From contig NC_015958.1 of assembly GCF_000147695.2 (NCBI RefSeq), forward strand, positions 412,501 to 476,500: 64,000 bases of DNA, read 5' to 3'. A program made the position numbers and the translations under genes. Shown piece after piece: positions 1 to 64,000 of this stretch. Position 1 is the stretch's first letter. The number at the start of each line of letters is the position of its first letter. The notes below the pieces were generated by a model, which was not told the DNA's origin, did not search any database, and saw only the letters and a list, made by a program, of their open reading frames with translations. Source of the stretch: Thermoanaerobacter wiegelii Rt8.B1. GTDB lineage: Bacteria; Bacillota; Thermoanaerobacteria; Thermoanaerobacterales; Thermoanaerobacteraceae.

Positions 1-1
1 A

Positions 2-130
2 ATTGCGTATCCCACTTATTATGAATCAGGGCTTATATCTCGTTTTGCAAAATCCTTTGGATATGTTTACATTGAAAAAGAATTAGAGGGCATATCTGAA
101 GGACAAATAGTTAAAGTTTATAAATTTTAG
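2..130 (+). CDS. moeA: MoeA molybdopterin molybdenumtransferase, C-terminal fragment (cut by window edge)
   Basis: Open frame from the window edge to a TAG at 128-130, giving about 42 residues. The tail (ESGLISRFAKSFGYVYIEKE, then a segment like EGQIVKVYKF) resembles the C-terminal domain IV of MoeA, where small residues and a closing beta strand follow a serine-glycine step. MoeA inserts molybdenum into adenylylated molybdopterin. It lies 9 bases before a second moeA-type gene, so it is probably the upstream member of a moeA pair in one operon. The fragment is too short to exclude another MoeA/MogA-like protein. Confidence 0.6.
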   Translation: MAYPTYYESGLISRFAKSFGYVYIEKELEGISEGQIVKVYKF

Positions 131-139
131 GAGGGTGCT

Positions 140-2053
140 ATGAGGCAAAATATCTATCTTTCAAATATAAGCTTGAATGAGGCAATAAATATTTTTCTTG
201 AAAAAATAAAAGATTTTAAGGTTGAAACAGAATATGTAAAAACTTATGAAGCAAATGGTAGAATTACAGCAAAACCTATATTTGCCAAAATTTCATCGCC
301 CTTTTACAACAGTTCTGCTGTTGACGGGATTGCAACAGTAGCAAAAAAGACATTTACTGCCACAGACAAAAATCCTGTAAGGCTTAAAGAAGGAGTTGAT
401 TATGTAGTTGTTGATACAGGTGATCCTATTCCAGATGAATATGATTGTGTAATTATGGCTGAAGATTTAATATGGGTATCTCAAGATGAGGTTGAGATAA
501 TAAAGCCTGCTATTCCATGGCAAAATATACGACAAATTGGTGAGGATATAGTAGAAGGACAACTTATACTTCCTCAAAGCCATAGGATAAGACCGGCTGA
601 TATTGGTGCTTTGATTGCAGGAGGAGTATTTGAAGTTGAAGTTTATAAAAAGCCTAAAGTTGCAATCATTCCGACAGGAACAGAGCTGGTAGAACCGGGG
701 GAAGAACTTAAAGTTGGAGATATAATAGAATTTAACTCAAGAGTTTTTGCCGCGCAGGTTAAAGAATACGGCGGAATTCCAACAAGATTTGATATTGTAA
801 AAGATGATTTTGAGAAATTGAAAGCTGTTGTTGATAAAGCTTCAAAGGAATACGACATTATCCTATTAAATGCTGGTTCATCTGCAGGACGTGAGGATTA
901 TTCTAAAAAGGTTATTGAAACCTTAGGTGAAGTCTATATTCATGGAATTGCTATAAAACCTGGAAAGCCAGTTATACTAGGAAAGGTAAACAATAAGCCT
1001 ATTGTTGGAATACCAGGTTTTCCTGTTTCAGCTTATTTTATAATGGAAAACATAGTTAAGAAGCTTATCAACTTTGTTCAGGGATATGATATAAAAGATA
1101 AAGATAAAAGATATATAGAAGCAACTCTTTCAAAAAGAATTATGTCATCTTCAAAATATCTTGAGTTTGTAAGAGTAAAACTTGGTTTTATAGACGGTAA
1201 ATACATCGCAGCGCCAATTGAACGAGGAGCAGGTACTACAATGAGCCTTGTAAGGGCTGATGGGATTTTGGAAATACCTGAGGAGCTTGAGGGTTATGAA
1301 AAAGGGACAAGGGTTAATGTAAACATATTAAAAAGCGAAGACGAGATTAAAAATACAATTCTTTGTATAGGAAGCCACGATTTGATACTTGATATTGCAG
1401 CAGATCTTCTTGCCAAAAGAGGAAAATTCACGCTATCTTCAGCCCATGTCGGAAGCATTGGGGGAATACTCTCATTGAAGGATAGGGAAACACATTTTGC
1501 AACAATTCACCTTCTTGATGTGGAAACGGGTGAGTATAATAAATCTTATGTGAAAAGATATATTCCAAACAGAAAAATTGCCCTTATAAAATTTGTAAAA
1601 AGAATTCAGGGGCTTATGGTTAAAAAAGGTAATCCACTAGAGATTAATTCTTTGGAGGATATTGTAAAAAAAGGTGCAAGGTTTGTGAACAGGCAAAAGG
1701 GATCTGGCACAAGGATTTTGCTTGATTATGAATTAAAAAGATTGGGTATAAATCCCAAAGACATTATAGGTTATGAAAGGGAAGAATATACTCATATTTC
1801 GGTTGCAGCACAAATAGCTAAAGGAAATGCAGATGCTGGACTTGGGGTATTTTCTGCTGCTAAGATTATGGAGCTTGATTTTATTCCGATAGCAAATGAA
1901 GAGTATGACATTGCAATTCCCGTTGAGTACTTAGAACTTGAAGGGGTAAAGCAGTTTTTGGAGGTTATAAATTCAGAAGAATTTAAAAATGAGATTGATA
2001 AGCTTGGAGGGTATGACTATAGCAATTTAGGAGAAATTATCATTATCGAGTAA
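140..2053 (+). CDS. MoeA fused to a periplasmic-binding-like domain (molybdopterin biosynthesis protein)
   Basis: 637 residues from an ATG behind AGGAGGG. Residues about 1-400 follow MoeA: an SSPFYNSSAVDGIA motif near residue 54 (the family's active-site loop), a PTGTELVEPGEE segment near 180 and GIPGFPVSAYF near 294. Residues about 405-637 form a separate domain with VNRQKGSGTRILLDYEL and HISVAAQIAKGNADAGLG, typical of the PBP-like domain found in MoeA fusions and ModE/LysR-type ligand-binding proteins. The MoeA part would act in the cytoplasm in molybdate or tungstate insertion; the extra domain may sense or bind the oxyanion or cofactor. It is followed 12 bases later by moaA. Function of the second domain is inferred. 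Confidence 0.88.
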   Translation: MRQNIYLSNISLNEAINIFLEKIKDFKVETEYVKTYEANGRITAKPIFAKISSPFYNSSAVDGIATVAKKTFTATDKNPVRLKEGVDYVVVDTGDPIPDEYDCVIMAEDLIWVSQDEVEIIKPAIPWQNIRQIGEDIVEGQLILPQSHRIRPADIGALIAGGVFEVEVYKKPKVAIIPTGTELVEPGEELKVGDIIEFNSRVFAAQVKEYGGIPTRFDIVKDDFEKLKAVVDKASKEYDIILLNAGSSAGREDYSKKVIETLGEVYIHGIAIKPGKPVILGKVNNKPIVGIPGFPVSAYFIMENIVKKLINFVQGYDIKDKDKRYIEATLSKRIMSSSKYLEFVRVKLGFIDGKYIAAPIERGAGTTMSLVRADGILEIPEELEGYEKGTRVNVNILKSEDEIKNTILCIGSHDLILDIAADLLAKRGKFTLSSAHVGSIGGILSLKDRETHFATIHLLDVETGEYNKSYVKRYIPNRKIALIKFVKRIQGLMVKKGNPLEINSLEDIVKKGARFVNRQKGSGTRILLDYELKRLGINPKDIIGYEREEYTHISVAAQIAKGNADAGLGVFSAAKIMELDFIPIANEEYDIAIPVEYLELEGVKQFLEVINSEEFKNEIDKLGGYDYSNLGEIIIIE

Positions 2054-2065
2054 AGGAGAGTTTTT

Positions 2066-3019
2066 ATGAGAGATAGGTTAGGAAGAAATGCTGATTATTT
2101 AAGAGTTTCTGTTACGGATAGATGTAACTTAAGGTGCATTTATTGTATGCCGGAGGAGGGAATACCCAAAAAAGATCATAATGAGATTCTAAGGAACGAA
2201 GAGATTTTAAAAATAATTAGAATTTCAGCCGAACTTGGCATTAAAAAGGTAAGGTTTACAGGAGGCGAGCCACTTGTAAGGAAGGGAATTGAGAACATAA
2301 TTTATGAAACATCAAAAATAAAAGGCATTGAAGACATTGCACTTACAACTAATGGAACAAAACTTTATGAAATGGCAGATACTTTAAAAGAAGCAGGACT
2401 TAAAAGAGTTAACATAAGCCTTGATAGTCTTAAAAAAGATCGATACCGTATGATTACAAGGCTTGGGAATATTGATGATGTATTTAGGGCTATTGACAAA
2501 AGTTTATCTATTGGACTTGAACCTGTAAAAATTAATACGGTTGTAATAAAAAGTATAAATGACGATGAAATTTTTGATTTTGTAAAACTTGCCGATGAAA
2601 ACCCGCTTCATATCAGATTTATTGAAATAATGCCGATAGGTGAAGGAGCAAAATTCAAAGATAACTATATATCGTCGGATGATTTAATAAGTAGCATTCC
2701 CGGACTGACTCCGGTTGAAACAGAACCGGGTAACACTGCAAGGGTTTTTAAAAGAAAAGGAGCAAAGGGAACGGTTGGTTTTATTGCACCTTTGTCATGT
2801 AAATTTTGTTCAAGTTGTAATAGGATTAGACTTACTGCAACTGGAACTATAAAACCTTGTCTGCATTCAAAATATGAAGTAGATATTAAAAGTTTTTTAA
2901 ATGATGAAGACAAGATAAGAGCAATGCTGGAACATGCAATCTTAAGTAAGCCGGCAGGGCATAATCTTGAAAAGGAAATAAGCCAGAGTCAAAAAATGAT
3001 GTTTCAAATAGGGGGATAG
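2066..3019 (+). CDS. moaA: GTP 3',8-cyclase MoaA
   Basis: 317 residues, usual MoaA length, with AAAGGAGAG ahead of the ATG. Radical-SAM cluster motif CNLRCIYC (CX3CX2C) near residue 20, the glycine-rich FTGGEPLVRKG at about 64, and a C-terminal second [4Fe-4S] site CKFCSSCNRIRLTATG with a later cysteine in IKPCLHS. The protein ends in Gly-Gly, as required for MoaA activity in known members. It converts GTP to the cyclic 3',8-dihydro intermediate, the first step of molybdenum cofactor synthesis, and works with MoaC encoded 3 bases downstream. Confidence 0.96.
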   Translation: MRDRLGRNADYLRVSVTDRCNLRCIYCMPEEGIPKKDHNEILRNEEILKIIRISAELGIKKVRFTGGEPLVRKGIENIIYETSKIKGIEDIALTTNGTKLYEMADTLKEAGLKRVNISLDSLKKDRYRMITRLGNIDDVFRAIDKSLSIGLEPVKINTVVIKSINDDEIFDFVKLADENPLHIRFIEIMPIGEGAKFKDNYISSDDLISSIPGLTPVETEPGNTARVFKRKGAKGTVGFIAPLSCKFCSSCNRIRLTATGTIKPCLHSKYEVDIKSFLNDEDKIRAMLEHAILSKPAGHNLEKEISQSQKMMFQIGG

Positions 3020-3022
3020 TAT

Positions 3023-3499
3023 ATGAATTTAACACACATTAATGAAGAAGGTAGAGCAAGGATGGTTGATGTCAGCGATAAAGATGAGACAAAAAGGGAA
3101 GCTGTTGCAATAGGAAGCATTTATATGAAAAGTGAAACTTTAAGAAGAATACATGAAGGAACTATTAAAAAAGGAGATGTCCTAGCAGTTGCACAGGTTG
3201 CTGGTATTATGGCTGCGAAAAATACATCTCATATGATTCCAATGTGTCATCCTATCATGATAACCGGGTGTGATATTAGTTTTAGTTTGGATTTTGAAAA
3301 TTCAAAGATTGACATTAAAGCGGTAGTTAAAACTGTTGGACAAACAGGGGTTGAGATGGAGGCATTGACTGCAGTTACGGTTGCAGCTCTTACAATTTAT
3401 GATATGTGTAAAGCAATAGATAGAGACATGGTTATAAGCGAAATAATGCTTGTGAAAAAAAGTGGTGGAAAATCAGGCCTTTATGAGAGGGAGGTTTAA
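3023..3499 (+). CDS. moaC: Cyclic pyranopterin monophosphate synthase MoaC
   Basis: 158 residues, standard length. Start ATG is preceded by GGGGGAT. Family features visible: [18 protein letters not shown] at the N terminus, [12 protein letters not shown] near residue 72, and [21 protein letters not shown] near 112, followed by a Lys-rich KKSGGKSG tail. MoaC completes the rearrangement begun by MoaA to give cyclic pyranopterin monophosphate. It is packed between moaA and the MOSC gene with 2-3 base gaps, so it is almost certainly co-transcribed. Confidence 0.97.
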
Positions 3500-3501
3500 T
3501 A

Positions 3502-3951
3502 ATGGCAAAGGTAGTATCAGTAAATATAAGTGAGAAAAAGGGAACGATAAAAAAACCTATTGAAATGGGTTATTTTAGAAAAAATCATGGACTTGAAGGC
3601 GATGCACATGCTGGTAGTTGGCACAGGCAAGTAAGCCTACTTGCACAAGAGAGCATAGATAAGATGAAACAAAAGGGAATATGGGATTTAGTTGCTGGAA
3701 AGTTTGCAGAAAACATAACAACTGAAGGGATAGAACTTTATACGCTTCCCGTTGGGACAAGGCTTAAAATAGGAGAAGAAGTTATACTTGAGATATCTCA
3801 AATAGGTAAGAAATGCCATGGAGGTTGCGAAATAAGAAAAATTACGGGAGATTGTATTATGCCAACAGAAGGTATATTTGCAAAGGTTATAAAGGGAGGA
3901 TATGTTAAAGCCGGGGATGAGATAGAAGTATTACAAGAAACAATTGAATAA
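3502..3951 (+). CDS. MOSC domain-containing protein
   Basis: 149 residues, ATG behind GGGAGG. Motifs HGLEGDAHAG near residue 29, GKFAENITTEGIEL near 68 and a cysteine-rich IGKKCHGGCEIRKITGDC near 103 are characteristic of short stand-alone MOSC proteins found beside moa genes in anaerobes. MOSC domains bind molybdenum cofactor or transfer sulfur to it in the known enzymes (MoCo sulfurase C terminus, YiiM, mARC). The exact role of this short type is not established. It is the last gene of the operon; a long hairpin and two terminator-like stem-loops follow. Confidence 0.9.
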   Translation: MAKVVSVNISEKKGTIKKPIEMGYFRKNHGLEGDAHAGSWHRQVSLLAQESIDKMKQKGIWDLVAGKFAENITTEGIELYTLPVGTRLKIGEEVILEISQIGKKCHGGCEIRKITGDCIMPTEGIFAKVIKGGYVKAGDEIEVLQETIE

Positions 3952-3974
3952 GAGATTTTAGGGAGAAATCATAT

Positions 3975-4033
3975 CAGATTGACGATAACCCCCTTTTTTA
4001 CGTGTATAAAAAGTGGGGTTTGTCGTCAATCTG
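3975..4033. repeat. Long near-perfect inverted repeat (hairpin) after the moa operon
   Basis: The left arm (3975-3992, CAGATTGACGATAACCCC) pairs with the right arm (4015-4033) with a single one-base bulge and one G-U pair; the stem can extend inward through a T run facing an A run. No T tract follows the right arm, so it is not a standard intrinsic terminator, though it could protect the 3' end of the moa transcript. It may also be an end of the decayed insertion sequence just downstream. Confidence 0.6.
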
Positions 4034-4056
4034 GGGAAGGTGATTAACCTTCCTTT
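4034..4056 (+). terminator. Possible intrinsic terminator of the moa operon
   Basis: A short stem GGAAGG/CCTTCC with a seven-base loop is followed by TTTTAAT. It sits about 85 bases after the MOSC stop codon. Confidence 0.4.
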
Positions 4057-4094
4057 TAATAATATTGTTAAACATTATTGAAATTACCTTTTAT

Positions 4095-4127
4095 GCTGTA
4101 TCTTCAAAGAAAGATACAGCTTGTTTT
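4095..4127 (+). terminator. Intrinsic terminator
   Basis: Perfect ten-base stem GCTGTATCTT / AAGATACAGC (4095-4104 with 4111-4120), six-base loop, followed by TTGTTTT. It lies between the moa operon and the insertion-sequence remnant; no intact gene directly precedes it, so its original gene may be lost. Confidence 0.65.
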
Positions 4128-4250
4128 ATAACCACCTCTACCACATTGTCTAATTTTTGTTGGTCCTTAAAACCCTTTTGTCGCAGTAACCTCTTGACTA
4201 TAATGAATCCAGAAAAATTGGACACAAAAAAGGAGGAATTTAAGGCTTAG

Positions 4251-4872
4251 ATGAAAATTCGAAAAAATTATACACCCGAATTCAAAGCCCAAACGATACT
4301 GGAAATTCTTAAAGAAGGAAGAAAAAACAATAACTCAAATCGCAACAGAACATAGTATACACCAAACACGTTTGACCGTTGGGAAAAACAAGCGTTAGAA
4401 AACCTACTACAGCTTTTCTCTGATGGAAAAAACTTATTGAAACCATGAAGCTGAATATGGAGATAAAATCCAAGATATTTGCTAGGAAATAGGCTATTTA
4501 ACCACACAACTAACCTGGCTCAAAAAATCTGGCCTCACAATTAACTCATGACGAATGTATAGCTTTAATAGATTTCGAAACCGCGGAATTCCCTTAAAAA
4601 TCCAGGCTGAGCTCTTAAACCTAAATCAATCTGGCATTTACTAAAAGTCTCAGGAACCATTTTCTGAGAAACTTGCAATTAAGCACAGAATCGATGAAAT
4701 CTACGCAGGTGTCTCTTTTATGGCTCAAAGCGAATTACATCTGTTTTAAGAAGGGAAGGTTTTATAATCAACCCCAAAACAGTCCAGCGCCACATGTGAG
4801 AAATAGGCATATCCGCCATTTATCCAGAGCCTACTACAAGTAAGCCAAGTAAAGGACGTAAAGTCTAACTAA
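4251..4872 (+). pseudogene. Decayed IS3-family transposase (orfA and orfB remnants)
   Basis: The first frame reads MKIRKNYTPEFKAQTILEIL from an ATG behind AAGGAGGAA, then shifts frame into KTITQIATEHSIH and further on an RWEKQALENL-like stretch. These are hallmarks of IS3-family OrfA, a helix-turn-helix protein. From about 4550 pieces of OrfB appear in changing frames: an RFRNRGIPL-like segment, HRIDEIYAGVSF, then REGFIINPKTVQRHM. Many stop codons and frameshifts interrupt both, and the DDE catalytic region is missing. It is a dead element. No clean terminal inverted repeats could be assigned; a TGAATCCAGAAAAATTGGAC stretch at about 4204-4223 may be near the left end. Confidence 0.8.
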
Positions 4873-4941
4873 AGGGTAGGAGCTAGCTCAACCTTTTTTT
4901 AAAACTTCCTTTTTACACAATATATAGACTTAACCTAAGAT

Positions 4942-5256
4942 ATGCACAAGTCTATTTTAGAAAATGGAATGGGAGTAGAAGGAGAAGAGCGTTTTATAAA
5001 AGATGGGATTATTCAGGACGATTACCGAATAGAGTTTATAAAAGAACATCTAAAGTGGCTCCATAAAGCAATTGAAGAAGGATGCAATGTTAAAGGATAT
5101 CATTTATGGACATTTATGGATAATTGGCCTTTCATAAATGCTTATAAAAACCGTTACGGTCTTGTATCTGTCGATCTAAAAACACAAAAAAGGACTATAA
5201 AGAAAAGTGGATATTGGTATAAAGAATTATCTGAAAGCAATGGATTTGTTGATTAA
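4942..5256 (+). pseudogene. C-terminal fragment of a GH1 6-phospho-beta-glucosidase-like glycosidase
   Basis: 104 residues equivalent to roughly the last quarter of a GH1 enzyme (about 450-480 residues). ILENGMGVEGEERF matches the strand with the catalytic nucleophile Glu (normally ITENG), and YHLWTFMDNWPFINAYKNRYGL matches the conserved C-terminal substrate-binding segment, where family members usually have a W-S/E-W step and this one has WPF. There is no barrel, no acid/base Glu and no Shine-Dalgarno site in front of the ATG. The 5' end stops at the insertion-sequence scar, suggesting that transposition or an associated deletion removed the rest. It is probably not functional. Confidence 0.82.
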
Positions 5257-5405
5257 TCATAACTGGCTTTTTTGCCGGGTATTTTTTTATCTTCAATTTT
5301 GTCAAAGAAAACGAATGACAAAACTGATTTTCTTTAAATTGCATAAATACATATTGAGGTTTACAATAATTATAGAAGAATAAATGCGAAAAGGAGGTAA
5401 AATTT

Positions 5406-6851
5406 ATGCAAAACACTAATGCTCTCATAACTGGTGGCGGAAGTGTAAAGGCGAAGTTGCAAAGGCTTGGTGGCTTCTTGGCTGGCATGGTAATACCTAA
5501 TATTGGTGCTTTCATAGCATGGGGACTTATTACTGCTTTCTTTATTCCGACAGGGTGGATTCCAAATGAACATTTGGCTAAACTTGTTGGACCTATGATA
5601 ACTTATCTTTTACCAATTTTAATCGGTTATACAGGTGGAAAACTTGTATACGATGTAAGAGGTGGAGTAGTTGGTGCTATTGCAACAGCAGGTATTATAA
5701 TCGGTTCATCTATACCGATGTTTCTTGGTGCCATGCTGATGGGTCCTTTAGGAGGTTATGTCATTAAAAAATTTGACGAGCTTGTAGAGGGAAAAATCCC
5801 AGCAGGTTTTGAAATGCTTGTCAACAATTTTTCAGCAGGTATTTTAGGTGGTTTATTAGCAATTTTAGCATTTCTTTTCATTGAACCAGTGGTAAATGGA
5901 ATTTCAGTAGGATTAGGTGCAGCAGCTCAATGGGTGACAAACAAAGGCTTATTACCTTTAATAGCGATTTTTATAGAACCGGGTAAAATTTTATTTTTAA
6001 ATAATGCTATTAACCACGGTATATTGGCTCCTCTTGGAGTAGCACAAGTTAAAGAACTTGGAAAGTCAATATTCTTCTTGCTGGAAACAAATCCAGGTCC
6101 GGGATTGGGAGTTTTACTGGCATACTGGTTCTTTGGAAAAGGTGATGCAAAACAATCAGCTCCAGGTGCTATCATAATACACTTCTTTGGCGGAATACAT
6201 GAAATATATTTCCCCTATGTTTTAATGAATCCATCACTGCTTTTGGCAGTTATAGGCGGTGGAATGGCTGCAGACGCGACATTTGTTTTGACAAAAGCAG
6301 GTTTGGTAGCTACGCCTTCACCTGGTAGTATATTTGCAGAGATAGCTATGTCACCAAAAGGCGGATTACTTCCTGTACTTGCAGGTATTACAGTTGGAGC
6401 TGTTGTTTCCTTCCTCATAGCTTCTGTCATTGTAAAAAGGGCAAGCGAAGAAAGCATGAGTGCCGAAAGCATGACTTTTGCTCGCTCGATCGTTAGTGGA
6501 CTTAAAGCGCAAAGCAAAGGACAAAAAGTTGAAGAAATAAAGCCAAATGTACAAAAAATAGATGGCATGCCTAAAATGATTGTTTTTGCTTGCGATGCTG
6601 GTATGGGTTCGTCAGCAATGGGAGAAACTATTTTAAAGAAGAAGTTAAAGGAAGCAGGACTTAATATTACAGTTAAGCATTCAGCTGTAAATCAAATACC
6701 AAAAGAAGCGGATATTGTATTTACCCAAGAAAATCTCGCAGAAAGGGCTTCTCAAGTTGTACCAAATGCGAAAATCGTTACAGTAAAAAACTTTTTAGAT
6801 AATACTGCTTACGATGAATTTGTAAAAAGTCTTGCGGAAAATAATAAATAG
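5406..6851 (+). CDS. mtlA: PTS mannitol transporter subunit IICB
   Basis: 481 residues, ATG behind AAAAGGAGG. Residues about 15-345 are the hydrophobic EIIC channel, with the conserved [13 protein letters not shown] segment near 264 that holds the substrate-binding Glu. Residues about 395-481 form the EIIB domain, with the phosphorylated cysteine in [20 protein letters not shown]. No EIIA domain is attached; it is supplied by mtlF in the same operon, as in many Firmicutes. The protein imports mannitol and phosphorylates it to mannitol-1-phosphate. It is the first gene of mtlA-mtlR-mtlF-mtlD. No convincing promoter was identified in the 149 bases upstream. Confidence 0.95.
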
Positions 6852-6870
6852 ATAAATTATGGTGAAGAGT

Positions 6871-8913
6871 ATGGAAGATCTAACTGTAAGACAAAAATTT
6901 ATATTAAAAACTTTATTGGAGAAAGGTCCTTCTAATATAGAGGACCTTTCCAAGCTTATGGATGTAAGTGGAAGAACTATTATGAGAGAAATAGCCTCTA
7001 TAAACCATAATTTAAAAAAATATAACGCTGTTATTGTAGAGGACAATGGACAAATCATTTTAAAAGGAGAGGAAGAAGCGTTAGATAAAATCCATGCTTC
7101 TTTAGGTGCTATTCCTCTCCAATGGCTCTTAACTCCAGAGCAAAGACAAATATTGATGACAATACAGTTATTACTTTCGGAAGAACCTATAAAAGCAGCT
7201 TATTTTAGTTATCAATTTAATGTTGTGGAGGGAACTATAAGTCTTTACCTTGACAAAATAGAAGAGTGGCTAAAAATGAGAAATTTATCTCTTATTAGAA
7301 GAAGAGGTTATGGGATTAAAGTAGAGGGAAGTGAATTAGATAAAAGAAATGCAATTGTGGAGCTGTTTTATAACTATAAACCCATAGAAGAACTTTTAGC
7401 TTTTGTCTATAATGATGAAAAAGACAAATATGTATACACATTTTTTAGCACAGTTTTTGACAATGAGTTAGTTCAATTAGTGAAAAGAATTGCACAACAA
7501 ATTAAAAATGTTATACATGGTCACTTATCTGACTTAAATTACTTTGGAATGTTTATACATTTACTTGTTTCTATTTACAGAACAAAAATAGACAAGCCAA
7601 TACAGTTTAACGATGAATTTGTAAAGGACATTTTACTTTCTAATGAATTTATTTTCATGAAAGATGTAGAGAAAATATTGAAAGAAAATGAAGTATATTT
7701 GCCAGATGCTGAATTGGCATATTTGGCTCTTCATTTAAGTCCCAAAAAATACGTCTATAAACAAAATAGATTTGAAGAACTTGGCATTTCTTTACAAGAT
7801 TTATCAAAAGAGGTTGTGGAAGAAGTTTCTCGGCTTTTAAATATAAAGATAAATTGCGACGAACAACTTATTGTAGGATTATCCCAGCATTTTGAACCTG
7901 CCCTTTATAGATTGACAATGGGACTTCAGACTACCAATCCATTAGTAGAAGAAATTAAAAATTACTATGGTAATTTGTTTAAAGCAGTAAATAAAGCTTG
8001 CAAGTTAATTTTTTCTAAATATAATCTCATGATACCTGAAGAAGAGATTGGATATATTACAATGCATATTGGAGCTGCAATTGAAAGACAGCAAGCTTTA
8101 TCAAAAAAATTGAGAGTTTTTGTTATATGTCCGAATGGGATTGGCACGGCGAGAATATTATCAGCTAAATTAAAAACTCTTTTTAGAGAAATTGATGCTA
8201 TTGACATTGGGGCAATATGGGAGTATAAGAAAAAGAGTGATGACTATGACTTAATAATTTCTACAGTAAAGCTTGAAGATTTAAAAGATAATGTAATTGT
8301 AGTATCGCCTTTTTTGCCAGAAGAAGATATTAAAAAGGTAGAAGAGTTTATAGAGAAATATGTAGTCAAGAAAGAAAAAGAATTGCCAAGGAATTTGCCG
8401 ATGGTGGAAAGGAGACGAAATTTTGAAATAGCAGATGAAATACTTCGAAATTTGCAATTGAAATACGTGGAAGCAAAAACTATTGAAGATTTAATAAAAT
8501 TCATAGCAAAAGATTTATATGATTTAATGCTTACTGAAGATGCAAAAGAAATAGAGGAGCTAATCTTTAAAAGGGAAGCCATGGGCAATGTTGTCATACC
8601 AAACACCCACATTGCTTTAATTCATACAAGAAGTGACAAAATGGCAATACCTTTTGTCGGTATCTATAAACTAAAAACTCCATTAAAGATGAAAAGTGCT
8701 GGTTTTTCTTATGAAGAAGTAGACACTTTTCTTGTGATGCTGGCAAGGAAAACAGAAAGCAGTGAGATATTAGAGATGTTAGGTAAAATAAGTATTTCAT
8801 TGATTGAGGATAAAGCCTTTAATGAAATATTGAGGTTTGGTGATATCAAAGATATTAGAAATAGCTTAGTTAAAATACTAAATGATACACAGGAGGCTTT
8901 GGAGGATGAATAA
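6871..8913 (+). CDS. mtlR: Mannitol operon transcriptional activator MtlR (PRD/EIIB/EIIA multidomain regulator)
   Basis: About 680 residues. I place the start at ATG 6871, which has GGTGA five bases ahead; an in-frame ATG at 6859 lacks a good site. The order is typical for MtlR: an N-terminal helix-turn-helix (VRQKFILKTLLEKG, then DVSGRTIMREIASI), an Mga-like second DNA-binding region, two PTS regulation domains with histidines in MFIHLLVSIYR, LALHLSP and ITMHIGAAIERQ, an EIIB-like domain with a cysteine in FVICPNGIGTARIL, and a C-terminal EIIA-like domain with VVIPNTHIALIHTR. Phosphorylation of these sites by the PTS sets activity according to mannitol supply. It overlaps mtlF by 8 bases. 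Confidence 0.93.
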   Translation: MEDLTVRQKFILKTLLEKGPSNIEDLSKLMDVSGRTIMREIASINHNLKKYNAVIVEDNGQIILKGEEEALDKIHASLGAIPLQWLLTPEQRQILMTIQLLLSEEPIKAAYFSYQFNVVEGTISLYLDKIEEWLKMRNLSLIRRRGYGIKVEGSELDKRNAIVELFYNYKPIEELLAFVYNDEKDKYVYTFFSTVFDNELVQLVKRIAQQIKNVIHGHLSDLNYFGMFIHLLVSIYRTKIDKPIQFNDEFVKDILLSNEFIFMKDVEKILKENEVYLPDAELAYLALHLSPKKYVYKQNRFEELGISLQDLSKEVVEEVSRLLNIKINCDEQLIVGLSQHFEPALYRLTMGLQTTNPLVEEIKNYYGNLFKAVNKACKLIFSKYNLMIPEEEIGYITMHIGAAIERQQALSKKLRVFVICPNGIGTARILSAKLKTLFREIDAIDIGAIWEYKKKSDDYDLIISTVKLEDLKDNVIVVSPFLPEEDIKKVEEFIEKYVVKKEKELPRNLPMVERRRNFEIADEILRNLQLKYVEAKTIEDLIKFIAKDLYDLMLTEDAKEIEELIFKREAMGNVVIPNTHIALIHTRSDKMAIPFVGIYKLKTPLKMKSAGFSYEEVDTFLVMLARKTESSEILEMLGKISISLIEDKAFNEILRFGDIKDIRNSLVKILNDTQEALEDE

Positions 8914-9346
8914 AGAAATACTAAACGAAAATAATATCGTATTAAATGTGCCGTCAGAATCTAAAATACAAGCTATTGAAAGAGTAGGAAATTTGCTTTT
9001 TAAAAATGGCTATGTTGAAAAAGAATATATAGAAGGTATGAAGAAAAGAGAAGAAGATGTAACAACTTATATAGGTAATGGTATTGCTATTCCTCACGGT
9101 GTTTCTGAGTATGTAAAATATATAAAAAAATCTGGAATAGTTATAGCGCAATATCCTAAAGGAGTAGATTTTGGAGATGGAAATATTGCCTATATTGTCA
9201 TAGGAATTGCAGGCAAGGGAGATGAACATTTAGAGATATTATCAAAAATAGCTCTTACCTGCCAGTATGAAGAAAATGTCGAGAAATTGAAAAAGGCAAG
9301 GACAAAACAAGAAATAATAGAAATACTTCAAAAAGGTGATGAATAA
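8906..9346 (+). CDS. mtlF: PTS mannitol transporter subunit IIA
   Basis: 146 residues. The start at ATG 8906 is fixed by a double Shine-Dalgarno stretch (AGGAGG and GGAGG) just before it; the upstream frame extension has no site. The EIIA(Mtl) fold is indicated by [18 protein letters not shown], containing the phosphorylatable histidine, and by [17 protein letters not shown]. It passes phosphate from HPr to the EIIB cysteine of MtlA. It overlaps the end of mtlR and is followed immediately by mtlD, so translation is probably coupled. Confidence 0.95.
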
Positions 9347-9347
9347 T

Positions 9348-10514
9348 ATGTTAAAAGCGGTTCATTTTGGAGCAGGGAATATAGGCAGAGGATTTATAGG
9401 ATATTTGTTGTATAAGTCTGGATATGAAATAACTTTTGTTGATATATCAAAAGAATTAGTAGAAAGCATAAATAATTATAAAAGATATAATGTGATTATT
9501 TTAAAAGATAATGTGGAAAAGGAAGAAGTAAAAAATATCAAAGCTATTCATATAGAAGATGAAGAAAATCTATCCAAGGCTATTGTAGATGCAGATATAA
9601 TTACGACTTCAGTAGGAGCTAATAATCTTAAGAGCATAGGGAAAAAGTTGATAAATTATTTAAAGATAAGAAAAGCTAACATTGATAAACCTTTGAATAT
9701 AATGGCATGTGAAAATGCACTGTTTGCAACAAATATACTAAAAAATAGTATATTGGAAAAAGGGGATAAAGATTTTATTGATTACGTAAATCAAAAAATT
9801 GGTTTTCCTAATACGGCTGTGGACAGGATAGTACCGAATGTAGATATAAAGAAAGAACTGCCAATAGATGTAGCTGTAGAAGACTTTTATGAATGGGATA
9901 TTGAGAAAAAAGCAATTATTGGGGATGTAAATATCAAAGGGGCGGAGCTGGTTGATGACCTTGAGCCATATATAGAAAGAAAATTATTTTTATTAAATGG
10001 TGCACATGCTACCACTGCATATTTAGGATATTTAAAAGGATATAAATATATACATGAAGCGATTGAGGACGATTTTATAAGAAATATAGTGTCTGGAATG
10101 CAAGAAGAAGCTTCTCTTGCGCTTTCTAGAAAGCACAATATAAAAAAAGATGATTTAGAGAGGTATGCAAGTAAGGTAATAAAAAGGTTTAAAAGCCCCT
10201 ATTTGAAAGACGAAGTTGTAAGAGTAGGAAGGGAACCTACAAGAAAATTGGCGGGAAATGACCGGTTAATGATGCCTGCTAAGCTTTGCTATGAAATTGG
10301 AGTTATGCCCCAATTTATACTATACGGTATAGCTGCAGGGTTTTTGTTTAATTATAAGGAAGACCCTAAAGCTTGTGAAATTCAAGATGACATTAGAAAT
10401 CTTGGGTTAGAAAAAACAATAAGCAAAGTTACAGGTTTAGAAGAAAATAGTGACTTATTGCAGGAAATTGTAAAAAAATATAAAGAATTGAAAGAAGCTT
10501 TTGGAAAAAGATGA
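9348..10514 (+). CDS. mtlD: Mannitol-1-phosphate 5-dehydrogenase
   Basis: 388 residues from ATG 9348 (Shine-Dalgarno AAAGGTG); in-frame GTG 9336 and ATG 9339 overlap mtlF and fit worse. An N-terminal Rossmann motif [13 protein letters not shown] binds NAD+. The central CENALFATN and the catalytic region [20 protein letters not shown] match the family. It oxidises mannitol-1-phosphate to fructose-6-phosphate, feeding glycolysis. It is the last gene of the mannitol operon, closed by a terminator overlapping its stop codon. Confidence 0.96.
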
Positions 10515-10551
10515 TATAGATTGGATTCTATATCGTCTTTTCTCTTTTTTT
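10510..10551 (+). terminator. Intrinsic terminator of the mannitol operon
   Basis: Stem GATGATATAG (10510-10519) with CTATATCGTC (10528-10537), one G-U pair, followed by a T-rich tract through 10551. The left arm includes the mtlD stop codon. Confidence 0.85.
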
Positions 10552-10735
10552 GATGAAAGCTTATTGTAATAAAGTTAAAAATGTCTACAATATTAAGTAA
10601 ACGTATAAAAGAAAAAGCAAATGGGAGTAAAATTGGAAATAAACATGTGATATTGCCCTAAATCGCTGTTGAAGGTCAAAAAAGTCTTTTATATAATTAT
10701 ATTAAGACTTGTCTGACATCTGATGTGTGTTGTAA

Positions 10736-10789
10736 TTTACACAAAATTAATAATAGTTTAACTTCTATTTAACACTCCGCTGGTATACT
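10736..10789 (+). promoter_or_regulatory. PhoP-type box (four 11-base direct repeats) and -10 element
   Basis: Four hexamers TTTACA, TTAATA, TTAACT and TTAACA begin at 10736, 10747, 10758 and 10769, each separated by exactly five bases. This matches the Firmicute PhoP binding pattern (TTAACA-like direct repeats with 11-base period). A TATACT -10 hexamer follows at 10784-10789, so the last repeats overlap where the -35 would be, as in PhoP-activated promoters. The gene controlled is a secreted 5'-nucleotidase, a classic phosphate-scavenging function. The rest of 10552-10887 shows nothing else clear. Regulation is inferred. Confidence 0.7.
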
Positions 10790-10887
10790 TAAAATGTCTA
10801 AAATTTTTCCTGTAATTTTTATGGAGGTGGTTGTTGAAAATCTATTTGTTTTCTAAGAACAAAAATCCTAGTAAAAGGAGGATGTAA

Positions 10888-13800
10888 ATGTTTAGGTCAA
10901 GGTCAAGGATACTTGCAATATTTGTTGCAGCAATAATGGTATTTAGTATGTTTTTCTCTGCGGTACCGCAGATAGTCTTTGCTGCAACGTCAAAAACATT
11001 TGACTTTATAGAAGTCACCGATTTTCACGGTTATTTACAAAACGATGGTAAATTAAGTGATGGGACAATTTATAAGCAGCAAATAGCAGGTGTTTTGGCA
11101 AAACAAATTAAAGACATAAAAGCTCAAAATCCTGACAGAACTGTAATTTTATCTGGCGGAGATATGTTCCAAGGAACGCCGCTTTCCAACGTCTTAAAAG
11201 GACAGCCAGTTATTGACATGATGAAAAACATTGGCTTTGACGCAATAACTCTTGGGAATCACGAATATGACTGGGGTATTAATTCAGTAATTGATACGCA
11301 AAATGCTACACTTAAAGATTCAGCAATTCCCGTTCTTGCAGCAAATGTGTATGATAAAACAACTGGGAAGCCTGTGAGTTATGTAAAGCCCTATGTAATT
11401 ATTGAAAGAGATGGAGTAAAAATCGGCATAATTGGCATCGTAGACAATAAAGAATTCCCAAATATAATAATGCCTGCATATATACAAAATGTTGAATTTA
11501 AAGATCCTGTTCCAATTGTAAATGACTTAGCGCAGCAGTTAAGACAACAAGGTGTGCAAATTGTTGTTGTACTGGCACATATGGGTGCATATCAAGATAA
11601 GTCAGGTAATGCAACAGGCAATCTTATAGACTTTGCAAAACAAGTTAAAGGTGTAGATGCTATATTTGGTGGACATACACATTCAATTGTCACTACAAGA
11701 GTAAATGGAATTCCTGTAGGGGTTGCTTACTATTATGGCAGAGGATTCATCGATTTAAAGATAACATTAAATGATGATGGCACAGTTACAACAGGCGATA
11801 TGCAATACATTGATATTACAGGTTTGTATTCTACACAAAATCCTGTAGTGGATCCTGAAGTACAAGCCATTGTCGATAAAGCTGTTCAAGATGTAGGACC
11901 AATATTTAACGAAGTGATAGGTCAAGCTGCAATAGATTTGACAAGGACTCAAAGTGCTGAGCCTTATGGAGATTCTCTCTTAGGCAATTGGGCAGCACAA
12001 GTGACAAAGGATGCAGTTGGAGCAGATTTTGGATTTGCCAATAATGGTGGGCTTAGGATAGATATTCCAAAAGGCGATATAACTGTTGGAATGATGTATC
12101 AATTGATGCCTTTTGACAACACAATAGTTACAATGAAAATGACAGGGGCGCAAGTAAAAACTATACTTGAACAGGCTGTACAAGATGGTGGCAAGGGTAT
12201 ACAGGTTGCGGGACTTACTTTCAAGTATGATCCATCTAAGCCTTCAATGCAAAGAGTATTTGATATGAGAAAGTCCGACGGAACGCCAATACTCATGGAT
12301 AAAACTTATCTTGTTGCGACAAACAACTTTATGGGCACTGGCGGAGATGGCTTTAAAGGTTTTACAGACCCTGATGTTGCAAAAACTTATGTTGATACAT
12401 ATAAGCTTGTAAGAGATGCATTCATAGATGCAGTTAAAGCCCAAAAGACAGTTACTTCGAAAATAGATAATAGAATTGTACCAGCTAAAATGAGCGATGC
12501 GACAATAACAGTAGTTGCTACGTCAGATATACATGGCAATATATACCCATGGGACTACAATACTGCAAAATCAGCTAACCAAGGTCTTGCAAAGGTATCT
12601 ACTTATGTAAAACAGGTAAGAGCGCAATATCCTTATGTGGTATTAGTAGACAATGGAGACACAATACAAGGAACACCACTTTCTTACTATTATGACAAGA
12701 TAGATACCACTACAGAATATCCATTAGCAAAAGTAATGGGAGCAATGAAATATGACACCTGGACATTGGGCAACCATGAATACAATTATGGGCTTGACGT
12801 TTTAAACAGGATTATAAATGATATGAGAAATGAAGGCATACATGTACTTTCAGCAAATACTTACAAAGGTGACGGAACAAACTTTGTTGACCCTTACTAT
12901 ATTAAGACATTTGATACGCCACAAGGACCTGTAAAAGTAGGTATATTAGGCCTTACGACTAAAACTATACCATCATGGGAAGACAAAGACCACTATGCAG
13001 GATTACACTTCAATGACCTTGTAGAGGAAGCAAATAAGTGGGTACCCAAATTAAGAGAAGCAGGAGCAGATATAATAATTGCTACAATTCACTCTGGTGA
13101 AGAATCACCGACAGATGTAATACCTGAAAATCAAGTTAAAGCCGTTGCAACTCAAGTAAATGGTATTGATGCAATAGTTGCAGGACATACACATGCTATT
13201 ATATCACAGCACACATATAAGAACCCGGCAGGCGAAACAGTTATAGTGACAGAACCAGGTAAATGGGGACAATATGTATCACAGATAAACTTTAATATAA
13301 GCAAAAATGCTGATGGAAAATGGGTAATAGATAGCAAATGGAGTGCAACTATAAAAATGGATGATTCTGTACAAGCAGATTCAGATATTTTAAACCTTGC
13401 ACAACCATATCAAGATGCAACACTTAAATATATAGGAACAAAAATCGGTGTTGCAACAGGTGACTTCTTAGGTACTGAACAGACAGTAAAAGAGACAGCT
13501 ATAATGGACCTCATCAATAAAGTTCAAAAATATTATGCAAAAACTGATCTATCAATTGCTGCACCACTTAGCAGTTCAGCAAAGATATTGAAAGGCGATA
13601 TAACAATTCAAGACATTATGGGTGTATATGTATATGAAAATTACTTGTATGGAATAAAGATGACTGGGAAACAGTTAAAAGACTGGTTGGAATGGTCAGC
13701 AAGGTATTACAAACAAGTCTCCTCGCCAAATGATCCTATAACAAAAGATCCTACTTTGAATATACCTGATTACAATCTTGATCAATTGTACGGTGCAAGC

Positions 13801-14568
13801 TATGTAATAGATTTAACACAACCAGCAGGACATAGGATTAAAAACCTTAAAGTAAATGGTAAACTTGTCAAAGACGATGATGTATTCACAGTAGCAATAA
13901 ATAACTACAGGTTCAATGGTGGCGGCGGATTTATGCAAGCTGCTGGAATAACAAATCCAGAAATTGTATTTGATTCCGCAAAAGCTTATGGCGACGACGG
14001 ACAGGTAAGGAATTTGATGATCAGATATATTCAAGAGCATGGTACAATTACACCAACCGTCGAGAATTACTGGTATGTATCAACTACTCCTGTGGCAGAA
14101 GAAGCACCATCACCAGTAACACAACCAACACCTGCTACAACTCCACAACCACAACCTGCACCACAACCTGTATACAACTATGGCATTGTAACTGCATCAG
14201 CGCTTAATGTGAGGGCAGGTGCAAGCACTTCAAGCAAAATTATAGGAGTACTTCCTGCCGGAAAAGTTGTGACATTGCTTGAAGAAGTCAACGGATGGTA
14301 CAAGATTGACTACAATGGCAAGACAGGATACATCTATGGTAAATACGTTGCTGCAACGCCCAATCCGTCAAATGTAACTGTTTTGAAAGCTGTAAAAGTC
14401 ACTGCTAAGAGCGGGTTAAATGTAAGAGTAGGGAATTCTATAAATGCAAAGAAGATAGGAGCAGTACCATATGGTACAGAACTAAAAGTAGTTGGAGAAT
14501 ATAATGGATGGTATCAGATACAGTATAATGGCGGATTTGGATATGTATACGCAAAATATACAAAATAA
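10888..14568 (+). CDS. Secreted bifunctional 5'-nucleotidase / 2',3'-cyclic nucleotide phosphodiesterase, two catalytic modules plus two SH3b domains
   Basis: 1226 residues with AAAGGAGG ahead of the ATG. A signal peptide covers about residues 1-32. Module 1 (about 36-535) has a metallophosphoesterase domain with VTDFHGYL, LSGGDMFQG, LGNHEYDWG and FGGHTHS, then a 5'-nucleotidase C-terminal domain with NNGGLRIDIPKGDI. Module 2 (about 545-1095) repeats the plan: SDIHGNIYPWDY, VDNGDTIQGTPL, LGNHEYNYG, VAGHTHAI, then its own C-terminal domain with INNYRFNGGGGF. A Pro/Gln/Thr linker leads to two SH3b repeats (ALNVRAGASTSSKIIG and GLNVRVGNSINAKKIG), which likely bind the cell wall; no LPXTG is present. 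It should release phosphate and nucleosides from extracellular nucleotides. Confidence 0.93.
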   Translation: MFRSRSRILAIFVAAIMVFSMFFSAVPQIVFAATSKTFDFIEVTDFHGYLQNDGKLSDGTIYKQQIAGVLAKQIKDIKAQNPDRTVILSGGDMFQGTPLSNVLKGQPVIDMMKNIGFDAITLGNHEYDWGINSVIDTQNATLKDSAIPVLAANVYDKTTGKPVSYVKPYVIIERDGVKIGIIGIVDNKEFPNIIMPAYIQNVEFKDPVPIVNDLAQQLRQQGVQIVVVLAHMGAYQDKSGNATGNLIDFAKQVKGVDAIFGGHTHSIVTTRVNGIPVGVAYYYGRGFIDLKITLNDDGTVTTGDMQYIDITGLYSTQNPVVDPEVQAIVDKAVQDVGPIFNEVIGQAAIDLTRTQSAEPYGDSLLGNWAAQVTKDAVGADFGFANNGGLRIDIPKGDITVGMMYQLMPFDNTIVTMKMTGAQVKTILEQAVQDGGKGIQVAGLTFKYDPSKPSMQRVFDMRKSDGTPILMDKTYLVATNNFMGTGGDGFKGFTDPDVAKTYVDTYKLVRDAFIDAVKAQKTVTSKIDNRIVPAKMSDATITVVATSDIHGNIYPWDYNTAKSANQGLAKVSTYVKQVRAQYPYVVLVDNGDTIQGTPLSYYYDKIDTTTEYPLAKVMGAMKYDTWTLGNHEYNYGLDVLNRIINDMRNEGIHVLSANTYKGDGTNFVDPYYIKTFDTPQGPVKVGILGLTTKTIPSWEDKDHYAGLHFNDLVEEANKWVPKLREAGADIIIATIHSGEESPTDVIPENQVKAVATQVNGIDAIVAGHTHAIISQHTYKNPAGETVIVTEPGKWGQYVSQINFNISKNADGKWVIDSKWSATIKMDDSVQADSDILNLAQPYQDATLKYIGTKIGVATGDFLGTEQTVKETAIMDLINKVQKYYAKTDLSIAAPLSSSAKILKGDITIQDIMGVYVYENYLYGIKMTGKQLKDWLEWSARYYKQVSSPNDPITKDPTLNIPDYNLDQLYGASYVIDLTQPAGHRIKNLKVNGKLVKDDDVFTVAINNYRFNGGGGFMQAAGITNPEIVFDSAKAYGDDGQVRNLMIRYIQEHGTITPTVENYWYVSTTPVAEEAPSPVTQPTPATTPQPQPAPQPVYNYGIVTASALNVRAGASTSSKIIGVLPAGKVVTLLEEVNGWYKIDYNGKTGYIYGKYVAATPNPSNVTVLKAVKVTAKSGLNVRVGNSINAKKIGAVPYGTELKVVGEYNGWYQIQYNGGFGYVYAKYTK

Positions 14569-14573
14569 ATGTA

Positions 14574-14613
14574 AAAAGAGAAAAGCTGTGGGAAACCGCA
14601 GCTTTTCTCTTTT
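14574..14613 (+). terminator. Intrinsic terminator after the 5'-nucleotidase
   Basis: An 18-base stem (14574-14591 with 14596-14613, one G-U pair) has a GC-rich core around CTGTGG/CCGCAG, a four-base loop and a T-rich right arm ending in TTTT. Confidence 0.9.
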
Positions 14614-14705
14614 GCAAAAACTGTTGGGGAGAAGAAAATATGTGATAAAATATATAGGTAAGTGGATTATATAGAGGAGATTTACAGCGAAAGGATGAAA
14701 TAAGG

Positions 14706-15671
14706 TTGAAAATAGGCGATGTAGTTTTAAAAAATAACGTATTTTTATCTCCTATGGCAGGGGTTACAGATAAGCCTTTTAGATTGATTTGCCAAGAAAT
14801 GGGTTGTGGCCTTGCATACACAGAAATGGTTAGTGCCAAAGGCCTTTATTATGGCAGTGAAAATACAAAAGTGTTGACAGATATTGATGAGGAAGAGAAG
14901 GTGGCTCTTCAAATATTTGGTTCTGATCCAGATATTATGGGGGAGATAGCAAGAAGGCTAAATGATAGCAAAGCTTTAATTCTCGATATAAACATGGGAT
15001 GTCCTACCCCTAAAATAGTTAAAAATGGTGATGGAGCGGCACTTATGCTGAAACCAGAATTAGCAGAAAAAGTAATGGAATCTGTTGTGAAAGCATCAAA
15101 TAAACCTGTGACAGTTAAAATAAGAAAAGGGTGGGATGATAATCACGTAAATGCTGTGGAAATAGCACAAATTGCTGAAAAGGTTGGCGTTAAAGCAGTA
15201 GCAGTACATGGAAGGACGAGAGAACAATTTTATTCTGGAAAAGCTGACTGGAGTATAATAAAAAAAGTTAAAGAAAGTGTAAAAATACCTGTTATGGGCA
15301 ATGGCGATGTATTTACACCAGAAGATGCAAAAAGAATGTTGGAGGAAACGGGATGCGATGCAATTTTAATAGGACGAGGGGCGCAGGGTAATCCCTGGAT
15401 ATTTAAAAGAACTGTACATTTTTTAAATACCGGAGAATTACTTCCCGAGCCGACAATACAAGAAAAAATAGAAGTGATTATCAGGCATTTGGAAATGATG
15501 ATAGAATACAAAGGTGAACGTACAGGTATTCTTGAAATGAGAAAACATATTGCTTGGTATTTAAAGGGATTATATGGCAGCGCCAAACTCAGGGAAGCAG
15601 TATTTAAAATGGAAAAATATGAGCAAATAAAAGAGTTTTTATTAAATATAGCAAAGACCTATGCAGATTGA
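14706..15671 (+). CDS. dusB: tRNA-dihydrouridine synthase DusB
   Basis: 321 residues, TTG start with AAAGGA nine bases upstream. FMN-binding TIM-barrel motifs: SPMAGVTDKPFR near residue 16, INMGCPTPKIVKNGDG near 97 with the catalytic cysteine, VHGRTREQFYSG near 166 and GNGDV near 198, then LIGRGAQGNPWIF. It reduces specific uridines in tRNA to dihydrouridine using NADPH. It stands alone between terminators, with no sign of an operon. Confidence 0.95.
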   Translation: MKIGDVVLKNNVFLSPMAGVTDKPFRLICQEMGCGLAYTEMVSAKGLYYGSENTKVLTDIDEEEKVALQIFGSDPDIMGEIARRLNDSKALILDINMGCPTPKIVKNGDGAALMLKPELAEKVMESVVKASNKPVTVKIRKGWDDNHVNAVEIAQIAEKVGVKAVAVHGRTREQFYSGKADWSIIKKVKESVKIPVMGNGDVFTPEDAKRMLEETGCDAILIGRGAQGNPWIFKRTVHFLNTGELLPEPTIQEKIEVIIRHLEMMIEYKGERTGILEMRKHIAWYLKGLYGSAKLREAVFKMEKYEQIKEFLLNIAKTYAD

Positions 15672-15715
15672 AGACGAACTTTTTATTGTATTAAAAGTCT
15701 CCTGCTTATATCCTT

Positions 15716-15794
15716 AAGTGCATTTTAAGTATCTAAGTATGCCTAAAGCTTGTTTTGAGCAGAGGGGCACACTAAGATACTTCGAAATGCACTT
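15716..15794. repeat. Large imperfect inverted repeat after dusB
   Basis: The left arm 15716-15743 pairs with the right arm 15766-15794: ten perfect pairs (AAGTGCATTT/AAATGCACTT), a small bulge, eight perfect pairs (AAGTATCT/AGATACTT), then seven of nine further. The apical part can form a small GCT/AGC stem. There is no T tract at its base, and a normal terminator follows 47 bases later. It could be a repeat element or a structured RNA. Confidence 0.55.
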
Positions 15795-15840
15795 TGCGCA
15801 AAAAAGAGGAAGCTTATTAAAAAACTTGTCTACAGCCTGA

Positions 15841-15868
15841 GTCCTGCAGCGATTTTAGCAGGACTTTT
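15841..15868 (+). terminator. Intrinsic terminator
   Basis: Perfect seven-base stem GTCCTGC (15841-15847) / GCAGGAC (15858-15864), ten-base loop, then TTTT. It probably ends the dusB transcript or the structured stretch before it. Confidence 0.8.
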
Positions 15869-15877
15869 AAAAGATAA

Positions 15878-15906
15878 GTGACAAAATGTAAAAGAGATGC
15901 TATTAT
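15878..15906 (+). promoter_or_regulatory. Sigma-A-type promoter for the TauE/SafE gene
   Basis: GTGACA (15878-15883), 17-base spacer, TATTAT (15901-15906). Each hexamer differs from consensus at one position. The predicted start is about 15913, roughly 30 bases before the coding start. Confidence 0.65.
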
Positions 15907-15944
15907 AAATTGAGGAGTATTTTATTTACATTGAGGTGGTAACG

Positions 15945-16706
15945 TTGTCAATTGAATATATTGTAGCACTTTGCGGTATAGGATTTGCAGCTGCTTTTAT
16001 TGATTCTATAGCGGGTGGAGGCGGTATAATAAGCCTTCCAGGGCTTTTAGTACTTGGAGTACCTCCAGCTTTTGCGCTTGGAACTAACAAATTTGCTGCT
16101 TCTTGTGCTTCTTTTACTAGTTCTTTAACTTTTATAAAGTATAGAGTGTATGATGGAGATTTGTTAAAATACTTGGTATTTGGGACTTTATTAGGTGCAA
16201 TTCTTGGAGTCAAAACTGTACTTTTGTTAGATAGCTCGCAATTAAGGATAATTATAATTATTCTAATGATGTTTGTTGCAATATATACCTTGTTTGTTAA
16301 AAATATAGGCAATGAAAACAAATTTGAAGGCGTTAATAAAAAGACTATTGCAATAGGCCTTATAATTTCTATAATTCTTGGCTTTTATGATGGCTTTTTT
16401 GGACCGGGAACAGGTTCATTTTACATTTTTTTATTCTTAACACTTTTGAATTATGATTTTAAAATAAGTGCAGGAAATGGGAAAATACTGAATTTTGTAA
16501 GCAATATAACTTCACTAATTATGTTTGCGTTACATGGTAAGATATTGTATTCTATTGCAATTCCCATGGCGTTAGCAATGATACTGGGGGCAAGATTGGG
16601 GACAAAGCTGGCTATAAAAAATGGAGCTCGGCTTATAAGGCCTATATTGATTTCTGTCACTTTGTTGTATGCAGTGAAAATGATTTTTGATATAACAAAT
16701 CATTAA
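15945..16706 (+). CDS. Sulfite exporter TauE/SafE family (TSUP) membrane protein
   Basis: About 253 residues. TTG 15945 is preferred because GAGGTGG lies five bases ahead; the in-frame GTG 15936 sits inside that site. About seven or eight hydrophobic helices are visible. DSIAGGGGIISLPGLL near residue 22 and GFYDGFFGPGTGSFYIF near 148 are the two conserved TSUP half-repeats. The family exports or imports sulfur compounds and other organic anions; the substrate here is unknown. A link to the sulfite reductase cluster 22 kb away is possible but not supported by linkage. Confidence 0.88.
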   Translation: MSIEYIVALCGIGFAAAFIDSIAGGGGIISLPGLLVLGVPPAFALGTNKFAASCASFTSSLTFIKYRVYDGDLLKYLVFGTLLGAILGVKTVLLLDSSQLRIIIIILMMFVAIYTLFVKNIGNENKFEGVNKKTIAIGLIISIILGFYDGFFGPGTGSFYIFLFLTLLNYDFKISAGNGKILNFVSNITSLIMFALHGKILYSIAIPMALAMILGARLGTKLAIKNGARLIRPILISVTLLYAVKMIFDITNH

Positions 16707-16736
16707 AGTAAGACATGCACAAATAAAAGGGATTAA

Positions 16737-16774
16737 CCACATATATGTATCATGGAGATGATGCATATATGTGG
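16737..16774 (+). promoter_or_regulatory. Start-codon hairpin with the Shine-Dalgarno sequence in its tetraloop
   Basis: 16737-16753 pairs without interruption with 16758-16774: 17 pairs, one of them a T-G wobble (16748 with 16763). The four-base loop is GGAG (16754-16757), a Shine-Dalgarno core. The most likely start codon of the next gene, ATG 16769-16771, lies in the right arm. Folding would bury the start codon while displaying the ribosome-binding core. The base lies only about 30 bases after the preceding stop codon, so part of its role may be transcript end protection; no T tract follows. Confidence 0.7.
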
Positions 16775-17515
16775 GAGGAAAATAGAACAAAAAAATATAA
16801 AGGAATTGACATTATAGAATTCTATCAAAAAGAGGCAATTAAAAGGAAAAACACAATACCCAAAAAAACTTTTTATAATAGATTTTTGAAAATTGGAGAC
16901 CACATAATGATATCAAAACCCTATGAGGAAAAGTTTGAAGAGAAAAGATATAAAATCAGCCTTTATGAACTGTTAAAAAACGTATATTATGAAGAAGTAT
17001 TTGGGATAAACATTTCTTCCAAAAGAAAAAAAGAAGTCTATCGCAACAATATCTCTTTTGAAAATTTTACTATAGGCGATATTGTTTTAGCCACAAGCCC
17101 GGGATTTCACATACAAGGTGCTATTAGACATGCTGCTATATTCGATAGCAGAAGATATCATGGGAGCGTTGATGATGAATGCTTACTCACTGCAGAACCA
17201 AATAAAGGAGTAATATACGAGTCTATTCGATTTTATCATGAAAACTTTGGAGAAGCATGGGGACTTTATGTGCCCAATACCACTTTACAACAAAGAATTG
17301 CAGTTGTCGATGAAATAGCAAAACATATAGGAGAGAGATATTATTGGAGTGCTCATAAAAGCAACTCAAAAGTTTGGTATTGTTCATTGGTTCCTTGGAG
17401 AGGATATTATAAAATTACAGGTATTGATATTGACTATAATGACGGATATTGGGTTTTACCTATTGACATTTTTATGAGTGAATATACTGAAGTTTTTGAG
17501 TATTCAAGGGGATAG
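16769..17515 (+). CDS. YycO-like permuted papain-fold (NlpC/P60-related) protein
   Basis: About 248 residues. Start chosen at ATG 16769, with GGAG eleven bases ahead in a hairpin loop; in-frame ATG 16745 is the alternative. The middle has NFTIGDIVLATSPGFHIQGA then IRHAAIFDS, where the histidine is the likely catalytic base. The C-terminal part has KVWYCSLVPWRGYYKITG, with the probable catalytic cysteine, and DGYWVLPIDIFMS. This His-before-Cys order is that of the circularly permuted NlpC/P60 group (YiiX/YycO). No signal peptide or membrane helix is seen. Substrate unknown; members are suggested to act on amide or lipid-linked bonds. Confidence 0.72.
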   Translation: MWEENRTKKYKGIDIIEFYQKEAIKRKNTIPKKTFYNRFLKIGDHIMISKPYEEKFEEKRYKISLYELLKNVYYEEVFGINISSKRKKEVYRNNISFENFTIGDIVLATSPGFHIQGAIRHAAIFDSRRYHGSVDDECLLTAEPNKGVIYESIRFYHENFGEAWGLYVPNTTLQQRIAVVDEIAKHIGERYYWSAHKSNSKVWYCSLVPWRGYYKITGIDIDYNDGYWVLPIDIFMSEYTEVFEYSRG

Positions 17516-17528
17516 TATGTACTATCCC
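17509..17528 (+). terminator. Possible terminator: perfect palindrome over the stop codon
   Basis: GGGATAGTA (17509-17517) and TACTATCCC (17520-17528) form a perfect nine-base stem with a two-base centre, including the TAG stop. The following TCAGTTTGTT is only moderately T-rich. Confidence 0.5.
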
Positions 17529-17713
17529 TCAGTTTGTTGACAAAGTTAAAAAATTTTCAAAGGAGATATTTTGCATCGTCGCTCCGATGTTCCAAAGCGA
17601 CAAAACTAAAGCTCGACCTTCAGGCTGTTGTAAGATGTCTGATAATTTGAAAACAAAAAGAAAATCAAAAGTCATATTGACTTTTGTAAATGTTATATTA
17701 TATAATAATTCCG
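17529..17713. other. Non-coding stretch with a GC-richer patch
   Basis: No gene with a plausible start was found. Bases about 17566-17645 are more GC-rich than their surroundings and contain a GTCGCT/AGCGAC stem. On the minus strand they read as an uninterrupted stretch (NIGATMQNISFENF near its end) without a ribosome-binding site. It may be a remnant or a dispersed repeat; I cannot assign it. Confidence 0.35.
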
Positions 17714-17727
17714 TAAACACGTGTTTA
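17714..17727. promoter_or_regulatory. Candidate LacI-type operator (site 1)
   Basis: Perfect palindrome TAAACACGTGTTTA, centred on CG as in LacI/GalR-family operators. It lies about 190 bases upstream of the lacI promoter. Related sites occur at 17952, 19112 and 19784. From here to 17917 nothing else was recognised. Confidence 0.6.
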
Positions 17728-17917
17728 TAAGATTGTGTTATAAAGATTCTTAATAACATATTGCTTTTAAAAATAATAGCATAATATAGTGTTAAAAAAT
17801 ATAGCACTTCTTTGCATGGTAAGATTTAAAAAAAGTACAGGCGGAATACCGAGATATGACTTGAAAAATAGAGAACAGAATAAAATAATTTTTTGTAGCA
17901 GGTGAGGGCTTCTTTTG

Positions 17918-17964
17918 TTGAAATATAAGGAAATTTGTATTATAATTAGAGAAACACGAATTTA
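17918..17964 (+). promoter_or_regulatory. lacI promoter with overlapping operator-like half site (site 2)
   Basis: TTGAAA (17918-17923), 17-base spacer, perfect TATAAT (17941-17946). AAACACGAATTTA (17952-17964), overlapping the expected transcription start, matches the operator AAACACGTGTTTA at 10 of 13 positions or so, suggesting autorepression. Confidence 0.65.
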
Positions 17965-17993
17965 TAATTATCTCTTAATAAGGAGTAAGGTGC

Positions 17994-19079
17994 ATGAATA
18001 GCAAGGATATTGCAAGGATTGCAGGTGTTTCACGTAGTACAGTTTCAAGAGTAATAAATAATTATCCGAATGTTCCGCCTGAGACTAAAGAAAAGGTCTT
18101 AAAAGTTATCAGGGAATATAATTATGTTCCTCACGCCTCAGCAAGGATGCTTAGAGGAAAAAGTTCAAAAACTATTGGATTGGTGATAGTTGATTTAAAG
18201 AAAAATAGTGATATTCATAAGGTGTATGATAATGTTTACTTTGGGCCTTTTACGACGGCGGTTATTGATTTTGCGAATCAATTAGGCTATAACGTGCTTG
18301 TGATAACTGTTTACAAAACAAGAGATTATAAGAAAATAAGAGAAGTCTTTTATAACAAGACTATAAATGGGGCAATCTTTATTGGAGTAAAAAATGATGA
18401 TCCAGATATAAAAAATTTAATTGAGGCTGGATTGAAGACTGCCGTAATTGATCAGGAAATTAAGGAAGATGAAGATGACGCTTTTAACAAAAGCATTATA
18501 GTGAACATGGATAATGTAAATGGTGCGTATGAAGCGACAAAATATCTAATCAATTTAGGGCATACGGAAATTGCTCATATAACAGGTGATATGGAAAAAC
18601 TTTCTGGATTTGCAAGATTAGAAGGATATAAAAAAGCATTGAAAGAAGCAGGAATTCCATTTAAAAATAATTTAATTGTAAAAGGAGATTTTGTTGAAGA
18701 AAGCGGTTATAAAGCTGCATATAAATTATTTAAAAAAGCAAAACCGACTGCAATTTTTGCATCAAACGATCAAATGGCTATAGGAGCTATGCATGCTTTA
18801 GAAGAGATGGGATTTAAAGTACCTGAAGATGTTTCTATAATCGGATTTGATGATATTACAATATCTCGTTATTTAAAACCTGCTTTAACAACAATGAGTG
18901 CATCTTTATTGCAAATGGCGGAATTGGCGGTAGAAAATTTGATTAAGTCTATTGAAGAAGAAATAGCTATTACAGCTAAATTTGTTGTTCCTGTAAAACT
19001 TGTAGAAAGAGAATCCTGTAAAAGAATTGAAATGCAAAGAGAAAAAATAAATGATAAATATGCACTAACTATGAAATAA
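17994..19079 (+). CDS. LacI/GalR-family transcriptional regulator
   Basis: 361 residues, ATG behind AAGGAGTAAGG. The N-terminal helix-turn-helix DIARIAGVSRSTVSRVINN is followed by a hinge region (YVPHASARMLRGKSSKTIG) and a periplasmic-binding-like ligand domain with AVIDQE, LGHTEIAHITGD, AIFASNDQMAIGA and VSIIGFDDI. A short extension after the usual RES terminus is present. It lies directly before an ABC oligosaccharide importer and two glycosidases, with operator-like palindromes around it, so it is the probable local repressor. The inducer may be a mannoside or beta-glucoside, by context only. Confidence 0.93.
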   Translation: MNSKDIARIAGVSRSTVSRVINNYPNVPPETKEKVLKVIREYNYVPHASARMLRGKSSKTIGLVIVDLKKNSDIHKVYDNVYFGPFTTAVIDFANQLGYNVLVITVYKTRDYKKIREVFYNKTINGAIFIGVKNDDPDIKNLIEAGLKTAVIDQEIKEDEDDAFNKSIIVNMDNVNGAYEATKYLINLGHTEIAHITGDMEKLSGFARLEGYKKALKEAGIPFKNNLIVKGDFVEESGYKAAYKLFKKAKPTAIFASNDQMAIGAMHALEEMGFKVPEDVSIIGFDDITISRYLKPALTTMSASLLQMAELAVENLIKSIEEEIAITAKFVVPVKLVERESCKRIEMQREKINDKYALTMK

Positions 19080-19098
19080 AGGCGTTACGCCTTTATTT
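19074..19098 (+). terminator. Terminator-like hairpin at the end of lacI
   Basis: Perfect 11-base stem AAATAAAGGCG (19074-19084) / CGCCTTTATTT (19088-19098) with a three-base loop, including the TAA stop codon. The right arm itself supplies the T-rich end. Confidence 0.75.
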
Positions 19099-19701
19099 AT
19101 GAATATTTGTGAACACGTGTTAAGTAACAATAAGAAAAATGACTATATCAATTCGGCGAATGAAAAGGGGGTTTATGATGCAATAAATTACTTAATTCAA
19201 AATGGGCATAAAAAAATAGGATTTATTGGTAATAACGAATGGTCATATAGTTTTAAAAAACGTTATCAAGCGTATATTATGTATATGGAAGAATTTAAGA
19301 TACAAATCGACGAAAAATTTGTGTGGCTTGATATAAATTTGAAAGGACCAAACTTTTTAGAAGACATGGATTATTTTAAAAAGAAAATAGATGTAAATGA
19401 TACTGATTTTCCAACCGCTTGGATATGTGCCAATGATAAAATTGCATTGGCATTTATGAGGTCTTTGTCTGAATTAAATATAAAAGTTCCTGAAGATGTT
19501 TCTGTAATTGGCTTTGATAATATCGATATCAGTACAATTTCTTATCCTGCTTTAACTACTATAAATGTCCCTAAGCAACAATTAGGTGTAAAAGCTATTC
19601 AACAGTTACTGTATCGCCTAGAAAGTCCAACTAAAATATATGAAGATATCAAGTTAAGTACAAATTTAGTTATTCGAAATTCAGTAAAAAGTATTACCTA
19701 A
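19099..19701 (+). pseudogene. Truncated LacI-family regulator (ligand-binding part only)
   Basis: 200 codons matching the second half of a LacI-family protein: GVYDAINYLIQNGHKKIGFIG, AWICANDKIALAFM, VPEDVSVIGFDNIDIS and a TTINVPKQQLG tail. The DNA-binding domain, hinge and first sugar-binding half are absent. The nominal ATG has no Shine-Dalgarno site and follows a terminator hairpin. An operator-like palindrome (AACACGTGTT, 19112-19121) falls inside its first codons, which fits a deletion that joined an upstream control region to the 3' half of the gene. It differs clearly from the neighbouring intact regulator, so it is not a simple tandem copy. Confidence 0.8.
19112..19121. promoter_or_regulatory. 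Candidate LacI-type operator (site 3)
   Basis: AACACGTGTT is the central ten bases of site 1. It lies at the fusion end of the truncated regulator and may be a leftover of that gene's own control region. Confidence 0.45.
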
Positions 19702-19783
19702 AATTAAATCAACATCTTTGAAAACTTTTACTTCACAACAAAAGAGGTGGAGTGTCTTTTAGATAAAATATAATTATCAATAA

Positions 19784-19797
19784 TAAACACGTTTTTA
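19784..19797. promoter_or_regulatory. Candidate LacI-type operator (site 4) before the ABC importer operon
   Basis: TAAACACGTTTTTA matches site 1 at 13 of 14 positions. A TATAAT at 19769-19774 ends ten bases upstream, so the operator would overlap the transcription start. No good -35 hexamer was found for that -10. Confidence 0.6.
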
Positions 19798-19830
19798 TAA
19801 AATTACTAAAAATAAACTTGATAAATGCGT

Positions 19831-19862
19831 AAAACAAAAGGCTTTTGGCCTTTTGTTTTAAA
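19831..19862 (+). terminator. Strong terminator-like hairpin in the leader of the importer operon
   Basis: Perfect 12-base stem AAAACAAAAGGC (19831-19842) / GCCTTTTGTTTT (19848-19859) with a five-base loop. It lies downstream of operator site 4 and upstream of the transporter genes, so it could end the truncated lacI transcript or act as an attenuator. Confidence 0.7.
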
Positions 19863-19951
19863 AATTTTAAAGAAAGGGGGAATAATTTGCAAGGGATAAA
19901 ATAAAATTTCTAAACATAAGTAAATATCAAACTAAGAAGGGGGATTAAAAA

Positions 19952-21709
19952 GTGAAAAAGCTTTTAAGTCTATTATTAGTAGTGCTGCTAATAATGGGTG
20001 CATTGGCAGGCTGTGGACAAAGTAATCAACAAGCAAGTGATAATTCCAACCAGCAAAGTAAAAATACCCAGCAAGTTGCGCAGGAGACAACTTATCCTAG
20101 AAATGAAACAGTATATTTCGGTGGGGGATTATGGAGCCCGCCCAGCAACTGGAATCCACTAACCCCATGGAATGCTGTAACAGGTACAGTTGGATTAATC
20201 TATGAAACATTATTCAACTATGACCCGATTAAAAACGAATTCATACCATGGTTAGCAGAGAAAGGCGAATGGACCTCTGATAATACTTATCAGATTATCT
20301 TAAGGGACGGGCTCACATGGCAAGATGGGCAAGCACTAACCTCTGATGATGTAAAATTTACCTTTGAATTAGCAAAACAAAACCCTGAAATTTATTATAG
20401 CCCAATGTGGCAATGGTTGCAATCTATAGATACTCCAGATAATAAGACTATAATATTTAAATTTTCTACTCCCAATTATCACGAATGGACCTATAATTTA
20501 TATCAAATACCTATTATACCAAAACATATTTGGGCAAACAAATCGAAAGATGATTTATTAAATGGTGCAAATGATAAAGCGATAGGGTCAGGACCATATT
20601 TATTTGATACTTACAGCAACGATCGTATGGTATATAAGAGAAATGACAACTGGTGGGGCATAAAAGCATTGAATATGACACCAGCGCCTAAGAGAATAGT
20701 TTATTTAATGGTACCAAGTAACAACGTTGCTTTAGGAATGTTAATGAAAGGGGAGCTAGATCTTAGTAACTTTTTCTTACCAGGTATTCCGACTCTAAAA
20801 GCCAATTATGGTATAACAACTTTTTATGATAATCCGCCTTATATGATCCCAGATAATACTGTGTTTATGTTTATAAATACTACCAAAACACCATTAAATA
20901 ATGTTGAATTAAGAAGAGCAATGGCATATGCAATCAATCCTAAGGTAATAGCAGAAAAAGTATATGAAAATCAGGTAGAGCCAGCAAATCCATTAGGATT
21001 TGTGCCAGCTAAATCTTGGCAAGAGTATTATGATCAAAATGTAGTAGATAAATATGGATATACCTATAATCCAGAAAAAGCGAAATCTATTTTGGACGCA
21101 GCAGGATTTAAATTAGGAAGTGATGGAGTAAGGACAACACCCGATGGGAAAAAATTTAAGTTAGAGATTAGTGTGCCATATGGTTGGACAGATTGGATGG
21201 AAGCAGCCAAAATTGTTGCGGATCAATTAAAGGCAGTAGGTATTGATGCGGAAGCTAAATTCCCAGATTACAGCAAATATTATGAGGATTTAACGAAGGG
21301 AACATTTGACTTATCATTTAATAACTTTGGAAGCCAAGTAACATCAACGCCATGGACTCTCTATAATTGGTTGTTTAATAAAGTTCAAGAAAACGGTCCA
21401 CAGAACAATGGAAACTTTGGACGATTTGACGTACCAGGTTTACAAGACTTAATAGCAAAATTTAATCAAACAAAATTAGGAAGTCCAGAAGCCAAACAAG
21501 CAGCTGCACAACTGGAAGAGACTTTCTTAAAGAATATGCCAGCTATCCCACTTTGGTACAATGGACTTTGGTTCCAAGCATCTAATGCAGCATGGGAGAA
21601 TTGGCCTACAGAACATGACCCATATGCGTATCCAGTTACTTGGGGCGGCAGATGGCAGACAGGTGGTACAATGATGTTGATGAAGATAAAACCGAAAGCT
21701 TCGCAATAA
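19952..21709 (+). CDS. ABC transporter substrate-binding lipoprotein, family 5 (Dpp/Opp type, probable oligosaccharide binder)
   Basis: 585 residues, GTG start behind GAAGGGGGA. A lipoprotein signal ends in GALAGC, with the lipid-carrying cysteine at about 23, followed by a Gln/Asn/Ser-rich linker. The mature part has the family-5 pattern: TSDDVKFTFELAK near 125, AIGSGPYLFDTY near 210, LRRAMAYAINPKVIA near 330. The domain is shared by peptide and sugar binders; the Trp-rich sequence (WSPPSNWNPLTPWN) and the downstream glycosidases favour beta-linked oligosaccharides, as in the Thermotoga importers of this type. Substrate is inferred from context. First gene of a five-gene importer. Confidence 0.88.
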   Translation: MKKLLSLLLVVLLIMGALAGCGQSNQQASDNSNQQSKNTQQVAQETTYPRNETVYFGGGLWSPPSNWNPLTPWNAVTGTVGLIYETLFNYDPIKNEFIPWLAEKGEWTSDNTYQIILRDGLTWQDGQALTSDDVKFTFELAKQNPEIYYSPMWQWLQSIDTPDNKTIIFKFSTPNYHEWTYNLYQIPIIPKHIWANKSKDDLLNGANDKAIGSGPYLFDTYSNDRMVYKRNDNWWGIKALNMTPAPKRIVYLMVPSNNVALGMLMKGELDLSNFFLPGIPTLKANYGITTFYDNPPYMIPDNTVFMFINTTKTPLNNVELRRAMAYAINPKVIAEKVYENQVEPANPLGFVPAKSWQEYYDQNVVDKYGYTYNPEKAKSILDAAGFKLGSDGVRTTPDGKKFKLEISVPYGWTDWMEAAKIVADQLKAVGIDAEAKFPDYSKYYEDLTKGTFDLSFNNFGSQVTSTPWTLYNWLFNKVQENGPQNNGNFGRFDVPGLQDLIAKFNQTKLGSPEAKQAAAQLEETFLKNMPAIPLWYNGLWFQASNAAWENWPTEHDPYAYPVTWGGRWQTGGTMMLMKIKPKASQ

Positions 21710-21726
21710 TAAATGGGGGTATATAA

Positions 21727-22719
21727 ATGTTAAAGTATTTGATAAAGAAAATGTACATTTATTTGTTAACATTCTTTTTTGCAGTAAGTATTGACTGGTT
21801 AATCCCCAGGTTCATGCCTGGGGACCCCATTCTTGTATTAGTATCAAGATTTTCGGGGCTACCAGAATCTGCAAAAGTAATGTATGGATACCTAACTAAA
21901 GCATTTGGTTTAGATTTACCTTTGTGGAAGCAATACATTAACTTTTGGTTAGCGGTATTTAAAGGTGATTTAGGGATTAGTGTGTATATGTATCCTAAGC
22001 CTGTTTTAGATGTTATAGCTCAAGCTATACCATATACATTAATAGTTTTATTGCCATCAATTTTATTAAGTTGGATAGTAGGCAATACTTTTGGAGCAGC
22101 AGCGGCAAGGCATAAAAGTTTGGATTCTAAAATGTTACCGATTTTTTATATCCTTACATCTATACCATATATGTGGTTAGGAATATTATTAGCATGGGCA
22201 TTAGGTGTTGTTTTTGGAATTTTTCCTATAGCAGGAGCTTATAGTTTTAGCATGAGACCTAATTGGTCTTGGCAGTTTGTTACTGATTTTTTAAGACATT
22301 GGATATTGCCTTTCCTATCATTGTTTATTGTGCAGATTGGTGGATGGGCAATAGGTATGAGAAATTTAATTATATATGAACTTGATGCTAACTATTCTAG
22401 ATATTTGGAAGCTTTAGGTGCATCGGAAGGGCTTATTAGAAAATATGCTTTTAGAAATGCTATACTTCCTCAGATTACAGGTTTAGCCCTTCAATTAGGT
22501 ACAATTGTAGCAGGATCTATAGCTACAGAGGTGGTTTTTTCCTATCCAGGGGTAGGTTATTTATTATTGCAGGGAATTTTGAATCAAGATTATTTTTTAG
22601 TACAAGGTACTTTCTTGTTTATAATCATAGGTGTATTGCTTGCTAATTTTATAGTAGATATACTATACATGGTATTTGATCCGAGAATTAGGCTGGGTTA
22701 TGGAGGAGAAAACTCATGA
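21727..22719 (+). CDS. ABC transporter permease (DppB/OppB type)
   Basis: 330 residues with AATGGGGG ahead of the ATG. Six or so hydrophobic helices; an N-terminal segment with FMPGDPILVL near residue 28 typical of DppB-like permeases; the EAA loop reads EALGASEGLIRKYAFRNAIL near 235, which contacts the ATPase. It ends in FDPRIRLGYGGENS. It is 17 bases downstream of the binding protein and overlaps the next permease gene by 4 bases (ATGA). Confidence 0.92.
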   Translation: MLKYLIKKMYIYLLTFFFAVSIDWLIPRFMPGDPILVLVSRFSGLPESAKVMYGYLTKAFGLDLPLWKQYINFWLAVFKGDLGISVYMYPKPVLDVIAQAIPYTLIVLLPSILLSWIVGNTFGAAAARHKSLDSKMLPIFYILTSIPYMWLGILLAWALGVVFGIFPIAGAYSFSMRPNWSWQFVTDFLRHWILPFLSLFIVQIGGWAIGMRNLIIYELDANYSRYLEALGASEGLIRKYAFRNAILPQITGLALQLGTIVAGSIATEVVFSYPGVGYLLLQGILNQDYFLVQGTFLFIIIGVLLANFIVDILYMVFDPRIRLGYGGENS

Positions 22720-23558
22720 AAGAATTTACACATTTTGCGCTTAGTAATACCAAATTTAAGATAGGTATAGGCATATTATTGTTTTTCATAGTACTTGCTA
22801 TAATAGGACCATATATTACTCCATATAAAGATCCACTAGAGTATGTAAGTATGAGTAATCTTCCACCGAATAGAGAAAATTGGTTAGGGACGACCACATT
22901 TGGTCAGGATGTTTTTACTCAGTTTGTGTATGGTTTAAGGTCTTCTCTCTTTATAGGATTAATTGGTGGAGGAATTGCTACAATAGTGGGCCTTTTTATA
23001 GGATTTATTGCAGGGTACAAAGGTGGTTTAGTAGATGACCTTTTAATGATGTTGACCAATATTTTAATAGTTATACCTACATTAGCTTTACTTATCATTA
23101 TAGCTGCGTATTTGCCATATAGGGGGATAGGTATACAGAGCATAATTATAGGTTTGACTGCATGGCCGTGGACGGCAAGGGCTGTGAGAGCTCAGACTCT
23201 TTCTTTAAAGTCAAGAGAATTTGTAAATTTGGCTAAAATAACAGCTCTTAGGCCTTTAAAGATAGTTTTTGAGGAAATTGCGCCAAACATGATGTCATAT
23301 GTAGTAATGGTATTTATTCTCCAGTTTGCCGGAGCAATACTGGCAGCAGTAGGATTGGATTTTATAGGGCTTGGACCAACAAGAGGCATTTCGTTGGGCT
23401 TGATGATGCAGTATTCAGTTTTGTGGAATGCTATTCAATTGGGTATATGGTGGTGGTTTATTCCTCCAGGGTTGGCAATCACAATGATAGTTAGTTCTTT
23501 ATATTTACTCAATATAGGGCTTGACGAAATATTCAATCCAAGGTTGAGAGAGGAGTGA
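22716..23558 (+). CDS. ABC transporter permease (DppC/OppC type)
   Basis: 280 residues. ATG overlaps the preceding stop in ATGA; GGAGGAG precedes it. The N-terminal region carries the DppC-type NWLGTTTFGQDVFTQFVYGLR segment, then several hydrophobic helices with an EAA loop around AKITALRPLKIVFEEIAPN near 170. It pairs with the upstream permease to form the membrane channel of the oligosaccharide importer, and overlaps the following ATPase gene by 4 bases. Confidence 0.92.
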   Translation: MKEFTHFALSNTKFKIGIGILLFFIVLAIIGPYITPYKDPLEYVSMSNLPPNRENWLGTTTFGQDVFTQFVYGLRSSLFIGLIGGGIATIVGLFIGFIAGYKGGLVDDLLMMLTNILIVIPTLALLIIIAAYLPYRGIGIQSIIIGLTAWPWTARAVRAQTLSLKSREFVNLAKITALRPLKIVFEEIAPNMMSYVVMVFILQFAGAILAAVGLDFIGLGPTRGISLGLMMQYSVLWNAIQLGIWWWFIPPGLAITMIVSSLYLLNIGLDEIFNPRLREE

Positions 23559-24517
23559 ACAACTTGATACAAATAGAAAAATTAAAGATTTATTACAGGA
23601 CGTTGCATGGAGATGCTAAAGCATTAGATGATGTAAGCTTTACAATAAATGATAAGGAAATTGTAGGTATAGCCGGAGAATCGGGATGTGGAAAGTCAAC
23701 CTTGGGAAATTCACTCATACTTTTAAAACCACCAATGAAATATGTAGGTGGAGAAGTAAAGATTAATGGAGATAGATTGCCAATAGACAATACAAAAGAA
23801 ATGAGAAAGTATCGTTACAAGACAGTTTCACTTATTCCTCAGTATGCTATGGATGCTCTAAATCCAACCCGTAAAATAGGGGGAATAATAAAAGATTTAA
23901 TAGGACAGCACAGAATAAAATATGAAGAAATAGAAGGAAGGCTTTATGAACGCTTAAACATGGTAAAACTTTCAAAAGAAGTTTTAAATATGTATCCTTT
24001 TGAGCTATCGGGAGGGATGAAGCAAAGGGTAGTTTTGGTAATATCTACTTTGCTAAATCCAGACCTTTTGATAGCAGATGAAGTCACGTCAGCACTTGAT
24101 GTATCCTCTCAAAAAGCAGTATCCCTTATGTTTAAAGATTTTAGAGATAAAGGTATAGTTAATTCAATAATATTTATAACTCATGATATAGCAGTATTGT
24201 ACCAGATAGCTGATAAGATAGTAATTATGTACGCCGGAAAAGTGGCTGAAATTGGTAATACAGAGGAAATAATTATGGAGCCTTTACATCCATATACAAA
24301 ATCTTTGATTAAATCGTTGCCCAATGCAGGTATAAGACACACCAAAGAAAAATTAGAAGGCATACCCGGTCATCCGCCAAATTTAATTAATCCCCCTGAA
24401 GGATGCCGGTTTAAAGATAGATGTCCCATTGCAGATGAAAGTTGTGTAGAGGAGCCGCCACTTCAAGAAATTAAAGAAGGCCGCTTTGTGGCTTGTTGGA
24501 AGGTGAAAGACTTATGA
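23555..24517 (+). CDS. ABC transporter ATP-binding protein (DppD/OppD type)
   Basis: 320 residues, GTG start inside the upstream stop (GTGA) with GAGAGGAG ahead. Walker A GESGCGKSTLGNS near residue 40, signature LSGGMKQRVVLVI near 150, Walker B LLIADEVTSALD, and the C-terminal GCRFKDRCPIADESC that in this subfamily carries a cysteine cluster. One of two non-identical ATPases of the importer. Confidence 0.93.
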   Translation: MNNLIQIEKLKIYYRTLHGDAKALDDVSFTINDKEIVGIAGESGCGKSTLGNSLILLKPPMKYVGGEVKINGDRLPIDNTKEMRKYRYKTVSLIPQYAMDALNPTRKIGGIIKDLIGQHRIKYEEIEGRLYERLNMVKLSKEVLNMYPFELSGGMKQRVVLVISTLLNPDLLIADEVTSALDVSSQKAVSLMFKDFRDKGIVNSIIFITHDIAVLYQIADKIVIMYAGKVAEIGNTEEIIMEPLHPYTKSLIKSLPNAGIRHTKEKLEGIPGHPPNLINPPEGCRFKDRCPIADESCVEEPPLQEIKEGRFVACWKVKDL

Positions 24518-25452
24518 TCAAAGCCAAAAATCTTACAAAGATTTTCAATTCGGGGTTTTTATTTAGCAAAAATACAATAACAGCAGTAGATGATGTAAAC
24601 TTTGAAATAGGCAAAGGAGAGATTTTAGCTTTAGTAGGTGAAAGTGGCAGTGGAAAGTCTACAATAGGTAAAATGATGTTAAAATTGCTAAAACCAAGTG
24701 GTGGCCAAATTTTACTTGAGGATAAGGATATTTGGAACTTATCAAACAATAAAGAGTTTTACTCACGAGTACAAGGAATTTTTCAAGACCCTTTTTCCTC
24801 TTTTAATCCAATATTTAAAGTAAATAGAGTATTTAAATTAGTAAGACAATCCTTTAAAAAAGAAGTGCCTGCATCAGAATGGAATGACAGAGTAGAAAAT
24901 GTATTAAAGAAAGTGGGACTGAACGCTGGAGATGTGTTAAACAAGTATATCCACCAATTGAGTGGAGGACAGCTTCAAAGATTATTAATAGCAAGAGCTT
25001 TACTTATGGATGTAGAGGTATTAGTAGCAGACGAAATTACCAGTATGTTGGATGCTTCAACTCGTGTAGATGTTTTAGAAGCATTGCTTAGTTTAAAAGA
25101 AATAGGAGCTGCTATAATGTTTATTACCCATGACCTTTCACAGGCGTATTATATAAGCGATAAGATAGTGGTTTTATATAGAGGGTCAATTGTAGAGATG
25201 GGCTCAATAGAAAAAGTATTTTCTAATCCCAGACATCCTTATACACAGATGCTATTAGACTCAATACCACAATTAGATAGAAAATGGGAAACTGACAGAA
25301 TTGATATTGAAGATTCGGACAAAAAGCAGGCTATATGGAAAGAGGGACTATGTAAGTATATAGATAGATGCCCTATAGCAGATACAAGTTGCTTTAAACC
25401 TACACTTAAATTAGTAGAGGAAGACCATTATGTTGCATGTGTAAAACTTTGA
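24514..25452 (+). CDS. ABC transporter ATP-binding protein (DppF/OppF type)
   Basis: 312 residues. ATG 24514 is chosen because GGAAGGTG lies eight bases upstream and it overlaps the previous stop (ATGA); a longer TTG frame at 24493 is less likely. Walker A GESGSGKSTIGK near residue 45, Q-loop GIFQDPFSSFNP, signature LSGGQLQRLLIARAL, Walker B VLVADEITSMLD, and CKYIDRCPIADTSC at the C terminus. It is the last gene of the importer, 67 bases before the beta-mannosidase. Confidence 0.93.
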   Translation: MIKAKNLTKIFNSGFLFSKNTITAVDDVNFEIGKGEILALVGESGSGKSTIGKMMLKLLKPSGGQILLEDKDIWNLSNNKEFYSRVQGIFQDPFSSFNPIFKVNRVFKLVRQSFKKEVPASEWNDRVENVLKKVGLNAGDVLNKYIHQLSGGQLQRLLIARALLMDVEVLVADEITSMLDASTRVDVLEALLSLKEIGAAIMFITHDLSQAYYISDKIVVLYRGSIVEMGSIEKVFSNPRHPYTQMLLDSIPQLDRKWETDRIDIEDSDKKQAIWKEGLCKYIDRCPIADTSCFKPTLKLVEEDHYVACVKL

Positions 25453-25519
25453 TTAAAAATAGAAATTAAATTACAGTAAAAATGGTAAGGCAAGAAAATT
25501 TAAAAAAGGTGATTTAATT

Positions 25520-27991
25520 ATGGAAAAACGTATTTCTTTAAATGGGGTATGGCATTTTAAAGAAGCAAATTCTAAGAAATGGTATGAAGGAGAAGTTCCA
25601 GGATGTGTCCAGCTAGATTTAATGAGACTTGGGGAAATAGATGATCCCTATTATCGAATGAATGAGGTAAAATTTCACAAATTAGAAGAAAAAGAATGGG
25701 TATACAAAAAAGAATTTGATTTTAATGCAAAAGACAAAAATGAATATGACGCGATAAAATTAGTTTTTGAAGGAATAGATACTTTTGCTGATATATACTT
25801 AAATGGAATACATTTAGGAAAAGTACAAAATATGTTTATACCTTATGAATTTGATATTAAAAACATAATAAAAGATGGAAATAATGTATTGGAAGTGCAC
25901 TTTGATTCCATAACAAAAACTATAAAAGCTATGGAACAAACAAGTCCTGTGAAACTTGAATGGTCAGGAGAAAGTGGTAGGCCTTATGTAAGAAAGGCTC
26001 AATATTCTTATGGTTGGGATTGGGGACCAAGGATAGTTCAAGTTGGTTTATGGAGAGGTGTATACTTGTCTTTAGTAAAATATGCAGAGATTAAAAACCC
26101 ATATTTCTATACAGAAAAAATTGAGCAAAACAAAGCTTATGTAGTAATAAGTGCAGAGATAGAAGGGTATATAGTGCAAGATTTTGAAGCTGAAATAGAG
26201 ATAATACATAACGACATTTCATATGGGAAAAAGCGAGTAAAAGTTCAAAAGAACAGAATAAAAACCACAATGCTTATAGAAAATCCTAAATTGTGGTATC
26301 CAAATGGAATTGGAGAACAGCCACTTTACGATATAAGAATAAGACTTTTAACGGGTGAAGAAATAATAGATGAAAAAAGCTTTAGAAGCGGAATAAGAAC
26401 TGTGAAGTTAATAAGAGAAAAAGATGAAGAAGGAGAAAGCTTTATATTTGAAATAAATGGAGTAAAAGTCTTTGCAAAAGGAGCCAATTGGATACCAGCT
26501 GACAACCTATTACCCAGATTAACCAAGGAAGATTATTATGAATATATAAGACTTGCAAAAGATGCAAATATGAACATGTTAAGAATATGGGGAGGAGGGA
26601 TATATGAAGATCCAGCATTTTATGATGCCTGTGATGAAATGGGCATAATGGTATGGCAGGATTTTATGTATGCCTGTGCTCAGTACCCTGACCAATTTGA
26701 ATGGTTTCAAGAATTAGCAAAAGAAGAAGCAAAAAAAGTCATATTAAGTCTTAGAAATCATCCCTCGATTGTATTGTGGTGTGGGAACAATGAAAACAAT
26801 TGGGGATTTCATTCCTGGTGGAATAATAAAGATCCAAAATATTTGGGCAATTACATTTATAAAGAAATATTGCCTAAAGTGTGTGCCAGATTAGATCCAT
26901 CGAGGCCTTATTGGGTATCAAGTCCTTATGGAGGAGAAGATCCAAATAGTGAATCAGAAGGAGATAGACATCAATGGAATGTATGGAGCGGATGGATAGA
27001 TTATGAAGAGTATACAAGAGATAGAGGAAGATTTTTAAGCGAATTTGGATTCCAATCAATGCCAGATTGGAAAACAGTGCTCTCCTATACAGATCCTGAA
27101 GATAGAACAATACTGAGTCCAGTTATGATTTCTCACAACAAAATGGTAGAAGGAATGGAAAGATTAATAAGATTTATGGTAGGACACTTAGGATTTCCTA
27201 AAGACCTTAAAAGCTTTGTTTACTTAAGTCAATTTAACCAAGGAGAAGCTATAAAGACAGGAGTAGAACATTGGAGATCAAGAAAATTTAAGACAGGAGG
27301 GACACTGTACTGGCAGTTTAACGACTGTTGGCCTGTAGCAAGCTGGTCTTGTATTGATTATTACAAGAGGAAAAAAGCATTGTATCACTATTCAAAGAAA
27401 TTTTATGCAGAGATTTTACCATATATAAAAGGAGAAGATGGGGGTATCACAATTTATGGAATAAGTGATTTAACTTGTGATGAAGAAGTAGATGTAGTTA
27501 TGAAAGTTTTTAAACTAAACGGTGAAAAAATTGCAGAGAAACATTTAAAAACGAAATTAATAGCAAATGACGTTACAAAAATAGCTCATTACCAAATTGA
27601 GGAATTAAATATTGGATATCGTGCAAAGGAGATGCCCATAGCAATACCTGGCTGTACATTACCAATAGAGGAAAATGGAGAATTATTAAACAGCGTAATA
27701 TATGTAGAAATAATCGCTAATGGGAAGACTTATGAAAATTATAAAGTATTTGATAGGTTTAGAAACTTGAACCTATTACAGCCAAGGATTTCTTATGAAA
27801 TAGTGGAGAATAAAATAGTTTTAGAAACAGATATTCCAGCATTTGGAGTTTTTATAGAGACTGATAATGATGTAGAGTTATCGGATAATTGTTTAAATAT
27901 GATGCCAAACAAAAAATATGAAATAAAATGTTCACAAAATCCAGAGAATGTAAAGGTATTTGACATTACTCAATTAATAGCGAATATTTGA
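25520..27991 (+). CDS. GH2 beta-mannosidase
   Basis: 823 residues, ATG behind AAAAGGTGAT. N-terminal sugar-binding domain with VPGCVQLDLMRLGEIDDPYY near residue 28 and the hallmark RKAQYSYGWDWGPRI near 155. The GH2 barrel follows, with ANWIPADNLLPRL, NMLRIWGGGIYEDPAFYD, and WCGNNENNWG near 420, whose Glu is the likely acid/base. LSEFGFQSMPDW near 515 carries the likely nucleophile. No signal peptide, so it is cytoplasmic. It would cleave terminal beta-mannose from imported manno-oligosaccharides or N-glycan-type cores. The adjacent importer and GH1 enzyme form one catabolic unit. Confidence 0.93.
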   Translation: MEKRISLNGVWHFKEANSKKWYEGEVPGCVQLDLMRLGEIDDPYYRMNEVKFHKLEEKEWVYKKEFDFNAKDKNEYDAIKLVFEGIDTFADIYLNGIHLGKVQNMFIPYEFDIKNIIKDGNNVLEVHFDSITKTIKAMEQTSPVKLEWSGESGRPYVRKAQYSYGWDWGPRIVQVGLWRGVYLSLVKYAEIKNPYFYTEKIEQNKAYVVISAEIEGYIVQDFEAEIEIIHNDISYGKKRVKVQKNRIKTTMLIENPKLWYPNGIGEQPLYDIRIRLLTGEEIIDEKSFRSGIRTVKLIREKDEEGESFIFEINGVKVFAKGANWIPADNLLPRLTKEDYYEYIRLAKDANMNMLRIWGGGIYEDPAFYDACDEMGIMVWQDFMYACAQYPDQFEWFQELAKEEAKKVILSLRNHPSIVLWCGNNENNWGFHSWWNNKDPKYLGNYIYKEILPKVCARLDPSRPYWVSSPYGGEDPNSESEGDRHQWNVWSGWIDYEEYTRDRGRFLSEFGFQSMPDWKTVLSYTDPEDRTILSPVMISHNKMVEGMERLIRFMVGHLGFPKDLKSFVYLSQFNQGEAIKTGVEHWRSRKFKTGGTLYWQFNDCWPVASWSCIDYYKRKKALYHYSKKFYAEILPYIKGEDGGITIYGISDLTCDEEVDVVMKVFKLNGEKIAEKHLKTKLIANDVTKIAHYQIEELNIGYRAKEMPIAIPGCTLPIEENGELLNSVIYVEIIANGKTYENYKVFDRFRNLNLLQPRISYEIVENKIVLETDIPAFGVFIETDNDVELSDNCLNMMPNKKYEIKCSQNPENVKVFDITQLIANI

Positions 27992-28040
27992 AGTAAATAA
28001 AATCCTTCACCAATTACCATTAAAGATAGGAGTGATAATA

Positions 28041-29384
28041 TTGATAAAATTTCCAAAAGAATTTGTTTGGGGTGTAGCTACATCATCGTACCAAATTGAA
28101 GGAGCTGTGAATGAAGATGGAAGAACTCCTTCCATATGGGACACATTTTCAAAAACAGAAGGGAAAACCTATAATGGTCACACAGGAGATGTAGCCTGTG
28201 ACCATTATCACCGTTATAAAGAAGATGTAGAGATAATGAAAGAAATAGGCGTTAAAGCTTATAGATTTTCCATTGCATGGCCAAGAATATTCCCAGAAGA
28301 AGGGAAATACAATCCTAAGGGAATGGACTTTTATAAGAGATTAGTAGATGAATTATTGAAGAGAGATATAACGCCAGCTGCAACAATTTACCATTGGGAT
28401 TTACCGAAATGGGCGTATGACAAAAGAGGAGGTTGGCTAAATAGGGACAGTGTAAAATGGTATGTAGAATACGCCACAAAGCTATTTGAAGAATTAGGGG
28501 ATGCAATACCCTTATGGATAACCCACAACGAACCATGGTGTGCATCAATATTAAGCTATGGGATAGGAGAACATGCGCCTGGACACAAAAACTACAGAGA
28601 AGCACTAATTGCAGCTCATCATATACTACTTTCCCATGGAGAAGCAGTAAAAGCCTTCAGAGAAATGAATATAAAAGGGAGTAAAATAGGCATAACACTA
28701 AACTTAACCCCTGTATATCCTGCCAGCGAAAAAGAAGAAGACAAATTAGCAGCCCAATATGCTGACGGATTTTCTAACAGATGGTTTTTAGATCCAATAT
28801 TTAAAGGCAATTATCCAGAGGACATGATGGAATTATATAGTAAAATAATTGGAGAATTTGATTTTATAAGAGAAGGAGATTTAAAGACTATAAGTGTTCC
28901 GATAGATTTCCTTGGAGTCAATTATTATACAAGAGGCATTGTAAAATATGATGAAGAATCTATGTTAAAGGCAGAGAATGTGCCGGGTCCAGGTAAGAGG
29001 ACAGAGATGGGATGGGAGATAAGCCCAGAGTCTTTGTATGACCTTTTAAAGAGATTAGATAGAGAATATACAAAACTGCCTATGTATATAACAGAGAATG
29101 GAGCAGCATTTAAAGACGAAGTAACAGAGGATGGACGAGTACGCGACGATGAAAGAATAGAATACATAAAAGAGCATTTAAAAGCGGCAGCAAAATTTAT
29201 AGAAGAGGGAGGCAATTTAAAAGGATATTTTGTATGGTCGCTGATGGATAATTTTGAATGGGCACATGGATATTCAAAGAGATTTGGAATAGTTTATGTA
29301 GATTTTAACACGCAAAAGAGAATATTAAAAGACAGTGCATTGTGGTATAAAGAGGTAATAGAGAAAAGTGCTATTGAAGAATAA
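28041..29384 (+). CDS. bglA: GH1 beta-glucosidase
   Basis: 447 residues. TTG 28041 fits the AGGAG site eight bases upstream; GTG 28032 would overlap that site. MIKFPKEFVWGVATSSYQIEG begins the barrel. The acid/base Glu is in WITHNEPWC near 164 and the nucleophile Glu in MYITENGAAF near 350; the C-terminal WSLMDNFEWAHGYSKRFG is that of true beta-glucosidases rather than 6-phospho enzymes. Cytoplasmic. It hydrolyses cellobiose-like beta-glucosides and often beta-mannosides or galactosides. It ends the glycoside island and is closed by a terminator. Confidence 0.94.
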   Translation: MIKFPKEFVWGVATSSYQIEGAVNEDGRTPSIWDTFSKTEGKTYNGHTGDVACDHYHRYKEDVEIMKEIGVKAYRFSIAWPRIFPEEGKYNPKGMDFYKRLVDELLKRDITPAATIYHWDLPKWAYDKRGGWLNRDSVKWYVEYATKLFEELGDAIPLWITHNEPWCASILSYGIGEHAPGHKNYREALIAAHHILLSHGEAVKAFREMNIKGSKIGITLNLTPVYPASEKEEDKLAAQYADGFSNRWFLDPIFKGNYPEDMMELYSKIIGEFDFIREGDLKTISVPIDFLGVNYYTRGIVKYDEESMLKAENVPGPGKRTEMGWEISPESLYDLLKRLDREYTKLPMYITENGAAFKDEVTEDGRVRDDERIEYIKEHLKAAAKFIEEGGNLKGYFVWSLMDNFEWAHGYSKRFGIVYVDFNTQKRILKDSALWYKEVIEKSAIEE

Positions 29385-29392
29385 CAGTTAAT

Positions 29393-29437
29393 AAACAGGC
29401 TGTTAACATAGAAGTCTATTGTTAACGGCCTGTTTTT
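29393..29437. terminator. Shared terminator between convergent bglA and znuB
   Basis: AAACAGGC-TGTTAACA pairs with TGTTAAC-GGCCTGTTT across a short loop, with T-rich flanks suited to both strands. It lies between genes facing each other. Confidence 0.8.
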
Positions 29438-29441
29438 ACTT

Positions 29442-30236
29442 TTACCTCTTCTTCAAAGAGGCAAGTCCCATTATTATAAGTGAGATGATAACTATACTTC
29501 CACCGGGAGATAAGTTTAAGTAAAAGGATAGAAATATTCCTGAAAAAACTGATATGAAGGAAAAGAGTATTGCATAAAATATTGTCTGTTTAAAGCTTTT
29601 GGCGATTCTTAAACTTGCGGCAGCCGGTATTACCATTAGGGCTGAGACTAAAAGCGCACCTACAATTCTCATGGCGAGGGCAACGGTTAAAGCTACTAGT
29701 ATTGTAAAGAAGAAATTGATATAGCTTACGGGTATCCCTGAAATTTTTGCGGCTTCTTCATCGAAGGTGATGTACAATAACTCTTTGTACAGCAAAACAA
29801 TTGACGCCACTACAACAATACCGAGAGTCGAAATCAAAAGGACGTCAGTATTTGTTACAGACACAATACTTCCAAATAGATAATTCATTATGTTGGCTGC
29901 GCCGCCACGAGATAAGCTCAAAAGAATTATGGCAATTGCCATTCCTGCAGACATTACTATGGCTATTGATATTTCTGAATACCTGAAATATGTCTTCCTC
30001 AGTCTTTCTATTCCAAAAGAAGCTAAAAGTACTACAATTATGGAACCTAATGTAGGATTTATTCCAAGTAAAATACCTGCTGCCACTCCTGCTAAAGCAA
30101 CGTGAGAAAGGGTGTCTCCTATTTGTGAAAGCCGTCTTAGCACAAGAAAGCTACCTGTTAAAGGTGCAATTATTGAAATAATGCTTCCGGCTATAAATGC
30201 TCTTCTCATAAATTCATAGGAAAAAATATCAATCAT
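29442..30236 (-). CDS. znuB: Metal (zinc/manganese) ABC transporter permease ZnuB type
   Basis: About 264 residues. ATG at 30236 has GGGAGTG eight bases upstream; an ATG five codons earlier has none. Six to eight hydrophobic helices; GSFLVLRRLSQIGDTLSHVALAG is the conserved segment of ABC-3 family permeases, and EEAAKISGIPV is the ATPase-contact loop. The start overlaps the znuC stop by 8 bases. Part of a minus-strand operon fur-znuA-znuC-znuB. Confidence 0.92.
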   Translation of the reverse strand: MIDIFSYEFMRRAFIAGSIISIIAPLTGSFLVLRRLSQIGDTLSHVALAGVAAGILLGINPTLGSIIVVLLASFGIERLRKTYFRYSEISIAIVMSAGMAIAIILLSLSRGGAANIMNYLFGSIVSVTNTDVLLISTLGIVVVASIVLLYKELLYITFDEEAAKISGIPVSYINFFFTILVALTVALAMRIVGALLVSALMVIPAAASLRIAKSFKQTIFYAILFSFISVFSGIFLSFYLNLSPGGSIVIISLIIMGLASLKKR

Positions 30237-30993
30237 TGTTAACACTCCCATTGTGATGATGTTTTGTTATTTTTACTGGATATCCATATACTTCAGCTAA
30301 TTCTCCTGCTGTAAGGTCGACGGCTTCACATTTTTCATTTATTTTACCTTCACTCATGCATATTATCCTGGATACTTTATCAGTAATTGCCCAAACATCA
30401 TGGGTTACCATTACTATAGTTATTCCTTTTTCTTTATTTAATTTTTCAAGGATAGCGTATAAAGCCTTTTCAGACTTTGCATCAATTCCTGTTGTAGGTT
30501 CATCCAAAAAAAGTATTTCTGGTTTTACAACTAAAGAGCGGGCTATGAAGACCCTTTGTAGTTGTCCTCCCGATAGTCTTCCTATTAAACTGTGCTTATA
30601 ATCGAGCATGTCTACAATTTTTAAAGCTTCATATACTTCTTCCCAATCTTTTTTAGAAAGTCTTTTAAATATTCCTTTCTTTGCGTATAAACCCATTGAT
30701 ACTACTTCTTCTACACTGGCAGGAAAAGAGGCATTAAATGAATAAGACTTTTGAGGTACATAACTTATAAAAGACCTATTTTTTATATTTTGCAGCTTTA
30801 CTCCATCGTACAGAACTTCACCAGAAGTGGGAATAAGATTTCCTACCATAATGTTGACTAAAGTGCTTTTTCCGGAACCATTAGGTCCGATGATTGCAAC
30901 AAATTCTCCTTTATTTATTTTTAAAGAGATATTATTTAATATTTTTTTAGTATCATAAGCAAAGCTGACATTCTTAAGTTCAACCAAGTTCAT
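30229..30993 (-). CDS. znuC: Metal (zinc/manganese) ABC transporter ATP-binding protein ZnuC type
   Basis: About 254 residues; ATG 30993 is preferred over GTG 30999 because the GGAGTAGGTG site is correctly spaced. Walker A GPNGSGKSTLVNIM near residue 37, Q-loop YVPQKSYSFN, signature LSGGQLQRVFIARSL near 140, Walker B ILFLDEPTTGID. It energises uptake through ZnuB and lies between znuA and znuB with overlaps or a two-base gap on either side. Confidence 0.94.
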   Translation of the reverse strand: MNLVELKNVSFAYDTKKILNNISLKINKGEFVAIIGPNGSGKSTLVNIMVGNLIPTSGEVLYDGVKLQNIKNRSFISYVPQKSYSFNASFPASVEEVVSMGLYAKKGIFKRLSKKDWEEVYEALKIVDMLDYKHSLIGRLSGGQLQRVFIARSLVVKPEILFLDEPTTGIDAKSEKALYAILEKLNKEKGITIVMVTHDVWAITDKVSRIICMSEGKINEKCEAVDLTAGELAEVYGYPVKITKHHHNGSVNND

Positions 30994-30995
30994 TT

Positions 30996-31880
30996 TCACC
31001 TACTCCAATCCTTTTTTAAGTTTTCAAGGTTTTGCTTCATTAGTGAAAGGTAATCTTCTTTTTTCTTTATATCTTCTTTTGTAAGGCCTTCAATTGTATT
31101 AAGATGTAAGACTTGTACTCCTGACTCTTTCGCTATAGTCTGTATAGGCTTTGGAGAAGTCAAGGGTTCTGTGAAAATGTATTTTATATTTTCACTTTTT
31201 ATAAGATTTATAATTTCTGTCATTCTAGCAGGGCTTACCTCTGCTTCTTCATCTGAACCTACCAATGCTTCTTGCTTTAAGCCATAGTCTCTTGCTAAAT
31301 AATCAAAAGCGCTGTGGTATACAATAAAGGTTTTGTGCTTTGTCTGTGAAAGAGTGTCAGTGTACTCTTTATCAAGAGTTTCTAATGTAGTTTTTAAATT
31401 TTGATAATTTTTCTCAAAATAATCTTTATCATTAGGGAAACTTTTTTGTAAAGCCTCATGTATGTTCTTAGCCATTATCAAAGCTTCTTTTGGCGAAAGC
31501 CATATGTGAGGATTTGTTTGATTGCCTTCAATAATTGGGGTTATGCCTTTTGATACTTCATAAAATGTTACATTTGGAGCATTGGTTTTTATTTTGTCAA
31601 TCCAAGAGTCCATTCCCAAACCTAAGTAAAGAATAGTTTTTGCCTTTGTCATTTCTGCCACGTCTTTTGTGGCAGGTTCCCAATCGTGGGGTTCGATTCC
31701 TGGCGGTATTATAGTTCTTACTGTTATTTTGTCACCACCAATTTTTGATGCAAGGTCATAAATTGGGTAAAAAGATGCATATACTACAGGTTTTGAAGAT
31801 TCTACTGTTTTTGTGCCACAAGAGGTTATACCTAAAATTAAAGTCATGATAAGCAGTATAGCGATTAAAGTTTTTTTCAT
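30996..31880 (-). CDS. znuA: Metal-binding ABC transporter substrate-binding lipoprotein (ZnuA/TroA family)
   Basis: 294 residues, ATG with AGGAGG upstream. Lipoprotein signal with cleavage before the cysteine in LGITSC. Conserved metal ligands are visible: the His in PPGIEPHDWEP near residue 65, the His in NPHIWLSPKEAL near 143, the His in YHSAFDYLARDYGL near 207, and a late acidic region. The His-rich loop of many zinc binders is essentially absent, so manganese is not excluded. Placement with a Fur/Zur-type repressor argues for zinc or manganese uptake. Confidence 0.9.
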   Translation of the reverse strand: MKKTLIAILLIMTLILGITSCGTKTVESSKPVVYASFYPIYDLASKIGGDKITVRTIIPPGIEPHDWEPATKDVAEMTKAKTILYLGLGMDSWIDKIKTNAPNVTFYEVSKGITPIIEGNQTNPHIWLSPKEALIMAKNIHEALQKSFPNDKDYFEKNYQNLKTTLETLDKEYTDTLSQTKHKTFIVYHSAFDYLARDYGLKQEALVGSDEEAEVSPARMTEIINLIKSENIKYIFTEPLTSPKPIQTIAKESGVQVLHLNTIEGLTKEDIKKKEDYLSLMKQNLENLKKDWSR

Positions 31881-31898
31881 AAATATTACCTCCTATAG

Positions 31899-32315
31899 TT
31901 AGTTTTTATTGCTCCTGCAATCTTTGCAATAACCAACGATTTCTATTTTGTGGTCTACAATTTCAAAGTCTTTTATCTGGTTTATCCAAAGTTCGAGAGG
32001 GCATATGTCTAGTTCAAAGATTTTGCCGCATTTTAAACATCTCATGGTATGACTGTGTATTTCTTTTCGCATTACATACATAATATTATTGCCAATTGTC
32101 GTTTCATTTAAAATATTTATATCTTTCAAAAGGCTCAAATTGCGATAAACTGTGTCAATACTTACTTGAGGAAAGACTTCTTTTACTTTTTCATAGATTT
32201 GTCTCACAGAGAGATACCCCTGCTGATTTAACATGATATCCAGTATTAATTCCCTTTGAGGAGTTAATTTGTAATTGTGCTCTTTTAATTTTTTTATTGC
32301 CTCTTGCTTATGCAT
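31899..32315 (-). CDS. Fur-family metal-responsive repressor (Zur-like)
   Basis: About 138 residues; ATG 32315 chosen, with GTG 32324 possible. N-terminal winged helix with YKLTPQRELILDIM and VSIDTVYRNLSLLKD; the C-terminal dimer domain has HSHTMRCLKCGKIFEL and a second CXXC in GYCKDCRS, the four cysteines of a structural zinc site. It lies 18 bases before znuA on the same strand, so it probably senses the metal that this importer brings in. A perfect palindrome at its promoter fits autorepression. Zur versus PerR or MntR-like Fur cannot be decided by sequence alone. Confidence 0.9.
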   Translation of the reverse strand: MHKQEAIKKLKEHNYKLTPQRELILDIMLNQQGYLSVRQIYEKVKEVFPQVSIDTVYRNLSLLKDINILNETTIGNNIMYVMRKEIHSHTMRCLKCGKIFELDICPLELWINQIKDFEIVDHKIEIVGYCKDCRSNKN

Positions 32316-32333
32316 TTTAATCACAACCCTTTA

Positions 32334-32389
32334 TTAAATAAGAAATATTTCTTAATTAAGATGATATTACAATTTAGCAAAAAAGTCAA
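32334..32389 (-). promoter_or_regulatory. Promoter and palindromic operator of the fur-znuACB operon
   Basis: On the minus strand TTGACT (32389-32384), a 17-base spacer, and TATCAT (32366-32361). Immediately downstream lies a 26-base palindrome (32334-32359) with one mismatched pair, whose core TAAGAAATATTTCTTA (32339-32354) is perfect. Position over the transcription start fits repression by the Fur-family protein encoded next to it. Confidence 0.78.
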
Positions 32390-32438
32390 TAGGAAATTTG
32401 CATAAATTTAAATTAAATGTTAACTTTTACATATACTA

Positions 32439-32467
32439 TTGAAATTTCAGAAAATGTTTTCTATAAT
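32439..32467 (+). promoter_or_regulatory. Promoter of the moxR operon
   Basis: TTGAAA (32439-32444), 17-base spacer, perfect TATAAT (32462-32467), about 40 bases before the moxR start. Confidence 0.8.
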
Positions 32468-32507
32468 AAAAAGATAAGGTAAAATTTATTTGGAAAAAGG
32501 TGATAGG

Positions 32508-33446
32508 ATGGAATATGCAAAAATATTAGAAGACGTAAGGAAAAACATTGAAAAAGTGATAGTAGGGAAAAGAGAAGTAATTGATTTAATGCTTACAGCT
32601 TTAATATCTTCAGGGCATATTCTTTTAGAGGATGTGCCAGGAGTTGGTAAAACTACTATTGCCAAAGCATTAGCTAAATCTATTAGTTGTGAGTTTAAGA
32701 GGGTGCAATTTACTCCCGATTTACTTCCTAGCGATTTGACAGGGATAAATGTTTACAATCAAAAACTCAATGAATTTGAGTTTAAAAAAGGCCCTTTGTT
32801 TACCAATATATTGTTAGCTGATGAGATAAATAGAGCGACACCCAGGACTCAGTCTAGCCTTCTTGAATGTATGGAAGAAAGGCAGGTAACTGTAGACGGT
32901 GTCACTTATCCTTTAGACAAACCCTTTTTTGTTATTGCTACGCAAAATCCTATAGAAAGTTACGGCACTTTTCCTCTTCCCGAGGCTCAAATAGATAGGT
33001 TTTTGATGAAAATAAAAATGGGATATCCTAAAAGAGAGGAAGAGCAGAGAATAATAGACCTTTTTGATAAAGGTAGTCCCTTAGAGAATATTCAGCCAGT
33101 TTGCAGCAAAGAGGATATAATAAAAATGCAAAAAGAGTATACCAATGTGTATGTGGAAAAAGATGTTGCCAATTATATTTTAGATATAATTGAAAGGACA
33201 AGAGAAGATAGGGAGATAGAATTGGGAGCAAGCCCAAGGGCTACATTGGCTTTTTATAAATCTTCTCAAGCTTATGCTTATATAAAAGGAAGAGATTTTG
33301 TGACACCAGACGATGTAAGGTATATTGCACCATTTGTGCTTTCTCACAGAATTATTTTAAAAGGGGTAGGTAAACTTAAAAATTTAAAGGCGGAAGATGT
33401 AGTGAAAAGAATCTTAGAAGAAGTTCCAATCCCTCTTGAAAAATAG
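32508..33446 (+). CDS. MoxR-family AAA+ ATPase
   Basis: 312 residues. ATG 32508 has AAGGTGAT six bases upstream; a TTG 18 bases earlier is less likely. Walker A EDVPGVGKTTIAKAL near residue 42, Walker B LLADEINRATPRTQSSLLE near 105, sensor-1 VIATQNPIESYGTFPLPEA near 140, and a lid domain ending ILEEVPIPLEK. MoxR proteins act as chaperones that mature metal-dependent or membrane-associated complexes, usually with a DUF58 partner. The DUF58 gene follows directly here. Confidence 0.93.
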   Translation: MEYAKILEDVRKNIEKVIVGKREVIDLMLTALISSGHILLEDVPGVGKTTIAKALAKSISCEFKRVQFTPDLLPSDLTGINVYNQKLNEFEFKKGPLFTNILLADEINRATPRTQSSLLECMEERQVTVDGVTYPLDKPFFVIATQNPIESYGTFPLPEAQIDRFLMKIKMGYPKREEEQRIIDLFDKGSPLENIQPVCSKEDIIKMQKEYTNVYVEKDVANYILDIIERTREDREIELGASPRATLAFYKSSQAYAYIKGRDFVTPDDVRYIAPFVLSHRIILKGVGKLKNLKAEDVVKRILEEVPIPLEK

Positions 33447-33465
33447 AAATTAGGTGGTTTTGAAA

Positions 33466-34608
33466 ATGAATGCTTTGTGGTTTATTCTTGTTGTGGCTTT
33501 TGTATTAGCCATGCAAGCTAATCTTTATAAAAAATACATTTTTAAGGATTTGAAAATAGAACGGAAATTTGAAAATCCAGCTATTTTTCCTGAAGAAAAG
33601 ACAACGCTTAAGGTTACACTTGTAAATAAAAAAATTTTCCCTATTACTTATTTGAAGTTACAGCAAAAGATTCCTGTGGAACTTCAAATGGTAAAATCAT
33701 CTATGGTGGAAAATAATGATAAAGTTAAGTATTTTCACACTACAGTGCTTTCTATGATGCCTTTTCAGAAAGTTACAAGGAAATTTGAAATTGTAGGTAT
33801 AAAAAGAGGAGTATACAATCTTTTTGACCCCGTTAAAGTTTTTTCTACCGATTTATTTGGCAGTGAGGAATATGAAAGTGAAATATTGGCTCATGCGAGA
33901 CTGGTGGTTTATCCTAATCTAATAGATTTGAATAGTTCTTTTGTTGTGGCTGATTCTCTTCAAGGAGACGTGTTTGTAAGAAGATGGATAATAGAAGACC
34001 CTATTATGATAAGTGGAATCAGAGATTATACTCCTTCTGACAATTATAAAGACATAAATTGGAAAGCCACTGCCAAAAATCAGACATTAAAAGTGAATAA
34101 ATATGATTATACAGCAGATAAAAAAATAATGATATTGTTTAACATTGATTTTCACAGGTATCTGTTTAAGACTATTGACCTACAAGAGTTTGAAAAGGCA
34201 GTGGAAGTAGCAGCTTCTTTATCAGTGGATTTATTAAAAAAAGGCATTCCTGTTGGATTTTCTACAAATGCTATCTGCCTTTTTGAGGGGGATTACAGTA
34301 TTATAGAGCCTTCTGCAGGAGAATCTCAGATTTCAAAGCTTCTTGAGGTTTTTGCAGGTTTGTCTTTTTTTAAGAGATATGACCTTGAAGAAATTTTAAG
34401 GCTTATGACAAATCATTTGTCATGGGGCACAGATTTAGTGGTTGTAACGCCTTTTGTAGATGATAAAGTTGTAAATGCTCTTTCTGACATAGGAAATACA
34501 AAAATTTCAATTGTTTCAATAAAGCCTAATGAAATTGGTCATTTGCCAACAAATATTAAGTTATTCTTTTATAATGAAGAGGGGAAGCAACTTGAAACTG
34601 TGGGATAG
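33466..34608 (+). CDS. DUF58 domain-containing protein
   Basis: 380 residues; ATG 33466 has TAGGTGG nine bases ahead, GTG 33454 lies inside that site. One or two N-terminal hydrophobic helices (MNALWFILVVAFVLAMQANL), an extracytoplasmic beta-rich part, then the DUF58 core with SGIRDYTPSDNYKDINWKAT near 190, and a von Willebrand A-like fold around MILFNIDFHR. The DUF58-MoxR pair is widespread; its client in Gram-positives is unknown. Confidence 0.9.
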   Translation: MNALWFILVVAFVLAMQANLYKKYIFKDLKIERKFENPAIFPEEKTTLKVTLVNKKIFPITYLKLQQKIPVELQMVKSSMVENNDKVKYFHTTVLSMMPFQKVTRKFEIVGIKRGVYNLFDPVKVFSTDLFGSEEYESEILAHARLVVYPNLIDLNSSFVVADSLQGDVFVRRWIIEDPIMISGIRDYTPSDNYKDINWKATAKNQTLKVNKYDYTADKKIMILFNIDFHRYLFKTIDLQEFEKAVEVAASLSVDLLKKGIPVGFSTNAICLFEGDYSIIEPSAGESQISKLLEVFAGLSFFKRYDLEEILRLMTNHLSWGTDLVVVTPFVDDKVVNALSDIGNTKISIVSIKPNEIGHLPTNIKLFFYNEEGKQLETVG

Positions 34609-35917
34609 AGAAAAGTTTGTGAGGACGTTTTTGACAATTTTAGACGGCATGATGGTATTTTTAATTTACACCCTATTAAATGGGCTTTTTATTAGAGAAA
34701 AAGGTATTTCCTTTGGAATAATCCTTTTAGCTTCTTTAATAAGCGGGGTTTTTAACAATGCAGAAATTGAGATGAAAGAGAAAACTTATAAACAATTGAA
34801 TTTAACTATAGGTGTTGTAATTAGCATTTTGTTGAGCGCAATAATTAGTGAAAATTATTATCAACTGGTGGCCATATTCATAGTGTTTTTGTATATTTGG
34901 TCAAGAGGAGTAAAAAACAGAGGAATATTCGTTAATGATATGTTAAATGTAGAACAATTTTATAAGCAGTTAATAGGTCTATTTGTCATAAATATTGCGA
35001 ACTATTTTATGCCTCTTGAGGGGATATTGATAATTCCTAAATATAGCATTATTTATATTCTGTTGAGCATTTTTTTGCTTTTAGAAGTTAAAAATCTTAG
35101 ATACGCCGATAATAGCTCAAATAAAAGAGTTTCGGCTTTTGAGTGGGCAGCAGTAAGCCTTATAATTTTAACTATGATTTTACTTTCTTCTCCTGCTGTG
35201 AGAGAATTTATCTATCATTATTTGTATGAAGGCATTGTAAAAATTTTTGTTTATGGCGCTTCTTATTTAGCTTATGGTTTGTTTTTAATGTTGTCAAAGC
35301 TTTTTAGCCTGCTGCATATAGACGAAGAGTATTTTAAAAAGGCGATGGAGGAAGCCTTAAAACAAGGTAATAGTAAGGAAAATATGTTTGAGGAGCAGAT
35401 TCCTCAGGATTATGCTTGGCTTGTCCACATGATAAATGGAATAGCTACTTTATTAGCTGTTGTTATAATAATTGCTTTGATAGTATATATTGTAAAAGCA
35501 ATAACAAAGCTACAAAAAGAAAAGCATGAAAGAGATTTTACAGAAGAAAAAGAGATTGATATAAAAATTGGGGATTTGCAAACATATAAAAGATTAAAAG
35601 GCATAAGCCAGAAAATGGCTGAAAATGTTCGAGAGCGAGTAAAAATTTATAGGGATTCGAGGGAAAGGGTAAGGTATTATTATAAAAGATTTTTAAAACA
35701 CTTATACGAAAACAAAATTCTTGTAAAAGGCAACCATTCTAGTGAAGATGTTTATAAAAAAGTGGTGGAAGTTTTTCCTTTTGTGCATTCTGCAATGGAG
35801 GAAATTACAGCTCTTTACGAAAAAGTAAGATATGGAAATTATTATCCTCAATATGAGGAAGTAAAGGAATTTGAAATAAAGTTAAGAGAAATTATAAAAA
35901 ATTTGAAACAAATTTAG
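34592..35917 (+). CDS. Polytopic membrane protein with DUF4129-like C-terminal domain
   Basis: About 441 residues. TTG 34592 follows AGAGGGG by seven bases and overlaps the DUF58 gene end by 17 bases; a longer ATG frame at 34529 overlaps by 80 bases. About eight hydrophobic helices in residues 10-310, then a cytoplasmic tail rich in Lys/Glu with YYYKRFLKHLYENKILVKG, which resembles the DUF4129 domain that normally ends transglutaminase-like partners of MoxR-DUF58. No transglutaminase catalytic Cys-His-Asp region is seen. Function unknown, probably the membrane partner of this operon. Confidence 0.7.
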   Translation: MKLWDREKFVRTFLTILDGMMVFLIYTLLNGLFIREKGISFGIILLASLISGVFNNAEIEMKEKTYKQLNLTIGVVISILLSAIISENYYQLVAIFIVFLYIWSRGVKNRGIFVNDMLNVEQFYKQLIGLFVINIANYFMPLEGILIIPKYSIIYILLSIFLLLEVKNLRYADNSSNKRVSAFEWAAVSLIILTMILLSSPAVREFIYHYLYEGIVKIFVYGASYLAYGLFLMLSKLFSLLHIDEEYFKKAMEEALKQGNSKENMFEEQIPQDYAWLVHMINGIATLLAVVIIIALIVYIVKAITKLQKEKHERDFTEEKEIDIKIGDLQTYKRLKGISQKMAENVRERVKIYRDSRERVRYYYKRFLKHLYENKILVKGNHSSEDVYKKVVEVFPFVHSAMEEITALYEKVRYGNYYPQYEEVKEFEIKLREIIKNLKQI

Positions 35918-35918
35918 A

Positions 35919-35948
35919 TTTACTTTGTTGGAATAAATCGTATATAAT
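35919..35948 (+). promoter_or_regulatory. Promoter of lemA
   Basis: TTTACT (35919-35924), 18-base spacer, perfect TATAAT (35943-35948), about 45 bases before the lemA start. The -35 is weak. Confidence 0.55.
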
Positions 35949-35992
35949 AGTACTATAGAAAATATTTAGAAAATAGTGAGAGGGGAATGGCA

Positions 35993-36565
35993 GTGAAAAA
36001 TCCGCTAATTATTACATTGATTGTTTTGGCTGTAATAGCTGTATTAGTATTTGGAACAATTTATGGAACTTATAACCAATTAGTGGCGTTAGATGAAAAT
36101 GTAAATAGTAAATGGAGTCAGATTGATAATCAGCTTCAAAGAAGGGCTGATTTAATTCCTAATTTAGTAGAGACTATTAAAGGATATGCAGCACATGAAA
36201 AAGAGATTTTTGATAGTGTAAATAAAGCGAGAGAAAAACTTTTAAGTGCCAACACTGTTGCTGAAAAAGCAGCTTCAAATGATGAATTAAATACAGCATT
36301 GGGAAGGCTTCTTGCTATTGCAGAAAATTATCCTAATTTAAAAGCTGATGCAAATTTCAGGCAGTTAAGCGACGAACTAGCAGGAACTGAAAACAGAATA
36401 GCTGTAGCGAGAATGGATTATAACAATGCTGTTCAAGCTTATAACACCAAGATAAGGTCTTTTCCAACCTCTATCATCGCCAATATGTTTGGGTTTAAGG
36501 AAAGAGAATATTTTAAAACAGATGAAGCAGCAAAGACTGTGCCTAAAGTAGATTTTTCCAAATAA
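35993..36565 (+). CDS. lemA: LemA family protein
   Basis: 190 residues; GTG 35993 is preferred since GAGAGGGG is seven bases ahead, while ATG 35987 is almost abutting it. One N-terminal helix (PLIITLIVLAVIAVLVFGTI), then the conserved ALDENVNSKWSQIDNQLQRRADLIPNLVETI motif and a helical bundle with YPNLKADANFRQL and a FGFKEREYFK C terminus. LemA proteins are anchored with a cytoplasmic or exported coiled bundle; their role is unknown but often linked with TPM-domain proteins, one of which lies at 44268. Confidence 0.93.
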   Translation: MKNPLIITLIVLAVIAVLVFGTIYGTYNQLVALDENVNSKWSQIDNQLQRRADLIPNLVETIKGYAAHEKEIFDSVNKAREKLLSANTVAEKAASNDELNTALGRLLAIAENYPNLKADANFRQLSDELAGTENRIAVARMDYNNAVQAYNTKIRSFPTSIIANMFGFKEREYFKTDEAAKTVPKVDFSK

Positions 36566-36711
36566 GCATTCCTGCAATAAATTAAAATAGCCTTTGCAAA
36601 AATGGTTAATATTTTACTTTATCTCTGTTTTTTGCGGAGGTCTTCTTGTCAAAATGTTGAAGCTGATGGGTGCATTTTAACCGGTGTGGCTGCAGGCTGT
36701 GCTTTGCGGTA
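36566..36711. other. Short non-coding gap between convergent lemA and lysR
   Basis: No gene, clear terminator or repeat was found here. GC content rises from left to right, marking the edge of the more GC-rich sulfite reductase region. Confidence 0.4.
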
Positions 36712-37596
36712 CTACCTTATGCTGTAATTATAAAGGTGTTTTATAAACTCTTCGAACAGATTCGACTTGAACTTATCTTTATGATAAATGATGCTAAACT
36801 TCCTTTCAAACCTTATATTTTCAATGTCAACTTTTACGAGCCTACCGCCTCTTATCTCCTTTTTCACGGCCAGCCTGGATATGACCGAAACGCCTATATT
36901 AGCTTCGATGGCCTTTTTTATGGCCTCCGTATTGTTAAGAACGTATTTTATTCTGTACCTTACGTTATTTCTCGCCATGGTCTCCTCAAAGATCTCCCTC
37001 GTTCCACTTCCCTTTTCTCGCATGATTATATCCTCATTTTCAATCTCTGCGGGGCTGATGCTTTTTTTCTCTGCCCACCTGTGGCTTTTTGAGCATACAA
37101 GATATAGCTCATCATCTATATAGGGTGTTACAACAATGTCCCTTGAATGGACCGGACCTTCGACAATGCCAAGGTCTATAGAATTGTTAAATACCAGCTT
37201 TTCTATCTCTGCCGTGTTGCCAATCGTAAAGTAGACGTCGATACTGAACTTTTTCCTGAACTCGCCGATTATCTCCGGTAGCAGGTAAATTCCCACCGTT
37301 GTACTGGTTCCCACTCTCAGCCTTCCCATCCTCATGTTCTTCACATCATCAAGAGTACTCTCTGCTTCCTTGACAAGATTGAGTATCCGCTTTCCGTAAC
37401 TATACAGGATTTCCCCAGCATACGTGAGACTGAGATTCCTACCTATCCTGTCAAAGAGTCTAACTTGGAGTTCTCCCTCCATCTGCGATATGGCCTGGCT
37501 GATAGCAGGTTGAGACATATAAAGTTTTTTTGCGGCAGCAGACATGCTCTTTAACTCGCAAACGGTTACGAAAATCTCTATATCCCTGAGGGTCAC
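36712..37596 (-). CDS. LysR-family regulator, divergent from the sulfite reductase operon
   Basis: 294 residues. GTG 37596 is chosen because GAGGTGAT lies six bases upstream; an upstream frame extension lacks homology. N-terminal helix-turn-helix FVTVCELKSMSAAAKKLYMSQPAISQAISQME, then the ligand-binding fold with LRVGTSTTVGIYLLPEIIGE and GIVEGPVHSRDIV. The type resembles CysL/YwfK, which in Bacillus activates sulfite reductase genes. Its position head-to-head with asrABC supports that role. Codons are more GC-rich than in flanking genes, suggesting transfer together with asr. Confidence 0.88.
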   Translation of the reverse strand: MTLRDIEIFVTVCELKSMSAAAKKLYMSQPAISQAISQMEGELQVRLFDRIGRNLSLTYAGEILYSYGKRILNLVKEAESTLDDVKNMRMGRLRVGTSTTVGIYLLPEIIGEFRKKFSIDVYFTIGNTAEIEKLVFNNSIDLGIVEGPVHSRDIVVTPYIDDELYLVCSKSHRWAEKKSISPAEIENEDIIMREKGSGTREIFEETMARNNVRYRIKYVLNNTEAIKKAIEANIGVSVISRLAVKKEIRGGRLVKVDIENIRFERKFSIIYHKDKFKSNLFEEFIKHLYNYSIR

Positions 37597-38022
37597 AACG
37601 ATCACCTCATATAACCATAAAATTATCATTTTCATAATATCATAATACTTTACTAATGAAAAGATAAAAGGAAAAAATTCGGCACTTTTCAACCTTCTCA
37701 AGTCTTGTGTTTTGTTGCACTTGTTATTTTTTCGTATTATTGTACTTTGCTCAATTAGGAAATGTTACTTTTTAGATTTTGGTTTACAATAGTATAGATG
37801 TATAAAAATTAGCGGTTTATATAAAATATTATTATCATTAATATAACTATTTATTATTAGACTAAAATTTTCGTGAGTGTTATACTTATATCAAAGAAAG
37901 TTAATTATTTAACATGAAAATATATTTTCATTCTTGGTTGTGCTTTGCTAAGCGTGGACGGTTAATTATTTGATGAAGAGATTATAAAAAATATCAAATG
38001 CCATGTATTGAGGAGGAAGAAG
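37597..38022. promoter_or_regulatory. lysR-asrA intergenic control region with a perfect 18-base palindrome
   Basis: 426 bases between divergent genes. ATGAAAATATATTTTCAT (37914-37931) is a perfect palindrome. The 11-base direct repeat GTTAATTATTT occurs at 37900-37910 and 37961-37971, flanking it. The asrA coding start lies about 90 bases downstream. These are candidates for LysR or other redox-regulator sites. No confident promoter hexamers were identified. Confidence 0.45.
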
Positions 38023-39075
38023 ATGAGTTATTGTGTAAACATTAAAAGGATGAATGAAATCTTAAAAGAATTGCAAAAAGAGTATAAGGTATATGCTCCT
38101 GTCCGCTTTGAAAAGCGTGGTCGTTATTCAGACACTGATTTGATTCGATATGCAGAAATTAACTCAATTGAGGATGTAGTCTACGATGAGAAATCAGATT
38201 TTTCACCAAAAGAAGTGATTTATCCGATTACCCAGGCGCTATTCTACTTTACCGAATATGAATATATGGAAAGCAAGGTAGATGACAAAAAGATTCTGAT
38301 ATTTGCACGCCCCTGTGATATAAATGGCTTTAGACGACTTGATACTATCTTTCTCAAAAACGGAGGAACAGAAGATATTTACTACAAGCGTTTACGGGAA
38401 AAAGTAAAGTTTATTTTAATGGAATGCAAAGAAGGAGGTTGGGATAGTTGTTTCTGCGTCTCAATGGGCTCCAATAAAACCGACGACTACAGTTTAGCAG
38501 TTAGATTTGGCGATGATAAGATATTGGTAGAAATAAAAGACGATGAATTTACCAATTTATTTGCCGATGAAAGAGAAGTAGAATTTACCCCTAAATTCGT
38601 TACCTCTAACCCGACAAAAGTTAACATCCCTGAAATTGATAGCCATGAATTATTAGAAAAAATTTACGAACTCGATATGTGGAAAAGTTATAATTCAAGA
38701 TGTATAAGCTGTGGAGCCTGTACCGCTGTGTGCATAACCTGCAGCTGTTTTAACACATTAGACGTAATATACACAGAAAACGGAAAAGTTGGTGAGAGGA
38801 GAAGGGTTCAGGCTAGCTGTATGCACGAAGATTTCACGACAATGGCAGGTGGACTGAGTTTCAGGAAAACCGCGGGAGAGCGGATGAGATTCAGAACTCT
38901 GCATAAAATTTATGACTATAAACTTCGTTTCAAAGACGAGCACATGTGTGTAGGATGCGGGCGATGTGATGAAAGATGTCCTGAACTAATATCTTTTCCG
39001 GCTACCATTAATCGCCTGTATGATGAAGTGGAAAAACTCAAAAAAGCGGAGACAACAAATAAAGATATAAGGTAA
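38023..39075 (+). CDS. asrA: Anaerobic sulfite reductase subunit A (iron-sulfur protein)
   Basis: 350 residues; ATG 38023 follows AGGAGG by six bases. The N-terminal part has ILIFARPCDINGF and ILMECKEGGWDSCFC typical of AsrA and related hydrogenase/heterodisulfide subunits. The C-terminal part carries ferredoxin-type clusters: CISCGACTAVCITCSC near 228 and CVGCGRCDERCPE near 310. It passes electrons toward AsrC. First gene of asrABC, with short gaps between genes. Confidence 0.94.
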   Translation: MSYCVNIKRMNEILKELQKEYKVYAPVRFEKRGRYSDTDLIRYAEINSIEDVVYDEKSDFSPKEVIYPITQALFYFTEYEYMESKVDDKKILIFARPCDINGFRRLDTIFLKNGGTEDIYYKRLREKVKFILMECKEGGWDSCFCVSMGSNKTDDYSLAVRFGDDKILVEIKDDEFTNLFADEREVEFTPKFVTSNPTKVNIPEIDSHELLEKIYELDMWKSYNSRCISCGACTAVCITCSCFNTLDVIYTENGKVGERRRVQASCMHEDFTTMAGGLSFRKTAGERMRFRTLHKIYDYKLRFKDEHMCVGCGRCDERCPELISFPATINRLYDEVEKLKKAETTNKDIR

Positions 39076-39102
39076 ATAGCATCAATTGAGGAGGTAAAGT
39101 AA

Positions 39103-39894
39103 ATGAGTGAAAATATAATGCTTCCAGTTCCCCATAAAATAATCGATATTATACACGAAACAGAAAATGAATATACTTTCAGAATAGAAACCAATGCAAA
39201 GGTAAAACATGGACAATTCTTTCAGGTGTCTTTACCTAAAATCGGAGAAGGCCCTATATCTGTAAGTTCTATGGGAGATAATTGGGTAGAACTCACCATA
39301 CGGAAAGTAGGAAAACTCACCAATGAAATATTTAATTTAAAACCCGGTGATAAGATATTTATGCGAGGCCCTTATGGTAATTCATTCCCTGTAGATGATT
39401 TTAAGGGTAAGGATCTAGTTGTCATTGCCGGTGGAACTGGGGTTTCTCCTGTTAGAAGCCTTTTAAAGTATTTTTATGAACATCCAGATGAAATACACTC
39501 TCTGCATTTCATCGCGGGATTTAAGGACGAAAAGAGTATACTGTTCAAAGAGGATTTAAATAATTTTAGAAGCAGGTTTAACACAATTTATACTCTTGAT
39601 AAAGATAAGATAGAAGGCTTTGAGGTCGGCCTTGTTACAGAACACATTAAGAAAATACCATTTGACAGCTTTGAAAATTACAATGTAGTAATTGTAGGTC
39701 CTCCTGTTATGATGCACTTTGCCGCTTTAGAATGTTTAAAGAACGGTGTAGCCGAAGATAAAATCTGGTTATCTTTTGAAAGGAAAATGTCTTGTGGCGT
39801 CGGCAAGTGTGGCCATTGCAAGATAAATGAGACATATGTTTGTCTGGAAGGGCCTGTCTTTAATTATACTAAAGCAAAAAATCTGTTGGATTAA
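39103..39894 (+). CDS. asrB: Anaerobic sulfite reductase subunit B (FAD/NAD(P)H-binding)
   Basis: 263 residues, ATG behind GGAGG. A ferredoxin-reductase fold: GQFFQVSLPKIGEGPISVS near 36 binds flavin, VVIAGGTGVSPVRSLLKYF near 105 binds NAD(P)H, and a C-terminal cysteine cluster CGVGKCGHCKINETYVCLEG holds a [2Fe-2S] centre as in dihydroorotate dehydrogenase subunit PyrK and AsrB. It takes electrons from NADH for sulfite reduction. Confidence 0.94.
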   Translation: MSENIMLPVPHKIIDIIHETENEYTFRIETNAKVKHGQFFQVSLPKIGEGPISVSSMGDNWVELTIRKVGKLTNEIFNLKPGDKIFMRGPYGNSFPVDDFKGKDLVVIAGGTGVSPVRSLLKYFYEHPDEIHSLHFIAGFKDEKSILFKEDLNNFRSRFNTIYTLDKDKIEGFEVGLVTEHIKKIPFDSFENYNVVIVGPPVMMHFAALECLKNGVAEDKIWLSFERKMSCGVGKCGHCKINETYVCLEGPVFNYTKAKNLLD

Positions 39895-39910
39895 TCGGAG
39901 GGATAATTAT

Positions 39911-40924
39911 ATGAGTTACGATATAGATATAAAAAAGGTTCGAAGAAATTGTTATCGTCAGTCAAAAGTGCGGGGGGAGTTCATGCTCCAGATACGCGTT
40001 CCCGGCGGTGTTATAGATGCCAAATATCTGTCATTTTTTCAGCATATTGCGGAAACTTGGGGAAACGGAGAATTTCACCTGGGAGTCAGACAGACAATTT
40101 CAATACCAGGGATCAAATATGAATATATAGATGAGGTTAACAAATATATAAGACCATATATCGAAGAAATTGAAGTAAATTTATGCGGCGTTGATATGGC
40201 AGTTGATGACAACGGGTATCCGACCATAGGAGCTCGTAATATAATGGCTTGCATAGGTAATCGTCATTGCATATATGCTAACATTGATACAACCGACCTG
40301 GCCAGAAAAATAGAAAAGATTATATTCCCCAGCGATTATCATATAAAATTAAATATATCAGGATGTCCTAACGACTGTGCTAAAGCTCACGTTAGTGATA
40401 TCGGTATAATTGGTATTACAAAGCCGGAATACGATTATGAGCGCTGTATAGGGTGTAAAAAGTGTGTAGAAGCGTGTGCTCATCATGCAACGCGTGTTTT
40501 ATCTGTAGAAAAAGGAAAAATCGTGAAAGATACCTGCTGCTGCGTCGGCTGTGGCGAATGCGTCCTAGTGTGTCCAACTGGTGCTTGGACCAGGAACCCT
40601 AAAAAATTCTACAGAGTATTGATCGGCGGCAGAACAGGAAAGCAAACACCTCGTATGGGAAAAATCTTTTTAAACTGGGTTACAGAAGATGTGGTTTTAG
40701 GTGTACTTAAAAACTGGGAGACATTTTCTGCTTATGTTATGAACAACAAACCTGAATACATCCATGGTGGACACCTTATTGACAGAGTGGGATATAACAA
40801 ATTTAAAGAAATGATATTAAAAGATGTTAAACTAAACCCAGAAGCTATGGTGGCTGAAAGGGTATTATGGACAGAAACCGAATACAGGTCTAATTTTAAT
40901 GTAAAACCCGTAACCCAACGTTAA
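39911..40924 (+). CDS. asrC: Anaerobic sulfite reductase subunit C (siroheme, catalytic)
   Basis: 337 residues; ATG 39911 after GGAGG, not the longer out-of-context frame start. Siroheme-[4Fe-4S] ligands CIGNRHC (CX5C) near 112 and GCPNDCAKAH (CX3C) near 155. Two further ferredoxin motifs: CIGCKKCVEACAHH and CVGCGECVLVCPTGAW. It reduces sulfite to sulfide. Siroheme is made from uroporphyrinogen III, whose genes lie at 60564-64000 of this window. Confidence 0.95.
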   Translation: MSYDIDIKKVRRNCYRQSKVRGEFMLQIRVPGGVIDAKYLSFFQHIAETWGNGEFHLGVRQTISIPGIKYEYIDEVNKYIRPYIEEIEVNLCGVDMAVDDNGYPTIGARNIMACIGNRHCIYANIDTTDLARKIEKIIFPSDYHIKLNISGCPNDCAKAHVSDIGIIGITKPEYDYERCIGCKKCVEACAHHATRVLSVEKGKIVKDTCCCVGCGECVLVCPTGAWTRNPKKFYRVLIGGRTGKQTPRMGKIFLNWVTEDVVLGVLKNWETFSAYVMNNKPEYIHGGHLIDRVGYNKFKEMILKDVKLNPEAMVAERVLWTETEYRSNFNVKPVTQR

Positions 40925-41002
40925 GTTGGCATGGAATAGTGAGGAATCAAGACGTGCATAGGTGCACGAAAAGATCTAGAATAAGGCAGGCGAATAGGAT
41001 TG

Positions 41003-41764
41003 ATGAAAGAAATTGTAGATTCTCATGTACATGTTTCATTACTTCCATTCGAAGGATGGAAGAGTATGGCGCTGGCCGGAGTAAGGAAAATTATTGGCTG
41101 TTCCCTATTTTTTGGGGCAAAACATGCAGAAACACTCTTTGATCATTTCCATCAGATGTTAACTCTTTCTATAAGTAATGCCGCTAAAAATGATATTAAG
41201 CTTTACGTGGCCATTGGCATTCACCCCATGGGAATACCGGACGACTGGCCCAGGGTGATCGACGCTCTTCCATCCTACCTTAAAATGAGTGGTGTCATTG
41301 GGCTTGGTGAGATCGGGCTACATGAGGGAAACAAGCGGGAACAGGAGGTTCTCCATGAGCAATTGAAGATTGCCAAGGAATACAGGGTTCCAGCAATCAT
41401 TCATACTCCGCCACAGAATAGAGTTGAAATTACCGAAAAAATAATTGAGATTGCTGCTACTGTGGGGATGGAACCCGGAAAAATGATTATAGACCATGCT
41501 AATTTAGATATTATTGACTTAATCGAAGACTTTGGGGCCGTTCCTGGGCTTACTATTCGCCAAGAGGGGTTCACTTCTCAACTATTGATGAATCATCTGG
41601 AACGCTTCCAACGAGGTGTACTAAATAGCGATTACAGCAATCTAAAACCCAATGATCTGCTGAGCGTACCCAAGACCGTGTGGTACTTAGAATTGAACGG
41701 AGCTTCTCCTGAAGTCATTGCTCGAATTGCGAGATACAATGCTGAAGAAGTTTTTGGTATTTAA
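41003..41764 (+). CDS. TatD-like metal-dependent hydrolase
   Basis: 253 residues; ATG 41003, with a weak AGG site only. Amidohydrolase-type metal ligands in order: VDSHVHVSLL near the N terminus, GIHPMGI near 75, the Glu in GLGEIGLHEG, the His in PAIIHTPP, the His in IIDHANLD, and the Asp in NSDYSN. TatD proteins are nucleases or deacylases; this one is a divergent, archaeal-looking type. It follows asrC by 78 bases in the same GC-richer stretch and precedes a DUF2250 gene. Role in sulfite metabolism is unknown. Confidence 0.78.
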   Translation: MKEIVDSHVHVSLLPFEGWKSMALAGVRKIIGCSLFFGAKHAETLFDHFHQMLTLSISNAAKNDIKLYVAIGIHPMGIPDDWPRVIDALPSYLKMSGVIGLGEIGLHEGNKREQEVLHEQLKIAKEYRVPAIIHTPPQNRVEITEKIIEIAATVGMEPGKMIIDHANLDIIDLIEDFGAVPGLTIRQEGFTSQLLMNHLERFQRGVLNSDYSNLKPNDLLSVPKTVWYLELNGASPEVIARIARYNAEEVFGI

Positions 41765-41851
41765 ACGCTCAGCAATATGATTTATTACTAAGTCATAGTA
41801 TTTAAAAACCAACCTACTTAGTGGTAAATCCATAATAAAGGAGAGAAGAGT

Positions 41852-42178
41852 ATGCCACTCAACAATGACCAAGATGAATTTCTTGATTTAACAATCCTCA
41901 CCTACCTCAAAAAGCTTGGGCCGGAATATGCGAAACTTTTGGCGAGGCGCCTAGGTTTATCATTAGAAGAAAGCAGAAAGCGACTTCAAAGTTTGGAGGA
42001 GAGAGGACTAATCAAGCGAGTGGAAAGAAGAATAGTTAAATATTACCATCGACGACGAAAAAGTGTTAAGCATCGCAATCACACATATTATGAGCTCACT
42101 AGGGAAGGGGAACTTTTTCTAAGACAGGCGAGGAAGGAAATTGATATTAATTTTGACATCGAATACCCTAACAGATAA
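41852..42178 (+). CDS. DUF2250 winged-helix-type small protein
   Basis: 108 residues, ATG behind AAAGGAGAG. LTYLKKLGPEYAKLLARRLGLS and LQSLEERGLIKRVERRIVKYY form a winged-helix DNA-binding pattern; a basic stretch (HRRRKSVKHRNHTYYELTREG) is the wing. This matches the DUF2250 family, known mainly in archaea and a few anaerobic bacteria. It may be a transcription factor for the neighbouring genes. The 87-base gap upstream has no other gene. Confidence 0.7.
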   Translation: MPLNNDQDEFLDLTILTYLKKLGPEYAKLLARRLGLSLEESRKRLQSLEERGLIKRVERRIVKYYHRRRKSVKHRNHTYYELTREGELFLRQARKEIDINFDIEYPNR

Positions 42179-42257
42179 AATGACTTATTTGTGTTTGTTA
42201 AAGCTTGTTGGCCCTCAAGCGAAGTGGACTAAAATGCACAATATGATAAAATTTCTC

Positions 42258-42318
42258 TAGGTTATTGTGAAACCTCAAAAGGCTCTAAAAATAATTGGTT
42301 TCACAATAAATTAACCTA
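42258..42318. repeat. Inverted repeat in the leader of sufS
   Basis: TAGGTTA-TTGTGAAACC (42258-42274) pairs with GGTTTCACAA (42297-42306) and, after a five-base bulge, TAACCTA (42312-42318): seventeen pairs in two perfect blocks around a 22-base loop. It ends about 30 bases before the sufS start and just before its ribosome-binding site. It could be an operator pair or a structured leader. No T tract follows. Confidence 0.6.
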
Positions 42319-42348
42319 AAAGGGTCATATATGGAGGAGGATTTTAAA

Positions 42349-43578
42349 GTGAAATATGTTGATGTAGAAAAGATTAAAAAAGACTTTCCTATATTGAATG
42401 TTAAACCTCATGGTAAAAAGCTTATTTACCTTGACAATGCTGCCACAACTCAAAAGCCAATTGAAGTCATAAAAGCTATGGATAAATATTATGAAGAATT
42501 AAACGCCAATGTATACAGAAGCCCACACTATTTAAGCGCTCTTTCCACACAGGCTTATGAAGAGGCAAGAGAAAGAGTAAAAAAATTTATTAACGCAAAA
42601 AGAGAAGAATCCATAATATTTACGAGAAATACTACAGAATCAATAAACTTTATAGCATATACGTGGGGAATGAAATATATAAACGAAGGGGACGAAATAA
42701 TACTGACAATAGCCGAGCACCACAGCAATATGCTTCCATGGCAAATGGTAGCAGAAGCTAAAGGGGCAAAGCTTATATATGTCTATCTTGATGAAAATTT
42801 TAGGCTTTCTATGAAAGACTTTAAAGAAAAAATGTCTGACAAAGTAAAATTGGTTGCTGTGCAACACATGTCAAATGTTTTAGGTATAATAAATCCTGTG
42901 GAGGAGATTACACATATTGCCCACAAATACGGCGCAAAAGTGTTAATAGATGGAGCACAAAGTGTACCTCATATGCCTGTTGATGTACAAAAGATAGATT
43001 GTGACTTTTTTGCCTTCTCTGGTCACAAGATGCTCGGACCTATGGGAATCGGTGTACTTTATATAAAAGAGGACTTGCTTTCTGATGTGCCTCCTTTTTT
43101 AAGAGGTGGAGAGATGATAGACGAAGTCTTTGAAGACCGTGCAACTTTTGCTCCCCCACCTCTTAAATTTGAAGCAGGTACTCCCAACGTAAAAGGGGCT
43201 TGTGTGCTTGTTTCTGCAATAGATTATATAGAAAAAATTGGGCTTTCCAATATTCATAATCACGAAGGCGAGCTTTTGGAGTATGGCCTTCAGAAAATGA
43301 AAGAATTAGACTTTGTAAAATTGTATGGCCCCAACGATGCGAAGGAAAGGGGAGGCTTAATTTCCTTCAATGTAGAAGGTGTCCATCCTCACGACGTTGC
43401 TACAATACTAGACGAAGAAGGAATTGCTGTAAGAAGTGGGCACCACTGTTGTCTGCCTTTAATGAGGTACTTAGGTGTTCCTGCAACTGTAAGAGCAAGC
43501 TTTTACCTCTACAACGACTTTGACGATATTGACGCACTTGTTGAAGGACTTAAAAAAGTTAGGAAGTGGTTTAAATGA
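42349..43578 (+). CDS. sufS: Cysteine desulfurase SufS
   Basis: 409 residues; GTG 42349 follows GGAGGAGG by eight bases, so the upstream in-frame ATG 42331 is not preferred. Group II desulfurase: LIYLDNAATTQKP near residue 25, the PLP lysine in FSGHKMLGPMGIG near 225, and the short active-site loop RSGHHCCLPLM near 363 with the catalytic cysteine. It releases sulfur from cysteine for Fe-S assembly. SufU is encoded with a 4-base overlap. sufBCD are not in this window. Confidence 0.94.
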   Translation: MKYVDVEKIKKDFPILNVKPHGKKLIYLDNAATTQKPIEVIKAMDKYYEELNANVYRSPHYLSALSTQAYEEARERVKKFINAKREESIIFTRNTTESINFIAYTWGMKYINEGDEIILTIAEHHSNMLPWQMVAEAKGAKLIYVYLDENFRLSMKDFKEKMSDKVKLVAVQHMSNVLGIINPVEEITHIAHKYGAKVLIDGAQSVPHMPVDVQKIDCDFFAFSGHKMLGPMGIGVLYIKEDLLSDVPPFLRGGEMIDEVFEDRATFAPPPLKFEAGTPNVKGACVLVSAIDYIEKIGLSNIHNHEGELLEYGLQKMKELDFVKLYGPNDAKERGGLISFNVEGVHPHDVATILDEEGIAVRSGHHCCLPLMRYLGVPATVRASFYLYNDFDDIDALVEGLKKVRKWFK

Positions 43579-43988
43579 GCGATTTGAATCAGCTTTATTC
43601 TGAGGTTATAATGGAACATTACGAAAACTCTCCCCATGAAAAAGAACTTAAAGATGCTACCCACAAAGAAAGAGGTTACAATCCTCTTTGCGGCGACAAT
43701 ATTACTCTTTATTTAAAAATGAATGGTGACATTATAGAAGATGCTTCTTTCACGGGCCATGGGTGTGCCATAAGCCAAGCCTCAACCTCTATGATGATAG
43801 ACCTTATAAAAGGGAAAGACAAAAAAGAAGCTTTAAGGCTTGTGCAACAATTTATAGACATGATGCACAAAAAAGATGTAAATCTTGATGAATTAGGTGA
43901 TGCTCAAGTACTGCAGGGAGTATCTGACTTTCCTGCCCGCGTAAAATGTGCATTACTGGCATGGAAAACGCTCCAGGAAATTTTGTAA
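43575..43988 (+). CDS. sufU: SufU, SufS-dependent zinc sulfurtransferase
   Basis: 137 residues starting with ATGA overlap of sufS. The three cysteines of SufU/IscU are present in NPLCGDNITLYL, GHGCAISQAS and RVKCALLAW, with the aspartate in CGD. The insertion around MMHKKDVNLDEL between the second and third cysteine is typical of SufU rather than IscU. It accepts persulfide sulfur from SufS. Confidence 0.94.
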   Translation: MSDLNQLYSEVIMEHYENSPHEKELKDATHKERGYNPLCGDNITLYLKMNGDIIEDASFTGHGCAISQASTSMMIDLIKGKDKKEALRLVQQFIDMMHKKDVNLDELGDAQVLQGVSDFPARVKCALLAWKTLQEIL

Positions 43989-44130
43989 AAAAGAGATAAA
44001 AGTTTGATAATGTTCTTTTGACATGAATGCGAATATTTTTAAAATCTGCCTCTTCCTATTTGAGGTCTAACGATTCTCAGGATAATAATATAACTTTTTT
44101 TAAAAAGCCAGCATATTTTATAAATTTGTG

Positions 44131-44159
44131 TTGATACTTATTATTATCTATGCTAATAT
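44131..44159 (+). promoter_or_regulatory. Promoter upstream of the TPM-domain gene
   Basis: TTGATA (44131-44136), 17-base spacer, TAATAT (44154-44159); it would give a leader of about 100 bases. The remainder of 43989-44267 shows nothing else. Confidence 0.5.
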
Positions 44160-44267
44160 ACTAGACATGAACAGTAATACATTAAAATAGTTTAAATTTA
44201 GCGAAAGAATGATATTTTTAAAGCTTAATTAAGTTAATTACAAAATATTAAGATAGGGAGAGGCAAA

Positions 44268-45050
44268 ATGAAAAAGAGAATTTTTTTAATTGCAATTGCC
44301 TTTTTATTATTATTTAATTCCATAGCTTTTTGTGCTCCTGATGTTCCATCTAAGCCTATTCAGTTTAAATATGTATATGATTATGCGGGGCTTATGTCCC
44401 AAAATGATATAGAAGAGATCGAAAAAGTAGGGAAAGCTTTAGATGATGCCACAAAGGCACAAATAATAGTTGTTACAGTTGACAGCATTGGAGATTACCC
44501 AATTGAGGAATATTCTCTTAGCCTTTTTAGAAAGTGGGGAATAGGAGACAAGGAGAAAAACAACGGTGTTCTCCTTTTAGTGGTAAAAGACAGACTTTTA
44601 AAAGGTCAGGCTGGAAAAGTGAGAATTGATGTAGGTTATGGCTTGGAAGGGGCAATACCGGATTCTGTTGCAGGGAGGATTTTAGACGATTTTGTTTTAA
44701 CTTCTTGGGCAAAAGGCGAGTACTCTAAAGGCATATACGCTGGTTATATGGCTATAGCCTCAAGGGTTGCAAAAGAGTACAATATAGACCTTCAGGGATT
44801 GGATGCTTCCAAATACAGTGTCAATACAAGTAGCAATGATAGTGGTATATCGTGGGAAGATATTGCTGTAGTGATTATACTTATTTTGATATTTATTATC
44901 TTTGGAAGAGGAGGAAGACATATAAGAAGGGACTGGTGGGGTCCAGGAAGCTTTGGCTCAAGAGGATTTGGAGGCTTTAGAGGTGGTGGCTTCGGCGGTG
45001 GAGGAGGCTTCGGCGGAGGTTCTGCCGGAGGCGGAGGAGCTAGCCGCTAA
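44268..45050 (+). CDS. TPM-domain membrane protein (YgcG type)
   Basis: 260 residues with GGGAGAGG ahead of the ATG. Signal peptide with cleavage near IAFCAPD; then the TPM domain (VYDYAGLMSQNDIEEIEKVG, IEEYSLSLFRKWGIGDKEKNNGVLLL and DVGYGLEGAIPDS). A single hydrophobic helix (IAVVIILILIFIIFGRGG) is followed by a Gly/Arg-rich tail full of FGG repeats. TPM proteins show phosphatase-like folds or help photosystem II repair in plants; the bacterial role is unknown. Often genetically linked with LemA. Confidence 0.9.
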   Translation: MKKRIFLIAIAFLLLFNSIAFCAPDVPSKPIQFKYVYDYAGLMSQNDIEEIEKVGKALDDATKAQIIVVTVDSIGDYPIEEYSLSLFRKWGIGDKEKNNGVLLLVVKDRLLKGQAGKVRIDVGYGLEGAIPDSVAGRILDDFVLTSWAKGEYSKGIYAGYMAIASRVAKEYNIDLQGLDASKYSVNTSSNDSGISWEDIAVVIILILIFIIFGRGGRHIRRDWWGPGSFGSRGFGGFRGGGFGGGGGFGGGSAGGGGASR

Positions 45051-45072
45051 ACTAGATATCTTAGTTTTTATC

Positions 45073-45112
45073 AAACTGAGGGAACTTTAGAAACACCCTC
45101 AGTTTGTTTTTT
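45073..45112. terminator. Terminator shared by the TPM gene and convergent Uma2 gene
   Basis: Perfect ten-base stem AAACTGAGGG (45073-45082) / CCCTCAGTTT (45096-45105), 13-base loop, followed by GTTTTTT. The Uma2 coding end abuts it. Confidence 0.85.
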
Positions 45113-45683
45113 AAATTCTCTCAAATACAGGTTTTAACTCAATTACAAGGTTATCAAATATACTAACTTTTACTTTATCCTCTTCAGAATACATTTGAGG
45201 CCTTCCATAACGTCCTTCTTCAAGTGTGAATACCATAACCACCTTTTCATCGGGTTCTACAATCCAATATTCTTTTACCCCTGCTTTTTCGTATAAATTA
45301 AACTTTTCTATTTTATCTTTTTGACCAGTTGAAGGAGAAACTACTTCTATAATTAATTCTGGAACTCCATAATAACCTGTCTTTTTAAGTCCTGAATTAT
45401 CACATATAATGATTATATCAGGCTGTACTACATTGGTAGTTTCTTCATCTTTTTCATTTGCTTCTGGTATTCGCAAATCGAAAGGAGCAGTAAATACTCT
45501 GCAAGATTTATCCTGCAGATAGTTTGCAAATTGCCTTGCTAGTTCTAACAATACTGCTTGATGTTGCCATGTTGGAGCTGCTTGTAGATAGGGAACACCA
45601 TTAATAATTTCCCATCTTTCTTCTTCAGACCAGGTTAAATAGTCGGCATAAGTATATTTTTTATTTTTTTCGGGCAATGGCAT
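45111..45683 (-). CDS. Uma2-family (DUF820) putative nuclease-fold protein
   Basis: 190 residues; ATG 45683 has GGAGGG six bases upstream, better than the frame start at 45707. Features: YTYADYLTWSEEERWEIINGVPY near the N terminus, VVQPDIIIICDNS near 95 (the metal-binding Asp) and YGVPELIIEVVSPSTGQKDKIEKFNLYEKAGVKEYWIV, where Glu and Lys complete a PD-(D/E)XK-like site. Uma2 genes are abundant in cyanobacteria and some Firmicutes and may be mobile; function unknown. Confidence 0.9.
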   Translation of the reverse strand: MPLPEKNKKYTYADYLTWSEEERWEIINGVPYLQAAPTWQHQAVLLELARQFANYLQDKSCRVFTAPFDLRIPEANEKDEETTNVVQPDIIIICDNSGLKKTGYYGVPELIIEVVSPSTGQKDKIEKFNLYEKAGVKEYWIVEPDEKVVMVFTLEEGRYGRPQMYSEEDKVKVSIFDNLVIELKPVFERI

Positions 45684-45765
45684 AAAATACCCTCCATCAT
45701 CTATCATTAACTTATTATTATTTTAATTATATCATAATAAAAACAAGATAAAAGGGAAAAAATGA

Positions 45766-45794
45766 TTTATATTTATAGATACAAGTGATATAAT
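45766..45794 (+). promoter_or_regulatory. Promoter of the rlmL-like gene
   Basis: TTTATA (45766-45771), 17-base spacer, perfect TATAAT (45789-45794), about 35 bases before the start. The -35 is weak. Confidence 0.55.
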
Positions 45795-45836
45795 AAGGCT
45801 GAATTAGTCAAACTTAGAAGCAAAAGGAGATAAAAT

Positions 45837-46988
45837 ATGTCAAAAATAGAATTTATAGCAACAACTCTTTTTGGCGTTGAAGCAATAACTGCAAGAGAGG
45901 TAAAAGAGCTAGGGTATCAAGATATCACTGTAGAAGATGGAAAAGTCACTTTTGTAGGCGATGAGGTGGCTTTAGCTAGGTCAAACTTGTGGATTAGAAC
46001 GGCAGAGAGAATATACGTAAAAATAGGGGAATTTACTGCCACAACTTTTGAAGAACTTTTTGAAGGTACAAAGGCTCTTCCATGGGAGGTTTGGATACCT
46101 GAAGATGGCAGGTTTCCTGTGGAGGGTTATTCAATAAAATCCAAGCTTTTCAGTGTGTCAGACTGCCAGGCAATAGTGAAAAAAGCTGTGGTAGAAAGGC
46201 TTAAAACAAAATACAAAAAAGAGTGGTTTGAAGAAAACGGCGCAACTTATAAAATAAAATTTTCATTAATGAAAGATAAGGTTACTCTTATGATTGACAC
46301 AAGCGGTATCGGTTTACACAAAAGGGGCTATAGAGTCATGTCCAATGAAGCACCTTTGAGAGAAACTTTAGCTGCCGCTATGATAATGTTGAGCTTTTGG
46401 AAACCGGATAGACCTTTGATGGATCCTTTTTGTGGCTCTGGAACGATTCCGATCGAGGCAGCTATGATTGGTATAAATCTCGCACCAGGATTAAAACGAC
46501 AATTTGTTTCCGAAAAATGGGGGAGAATATCAAATAAATTATGGAAAGAAGCGAGAGAAGAAGCAGTTGGTGCTATTAAAAAAGACATAACTTTAAATAT
46601 AAAAGGATATGACATTGACAAAAACGCCATCAAATTGTCAAAAGACAATGCGCGGAAAGCTGGTGTAGAGAAATACATAACTTTTGAAAATATCCCATTA
46701 AAAGATTTAAAAACAGATGATAAATATGGTGTTATAATATGCAATCCTCCTTATGGTGAAAGGATGGGGGAATTAGAGGAAGTAGAAAAGCTTTATAAAG
46801 AAATGGGGAAAGTTTTCAAAAAACTTGATACGTGGTCTTTTTATATACTGACTTCCCATGAAAAATTTGAAAAACTTTTTGGAAGACAAGCTTCTAAAAA
46901 GAGGAAACTTTACAATGGGATGATAAAAGCTTACTATTATCAGTATTATGGACCGAAACCACAACCCATTGACTTAAATAATAAGTAG
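45837..46988 (+). CDS. THUMP-domain class I SAM-dependent RNA methyltransferase (RlmL N-domain / YpsC type)
   Basis: 383 residues, ATG behind AAAAGGAGAT. N-terminal THUMP RNA-binding domain (about 1-160) with TTLFGVEAITAREVKELGYQ; then a Rossmann methyltransferase with LMDPFCGSGTIPIEAAMIGI near 200 for SAM binding and VIICNPPYGERMGELEEV near 300, the NPPY active site. By homology it would make N2-methylguanosine in 23S rRNA. It ends 9 bases before the cobalamin riboswitch region and is not part of that operon. Confidence 0.92.
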   Translation: MSKIEFIATTLFGVEAITAREVKELGYQDITVEDGKVTFVGDEVALARSNLWIRTAERIYVKIGEFTATTFEELFEGTKALPWEVWIPEDGRFPVEGYSIKSKLFSVSDCQAIVKKAVVERLKTKYKKEWFEENGATYKIKFSLMKDKVTLMIDTSGIGLHKRGYRVMSNEAPLRETLAAAMIMLSFWKPDRPLMDPFCGSGTIPIEAAMIGINLAPGLKRQFVSEKWGRISNKLWKEAREEAVGAIKKDITLNIKGYDIDKNAIKLSKDNARKAGVEKYITFENIPLKDLKTDDKYGVIICNPPYGERMGELEEVEKLYKEMGKVFKKLDTWSFYILTSHEKFEKLFGRQASKKRKLYNGMIKAYYYQYYGPKPQPIDLNNK

Positions 46989-46997
46989 ATGTAAAAT

Positions 46998-47190
46998 ATA
47001 GGTGTGCAAGTGAATATAAAAAATCTTATGGTCTTGAGAAGTTAAAAGGGAAAGCGGTGAAAATCCGCTGCAGCCCCCGCTACTGTGAGCGAGGATGAAG
47101 CCCTAATAACGCCACTGCCTGGCACTCAAGAGAGGTACCGGGTGGGAAGGCAGGGTGGAAGATGAATCGCGAGCCAGGAGACCTGCCATA
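46998..47190 (+). ncRNA. Cobalamin (AdoCbl) riboswitch aptamer
   Basis: The RNA carries the strongly conserved core GCAGCCCCCGCTACTGT (47070-47086), preceded by GGGAAAGCGGTGAAAATCCGC, and the closing B12 box GAGCCAGGAGACCTGCC (47171-47187). Together these define the class I cobalamin riboswitch. It is followed by an intrinsic terminator and then btuF, so high cobalamin should switch expression off. Confidence 0.96.
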
Positions 47191-47251
47191 AGATTTCGGA
47201 AGTTCGCCTTCGGAGGGAAGGTGGAATGGAATTTTTATGCTTAATTTTGGT

Positions 47252-47286
47252 AAAAAAGGTCTACCTCCGTAGGGTAGGCCTTTTTT
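47252..47286 (+). terminator. Expression-platform terminator of the cobalamin riboswitch
   Basis: Stem AAAAAAGGTCTACC (47252-47265) / GGTAGGCCTTTTTT (47273-47286) with one G-U pair and a T6 run. It is 33 bases before the btuF start. Confidence 0.88.
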
Positions 47287-47319
47287 GATACTTGAAAAAT
47301 TTAAATTAGGAGGGTACGT

Positions 47320-48267
47320 ATGAGAAAATTTAAAGGTTTACTTGCTTTATTGGTAATCTTTGCTTTAATATTTTCACTAGCGGCTTGTTCAACAAACACT
47401 GCTACAAAGCCAGAAAACACTTCTCAAACAGCAACTGAAACTGTTAAAAGTCAATTCCCGTTAAAGGTTACTGATTTTTTGGGAAGAGAAGTAACTATAG
47501 AGAAAGAACCCCAAAGGATAGTCTCTCTTGCGCCTTCTACAACAGAGCTTATATATGCTTTAGGAGCAGGAAATAAAGTAGTGGGTGTTACAGACTTTGA
47601 CAATTATCCACCTGAGGTCAAGAATGTACCCAAAGTGGGTGGTTTTAAAGGGCCAAATGTAGAAGCGATTACTGCTCAAAAGCCCGATATAATTTTTGCT
47701 TCCACTCTTTCAGGCAAAGAGCAGATGGAATCTTTAGAAAAGATGGGTATCCCTGTTGTAATGTTGGAGGCAAAAAATATTGACCAGATATACCAGTCTA
47801 TAAGAATAATAGGTCAAATAACAGGAACTGAGAAAAAAGGCGAAGAGTTAATTAAACAAATGCAAGATAAAATAAAAGAAATAAATGACAAAGTCAAAGA
47901 GCTTCCAAAAGTCAGCGTATTTTATCTGGTCTCTCTTGAAGGGAACTGGACAGCAGGTAAAGGCACATTTATTGATGAGCTTATAAACCTTGCAGGTGGC
48001 AAAAACGTTGCAGAGGATGTAAATGGTTGGGCGCAGTACAGCGTAGAAGAATTAGTCAAGAAAAATCCTGATGTGATAATAACATCTCCTCATGCAGGGG
48101 ATGTAAAAGACATCAAAAATATGGCAGGATACAAAGATACTAATGCTGTTAAAAATGACAAAGTATTTGTGATAAGCAATGACGACATAATATCAAGAGC
48201 TTCTAATAGAATTGTTTTAGGACTTGAAGAAATCGCAAAATTCTTACATCCGGAGGCATTTAGGTAA
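47320..48267 (+). CDS. btuF: Cobalamin ABC transporter substrate-binding lipoprotein
   Basis: 315 residues, ATG behind AGGAGGG. Lipoprotein signal with cleavage before the cysteine in FSLAACSTN. The mature part has VTDFLGREVTIEKEPQRIVSL near 48, LGAGNKVVGVTDFDNYPPEV and DVNGWAQYSVEELVKKNPDVI, typical of BtuF/FhuD-type corrinoid binders. Cobalamin is assigned because a cobalamin riboswitch sits directly upstream and cobalamin genes follow. Confidence 0.93.
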   Translation: MRKFKGLLALLVIFALIFSLAACSTNTATKPENTSQTATETVKSQFPLKVTDFLGREVTIEKEPQRIVSLAPSTTELIYALGAGNKVVGVTDFDNYPPEVKNVPKVGGFKGPNVEAITAQKPDIIFASTLSGKEQMESLEKMGIPVVMLEAKNIDQIYQSIRIIGQITGTEKKGEELIKQMQDKIKEINDKVKELPKVSVFYLVSLEGNWTAGKGTFIDELINLAGGKNVAEDVNGWAQYSVEELVKKNPDVIITSPHAGDVKDIKNMAGYKDTNAVKNDKVFVISNDDIISRASNRIVLGLEEIAKFLHPEAFR

Positions 48268-48268
48268 A

Positions 48269-49261
48269 GTGGGAGTAAAAAAAGGGATATATTTTGGTAC
48301 AGCCTTTTCACTGCTTGTCTTTACCATGATTTTATCAATTTCTGCAGGGGCGGTAAAAATACCCCTGCAGGAGATTTTAAATGTTTTTTTGGGCGGTGGC
48401 AGTGAAACCTCTAGGACAATAATCCTTAATTTAAGACTTCCAAGAGCTATTGAATCTGCGATTGTAGGTATGGGACTTTCTGTTGTTGGGACATTTTTTC
48501 AAGGGCTTTTGAGAAATCCAATGGCAGACCCTTATGTATTGGGTGTATCATCAGGAGCGGCTTTTGGAGCTACTATTGCGATAATATTAGGACTTGGAAT
48601 ATTTGGACTTAGTTTTATGGCATTTATTACTTCTTTAATGACTGTATTTTTCGTATACACTATTTCTAAAACTGGCACAAGAGTATCCATGACCACAATG
48701 TTATTGGCAGGTATAGCTATAAGTGCTTTTATGTCTGCAATTATCTCTCTCATGATGCTTTTAAACCATGATGAGTTTTCTCGAATTGTTTTTTGGACTA
48801 TGGGAGGATTTAGCCTCATAAATTGGAATAGTGTGGTCTTTACTACTCCTATAATAGTAATTGGCTCTTTTGTGATGTATGTATTTTCAAGGGATGTAAA
48901 TGCGATATTGACAGGAGAAGAAGTTGCCGAACATTTAGGTGTCAACACAGAATTAGTCAAGAAAATAATTCTTATTACAGGGTCTTTGGTGACTGCAACT
49001 GCTGTGTCAGTTGGTGGAATTATAGGTTTTGTGGGACTTATTGTGCCTCATATATCAAGGCTTATTGTAGGACCTGACAATAGAATTCTTGTACCTTTTA
49101 GTGCTATATCAGGAGCGATATTTTTAACTTTTGCAGACTTATTAGCACGAATTATTTTAAAGCCAATGGAAATTCCAATTGGGATAATTACAGCAGCATT
49201 TGGAGGACCATTCTTTTTATATCTGTTAATAAAGAGCAAACAAAAAAGTGAAGGAATGTGA
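48269..49261 (+). CDS. btuC: Cobalamin ABC transporter permease (FecCD family)
   Basis: 330 residues. GTG 48269 directly follows the btuF stop; the longer frame from 48224 overlaps btuF by 44 bases and is not preferred. Ten or so hydrophobic helices; LRLPRAIESAIVGMGLSVVGTFFQGLLRNPMADPYVLGVSSGAAF and IGFVGLIVPHISRLIVGPDN are diagnostic of BtuC/FecD permeases. It forms the membrane channel for corrinoid import. Confidence 0.93.
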   Translation: MGVKKGIYFGTAFSLLVFTMILSISAGAVKIPLQEILNVFLGGGSETSRTIILNLRLPRAIESAIVGMGLSVVGTFFQGLLRNPMADPYVLGVSSGAAFGATIAIILGLGIFGLSFMAFITSLMTVFFVYTISKTGTRVSMTTMLLAGIAISAFMSAIISLMMLLNHDEFSRIVFWTMGGFSLINWNSVVFTTPIIVIGSFVMYVFSRDVNAILTGEEVAEHLGVNTELVKKIILITGSLVTATAVSVGGIIGFVGLIVPHISRLIVGPDNRILVPFSAISGAIFLTFADLLARIILKPMEIPIGIITAAFGGPFFLYLLIKSKQKSEGM

Positions 49262-49265
49262 TGAT

Positions 49266-50066
49266 ATGGCTATTTTACAGGTGGATAATTTGCACTTTTC
49301 TTATGAAGAAAAGGAAGTTTTAAAAGGAATAGATTTTACCATAAACAAAAATATGGTTTTAGGAATAATAGGAGCTAATGGCAGTGGTAAGACTACTCTT
49401 TTAAAAAATATATCAGGCTATTTAAAGCCAGCAGCTGGGGATGTCTTTATATTAGGGAAAAATATCAAAGACTTTACTATAAAAGAAAAGGCAAAATATA
49501 TAGGGTATGTGCCTCAAGATATAGTTTACGACTTTGAATTTAGCTGTTATGACATGGTAATGATGGGAAGAATTCCTTATCTTAAAAGGTTTCAGTTGGA
49601 GAGAAAAGAAGACAGAGATATTGTAAGAGAGTGTATGGAAATTACAAATACATGGCAGTTTAAAGACAAAAGTATAAAAGAGTTAAGTGGCGGTGAAAGA
49701 CAAAGGGTGTATATAGCGAGGGCATTAGCACAAAAAGCTCGAATTTTACTCATGGATGAGCCAGTTTCTCACCTTGATATAAAATACCAAGTTGAAATAC
49801 TGTCTCTTGTAAAAGATTTATCCTTAAAAGGGATACTTGTAATTGTTGTGCTTCACGATATTAACCTCGCTTCACAGTTTTGTGATGAGATTTTCATAAT
49901 GAAAGAAGGCAAAATAATAGCATCTGGGTCTCCCGGAAATGTTTTAACATTGAACAACATAAAATCAGCCTTTTCAATAGATGTGGAAGTGTTTGAAAAT
50001 CCCATCACCCATACTCCTTACGTCATTCCATCGCTAAATGGAAAGGAGCAACTCAAAGTTGTGTAA
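49266..50066 (+). CDS. btuD: Cobalamin ABC transporter ATP-binding protein
   Basis: 266 residues; ATG 49266 with GAAGGA nine bases upstream. Walker A GANGSGKTTLLKNI near 37, Q-loop GYVPQDIVYDFEF, signature LSGGERQRVYIARAL near 140, Walker B ILLMDEPVSHLD. It closes the btuFCD importer and overlaps the proposed cbiA start by 8 bases. Confidence 0.94.
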   Translation: MAILQVDNLHFSYEEKEVLKGIDFTINKNMVLGIIGANGSGKTTLLKNISGYLKPAAGDVFILGKNIKDFTIKEKAKYIGYVPQDIVYDFEFSCYDMVMMGRIPYLKRFQLERKEDRDIVRECMEITNTWQFKDKSIKELSGGERQRVYIARALAQKARILLMDEPVSHLDIKYQVEILSLVKDLSLKGILVIVVLHDINLASQFCDEIFIMKEGKIIASGSPGNVLTLNNIKSAFSIDVEVFENPITHTPYVIPSLNGKEQLKVV

Positions 50067-51441
50067 AGCTTTAATGATTGCAGGCACCCATTCAGGAGCA
50101 GGTAAAACTACTGTAAGCCTTGGAATTATGGGAGTGCTGTCAAAAAGGTATAAAGTTCAGCCTTTTAAAGTAGGTCCAGATTATATAGATGCTGCTTATC
50201 ACCGATATGTCACAGGGAATTTTTCCTGCAATCTCGACTTGTACCTGTTGGGGGAACAAAACCTTAAATCGCTTTTTTACAAAAATGCCTGCAATGCTAA
50301 CATTTCTATAATTGAAGGTGTTATGGGAATGTACGATGGGATTGATACTACAAAAAAGGGGAGCAGTGCTGACATTGCGAAAATTTTAGATATTCCTGTG
50401 ATTTTAGTTGTAGATGCTTCTTCTATGGCGACAAGTGTATCAGCTTTAATAATGGGTTATATGCACTATGACAGGGAAGTAAAAATTAAAGGAGTGATAT
50501 TAAATAAAGTTGGAAGTGAAAAACACTATGCCCTTTTGAAAGAATGCATAACAAGAGATTTAGGTATTGAGGTTTTTGGCTATCTTCCAAAGGATCCAAA
50601 ATTAGATTTGCCAGAAAGACACTTGGGCCTTGTACCGATATATGAGATGCCAGAAATTAAACACAAGTTTGATACCTTATATGATTATATTGAAAAATAC
50701 ATTGATATAGAAAAAATTCTTAATGTAGGTGTAATTGACTGTTCAAATACATTTAGAAACACGATTGGTGAAGGTCATGATTTAAAAAGGGTAAAAATAG
50801 GGTATGCGTTTGATGAGGCTTTTAACTTTTATTACAAAGAGAGTTTGGAACTTTTTGAAGAAATGGGAGCAGAGCTTGTACCCTTTAGCCCTCTTAAAGA
50901 TTATAAGTTACCAGATGGAATATCGGGTTTGTACATAGGGGGAGGATTTCCAGAGGTTTTCGCGGAGAGGCTTAATAAAAACAAAAAAATATTAAAATCG
51001 GTTAAAGATGCAATAGATTCAGGTATGCCTGCATATGCAGAGTGTGGCGGATTTATGTATCTTACAAAAAGCATAACAGATGTACAAGGAAATACTTTTG
51101 AAATGGCAGGAATTTACGATTTTGAAACTGTCATGACAAAAAGGCTTCAGAGATTTGGCTATGTTGAGGCAGAAGTTATTGAAGATAACGTCCTTTTTAG
51201 AAAAGGGGATAAAATAAAAGGGCATGAGTTTCACCACTCAATAATAAAAGGTTTTTCACAGAAAGCCTCATACGTTGTGCATAAACCGGGAAAAGAAAAT
51301 GCTTGGGAATGTGGATTTGTGCATAAAAATTGTCTGGCGACGTATGTTCACATAAATTTATACACATATAAAGAGGCTGTCAAGAGGTTTGTTGACAAAT
51401 GTGTTCAATACCGAAACTCAAATGCTTTTCAGGAGGATTAA
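50059..51441 (+). CDS. cbiA: Cobyrinate a,c-diamide synthase
   Basis: About 460 residues. TTG 50059 is chosen with AAAGGAG about ten bases ahead; ATG 50038 would lie within btuD. P-loop [20 protein letters not shown] at the N terminus; a C-terminal class I glutamine amidotransferase domain with [12 protein letters not shown] near 335 (catalytic cysteine) and a late GHEFHHS motif. It amidates the a and c side chains of cobyrinic acid in the de novo pathway. The gene is intact although several ring-forming genes further down are broken. Confidence 0.94.
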
Positions 51442-51442
51442 T

Positions 51443-52966
51443 ATGGCACTTAAATTGATGATACAAGGGACCGCATCGTCTGTGGGCAAAAGCTTATTGG
51501 TTGCCGCTTTTTGCAGAATTTTCAAGCAAGATGGTTACAGAGTAGCCCCTTTTAAGTCTCAAAATATGGCTTTAAATTCTTATATAACTGATGAGGGATT
51601 AGAAATAGGAAGAGCACAAGCTATGCAGGCGGAAGCGGCAGGAGTTAAGCCTTCTTATCACATGAATCCAATCCTTTTAAAGCCCAGCTCTGATAAAAAA
51701 AGCCAAGTTGTTTTAAGAGGCAAAGTTTATAAAAACATGTCTGCAGCCGAATACCACCAATTTAAGCCACAGCTTTTAAAGTTTATTAAAGAGGACTTTG
51801 ATTTTCTTGCAAGTCAAAATGACATTGTAGTAATAGAAGGCGCTGGAAGTCCTGCAGAAATAAATTTAAGAGATAGAGATGTCGTAAACATGGGTATGGC
51901 AGAGATGGTAAATGCACCAGTACTTCTTGTAGGAGATATTGATAAAGGAGGTGTATTTGCTTCAATAGCTGGCACTTTGCTCCTTTTAAAAGAAAATGAG
52001 AGAAATCGCATTGAAGGTGTACTTATAAACAAGTTTAGAGGAGACATTGAAATATTAAAGCCGGGTTTGGAGATGTTAGAAAACATTGTACACAAAAAGG
52101 TTTTAGGTGTTGTCCCTTATATGGATGTGCACATTGATGAAGAGGACGGGGCGACGGAAAGATTTTATCGCACGAATACAGAAGGAGATATAGAGATTGC
52201 AGTTATAAATCTTCCCCACATATCGAATTTTACGGATTTTGAACCTCTTGCTAAAATTCCCGGAGTAAAGCTTCGCTATGTGAATAAAGGGGAAAGGATT
52301 GGAGATTGTGATGTGGTTATAATTCCGGGAACAAAAAACACAATTGGAGATTTGCAAGCATTAAAAGGATATAGGCTTGACAAGGAAATTTTTGAAATGA
52401 GAAAAAAAGGGAAATTTATAGTCGGCATTTGTGGAGGATACCAAATGCTAGGAAAAGTCATTAAAGACCCAGGAAGAATTGAAAGTACAACTTCAGAAAT
52501 TGAGGGGCTTGGACTTTTAGATGTAGAGACTGTAATTGAAAATGAAAAGACAACAACCCAAATTAAGGCGGTTATTCGCAATAATTTACCATCAATATTA
52601 TCACCTCTTAGAAATATTGCTGTAGAGGGATATGAAATACACATGGGGCAAAGTCGAATTTTGGGAGATTGTCAGCCTTTTTCAGTAATAACTCATAGAA
52701 ATGGAGAAAAAATCGAAGTCTATGACGGTTGTATAAGCGATGATGGAAAAGTGTTTGGAACTTACATACACGGAATTTTTGAAAACAGAGAGTTTGTCAG
52801 GGAATTTATAAATATTGTGAGAAAATCAAAAGGACTTTCTCCTATAGAGGAAATTATTGATTACAAAGAATTTAAAGAAAGAGAATATGATAAGCTTGCA
52901 GATATTGTGAGAAAAAGTATCGACATGAAAGAAGTCTATGAAATTATGGAGAGGTATAAAGATTAA
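51443..52966 (+). CDS. cbiP: Cobyric acid synthase
   Basis: 507 residues; ATG 51443 behind AGGAGG, immediately after cbi[22 protein letters not shown] is the dethiobiotin-synthase-like ATP site; [10 protein letters not shown] follows; the amidotransferase cysteine is in [14 protein letters not shown] near 333 and the histidine in [10 protein letters not shown]. It amidates four side chains of adenosyl-cobyrinate diamide. It overlaps the cbiB start by one base. Confidence 0.95.
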
Positions 52967-53904
52967 TGGAAGTGGTATTAGCCTACTTATTAGATTTGTT
53001 GATAGGAGACCCTGAAGGATATCCTCATCCTGTAAGAATTATAGGGAAAGTGGTATCGCATTTAGAGAGTATACTTAGAAAATATGCTAAAAGTGACAGA
53101 ACTTTAAAAATAGCAGGTTTTATGCTGTGTTGATTTACAGTAACTTTGGCATTTGCAGCAACATATGAGCTACTTTATATTGCAGGACTTATACACCCAT
53201 ATTTAAAGTACGCTTTCGACGTTTTAATTATATATACCTGTCTTGCTACAAAAGACCTTGGTAAAGCTGCAGGAAAAGTATACGAAGCCTTGATAAAAGG
53301 AGACATCACTGATGCAAGGAAAAGGCTGTCTTACATAGTCAGTAGGGATACAGATAAACTTGATGTTGAGAATATCTCCAGAGGAGCGATAGAAACAGTT
53401 GCAGAAAATATATCAGACGGCATAATAGCTCCTATGTTTTACGCGTTTATAGGGGGTGCGCCGTTGGCTGTCTTTTATAAAGCGGCAAGTACTCTTGATT
53501 CCATGGTAGGTTATAAAAATGAAAAATACTTTGATTTAGGATTTGCTTCTGCAAAACTTGACGACATATTAAATTTTATCCCTGCGCGCATAACAGGTTT
53601 TCTAATTGTTGTAGCTGCTTTTCTATTAGGCTATGATTATAAAAACAGTTGGAGGATTTTTTTAAGAGATAGGTTGAAACATCAAAGTCCAAACAGCGCC
53701 CACGGAGAAGCAGCAGTTGCCGGTGCTTTAAATATACAACTGGGAGGGCTTAATTATTATTTTGGAAAGCCTGAAATTAAACCAACTCTTGGGGATGGAA
53801 AAGAAAAAATTACCCCCCAACATATAAAAGACAGCATCAAAATAATGTACATGACTTCATTTTTGGGGCTTGTAGTATTTTATATAGGGAGGAGATTGAT
53901 GTGA
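52966..53904 (+). pseudogene. cbiB: cbiB (adenosylcobinamide-phosphate synthase) interrupted by an in-frame TGA
   Basis: Reads as a full-length CbiB (312 codons): LLIGDPEGYPHPVRIIGKVV at the start, CLATKDLGKAAGKVYEAL, then NISDGIIAPMFYAFIGGAPL and HQSPNSAHGEAAVAGALNIQLGG. Codon 56 is TGA (53131-53133) within GFMLC-stop-FTVTLAF; the rest of the frame is open. A Trp codon (TGG) one base away would restore a plausible hydrophobic helix, so this looks like a recent point change or a sequencing error. CbiB joins aminopropanol phosphate to cobyric acid. If real, this step is lost. Confidence 0.88.
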
Positions 53905-54386
53905 AAGAAAAAGCAAATGCATTAAAAAATGTTAAAACTCTTACTCTTGTTGCTATGCTTATAGCCTTAAGTGCAGTAGGTGCTCTCATAAAAGTTTTTA
54001 ACACAGTTGCTTTCGATTCAATGCCAGGATACTTTGCCGCATTATACCTTGGAGGTTGGTATGGAGCCCTTGTGATAAGTTTAGGGCATATGCTTACAGC
54101 AATTACTTCTGGATTTCCTTTAGGGCTTACAAATCACATATACATAGCAGTGCAAATGGCATTATATGCCTATTTGTTTAAATTTTTTTATCGAAAATTT
54201 AACATCTATATTGCAGTAATCGCTGCTACGATATTAAATGGTCCTGTTGCAACCCTTTTGTTTGTGCCCATATTCGGATGGGGATTTTTTGCGGCATGGG
54301 TACTTCCCCTAACAATTGCGTCATTTGCAAATGTATTTCTTGCAGCATTGGTTTACAAAGCGATACCTAAAAGGAGTAGAGAATAA
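53901..54386 (+). CDS. cblT: ECF-type S component, alpha-ribazole transporter CblT
   Basis: 161 residues, GTG overlapping the cbiB stop by 4 bases, with GGGAGGAG ahead. Five or six hydrophobic helices; an N-terminal ALKNVKTLTLVAMLIALSAVGALIKV typical of ECF S components, and YLGGWYGALVISLGHMLTAITSGFPLGL. It is directly followed by a kinase of the CblS type, the arrangement described for alpha-ribazole salvage in Listeria and Geobacillus. The gene name rests on that pairing and on the cobalamin context. Confidence 0.8.
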   Translation: MKEKANALKNVKTLTLVAMLIALSAVGALIKVFNTVAFDSMPGYFAALYLGGWYGALVISLGHMLTAITSGFPLGLTNHIYIAVQMALYAYLFKFFYRKFNIYIAVIAATILNGPVATLLFVPIFGWGFFAAWVLPLTIASFANVFLAALVYKAIPKRSRE

Positions 54387-54389
54387 AAA

Positions 54390-55121
54390 GTGATTGAGAG
54401 ATACAGAGATTTAGTGATAATTTATGAAAATGATGTGGCATATGTGATATCTTGTGACAGCCTCGGAGCAATAGGGAATAAAGAGCATGATGTGTTAAAA
54501 GTTGATGAAGAGATTGTAGGAAGGACTACTGTAAAAGTGGCTCTTTCGGAAGTACTATGTGTAGGGGCAAAACCCTTAGTCATATCAGATACTTTATCCG
54601 TTGAAATGAATCCAACAGGGCAAAAAATTTTAAGAGGCATAAAAAGCGAGCTTGAAGAGAACGGACTTTCAGACGTAGTTTTTACAGGAAGTACTGAAGA
54701 AAATTTTCCCACATCTATTACAGGTATAGGAATCACTGTAATAGCAAAAGCAAATATTGGAGACTTAAAAATAAAAAAAGTCAAAACAGGTATGCATGTT
54801 TCTATTTTAGGTTATCCACGTGTAGGAAGTGAAGTTTTAAGCTCAAACGATGTGCTTACATTGAAAGACTACGTAAAAATTTCCAACTCAAAAGAAATAG
54901 TGGAAGCAATACCTGTGGGTTCAAAAGGGATAAAATATGAAATTGGCATATTAGAGAAGATATCAGGATTAAAGGTGGAGGCGAATTTTCCACAACATCT
55001 TGATGTATTAAAATCAGGGGGGCCTTCTACCTGCTGCCTTGTAGTCCACAGTGAGGAAGATACAGCCTCTATTAAAGGACTGACAGATAAACCCTTAACA
55101 TATGTCGGAGTGCTGATTTAG
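54390..55121 (+). CDS. cblS: Alpha-ribazole kinase CblS (AIR-synthase/PurM-like fold)
   Basis: 243 residues, GTG start. It shows a PurM/ThiL-like pattern with an N-terminal ATP-binding half (VISCDSLGAIGNKEHDVLKV, RTTVKVALSEVLCVGAKPLV) and a glycine-rich C-terminal half (SGGPSTCCLVV). Its place between an S component and cobD matches CblS, which phosphorylates alpha-ribazole so that CobS can join it to GDP-cobinamide. Generic annotations would call it AIR synthase-related. Function is by context and family resemblance. Confidence 0.8.
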   Translation: MIERYRDLVIIYENDVAYVISCDSLGAIGNKEHDVLKVDEEIVGRTTVKVALSEVLCVGAKPLVISDTLSVEMNPTGQKILRGIKSELEENGLSDVVFTGSTEENFPTSITGIGITVIAKANIGDLKIKKVKTGMHVSILGYPRVGSEVLSSNDVLTLKDYVKISNSKEIVEAIPVGSKGIKYEIGILEKISGLKVEANFPQHLDVLKSGGPSTCCLVVHSEEDTASIKGLTDKPLTYVGVLI

Positions 55122-55144
55122 CGTAAATGAAAGAAGGTGTTTCA

Positions 55145-56230
55145 ATGAAGCCTTATGAGCATGGCGGAAATGTTTATGACTATGAAGGAGAAATAATTGA
55201 TTTTAGTTCAAATATAAATCCTCTTGGGGTGCCGGAATGTGTTTTTAATATTATCAACAATGTTGATTTAACGAAATATCCGGATATAAAATATCGAAAA
55301 CTAAAAGAGGCTATTTCACAGTATGTGGGGTATTCACAAGAAAATATAATTGTTGGGAATGGCGCGACAGAGCTCATACATCTTTTTGTGAGAGCATTTA
55401 AGGTGAAAAGACCCCTCATTCCATCTCCTGCTTTTTTGGAATATGAAAGGGCAGTCCACATAAACGGTGGTCAACCGATATATTTCAGGCTGGAAGAAGA
55501 CTATGGGTTTAAAGTAAATCTCGCAAAGCTTATTTCACAAATGGAAGAGGCGGATTCTTTAATCATTGGGAATCCTAACAATCCTACAGGACAAGCCATA
55601 ATTAGAGAGGAAATAGGAATTTTATTAAAAAAAGCGGAGATTTTGAATATACCTGTCATGATAGATGAAGCTTTTATTGAATTTATGAAAGACTATAAAA
55701 ATTATGAAGCCTTACCTCTTGCAAAAAAGCATGATAAATTGTTTATTGTAAGAGCTGTCACAAAATTTTTTGGCATGCCAGGGCTGAGATTGGGGTACGG
55801 GATTGGAAGTCCTTCTTTGATACAAAAGTTAGAAGAATACAAAGAACCTTGGACAGTAAATGCTCTTGCAGATGCTGTGGGGAGAGAAATATTTAAAGAT
55901 GAAGCTTATATAGAAAAAACAAGGGAATATGTAAATAAAGAAATAGAGTATATGCTTTATGTTTTAAGAAAAATTGATTATTTAGTTGCTTTTGATACAA
56001 AAGTAAATTTTATATTGTTAAAGTTAAGAACAGGAAGGGTAAATGACCTTAAACAAATACTTTTGAAAAAAGGAATTCTCATAAGAGATGCTTCTAATTT
56101 TAGGTATCTTGATAAAAGCTTTTTTAGAGTTGCTATAAAAAGACATGAAGACAATGAAAAATTGATACAGGCTTTGAAAGAAATAGATATAAAATATTTA
56201 GTAGAAGATAAAGAAAGGGTTGTAATATAA
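55145..56230 (+). CDS. cobD: Threonine-phosphate decarboxylase CobD
   Basis: 361 residues; ATG 55145 with GAAGGTG five bases ahead. PLP aminotransferase fold: YEHGGNVYDYEGEIIDFSSNINPLG at the N terminus, NPNNPTGQAI near 153, and the PLP lysine in VRAVTKFFGMPGLRLGYG near 210. HisC paralogues look similar, but the N-terminal HGGN motif and context identify CobD. It makes aminopropanol phosphate, the substrate of CbiB. It overlaps cobU by one base. Confidence 0.92.
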   Translation: MKPYEHGGNVYDYEGEIIDFSSNINPLGVPECVFNIINNVDLTKYPDIKYRKLKEAISQYVGYSQENIIVGNGATELIHLFVRAFKVKRPLIPSPAFLEYERAVHINGGQPIYFRLEEDYGFKVNLAKLISQMEEADSLIIGNPNNPTGQAIIREEIGILLKKAEILNIPVMIDEAFIEFMKDYKNYEALPLAKKHDKLFIVRAVTKFFGMPGLRLGYGIGSPSLIQKLEEYKEPWTVNALADAVGREIFKDEAYIEKTREYVNKEIEYMLYVLRKIDYLVAFDTKVNFILLKLRTGRVNDLKQILLKKGILIRDASNFRYLDKSFFRVAIKRHEDNEKLIQALKEIDIKYLVEDKERVVI

Positions 56231-56784
56231 TGAGCCTTGTTATGATCACAGGTGGTGCAAGGTCTGGCAAAAGTGAATTTGCTGAAAAATTGGCTTTAGA
56301 AAAAGGAGGAAACAGTGTCCTTTATATAGCTACTTCTATTCCTTTTGACGAAGAAATGAAGGAAAGAGTCAAAAGGCATAAAGAGAGAAGATCTTCTGCT
56401 TGGCAGACGAAAGAGGTCTATAAAAATCTATACAGTGTAATTGCAGAAAGCAGTGCGAAAGTCGCATTGATTGACTGCCTTACAGTTATGATTACAAACC
56501 TATTAATGGAAGTTGACTTAACATGGGAGAACGCAGGAATGGAGGAGATTGATAATATAGAAAATCAGATTGCTGATGAAGTGGATGAAATATTGACTGC
56601 TAAGAAAGATTTTAAGGGGGATATAATTCTTGTGACAAATGAAGTGGGAATGGGATTAGTGCCCGAATACAAACTGGGCAGGATATTTAGAGATATAGCA
56701 GGCAGGATGAATAAAAAAGTGGCAGATGCTGCAGATGAAGTTTATTTAATGGTTTCAGGAATACCTCTTAAAATAAAGGGATAA
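56230..56784 (+). CDS. cobU: Adenosylcobinamide kinase / adenosylcobinamide-phosphate guanylyltransferase
   Basis: 184 residues, usual CobU length. ATG overlapping the cobD stop. P-loop ITGGARSGKSEFAEKLA, then the guanylylated histidine region RVKRHKERRSSAWQT, and VTNEVGMGLVPEYKLGR near 137. It phosphorylates cobinamide and attaches GMP, which serves both de novo synthesis and salvage of imported cobinamide. The gene is intact. Confidence 0.95.
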   Translation: MSLVMITGGARSGKSEFAEKLALEKGGNSVLYIATSIPFDEEMKERVKRHKERRSSAWQTKEVYKNLYSVIAESSAKVALIDCLTVMITNLLMEVDLTWENAGMEEIDNIENQIADEVDEILTAKKDFKGDIILVTNEVGMGLVPEYKLGRIFRDIAGRMNKKVADAADEVYLMVSGIPLKIKG

Positions 56785-56806
56785 TTGAAAGGGATGCAAC
56801 ATTTTT

Positions 56807-57559
56807 ATGGAAGAAATTAAAAGATTGGTACTTGCGATGCAATTTATGACACGCCTTCCCATACCAATAGAAATTGATGTTGAAAAAAGAGAGTTTTATA
56901 GAATAGCATCTTATTTTCCGATAGTCGGAATTGTTATAGGAGGTATCCTTTCACTCTTGTATATTGCTTTAAAGGATTTCTTTTCCCGGGAAATTGTAAT
57001 GACTTTTATTGTAGCTTTTTCTTATATTTTAACAGGAGCAATGCATATTGACGGGCTTGCAGATACTTTTGATGGCCTTTTTAGCAATAAGGATAAAAGT
57101 AAAATGCTGGAGATAATGAGAGACTCGAGACTTGGCACTAATGGAGTCTTAGCTGCAATTTTTATAGTTGTTTTAAAAATATTATTTCTCACCAATATAC
57201 ACGAAAATATTACTTTAACAGCACTTTTAATTACCCCAATTATTGGGAGATTGTCAATTGTGTTTTCTATGATGATAAGTAAATCTGCAAGAGGTGGAGA
57301 AGGCCTTGGAGGACTCATGCTGGGTAAAGTAGGGATAAGGGAATTTGCAATTGCTTTTGTTATTTCAATTGCTACAAGCTATTTTATACTGCCTTTAGCG
57401 GTTTTTGTAAAAATACTTACTATATCGCTTTTTGTTACTTATATTGTATCAAAATATATTTCGCTGAGAATAGGTGGTATGACTGGGGATACTTTAGGTG
57501 CAGTAAATGAATTGGCAGAGCTTACTGCACTCATTTGCTTTGTAAGTGTGTCATTATAA
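56807..57559 (+). CDS. cobS: Adenosylcobinamide-GDP ribazoletransferase (cobalamin synthase)
   Basis: 250 residues with several hydrophobic helices. Diagnostic segments: LAMQFMTRLPIPI at the N terminus, TGAMHIDGLADTFDGLFS near 80 with the metal-binding acidic residues, DSRLGTNGVLA near 102, and GGMTGDTLGAVNELAEL near 222. It joins alpha-ribazole (or its phosphate) to adenosyl-GDP-cobinamide in the membrane. It is 22 bases after cobU, with a rather distant AAAGGGA site. Confidence 0.94.
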   Translation: MEEIKRLVLAMQFMTRLPIPIEIDVEKREFYRIASYFPIVGIVIGGILSLLYIALKDFFSREIVMTFIVAFSYILTGAMHIDGLADTFDGLFSNKDKSKMLEIMRDSRLGTNGVLAAIFIVVLKILFLTNIHENITLTALLITPIIGRLSIVFSMMISKSARGGEGLGGLMLGKVGIREFAIAFVISIATSYFILPLAVFVKILTISLFVTYIVSKYISLRIGGMTGDTLGAVNELAELTALICFVSVSL

Positions 57560-57575
57560 AAAAGGAGAGATTTTT

Positions 57576-57908
57576 ATGGGAAAAGGATTATTAATAATAG
57601 CACATGGAAGTCGTGTTGAAGAGACTAAAGATATAGTTACTAAGGTTGTAGAAAAAATAAAGAGCCTAAAAAATACCAAAGATGTAAAGGCAGGTTTTAT
57701 GGAATTTAACGAGCCTGATATATCTACTTCCATAAGAGAATTTGTCGAAGAAGGAATTTACGATATCATAGCAGTTCCTATGTTTTTATTTGAAGGAAAC
57801 CATGTGTTACATGATATACCTGAGGTTTTTGGAAAAGAAAAAGAAAAATATCCGGGTTTAAAGATAAAAGTTTGCAAAGTCTATAGGGTATGATGACAGG
57901 ATCGTAGG
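57576..57908 (+). pseudogene. cbiX: cbiX-type cobalt/sirohydrochlorin chelatase, frameshifted and truncated
   Basis: ATG 57576 behind AAAGGAGAG. The frame reads GLLIIAHGSRVEETKDIVTK with the metal-binding histidine, then AVPMFLFEGNHVLHDIPEVF with two more. Near 57879 the frame is off by one: the expected IGYDDRIV continues in another frame, while the original stops at 57893. Directly after that motif (about 57908) the sequence changes into the middle of cbiL. About 105 residues of the usual 115-130 are present in one frame, so some activity is conceivable, but the gene end is clearly altered. CbiX inserts cobalt into sirohydrochlorin. Confidence 0.8.
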
Positions 57909-58481
57909 CCCACAAGCAAAGGAGAAGGAAGTATTGCTTATGAGATTGCAAAGCCTTATATAAAAGGCGATGTAGTATTTATGGAATTTCCCATGACCTA
58001 CTCAAAAGAAGACCTCAAAACAAAGTGGGAAGAAAATGTTAAAAAAATCAAAGAGTTGCTTGATGAGGGGAAAGACGTAGCTTTTATAACAATAGGAGAC
58101 CCTATGATTTACAGCACCTACATATACATTTTAAAAGGAATTGAGGATTACGAAGTAGAGACGATTCCTGGAATTACCCCTATAGTGCAGCCGCCTCAAG
58201 GTTAAATATCCCAATTGCGGAGGGAAACGAGACTTTTGCAGTGATTTCATCAGGAGATGTGGGAAATTTCAAAAGCTCTTGATATGTTTGATAACGTGGC
58301 ATTAATGAAAATTTCGAGAAGATACGAGGAAATAGTAAATCTTCTAAAAGAAAAAAGCTTCAAGGGGTACCTTGTGATAAAGTGCGGCCATAAAGAGGAA
58401 AAAATATCCTACGACCTTGATAGATATATAGGGAAAAAGATAGACTATTTGTCACTCATTATTGCAAAGAAGGTGAAGTAG
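57909..58481 (+). pseudogene. cbiL: cbiL (cobalt-factor II C20-methyltransferase), headless and frameshifted
   Basis: It starts abruptly with PTSKGEGSIAYEIAKPYIKG, which in CbiL lies about 35 residues into the protein; the N-terminal GIGVGPGDPELLT-type SAM motif is absent. It continues through FITIGDPMIYSTYIYIL and IPGITPIV, shifts frame near 58189 (AASRLNIPIAEGNETFAVISS in a second frame) and shifts back near 58250 (EISKALDMFDNVALMKISRRYEEI). The two shifts cancel. Without the N terminus it cannot be a working methyltransferase. The missing stretch before it is where cbiC, cbiD, cbiE and cbiT would often lie. Confidence 0.85.
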
Positions 58482-58483
58482 CT

Positions 58484-59239
58484 GTGGTTTATTTTATTGG
58501 TGCAGGACCAGGAGACCCTGAACTTATAACATTAAAGGGGATGAAAATAATACAGGCTTGTGATGTCATCATATACGCAGGGTCGCTTGTCAATAAAGAG
58601 ATATTGAAATACGCAAAACCAGAGGCTGAAATTTACGATAGCGCTTTAATGAATCTTGATGAAATAATTGAGCTTATGGTAAAATCTTATAATGAGGGGA
58701 AAGATGTAGCGAGAATACACACAGGAGACCCTGCTATTTACGGTGCCATACATGAACAGATTAGAAGGCTGGAAGAAGAAAATATAGATTATGAAGTAAT
58801 TCCCGGTGTTAGTTCTTTTTTGGCAGCAGCGGCAGTTTTGAAAAAAGAGCTGACGATTCCTGAAATAACCCAGACGGTTATTATAACATGAATAGGCGGA
58901 AGGACAAAAGTACCTCCAAAAGAAGACTTAAAAGATTTATCCCGCCACAAAGCTACAATGGCGATATTTTTAAGTGTGCAGGACATTGACAAAGTTGTTT
59001 TAGAGTTGAAAGAGGGTTATGAAGAGACTACACCTGTATCAGTTGTGTACAAAGCTACTTGGGAATACCAAGTGATTGTTACAGGTACTCTCAATGACAT
59101 TTCACAAAAGGTCAAATCAAAGGGAATAAATAAAACAGCCATGATACTTGTAGGAGATTTTTTAAAAGATGTAACGTCTTATTCAAAGCTTTATGATAAG
59201 GAATTTTCTCATAGCTTCAGAAAGAAGGAAGATTTATGA
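58484..59239 (+). pseudogene. cbiF: cbiF (cobalt-precorrin-4 C11-methyltransferase) interrupted by an in-frame TGA
   Basis: GTG 58484 just after the cbiL stop. FIGAGPGDPELITLKGMKII and ARIHTGDPAIYGAIHEQI are the SAM-dependent methyltransferase motifs. Codon 136 is TGA (58889-58891) in TQTVIIT-stop-IGGRTKVPP, where family members have Arg; a C-to-T change of CGA would explain it. The frame then stays open to 59239 ([33 protein letters not shown]), giving 251 codons, the normal length. As in cbiB, a single base decides whether it works. Confidence 0.88.
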
Positions 59240-59930
59240 GAATAGCGATAATCGCTCTTACAAAAAACGCATCAAAGTTGGCGAATGAGATTGGCCAAAA
59301 ATTAAAAGGGGATGTGTATGTAAAAGAAAAATACACAATCCCTGAAGGCTACGCAATAGAAGGAGATTTTATAGACTTTGTCCATAAAATATTCAGAAAA
59401 TATCAAGGGTTGGTCTTTGTAATGGCTACAGGGATTGTGGTAAGGGCAATTGCAGGGGTTGTGAAGGATAAATTTACTGACCCTGCTGTTGTGGTAGTAG
59501 ACGAAAAGGGAAGTTTGCCATAAGCCTTTTGTCCGGACATGTGGGAGGTGCAAACAGACTTGCCCTCAAAGTGGATTCTATAATTGGAGCGCAGCCTGTC
59601 ATAACAACTGCAACAGATGTAGAGGGAGTCATATCCCTTGACGTTATTGCTAAGGACTACGGGTACCAAATTGAAAATAAAGAAGATTTAAAAAAGGTTA
59701 GCGCCGCCTTTGTAAATGGAGAAAATGTACGTTTTATCCTTGATGAAGATGTAGAGAAAATACCTTTGCTAAAAGATTATGTAAAAAACGAAGATGACCG
59801 TCAAGTTGACGCTTTTGTTTACATAACTGACAAAGAAATAAAAAAACCGTTAGAAAAACCTTATGTCATATTAAGGCCTAAAAATATAGTTATTGGTTTA
59901 GGCTGCAAAAAAGGAATAGCTTCTGAGAAT
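59236..59930 (+). pseudogene. cbiG: cbiG (cobalt-precorrin-5A hydrolase), frameshifted and C-terminally truncated
   Basis: ATG overlaps the cbiF stop. The first frame (GLVFVMATGIVVRAIAGVVK, FTDPAVVVVDEKGS) ends at 59523; a one-base loss in the T run at 59514-59516 would explain why the next motif ISLLSGHVGGANRLALKV continues in another frame. The second part runs to VIGLGCKKGI, which begins the C-terminal CbiG_C domain. Soon after (about 59915-59935) the sequence turns into cbiJ. Roughly the last 100 residues of CbiG are missing. Confidence 0.82.
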
Positions 59931-60577
59931 TTGTTCCTCTTAGTGGGGGAATTAAAGTTCACAAAGGGGCGCTGGATGAACTAAGCCTCATTGATTTTAT
60001 TTATAAAAACTATATAGATGTTGTAGTTGATGCGACTCATCCTTTTGCAAAAGATGTAAGCATAAATGCTATAAATGCCTGTAACAAAACTGGTATCAAG
60101 CATATAAGGTATGAAAGAGAAAGTCTATATTACTACAAAGCGATTGTAGTTAAAAGTTTTGAAGAGGCAGCAGAAGAATGTAAGAAATACGATAGTATTT
60201 TTTTGTCAATAGGTAGCAAAAACCTTGAAAAATTCAAATTCCTTTGGGAAGCAGGGAAAAAGGTGACAGTGAGAGTGCTTCCTTCAAGTAGCGCCATAAA
60301 AAAGTGTGAAGATTTAGGATTAAAACCCAAAGATATAATAGCGATGGAGGGCCCTTTTACCAAAGAGCTTAATTATCAAATGTTTAAAGAAAGAAATGCG
60401 GAAGTGGTTGTGACAAAAGACAGTGGCATTGTGGGAGGAGTATTAGAAAAATTTGAAGCTGCTAAAATGCTAGGTATTCCTGTGATTTTAATAAAAAGGC
60501 CTGATATAAATTATCCTATTGTAGTAACAGATGTTGATAGTCTCATAAATGAGGTGACAAAAAGTGGACATAAATAA
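59931..60577 (+). pseudogene. cbiJ: cbiJ (cobalt-precorrin-6A reductase), N-terminally truncated
   Basis: Open frame without a start, reading GGIKVHKGALDELSLIDFIY, then DVVVDATHPFAKDVSINAI with the conserved ATHPFA motif, IKHIRYERES, FLSIGSKNLEKF, VRVLPSS and MEGPFTKELNYQMF, to a normal C terminus at 60577. The N-terminal NAD(P)-binding glycine-rich part (about 35-45 residues) is missing where it meets cbiG. cbiH, which usually lies between cbiG and cbiJ, is absent. The stop overlaps the hemA start. Confidence 0.82.
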
Positions 60578-61751
60578 TATTAAAATGGTGGGAGTAGATA
60601 AGGATACTCCTTTAGAATTGAGAGAAAAAGTTTCTTTTAAAGATATTGGAGAGGCATTAATAAAATTAAAAGAGTTGGGACTGGAAGAGGTTGTAATACT
60701 TTCCACCTGTCACAGAAGTGAAATTTACTTCTATTCACAAAAAATATCCACGGATGAAGTAAAAGATTTTTTCATAAATTACTTTGGCTTAAAAGAAGAT
60801 TTCATAAAATATTTAAGGCAAATTTACGGACTTGATGCAGTGGAACACATTTTTAGAGTTGCCTGTGGACTTGAATCTATGGTAGTAGGTGAAGACCAAA
60901 TATTGTCACAGGTGAAGGAGGCTATAGATACCGCACAGACTTTCAACTCTTCCGGAAAGATATTTTTTAAACTCTTTAGGGATGCAGTAACTCTTGGGAA
61001 AAAAGCTCGTACAGATACGGGTATAAAAGATCTGGCTTTGTCTATAAGCTATATTGCAGTTAAATTTGTTCAAGAAGTATTTAAGGATATAAAAGGCAAA
61101 AAGGCTTTTGTGATAGGTCTTGGCGAGATGGGGCAAAATGCTATGAAAAATCTTTTAGATAAAGGTGCTGATGTATTTGTTACAAACAGGACTTTTTCAA
61201 AAGCTATTGAATTAAAGGAGCAAATTCCACAGATAAATATTGTACCTTATGAAGAGAAGTACCTGCACATTGCCACCAGTGATATTGTAATAAGTGCTAC
61301 AAATGCTCCTCACTACACAGTAAATTATGATAAGTTTAAAAAAATATACGACGGCAGAAAAATTTGTATGGTGGATATAGCTCTTCCTAGGGATATAGAC
61401 CCGAGAATTGGACAAATAGAAGGAGTAAGTCTTTATACTATTGACGATCTAAAAAAGACAGCGGAGGAAAACAAAAAAGAGAGGCTTTCACTTATTCCCG
61501 TTATTGAAAAAATGGTGAAAGAGGAAGTGAATAAATTTGAAAAATGGTACAAAACACTTGAAATAGAGCCTTATATAAAAGAAGTAAGTAGATATGCCAA
61601 TGAAGTTTGTAACACAGAATTTCAAAGAATTATAAATAAATTGACTGACGTATCTGAAAAAGACAAGGAAAATATAAAAATCGCTTTAAAAAGAGTTGCA
61701 AATAAAATGGCTAATAAAATGATAGCGTACCTTAAAGAAAACGCCTATTAA
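60564..61751 (+). CDS. hemA: Glutamyl-tRNA reductase
   Basis: 395 residues; GTG 60564 behind GAGGTG and overlapping the cbiJ end by 14 bases. The catalytic cysteine is in VILSTCHRSEIYFYS near 48 (the family usually has STCNR; here His replaces Asn). GLESMVVGEDQILSQVKEA near 108 and the NADPH-binding VIGLGEMGQNAMKNLLDKG near 180 complete the pattern. It makes glutamate-1-semialdehyde, the first committed step of tetrapyrrole synthesis. Intact in contrast to the genes just upstream. Confidence 0.95.
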   Translation: MDINNIKMVGVDKDTPLELREKVSFKDIGEALIKLKELGLEEVVILSTCHRSEIYFYSQKISTDEVKDFFINYFGLKEDFIKYLRQIYGLDAVEHIFRVACGLESMVVGEDQILSQVKEAIDTAQTFNSSGKIFFKLFRDAVTLGKKARTDTGIKDLALSISYIAVKFVQEVFKDIKGKKAFVIGLGEMGQNAMKNLLDKGADVFVTNRTFSKAIELKEQIPQINIVPYEEKYLHIATSDIVISATNAPHYTVNYDKFKKIYDGRKICMVDIALPRDIDPRIGQIEGVSLYTIDDLKKTAEENKKERLSLIPVIEKMVKEEVNKFEKWYKTLEIEPYIKEVSRYANEVCNTEFQRIINKLTDVSEKDKENIKIALKRVANKMANKMIAYLKENAY

Positions 61752-61766
61752 AATCTGGAGGTAAAG

Positions 61767-62666
61767 ATGAAAAAAGTTATAAAAGTCGGCTCAAGGTCAA
61801 GTGAATTGGCTTTAGTACAAACTCAAATGGTTATAAATGAAATAAAAAAGTTTAGGCAGGATTTTGAATTTGAAATAGTAAAGATAACCACACAGGGGGA
61901 TGCATTAATTGACAAACCTATTAGTGAAATAGGGGGAAAAGGGGTTTTTGTAAAAGAAATAGAAAGTGCATTGCTCAAAGGTGAAATTGACATGGCAGTC
62001 CACAGCATGAAGGACATGCCTTATGAAATACCTGAAAAGCTCAAGCTCATGGCAGTTTTAAAAAGAGAAGACCCAAAGGATGTGTTTGTTTCAAGAAATG
62101 GAACGAAATTTATAGATTTAAAAAAAGGGGCTAAAATTGGGACCAGCAGTTTAAGAAGGCAAGTGCAGCTTAAAGCTTTAAGGCCAGATATACAGATTGT
62201 TCCAATAAGAGGTAATGTGAGGACGAGGCTCAAAAAAATGGAAGAACTAAACCTTGACGGCATTGTTTTATCAGCGGCGGGTTTGCACAGGTTAGGATTG
62301 GAGAGTATTATTACTGAATATTTCCCACCTGATGTAGTTGTACCAGCACCTTGTCAGGGAATTCTTGCAGTAGAAATTGCAGAAAGTTTTGATAATATAT
62401 TTCAAGAGTTTTATCCCTATATTGTTGATAGAAGAACATTTTTTGAGGCTTCTGTTGAAAGGGAACTTCTAAAAGTCTTTGGAGTTAATTGCAGACAGCC
62501 TTTTGGTGCCTATGCCCAATATGGGAGAGAGAATGATGGAGAAAAAATAGACATAAAAGTTGCTTATCAAAAAGAGGATAAGCTTTTAAAAAGTGAAATG
62601 ACTGGCTTAATTGTAGAAACCGATAAAATGATAGAAAAGCTTATTAAAGAATTTGGAGGTATATGA
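61767..62666 (+). CDS. hemC: Hydroxymethylbilane synthase (porphobilinogen deaminase)
   Basis: 299 residues, ATG behind GGAGG. KVGSRSSELALVQTQMV at the N terminus, VHSMKDMP near 78, GTSSLRRQVQLKALRPD near 128, PIRGNVRTRLKKM near 150, and the dipyrromethane-binding cysteine in FGVNCRQPFGAYA near 237. It polymerises four porphobilinogens. It sits 15 bases after hemA and 4 bases overlap or abut the next gene. Confidence 0.96.
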   Translation: MKKVIKVGSRSSELALVQTQMVINEIKKFRQDFEFEIVKITTQGDALIDKPISEIGGKGVFVKEIESALLKGEIDMAVHSMKDMPYEIPEKLKLMAVLKREDPKDVFVSRNGTKFIDLKKGAKIGTSSLRRQVQLKALRPDIQIVPIRGNVRTRLKKMEELNLDGIVLSAAGLHRLGLESIITEYFPPDVVVPAPCQGILAVEIAESFDNIFQEFYPYIVDRRTFFEASVERELLKVFGVNCRQPFGAYAQYGRENDGEKIDIKVAYQKEDKLLKSEMTGLIVETDKMIEKLIKEFGGI

Positions 62667-64000
62667 TGTCAGGGATTGTATATTTGATCGGAGCAGGACC
62701 TGGAGATATTGGGCTTTTAACCTTAAGAGCAGTGGAAGTTATAAAAAATGCAGATGTGCTGGTGTATGACAGGCTCATTAATGAAGATATCTTAAAAATG
62801 GCAAAAAAGGATGCAGAGCTTATTGATGTTGGAAAGTTTCCGGATAATCACAAAGTACCTCAAAGTAGAATAAACGAAATAATTGCGAAAAAGGCCCTTT
62901 CTGGCAAAAAAGTAGCGAGAATTAAAGGAGGGGACCCATTTGTATTCGGAAGAGGTGGCGAAGAGGCTGAATACCTTTCACAAAAAAGAATACCTTATGA
63001 GGTAGTGCCAGGCATAACATCTGCAGTGGCTGTCCTATCCTATGCAGGAATTCCTGTAACTCATAGAGATTTAAGCTCTTCATTTCACGTAATAACGGGT
63101 CATGAACGGGAAGGGAAAGATAAAATCCTCGATTGGGAGGTCATATCAAAACTCGAGGGGACACTTGTATTTCTCATGGGGATAAAAAATATAGAAAAAA
63201 TTGTGCAAAAACTTCTCAATTACGGCAAAGATCCTCATACACCAGCAGCAGTAGTAATGGAAGGCACTACTCCAAAGCAAAAAGTTGTAACTGGGAAACT
63301 CATTGATATTCCAAGTCTCGTCCGAAAAGAAGGAATAAAAAATCCTGCAGTTATCGCTGTAGGAGATGTTGTGGCATTAAGGGATAGATTAAAATGGTAC
63401 GAAAACAAAAAGCTTTTTGGAAAAAGGATTTTGCTTACAAGGACCTATGAACAGTCACAGCAGATGAAAAAAATTTTGAGTGAAGAGGGAGCAGATGTTG
63501 TTGTTTGTCCTACTATTAAAATCACGCCGTTTTCAGATAATATAGTAAAGTTTTTAGAAGAAATACATAAATTCGACTATGCTGTATTTACAAGTGTAAA
63601 TGGCGTTTGGAGTTTTATTGAAGCTTCCCGAGAAAAAAGGTTTGATTTAAGAAATTTAAGTATTAAAGTAGTAGCGATAGGAAGTAAGACTGCGGAAGCT
63701 TTAGAAAATATTTTTATATATCCAGATATAATTCCTGAGGAGTACACCTCATACTCTTTAGCAAATGCACTTAAAAAACATGTTGAAGGAAAAAACATAG
63801 CGCTTTTGACTTCTCAGATAGGCGGGGATATATTAATGGAAAGTCTAGAAAATTGTGCTAACGTACAAAAAATTGTCGCATATAAAAATGAACCAAATTA
63901 TGAAATAAAGGGAAATCTTATAAGTGAACTCCGCAAAGGAATAGATATTGCTGTATTTACAAGTTCCTCTACTTTTAATTATATGCATCAATTAATAGGA
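62666..64000 (+). CDS. cobA-hemD: Uroporphyrinogen-III C-methyltransferase fused to uroporphyrinogen-III synthase (cut by window edge)
   Basis: 445 codons open to the end of the window; ATG 62666 has GGAGG six bases upstream (ATG 62663 is also possible). Residues about 1-245 are SUMT: YLIGAGPGDIGLLTLRAVEV, KGGDPFVFGRGGEEAEYL, VVPGITSAVAVLSYAGIPVTHR. From about 253 the HemD domain begins: GKRILLTRTYEQSQQM, FDYAVFTSVNGVWSF, VVAIGSKTAEAL, ALLTSQIGG. The fusion is common in Firmicutes. It closes the uroporphyrinogen III ring and methylates it to precorrin-2, the branch point for siroheme and cobalamin. The last part of HemD lies outside. Confidence 0.95.
   Translation, partial: MSGIVYLIGAGPGDIGLLTLRAVEVIKNADVLVYDRLINEDILKMAKKDAELIDVGKFPDNHKVPQSRINEIIAKKALSGKKVARIKGGDPFVFGRGGEEAEYLSQKRIPYEVVPGITSAVAVLSYAGIPVTHRDLSSSFHVITGHEREGKDKILDWEVISKLEGTLVFLMGIKNIEKIVQKLLNYGKDPHTPAAVVMEGTTPKQKVVTGKLIDIPSLVRKEGIKNPAVIAVGDVVALRDRLKWYENKKLFGKRILLTRTYEQSQQMKKILSEEGADVVVCPTIKITPFSDNIVKFLEEIHKFDYAVFTSVNGVWSFIEASREKRFDLRNLSIKVVAIGSKTAEALENIFIYPDIIPEEYTSYSLANALKKHVEGKNIALLTSQIGGDILMESLENCANVQKIVAYKNEPNYEIKGNLISELRKGIDIAVFTSSSTFNYMHQLIG

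Follow-up and report, generated by a model that had tools for sequence, protein, structure and literature searches.

A predicted PhoP box and a probable NupR-like operator before a secreted nucleotidase gene in Thermoanaerobacter wiegelii

In Bacillus subtilis the PhoP box consists of TT(A/C/T)A(C/T)A direct repeats with a period of 11 bases, located just upstream of a -10 element and accompanied by no proper -35, and PhoP-activated promoters such as those of pstS and phoA carry repeats of the TTWACA type in this position. The product of B. subtilis yfkN, a secreted nucleotide phosphoesterase, is reported to be induced by phosphate starvation (PMC4744853, citing Allenby et al. 2005). Direct repeats of 11 nucleotides have been described in a review, according to which phosphate and carbon act on ugp of Escherichia coli through separate promoters placed in tandem: the downstream promoter has PHO boxes, and a carbon-related regulator, cAMP-CRP, governs the one upstream (PMC4415409). 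NupR of Bacillus thuringiensis, a nucleoside permease regulator of the GntR/HutC type, is encoded with a nucleoside ABC transporter and has 13 published sites (PMC9430930).

Neither PhoP boxes nor enzymes of the YfkN type under phosphate control are new, and the locus analyzed here represents another such case with what appears to be a two-input layout. It lies in a window of 64,000 nucleotides, i.e., the whole stretch of DNA that was analyzed, from Thermoanaerobacter wiegelii Rt8.B1 (Table 1). The 54-base region that extends from the first repeat to the -10 element is likely the PhoP-dependent, proximal promoter (P2) of a nucleotidase gene, and its repeats are well supported as a PhoP box. 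As in the B. subtilis Pho system, 11-base TTWACA-type repeats are found by a -10 without a good -35 and a box precedes pstS beside phoPR; in contrast to B. subtilis, the organism is a thermophilic anaerobe, the frame of its phoR is broken and the target gene has a second, probably nucleoside-controlled, promoter (P1). In the open-access literature searched, nothing was found on PhoP boxes in Thermoanaerobacter, among the matches listed, or on any connection between NupR and this genus.

Table 1. Features of the nucleotidase locus, in positions of the window
Feature	Position	Strand	Basis or remark
Predicted sigma-A promoter P1: TTGAAG, 17 bases, TATAAT	10669-10697	+	sequence
Probable NupR-like (GntR/HutC) operator TTGTCTGACATCTGATGT, palindromic core TGTC-T-GACA	10709-10726	+	just downstream of the P1 -10
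PhoP box (well supported), four repeats, 11-base period	10736-10774	+	sequence, genome searches, matrix, orthologues
Repeat TTTACA	10736-10741	+	
Repeat TTAATA	10747-10752	+	
Repeat TTAACT	10758-10763	+	
Repeat TTAACA	10769-10774	+	
P2 -10 element TATACT	10784-10789	+	nine bases after the last repeat of the box
Secreted multifunctional nucleotidase gene, ATG at 10888	10888-14568	+	signal peptide recognized by eye; Metallophos + 5_nucleotid_C module and SH3_3 domain, each present twice

The nucleotidase gene and the repeats before it

The gene encodes a product of 1226 residues whose best NCBIfam model is the 2',3'-cyclic-nucleotide 2'-phosphodiesterase/3'-nucleotidase/5'-nucleotidase subfamily, with a score of 683 that is below the curated cut-off of 1646. 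Assignment to the YfkN-like enzymes is based on the two modules of metallophosphatase and 5'-nucleotidase C-terminal domains that were found and on secretion, which was judged by eye. It resembles YfkN as a secreted nucleotidase of the same kind, under what is predicted to be the same control (PMC4744853), and differs from it in the SH3 domains at its C-terminus.

Other elements were observed around the gene. A second Shine-Dalgarno-like sequence, GGAGGTGG, is located about 60 bases before the start (window 10820-10887), and a 17-codon frame that starts with TTG at 10834 would run to an ATGTAA immediately preceding the ATG of the nucleotidase. Of 10 aligned upstream regions, 9 retain GGAGGTG; the short frame, as judged by eye, is not kept in G007. 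The genes situated just upstream (window 5406-10514) look by eye like an operon for a mannitol PTS and mannitol-1-phosphate dehydrogenase. Elsewhere in the window (47012-47204) a cobalamin riboswitch was detected with 132.3 bits.

The earlier note on this DNA described four hexamers exactly 11 bases apart, and direct reading of the sequence bears this out. The -10 element that it reported, TATACT, is also present; its distance from the box was given as ten bases and is one less, nine, when intervening bases are counted. No proper -35 accompanies P2, since the hexamers at a spacing of 16-18 bases from TATACT fit TTGACA at no more than 2 of 6 positions. When membership in the TT(A/C/T)A(C/T)A class was examined, three of the four repeats fitted in register and TTAACT missed the last base, while two of them (TTAATA and TTAACT) depart from TTWACA.

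A search of the window for four TTWACA repeats with period 11 and at most three mismatches produced one match vs 0.01 expected, and the same search found a match in 1 of 100 shuffled sequences. Scored with a matrix made from boxes of other genera, the nucleotidase site was at the top of 127,924 window positions, with 18.46 vs 6.18 for the next one, and this value was reached in none of 200 first-order Markov windows; likewise, none of 500 simulated sequences equaled the box score of the upstream region itself. The matrix was built from 13 loci, representing 12 distinct boxes (11 at pst and one, L069, at an MFS transporter gene), which we chose among the 29 best-match loci of the search in relatives (L069-L097), excluding eight of the same genus (L088-L095) and eight that are not at pst (L071, L072, L074, L075, L077, L078, L080, and L084).

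Boxes at the pst genes and in related genomes

When the four-repeat pattern was searched in the genome (2,785,056 bases, one contig) with at most three mismatches, three matches were obtained and none with the reversed pattern used as control; the box is specific at the genome-wide level. The earlier note had named the lack of such a motif at other phosphate genes as grounds for rejecting its reading; the outcome supports it, as the two additional matches precede pstS and pstC, directly downstream of phoP-phoR in a cluster with the order phoP, phoR, pstS, pstC, pstA, pstB, phoU, so that the box is linked to pst and to phoP. In this cluster phoP, phoR and pstS were compared with NCBIfam and the remaining genes were named by eye from their translations. 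The pstS box, which overlaps the end of phoR, reads TTAACA, TTAACA, TTAATA, TTTACA, nine bases and TACAAT, and its geometry is that of the nucleotidase box, with the same gap between the last repeat and the -10; the third box of the genome is situated between pstS and pstC. A three-repeat pattern with at most two mismatches gave 17 matches in this genome vs 9 in the control, indicating that the three-repeat form is of low specificity.

A separate observation concerns the intergenic region between a glyA-like and a dipeptidase-like gene (L009:7960-8200, minus strand; G000:C1 about 2050959-2051199), in which three PhoP-like repeats and two TATAAT sites occur together with stretches rich in C (ACTCCCCCTTTAACA) and a hairpin resembling a terminator. 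All 13 genomes of the family that were searched gave a match to this region, with its 3' part matching best, and not all of them retain the repeats; no Rfam match reached the gathering score; it is possible that it encodes a small RNA, perhaps linked to phosphate.

The gene assigned as phoP is intact and adjoins pst, and its product contains receiver and Trans_reg_C domains; in a comparison with the PDB its best relative was RegX3, the receiver of B. subtilis PhoP (1mvo) being lower, a ranking that does not identify it as PhoP or as YycF. The frame of phoR breaks early, at a T-run in the first membrane segment (L008:12449-12731, minus strand; G000:C1 about 1590448-1590730), a feature absent from the earlier note. 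As phoR is open in all eight relatives of the same genus examined (G001-G008), the break may be either a real frameshift, in which case the response of this strain could be abnormal, or an assembly error. This raises the practical question of whether the sequenced strain still senses phosphate.

In 41 genomes (this one and 40 relatives) the search for four TTWACA repeats gave 242 matches vs 35 with the reversed control, and 118 vs 18 in the 19 genomes of its own family. Annotation by eye of the 29 best-match loci revealed that 20 precede pstS or pstC and six a methyltransferase-like gene, while the remaining three are followed by an MFS transporter gene, by a short ORF resembling a lipoprotein and by one resembling a permease. 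The boxes before the methyltransferase-like gene (L072, L074, L075, L077, L078, and L084) have four repeats and come from six genomes that belong to a different family within the class; this gene, named by eye as SAM-dependent, is a possible Pho target.

The N-terminal 337 residues of the nucleotidase were matched in 27 of the 41 genomes. The box was scored in 24 of the 30 orthologue loci (L027-L056, leaving out L050-L053, L055, and L056), and in 19 of these upstream regions it was found in register with a score of at least 22 of 24, TTWAYA being counted. A one-base shift of the last repeat lowers the score of G002 to 21; taking one best orthologue per genome, the box is present at 21 or more in 18 of the 19 family genomes. 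The misses among the 24 regions include those of G019 and G021, where the match lies within a longer gene; the loci with this feature, L048 and L049, score 14. An indel breaks the register of the box in G015, where 102 of 500 simulated sequences score as well, no in-register box precedes the paralogue G014b, and reading L065-L068 by eye revealed no box. In another family of the class (f4, 13 genomes) strong nucleotidase orthologues occur only in G028 and G030, both with the box. The best-scoring -10 lies at a gap of nine bases from the box in 14 of the 24 upstream regions, and the best one near the box in G010, G028, and G030 matches just 4 of 6 positions. Within the genus the whole upstream region can be aligned, so conservation alone is weak there; conversely, six genomes of the Thermoanaerobacterium type keep the period and the nine-base gap in surroundings that have diverged, which argues for selection on the box itself.

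Altogether, the sites at pst, the rank of the nucleotidase site under the matrix and the conservation in orthologues support the reading of the earlier note, in which the repeats are a PhoP box. The repeats could alternatively be bound by another regulator of the OmpR family, above all one similar to WalR/YycF, and the gene would then follow the state of the cell wall. WalR recognizes the pattern TGTWAH-N5-TGTWAH, to which the complement of the repeats (TGTTAA-N5-AGTTAA-N5-TATTAA-N5-TGTAAA) comes close, although by eye only the outer two repeats fit and each of the inner two misses one base. Consistent with such a factor, the genome has eight Trans_reg_C matches, one of which (L136) scores 322.8 vs a cut-off of 340 for the YycF model, the nucleotidase itself ends in SH3 domains, and the product of phoP scores slightly better with the YycF model (273 bits) than with that of PhoB (263 bits), both values being under the cut-off. 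However, the other two boxes of the genome are at pst directly downstream of phoPR, and 20 of the 29 annotated best matches in relatives are at pst; because of the former we rank this explanation low and regard it as unlikely.

It is still more improbable that the repeats constitute an A+T-rich, helically phased element, UP-like or of curved DNA, by which the basal level of transcription is increased and to which no activator of its own belongs. The region is indeed rich in A+T and the repeats recur at close to one turn of the helix, but simulations with the same dinucleotide make-up did not reproduce the box in any of the 200 windows or of the 500 versions of the region, and the three matches of the genome sit at the nucleotidase and pst. 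The least credible proposal, in our judgment, is that the box is due to chance or to mere shared ancestry of close relatives, as might be argued from the alignable region within the genus, since the period is retained, at another position and in another sequence, by genomes of the Thermoanaerobacterium type, by G010 and by two genomes from outside the family. Both the UP-element and the chance readings were rejected on the basis of the shuffles, the simulated sequences and the matrix from other genera. The PhoP reading is thus retained, and very likely PhoP binds at P2 and activates it under phosphate starvation.

The predicted upstream promoter and its putative operator

The earlier note did not describe P1 or the probable operator that follows it. 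The TATAAT of P1 is identical in ten aligned upstream regions, whereas conservation of its -35 part is incomplete (G017 is one example). Before the nucleotidase, the first 16 bases of the operator are identical in 17 of the 19 family genomes, with one mismatch in G014, and G010 is the sole one of the 19 in which this 16-mer is absent; operator and box are both conserved elements of this region. The number of bases separating them is 11 in nine genomes of the genus, 12 in G017, 9 in G014 and between 32 and 34 in six further genomes of the family (it was not measurable in G015), and this variability suggests that they are independent modules.

Searches with the 16-mer at up to two mismatches retrieved 2 sites in this genome vs 6 in the reversed control, and 61 vs 48 in the family, and those with the 18-mer at up to three mismatches retrieved 2 vs 3 in this genome. 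With a matrix derived from the 13 B. thuringiensis NupR sites the operator was the top match of the window (14.62), a score equaled in 48 of 200 simulated windows; the same matrix placed the nup site described below first in its locus, L130 (15.57). As the counts are below the control in this genome and just above it in the family, and the matrix score by itself is not significant, the case for the operator rests on exact conservation and position.

A close copy of the operator, TTGTCTGACATCTAAC, is present in 17 of the 19 family genomes. In T. wiegelii it follows the TATAAT of a gene for a Bmp-family lipoprotein, the first of a nucleoside-uptake (nup) run that comprises this lipoprotein, an ABC ATPase, two permeases and a GntR-UTRA regulator (L130:14498-15229), followed by cdd-, deoB-, and pdp-like genes of nucleoside catabolism; Bmp and GntR/UTRA were recognized by domain search and the others were named by eye. 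The position before bmp was seen in this genome and in G009, where the run starts in the same way and a GntR-like gene comes after the permeases, and hence the operator core follows the -10 of the nup operon at an equal place in two genera. The resemblance to the B. thuringiensis system includes the presence of a GntR/HutC regulator gene alongside those of a nucleoside ABC transporter and a site core like GTCWGACRTCT, and the sites published there include close matches of the operator such as GGTCAGACATCTTAC (PMC9430930). The regulator gene is the first one in B. thuringiensis and comes after the permeases here, and the list of 13 sites contains no nucleotidase, a word also absent from the main text of that article as searched (PMC9430930).

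In G005 an exact copy of the operator (L132:665-682) was observed within a promoter resembling P1. Some 745 bases farther downstream begins a gene (L132:1427-4051) whose secreted product combines a tyrosine-phosphatase-like domain with SAM_HAT_C and SH3 domains.

Based on this evidence, the factor acting at the upstream operator is probably NupR. The element could instead be a site for another factor or a part of the promoter or leader, for which the few sites per genome and counts that scarcely exceed the control at two mismatches or fewer may be adduced; this is less likely, given that two genera have the same core behind the -10 of their nup operon and that G004 has an exact 18-base copy about 480 bases upstream of, and on the same strand as, the gene of a DeoD-type purine-nucleoside phosphorylase.

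A proposed promoter pair for phosphate and nucleosides

With NupR at P1 and PhoP at P2, a mechanism can be proposed in which, upon exhaustion of phosphate, the phosphorylated form of PhoP, whose gene adjoins pst, would bind the four head-to-tail repeats as stacked dimers, sit over the -35 position and recruit RNA polymerase to TATACT, and the nucleotidase would then free phosphate from nucleotides outside the cell. At P1, about 90 bases upstream of P2, the GntR/HutC regulator of the nucleoside-uptake operon would repress transcription until nucleosides are present, its predicted site being just downstream of the P1 start. This explanation taken as a whole, a PhoP-dependent P2 of a YfkN-like nucleotidase plus a P1 repressed by a NupR-like protein, is considered likely. 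The tandem logic itself, in which P1 is derepressed by nucleosides and P2 responds to phosphate starvation, is suggested by the layout of the sites, and we lean slightly toward it; with P1 under nucleoside control and P2 under phosphate control, the nucleotidase would answer to either phosphate hunger or nucleoside supply. The arrangement recalls E. coli ugp, likewise with tandem promoters of which the downstream one has PHO boxes and the upstream one is under a carbon-related regulator, cAMP-CRP in that case vs probable repression of the GntR/HutC type here (PMC4415409). The odds seem evenly balanced on the broader proposal that a two-input OR gate has been kept across Thermoanaerobacter, Caldanaerobacter, and Thermoanaerobacterium, in which P1 would serve carbon/nucleoside salvage and P2 phosphate, with modules that evolve independently.

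In these results pst and the secreted nucleotidase emerge as a well-supported core of the Pho regulon in Thermoanaerobacter and related genomes, which is useful for the design of growth media and for annotation. The putative promoter pair would make a single gene the meeting point of nucleoside salvage and the response to phosphate starvation, offering a simple and testable case of one enzyme that may attend to two needs.
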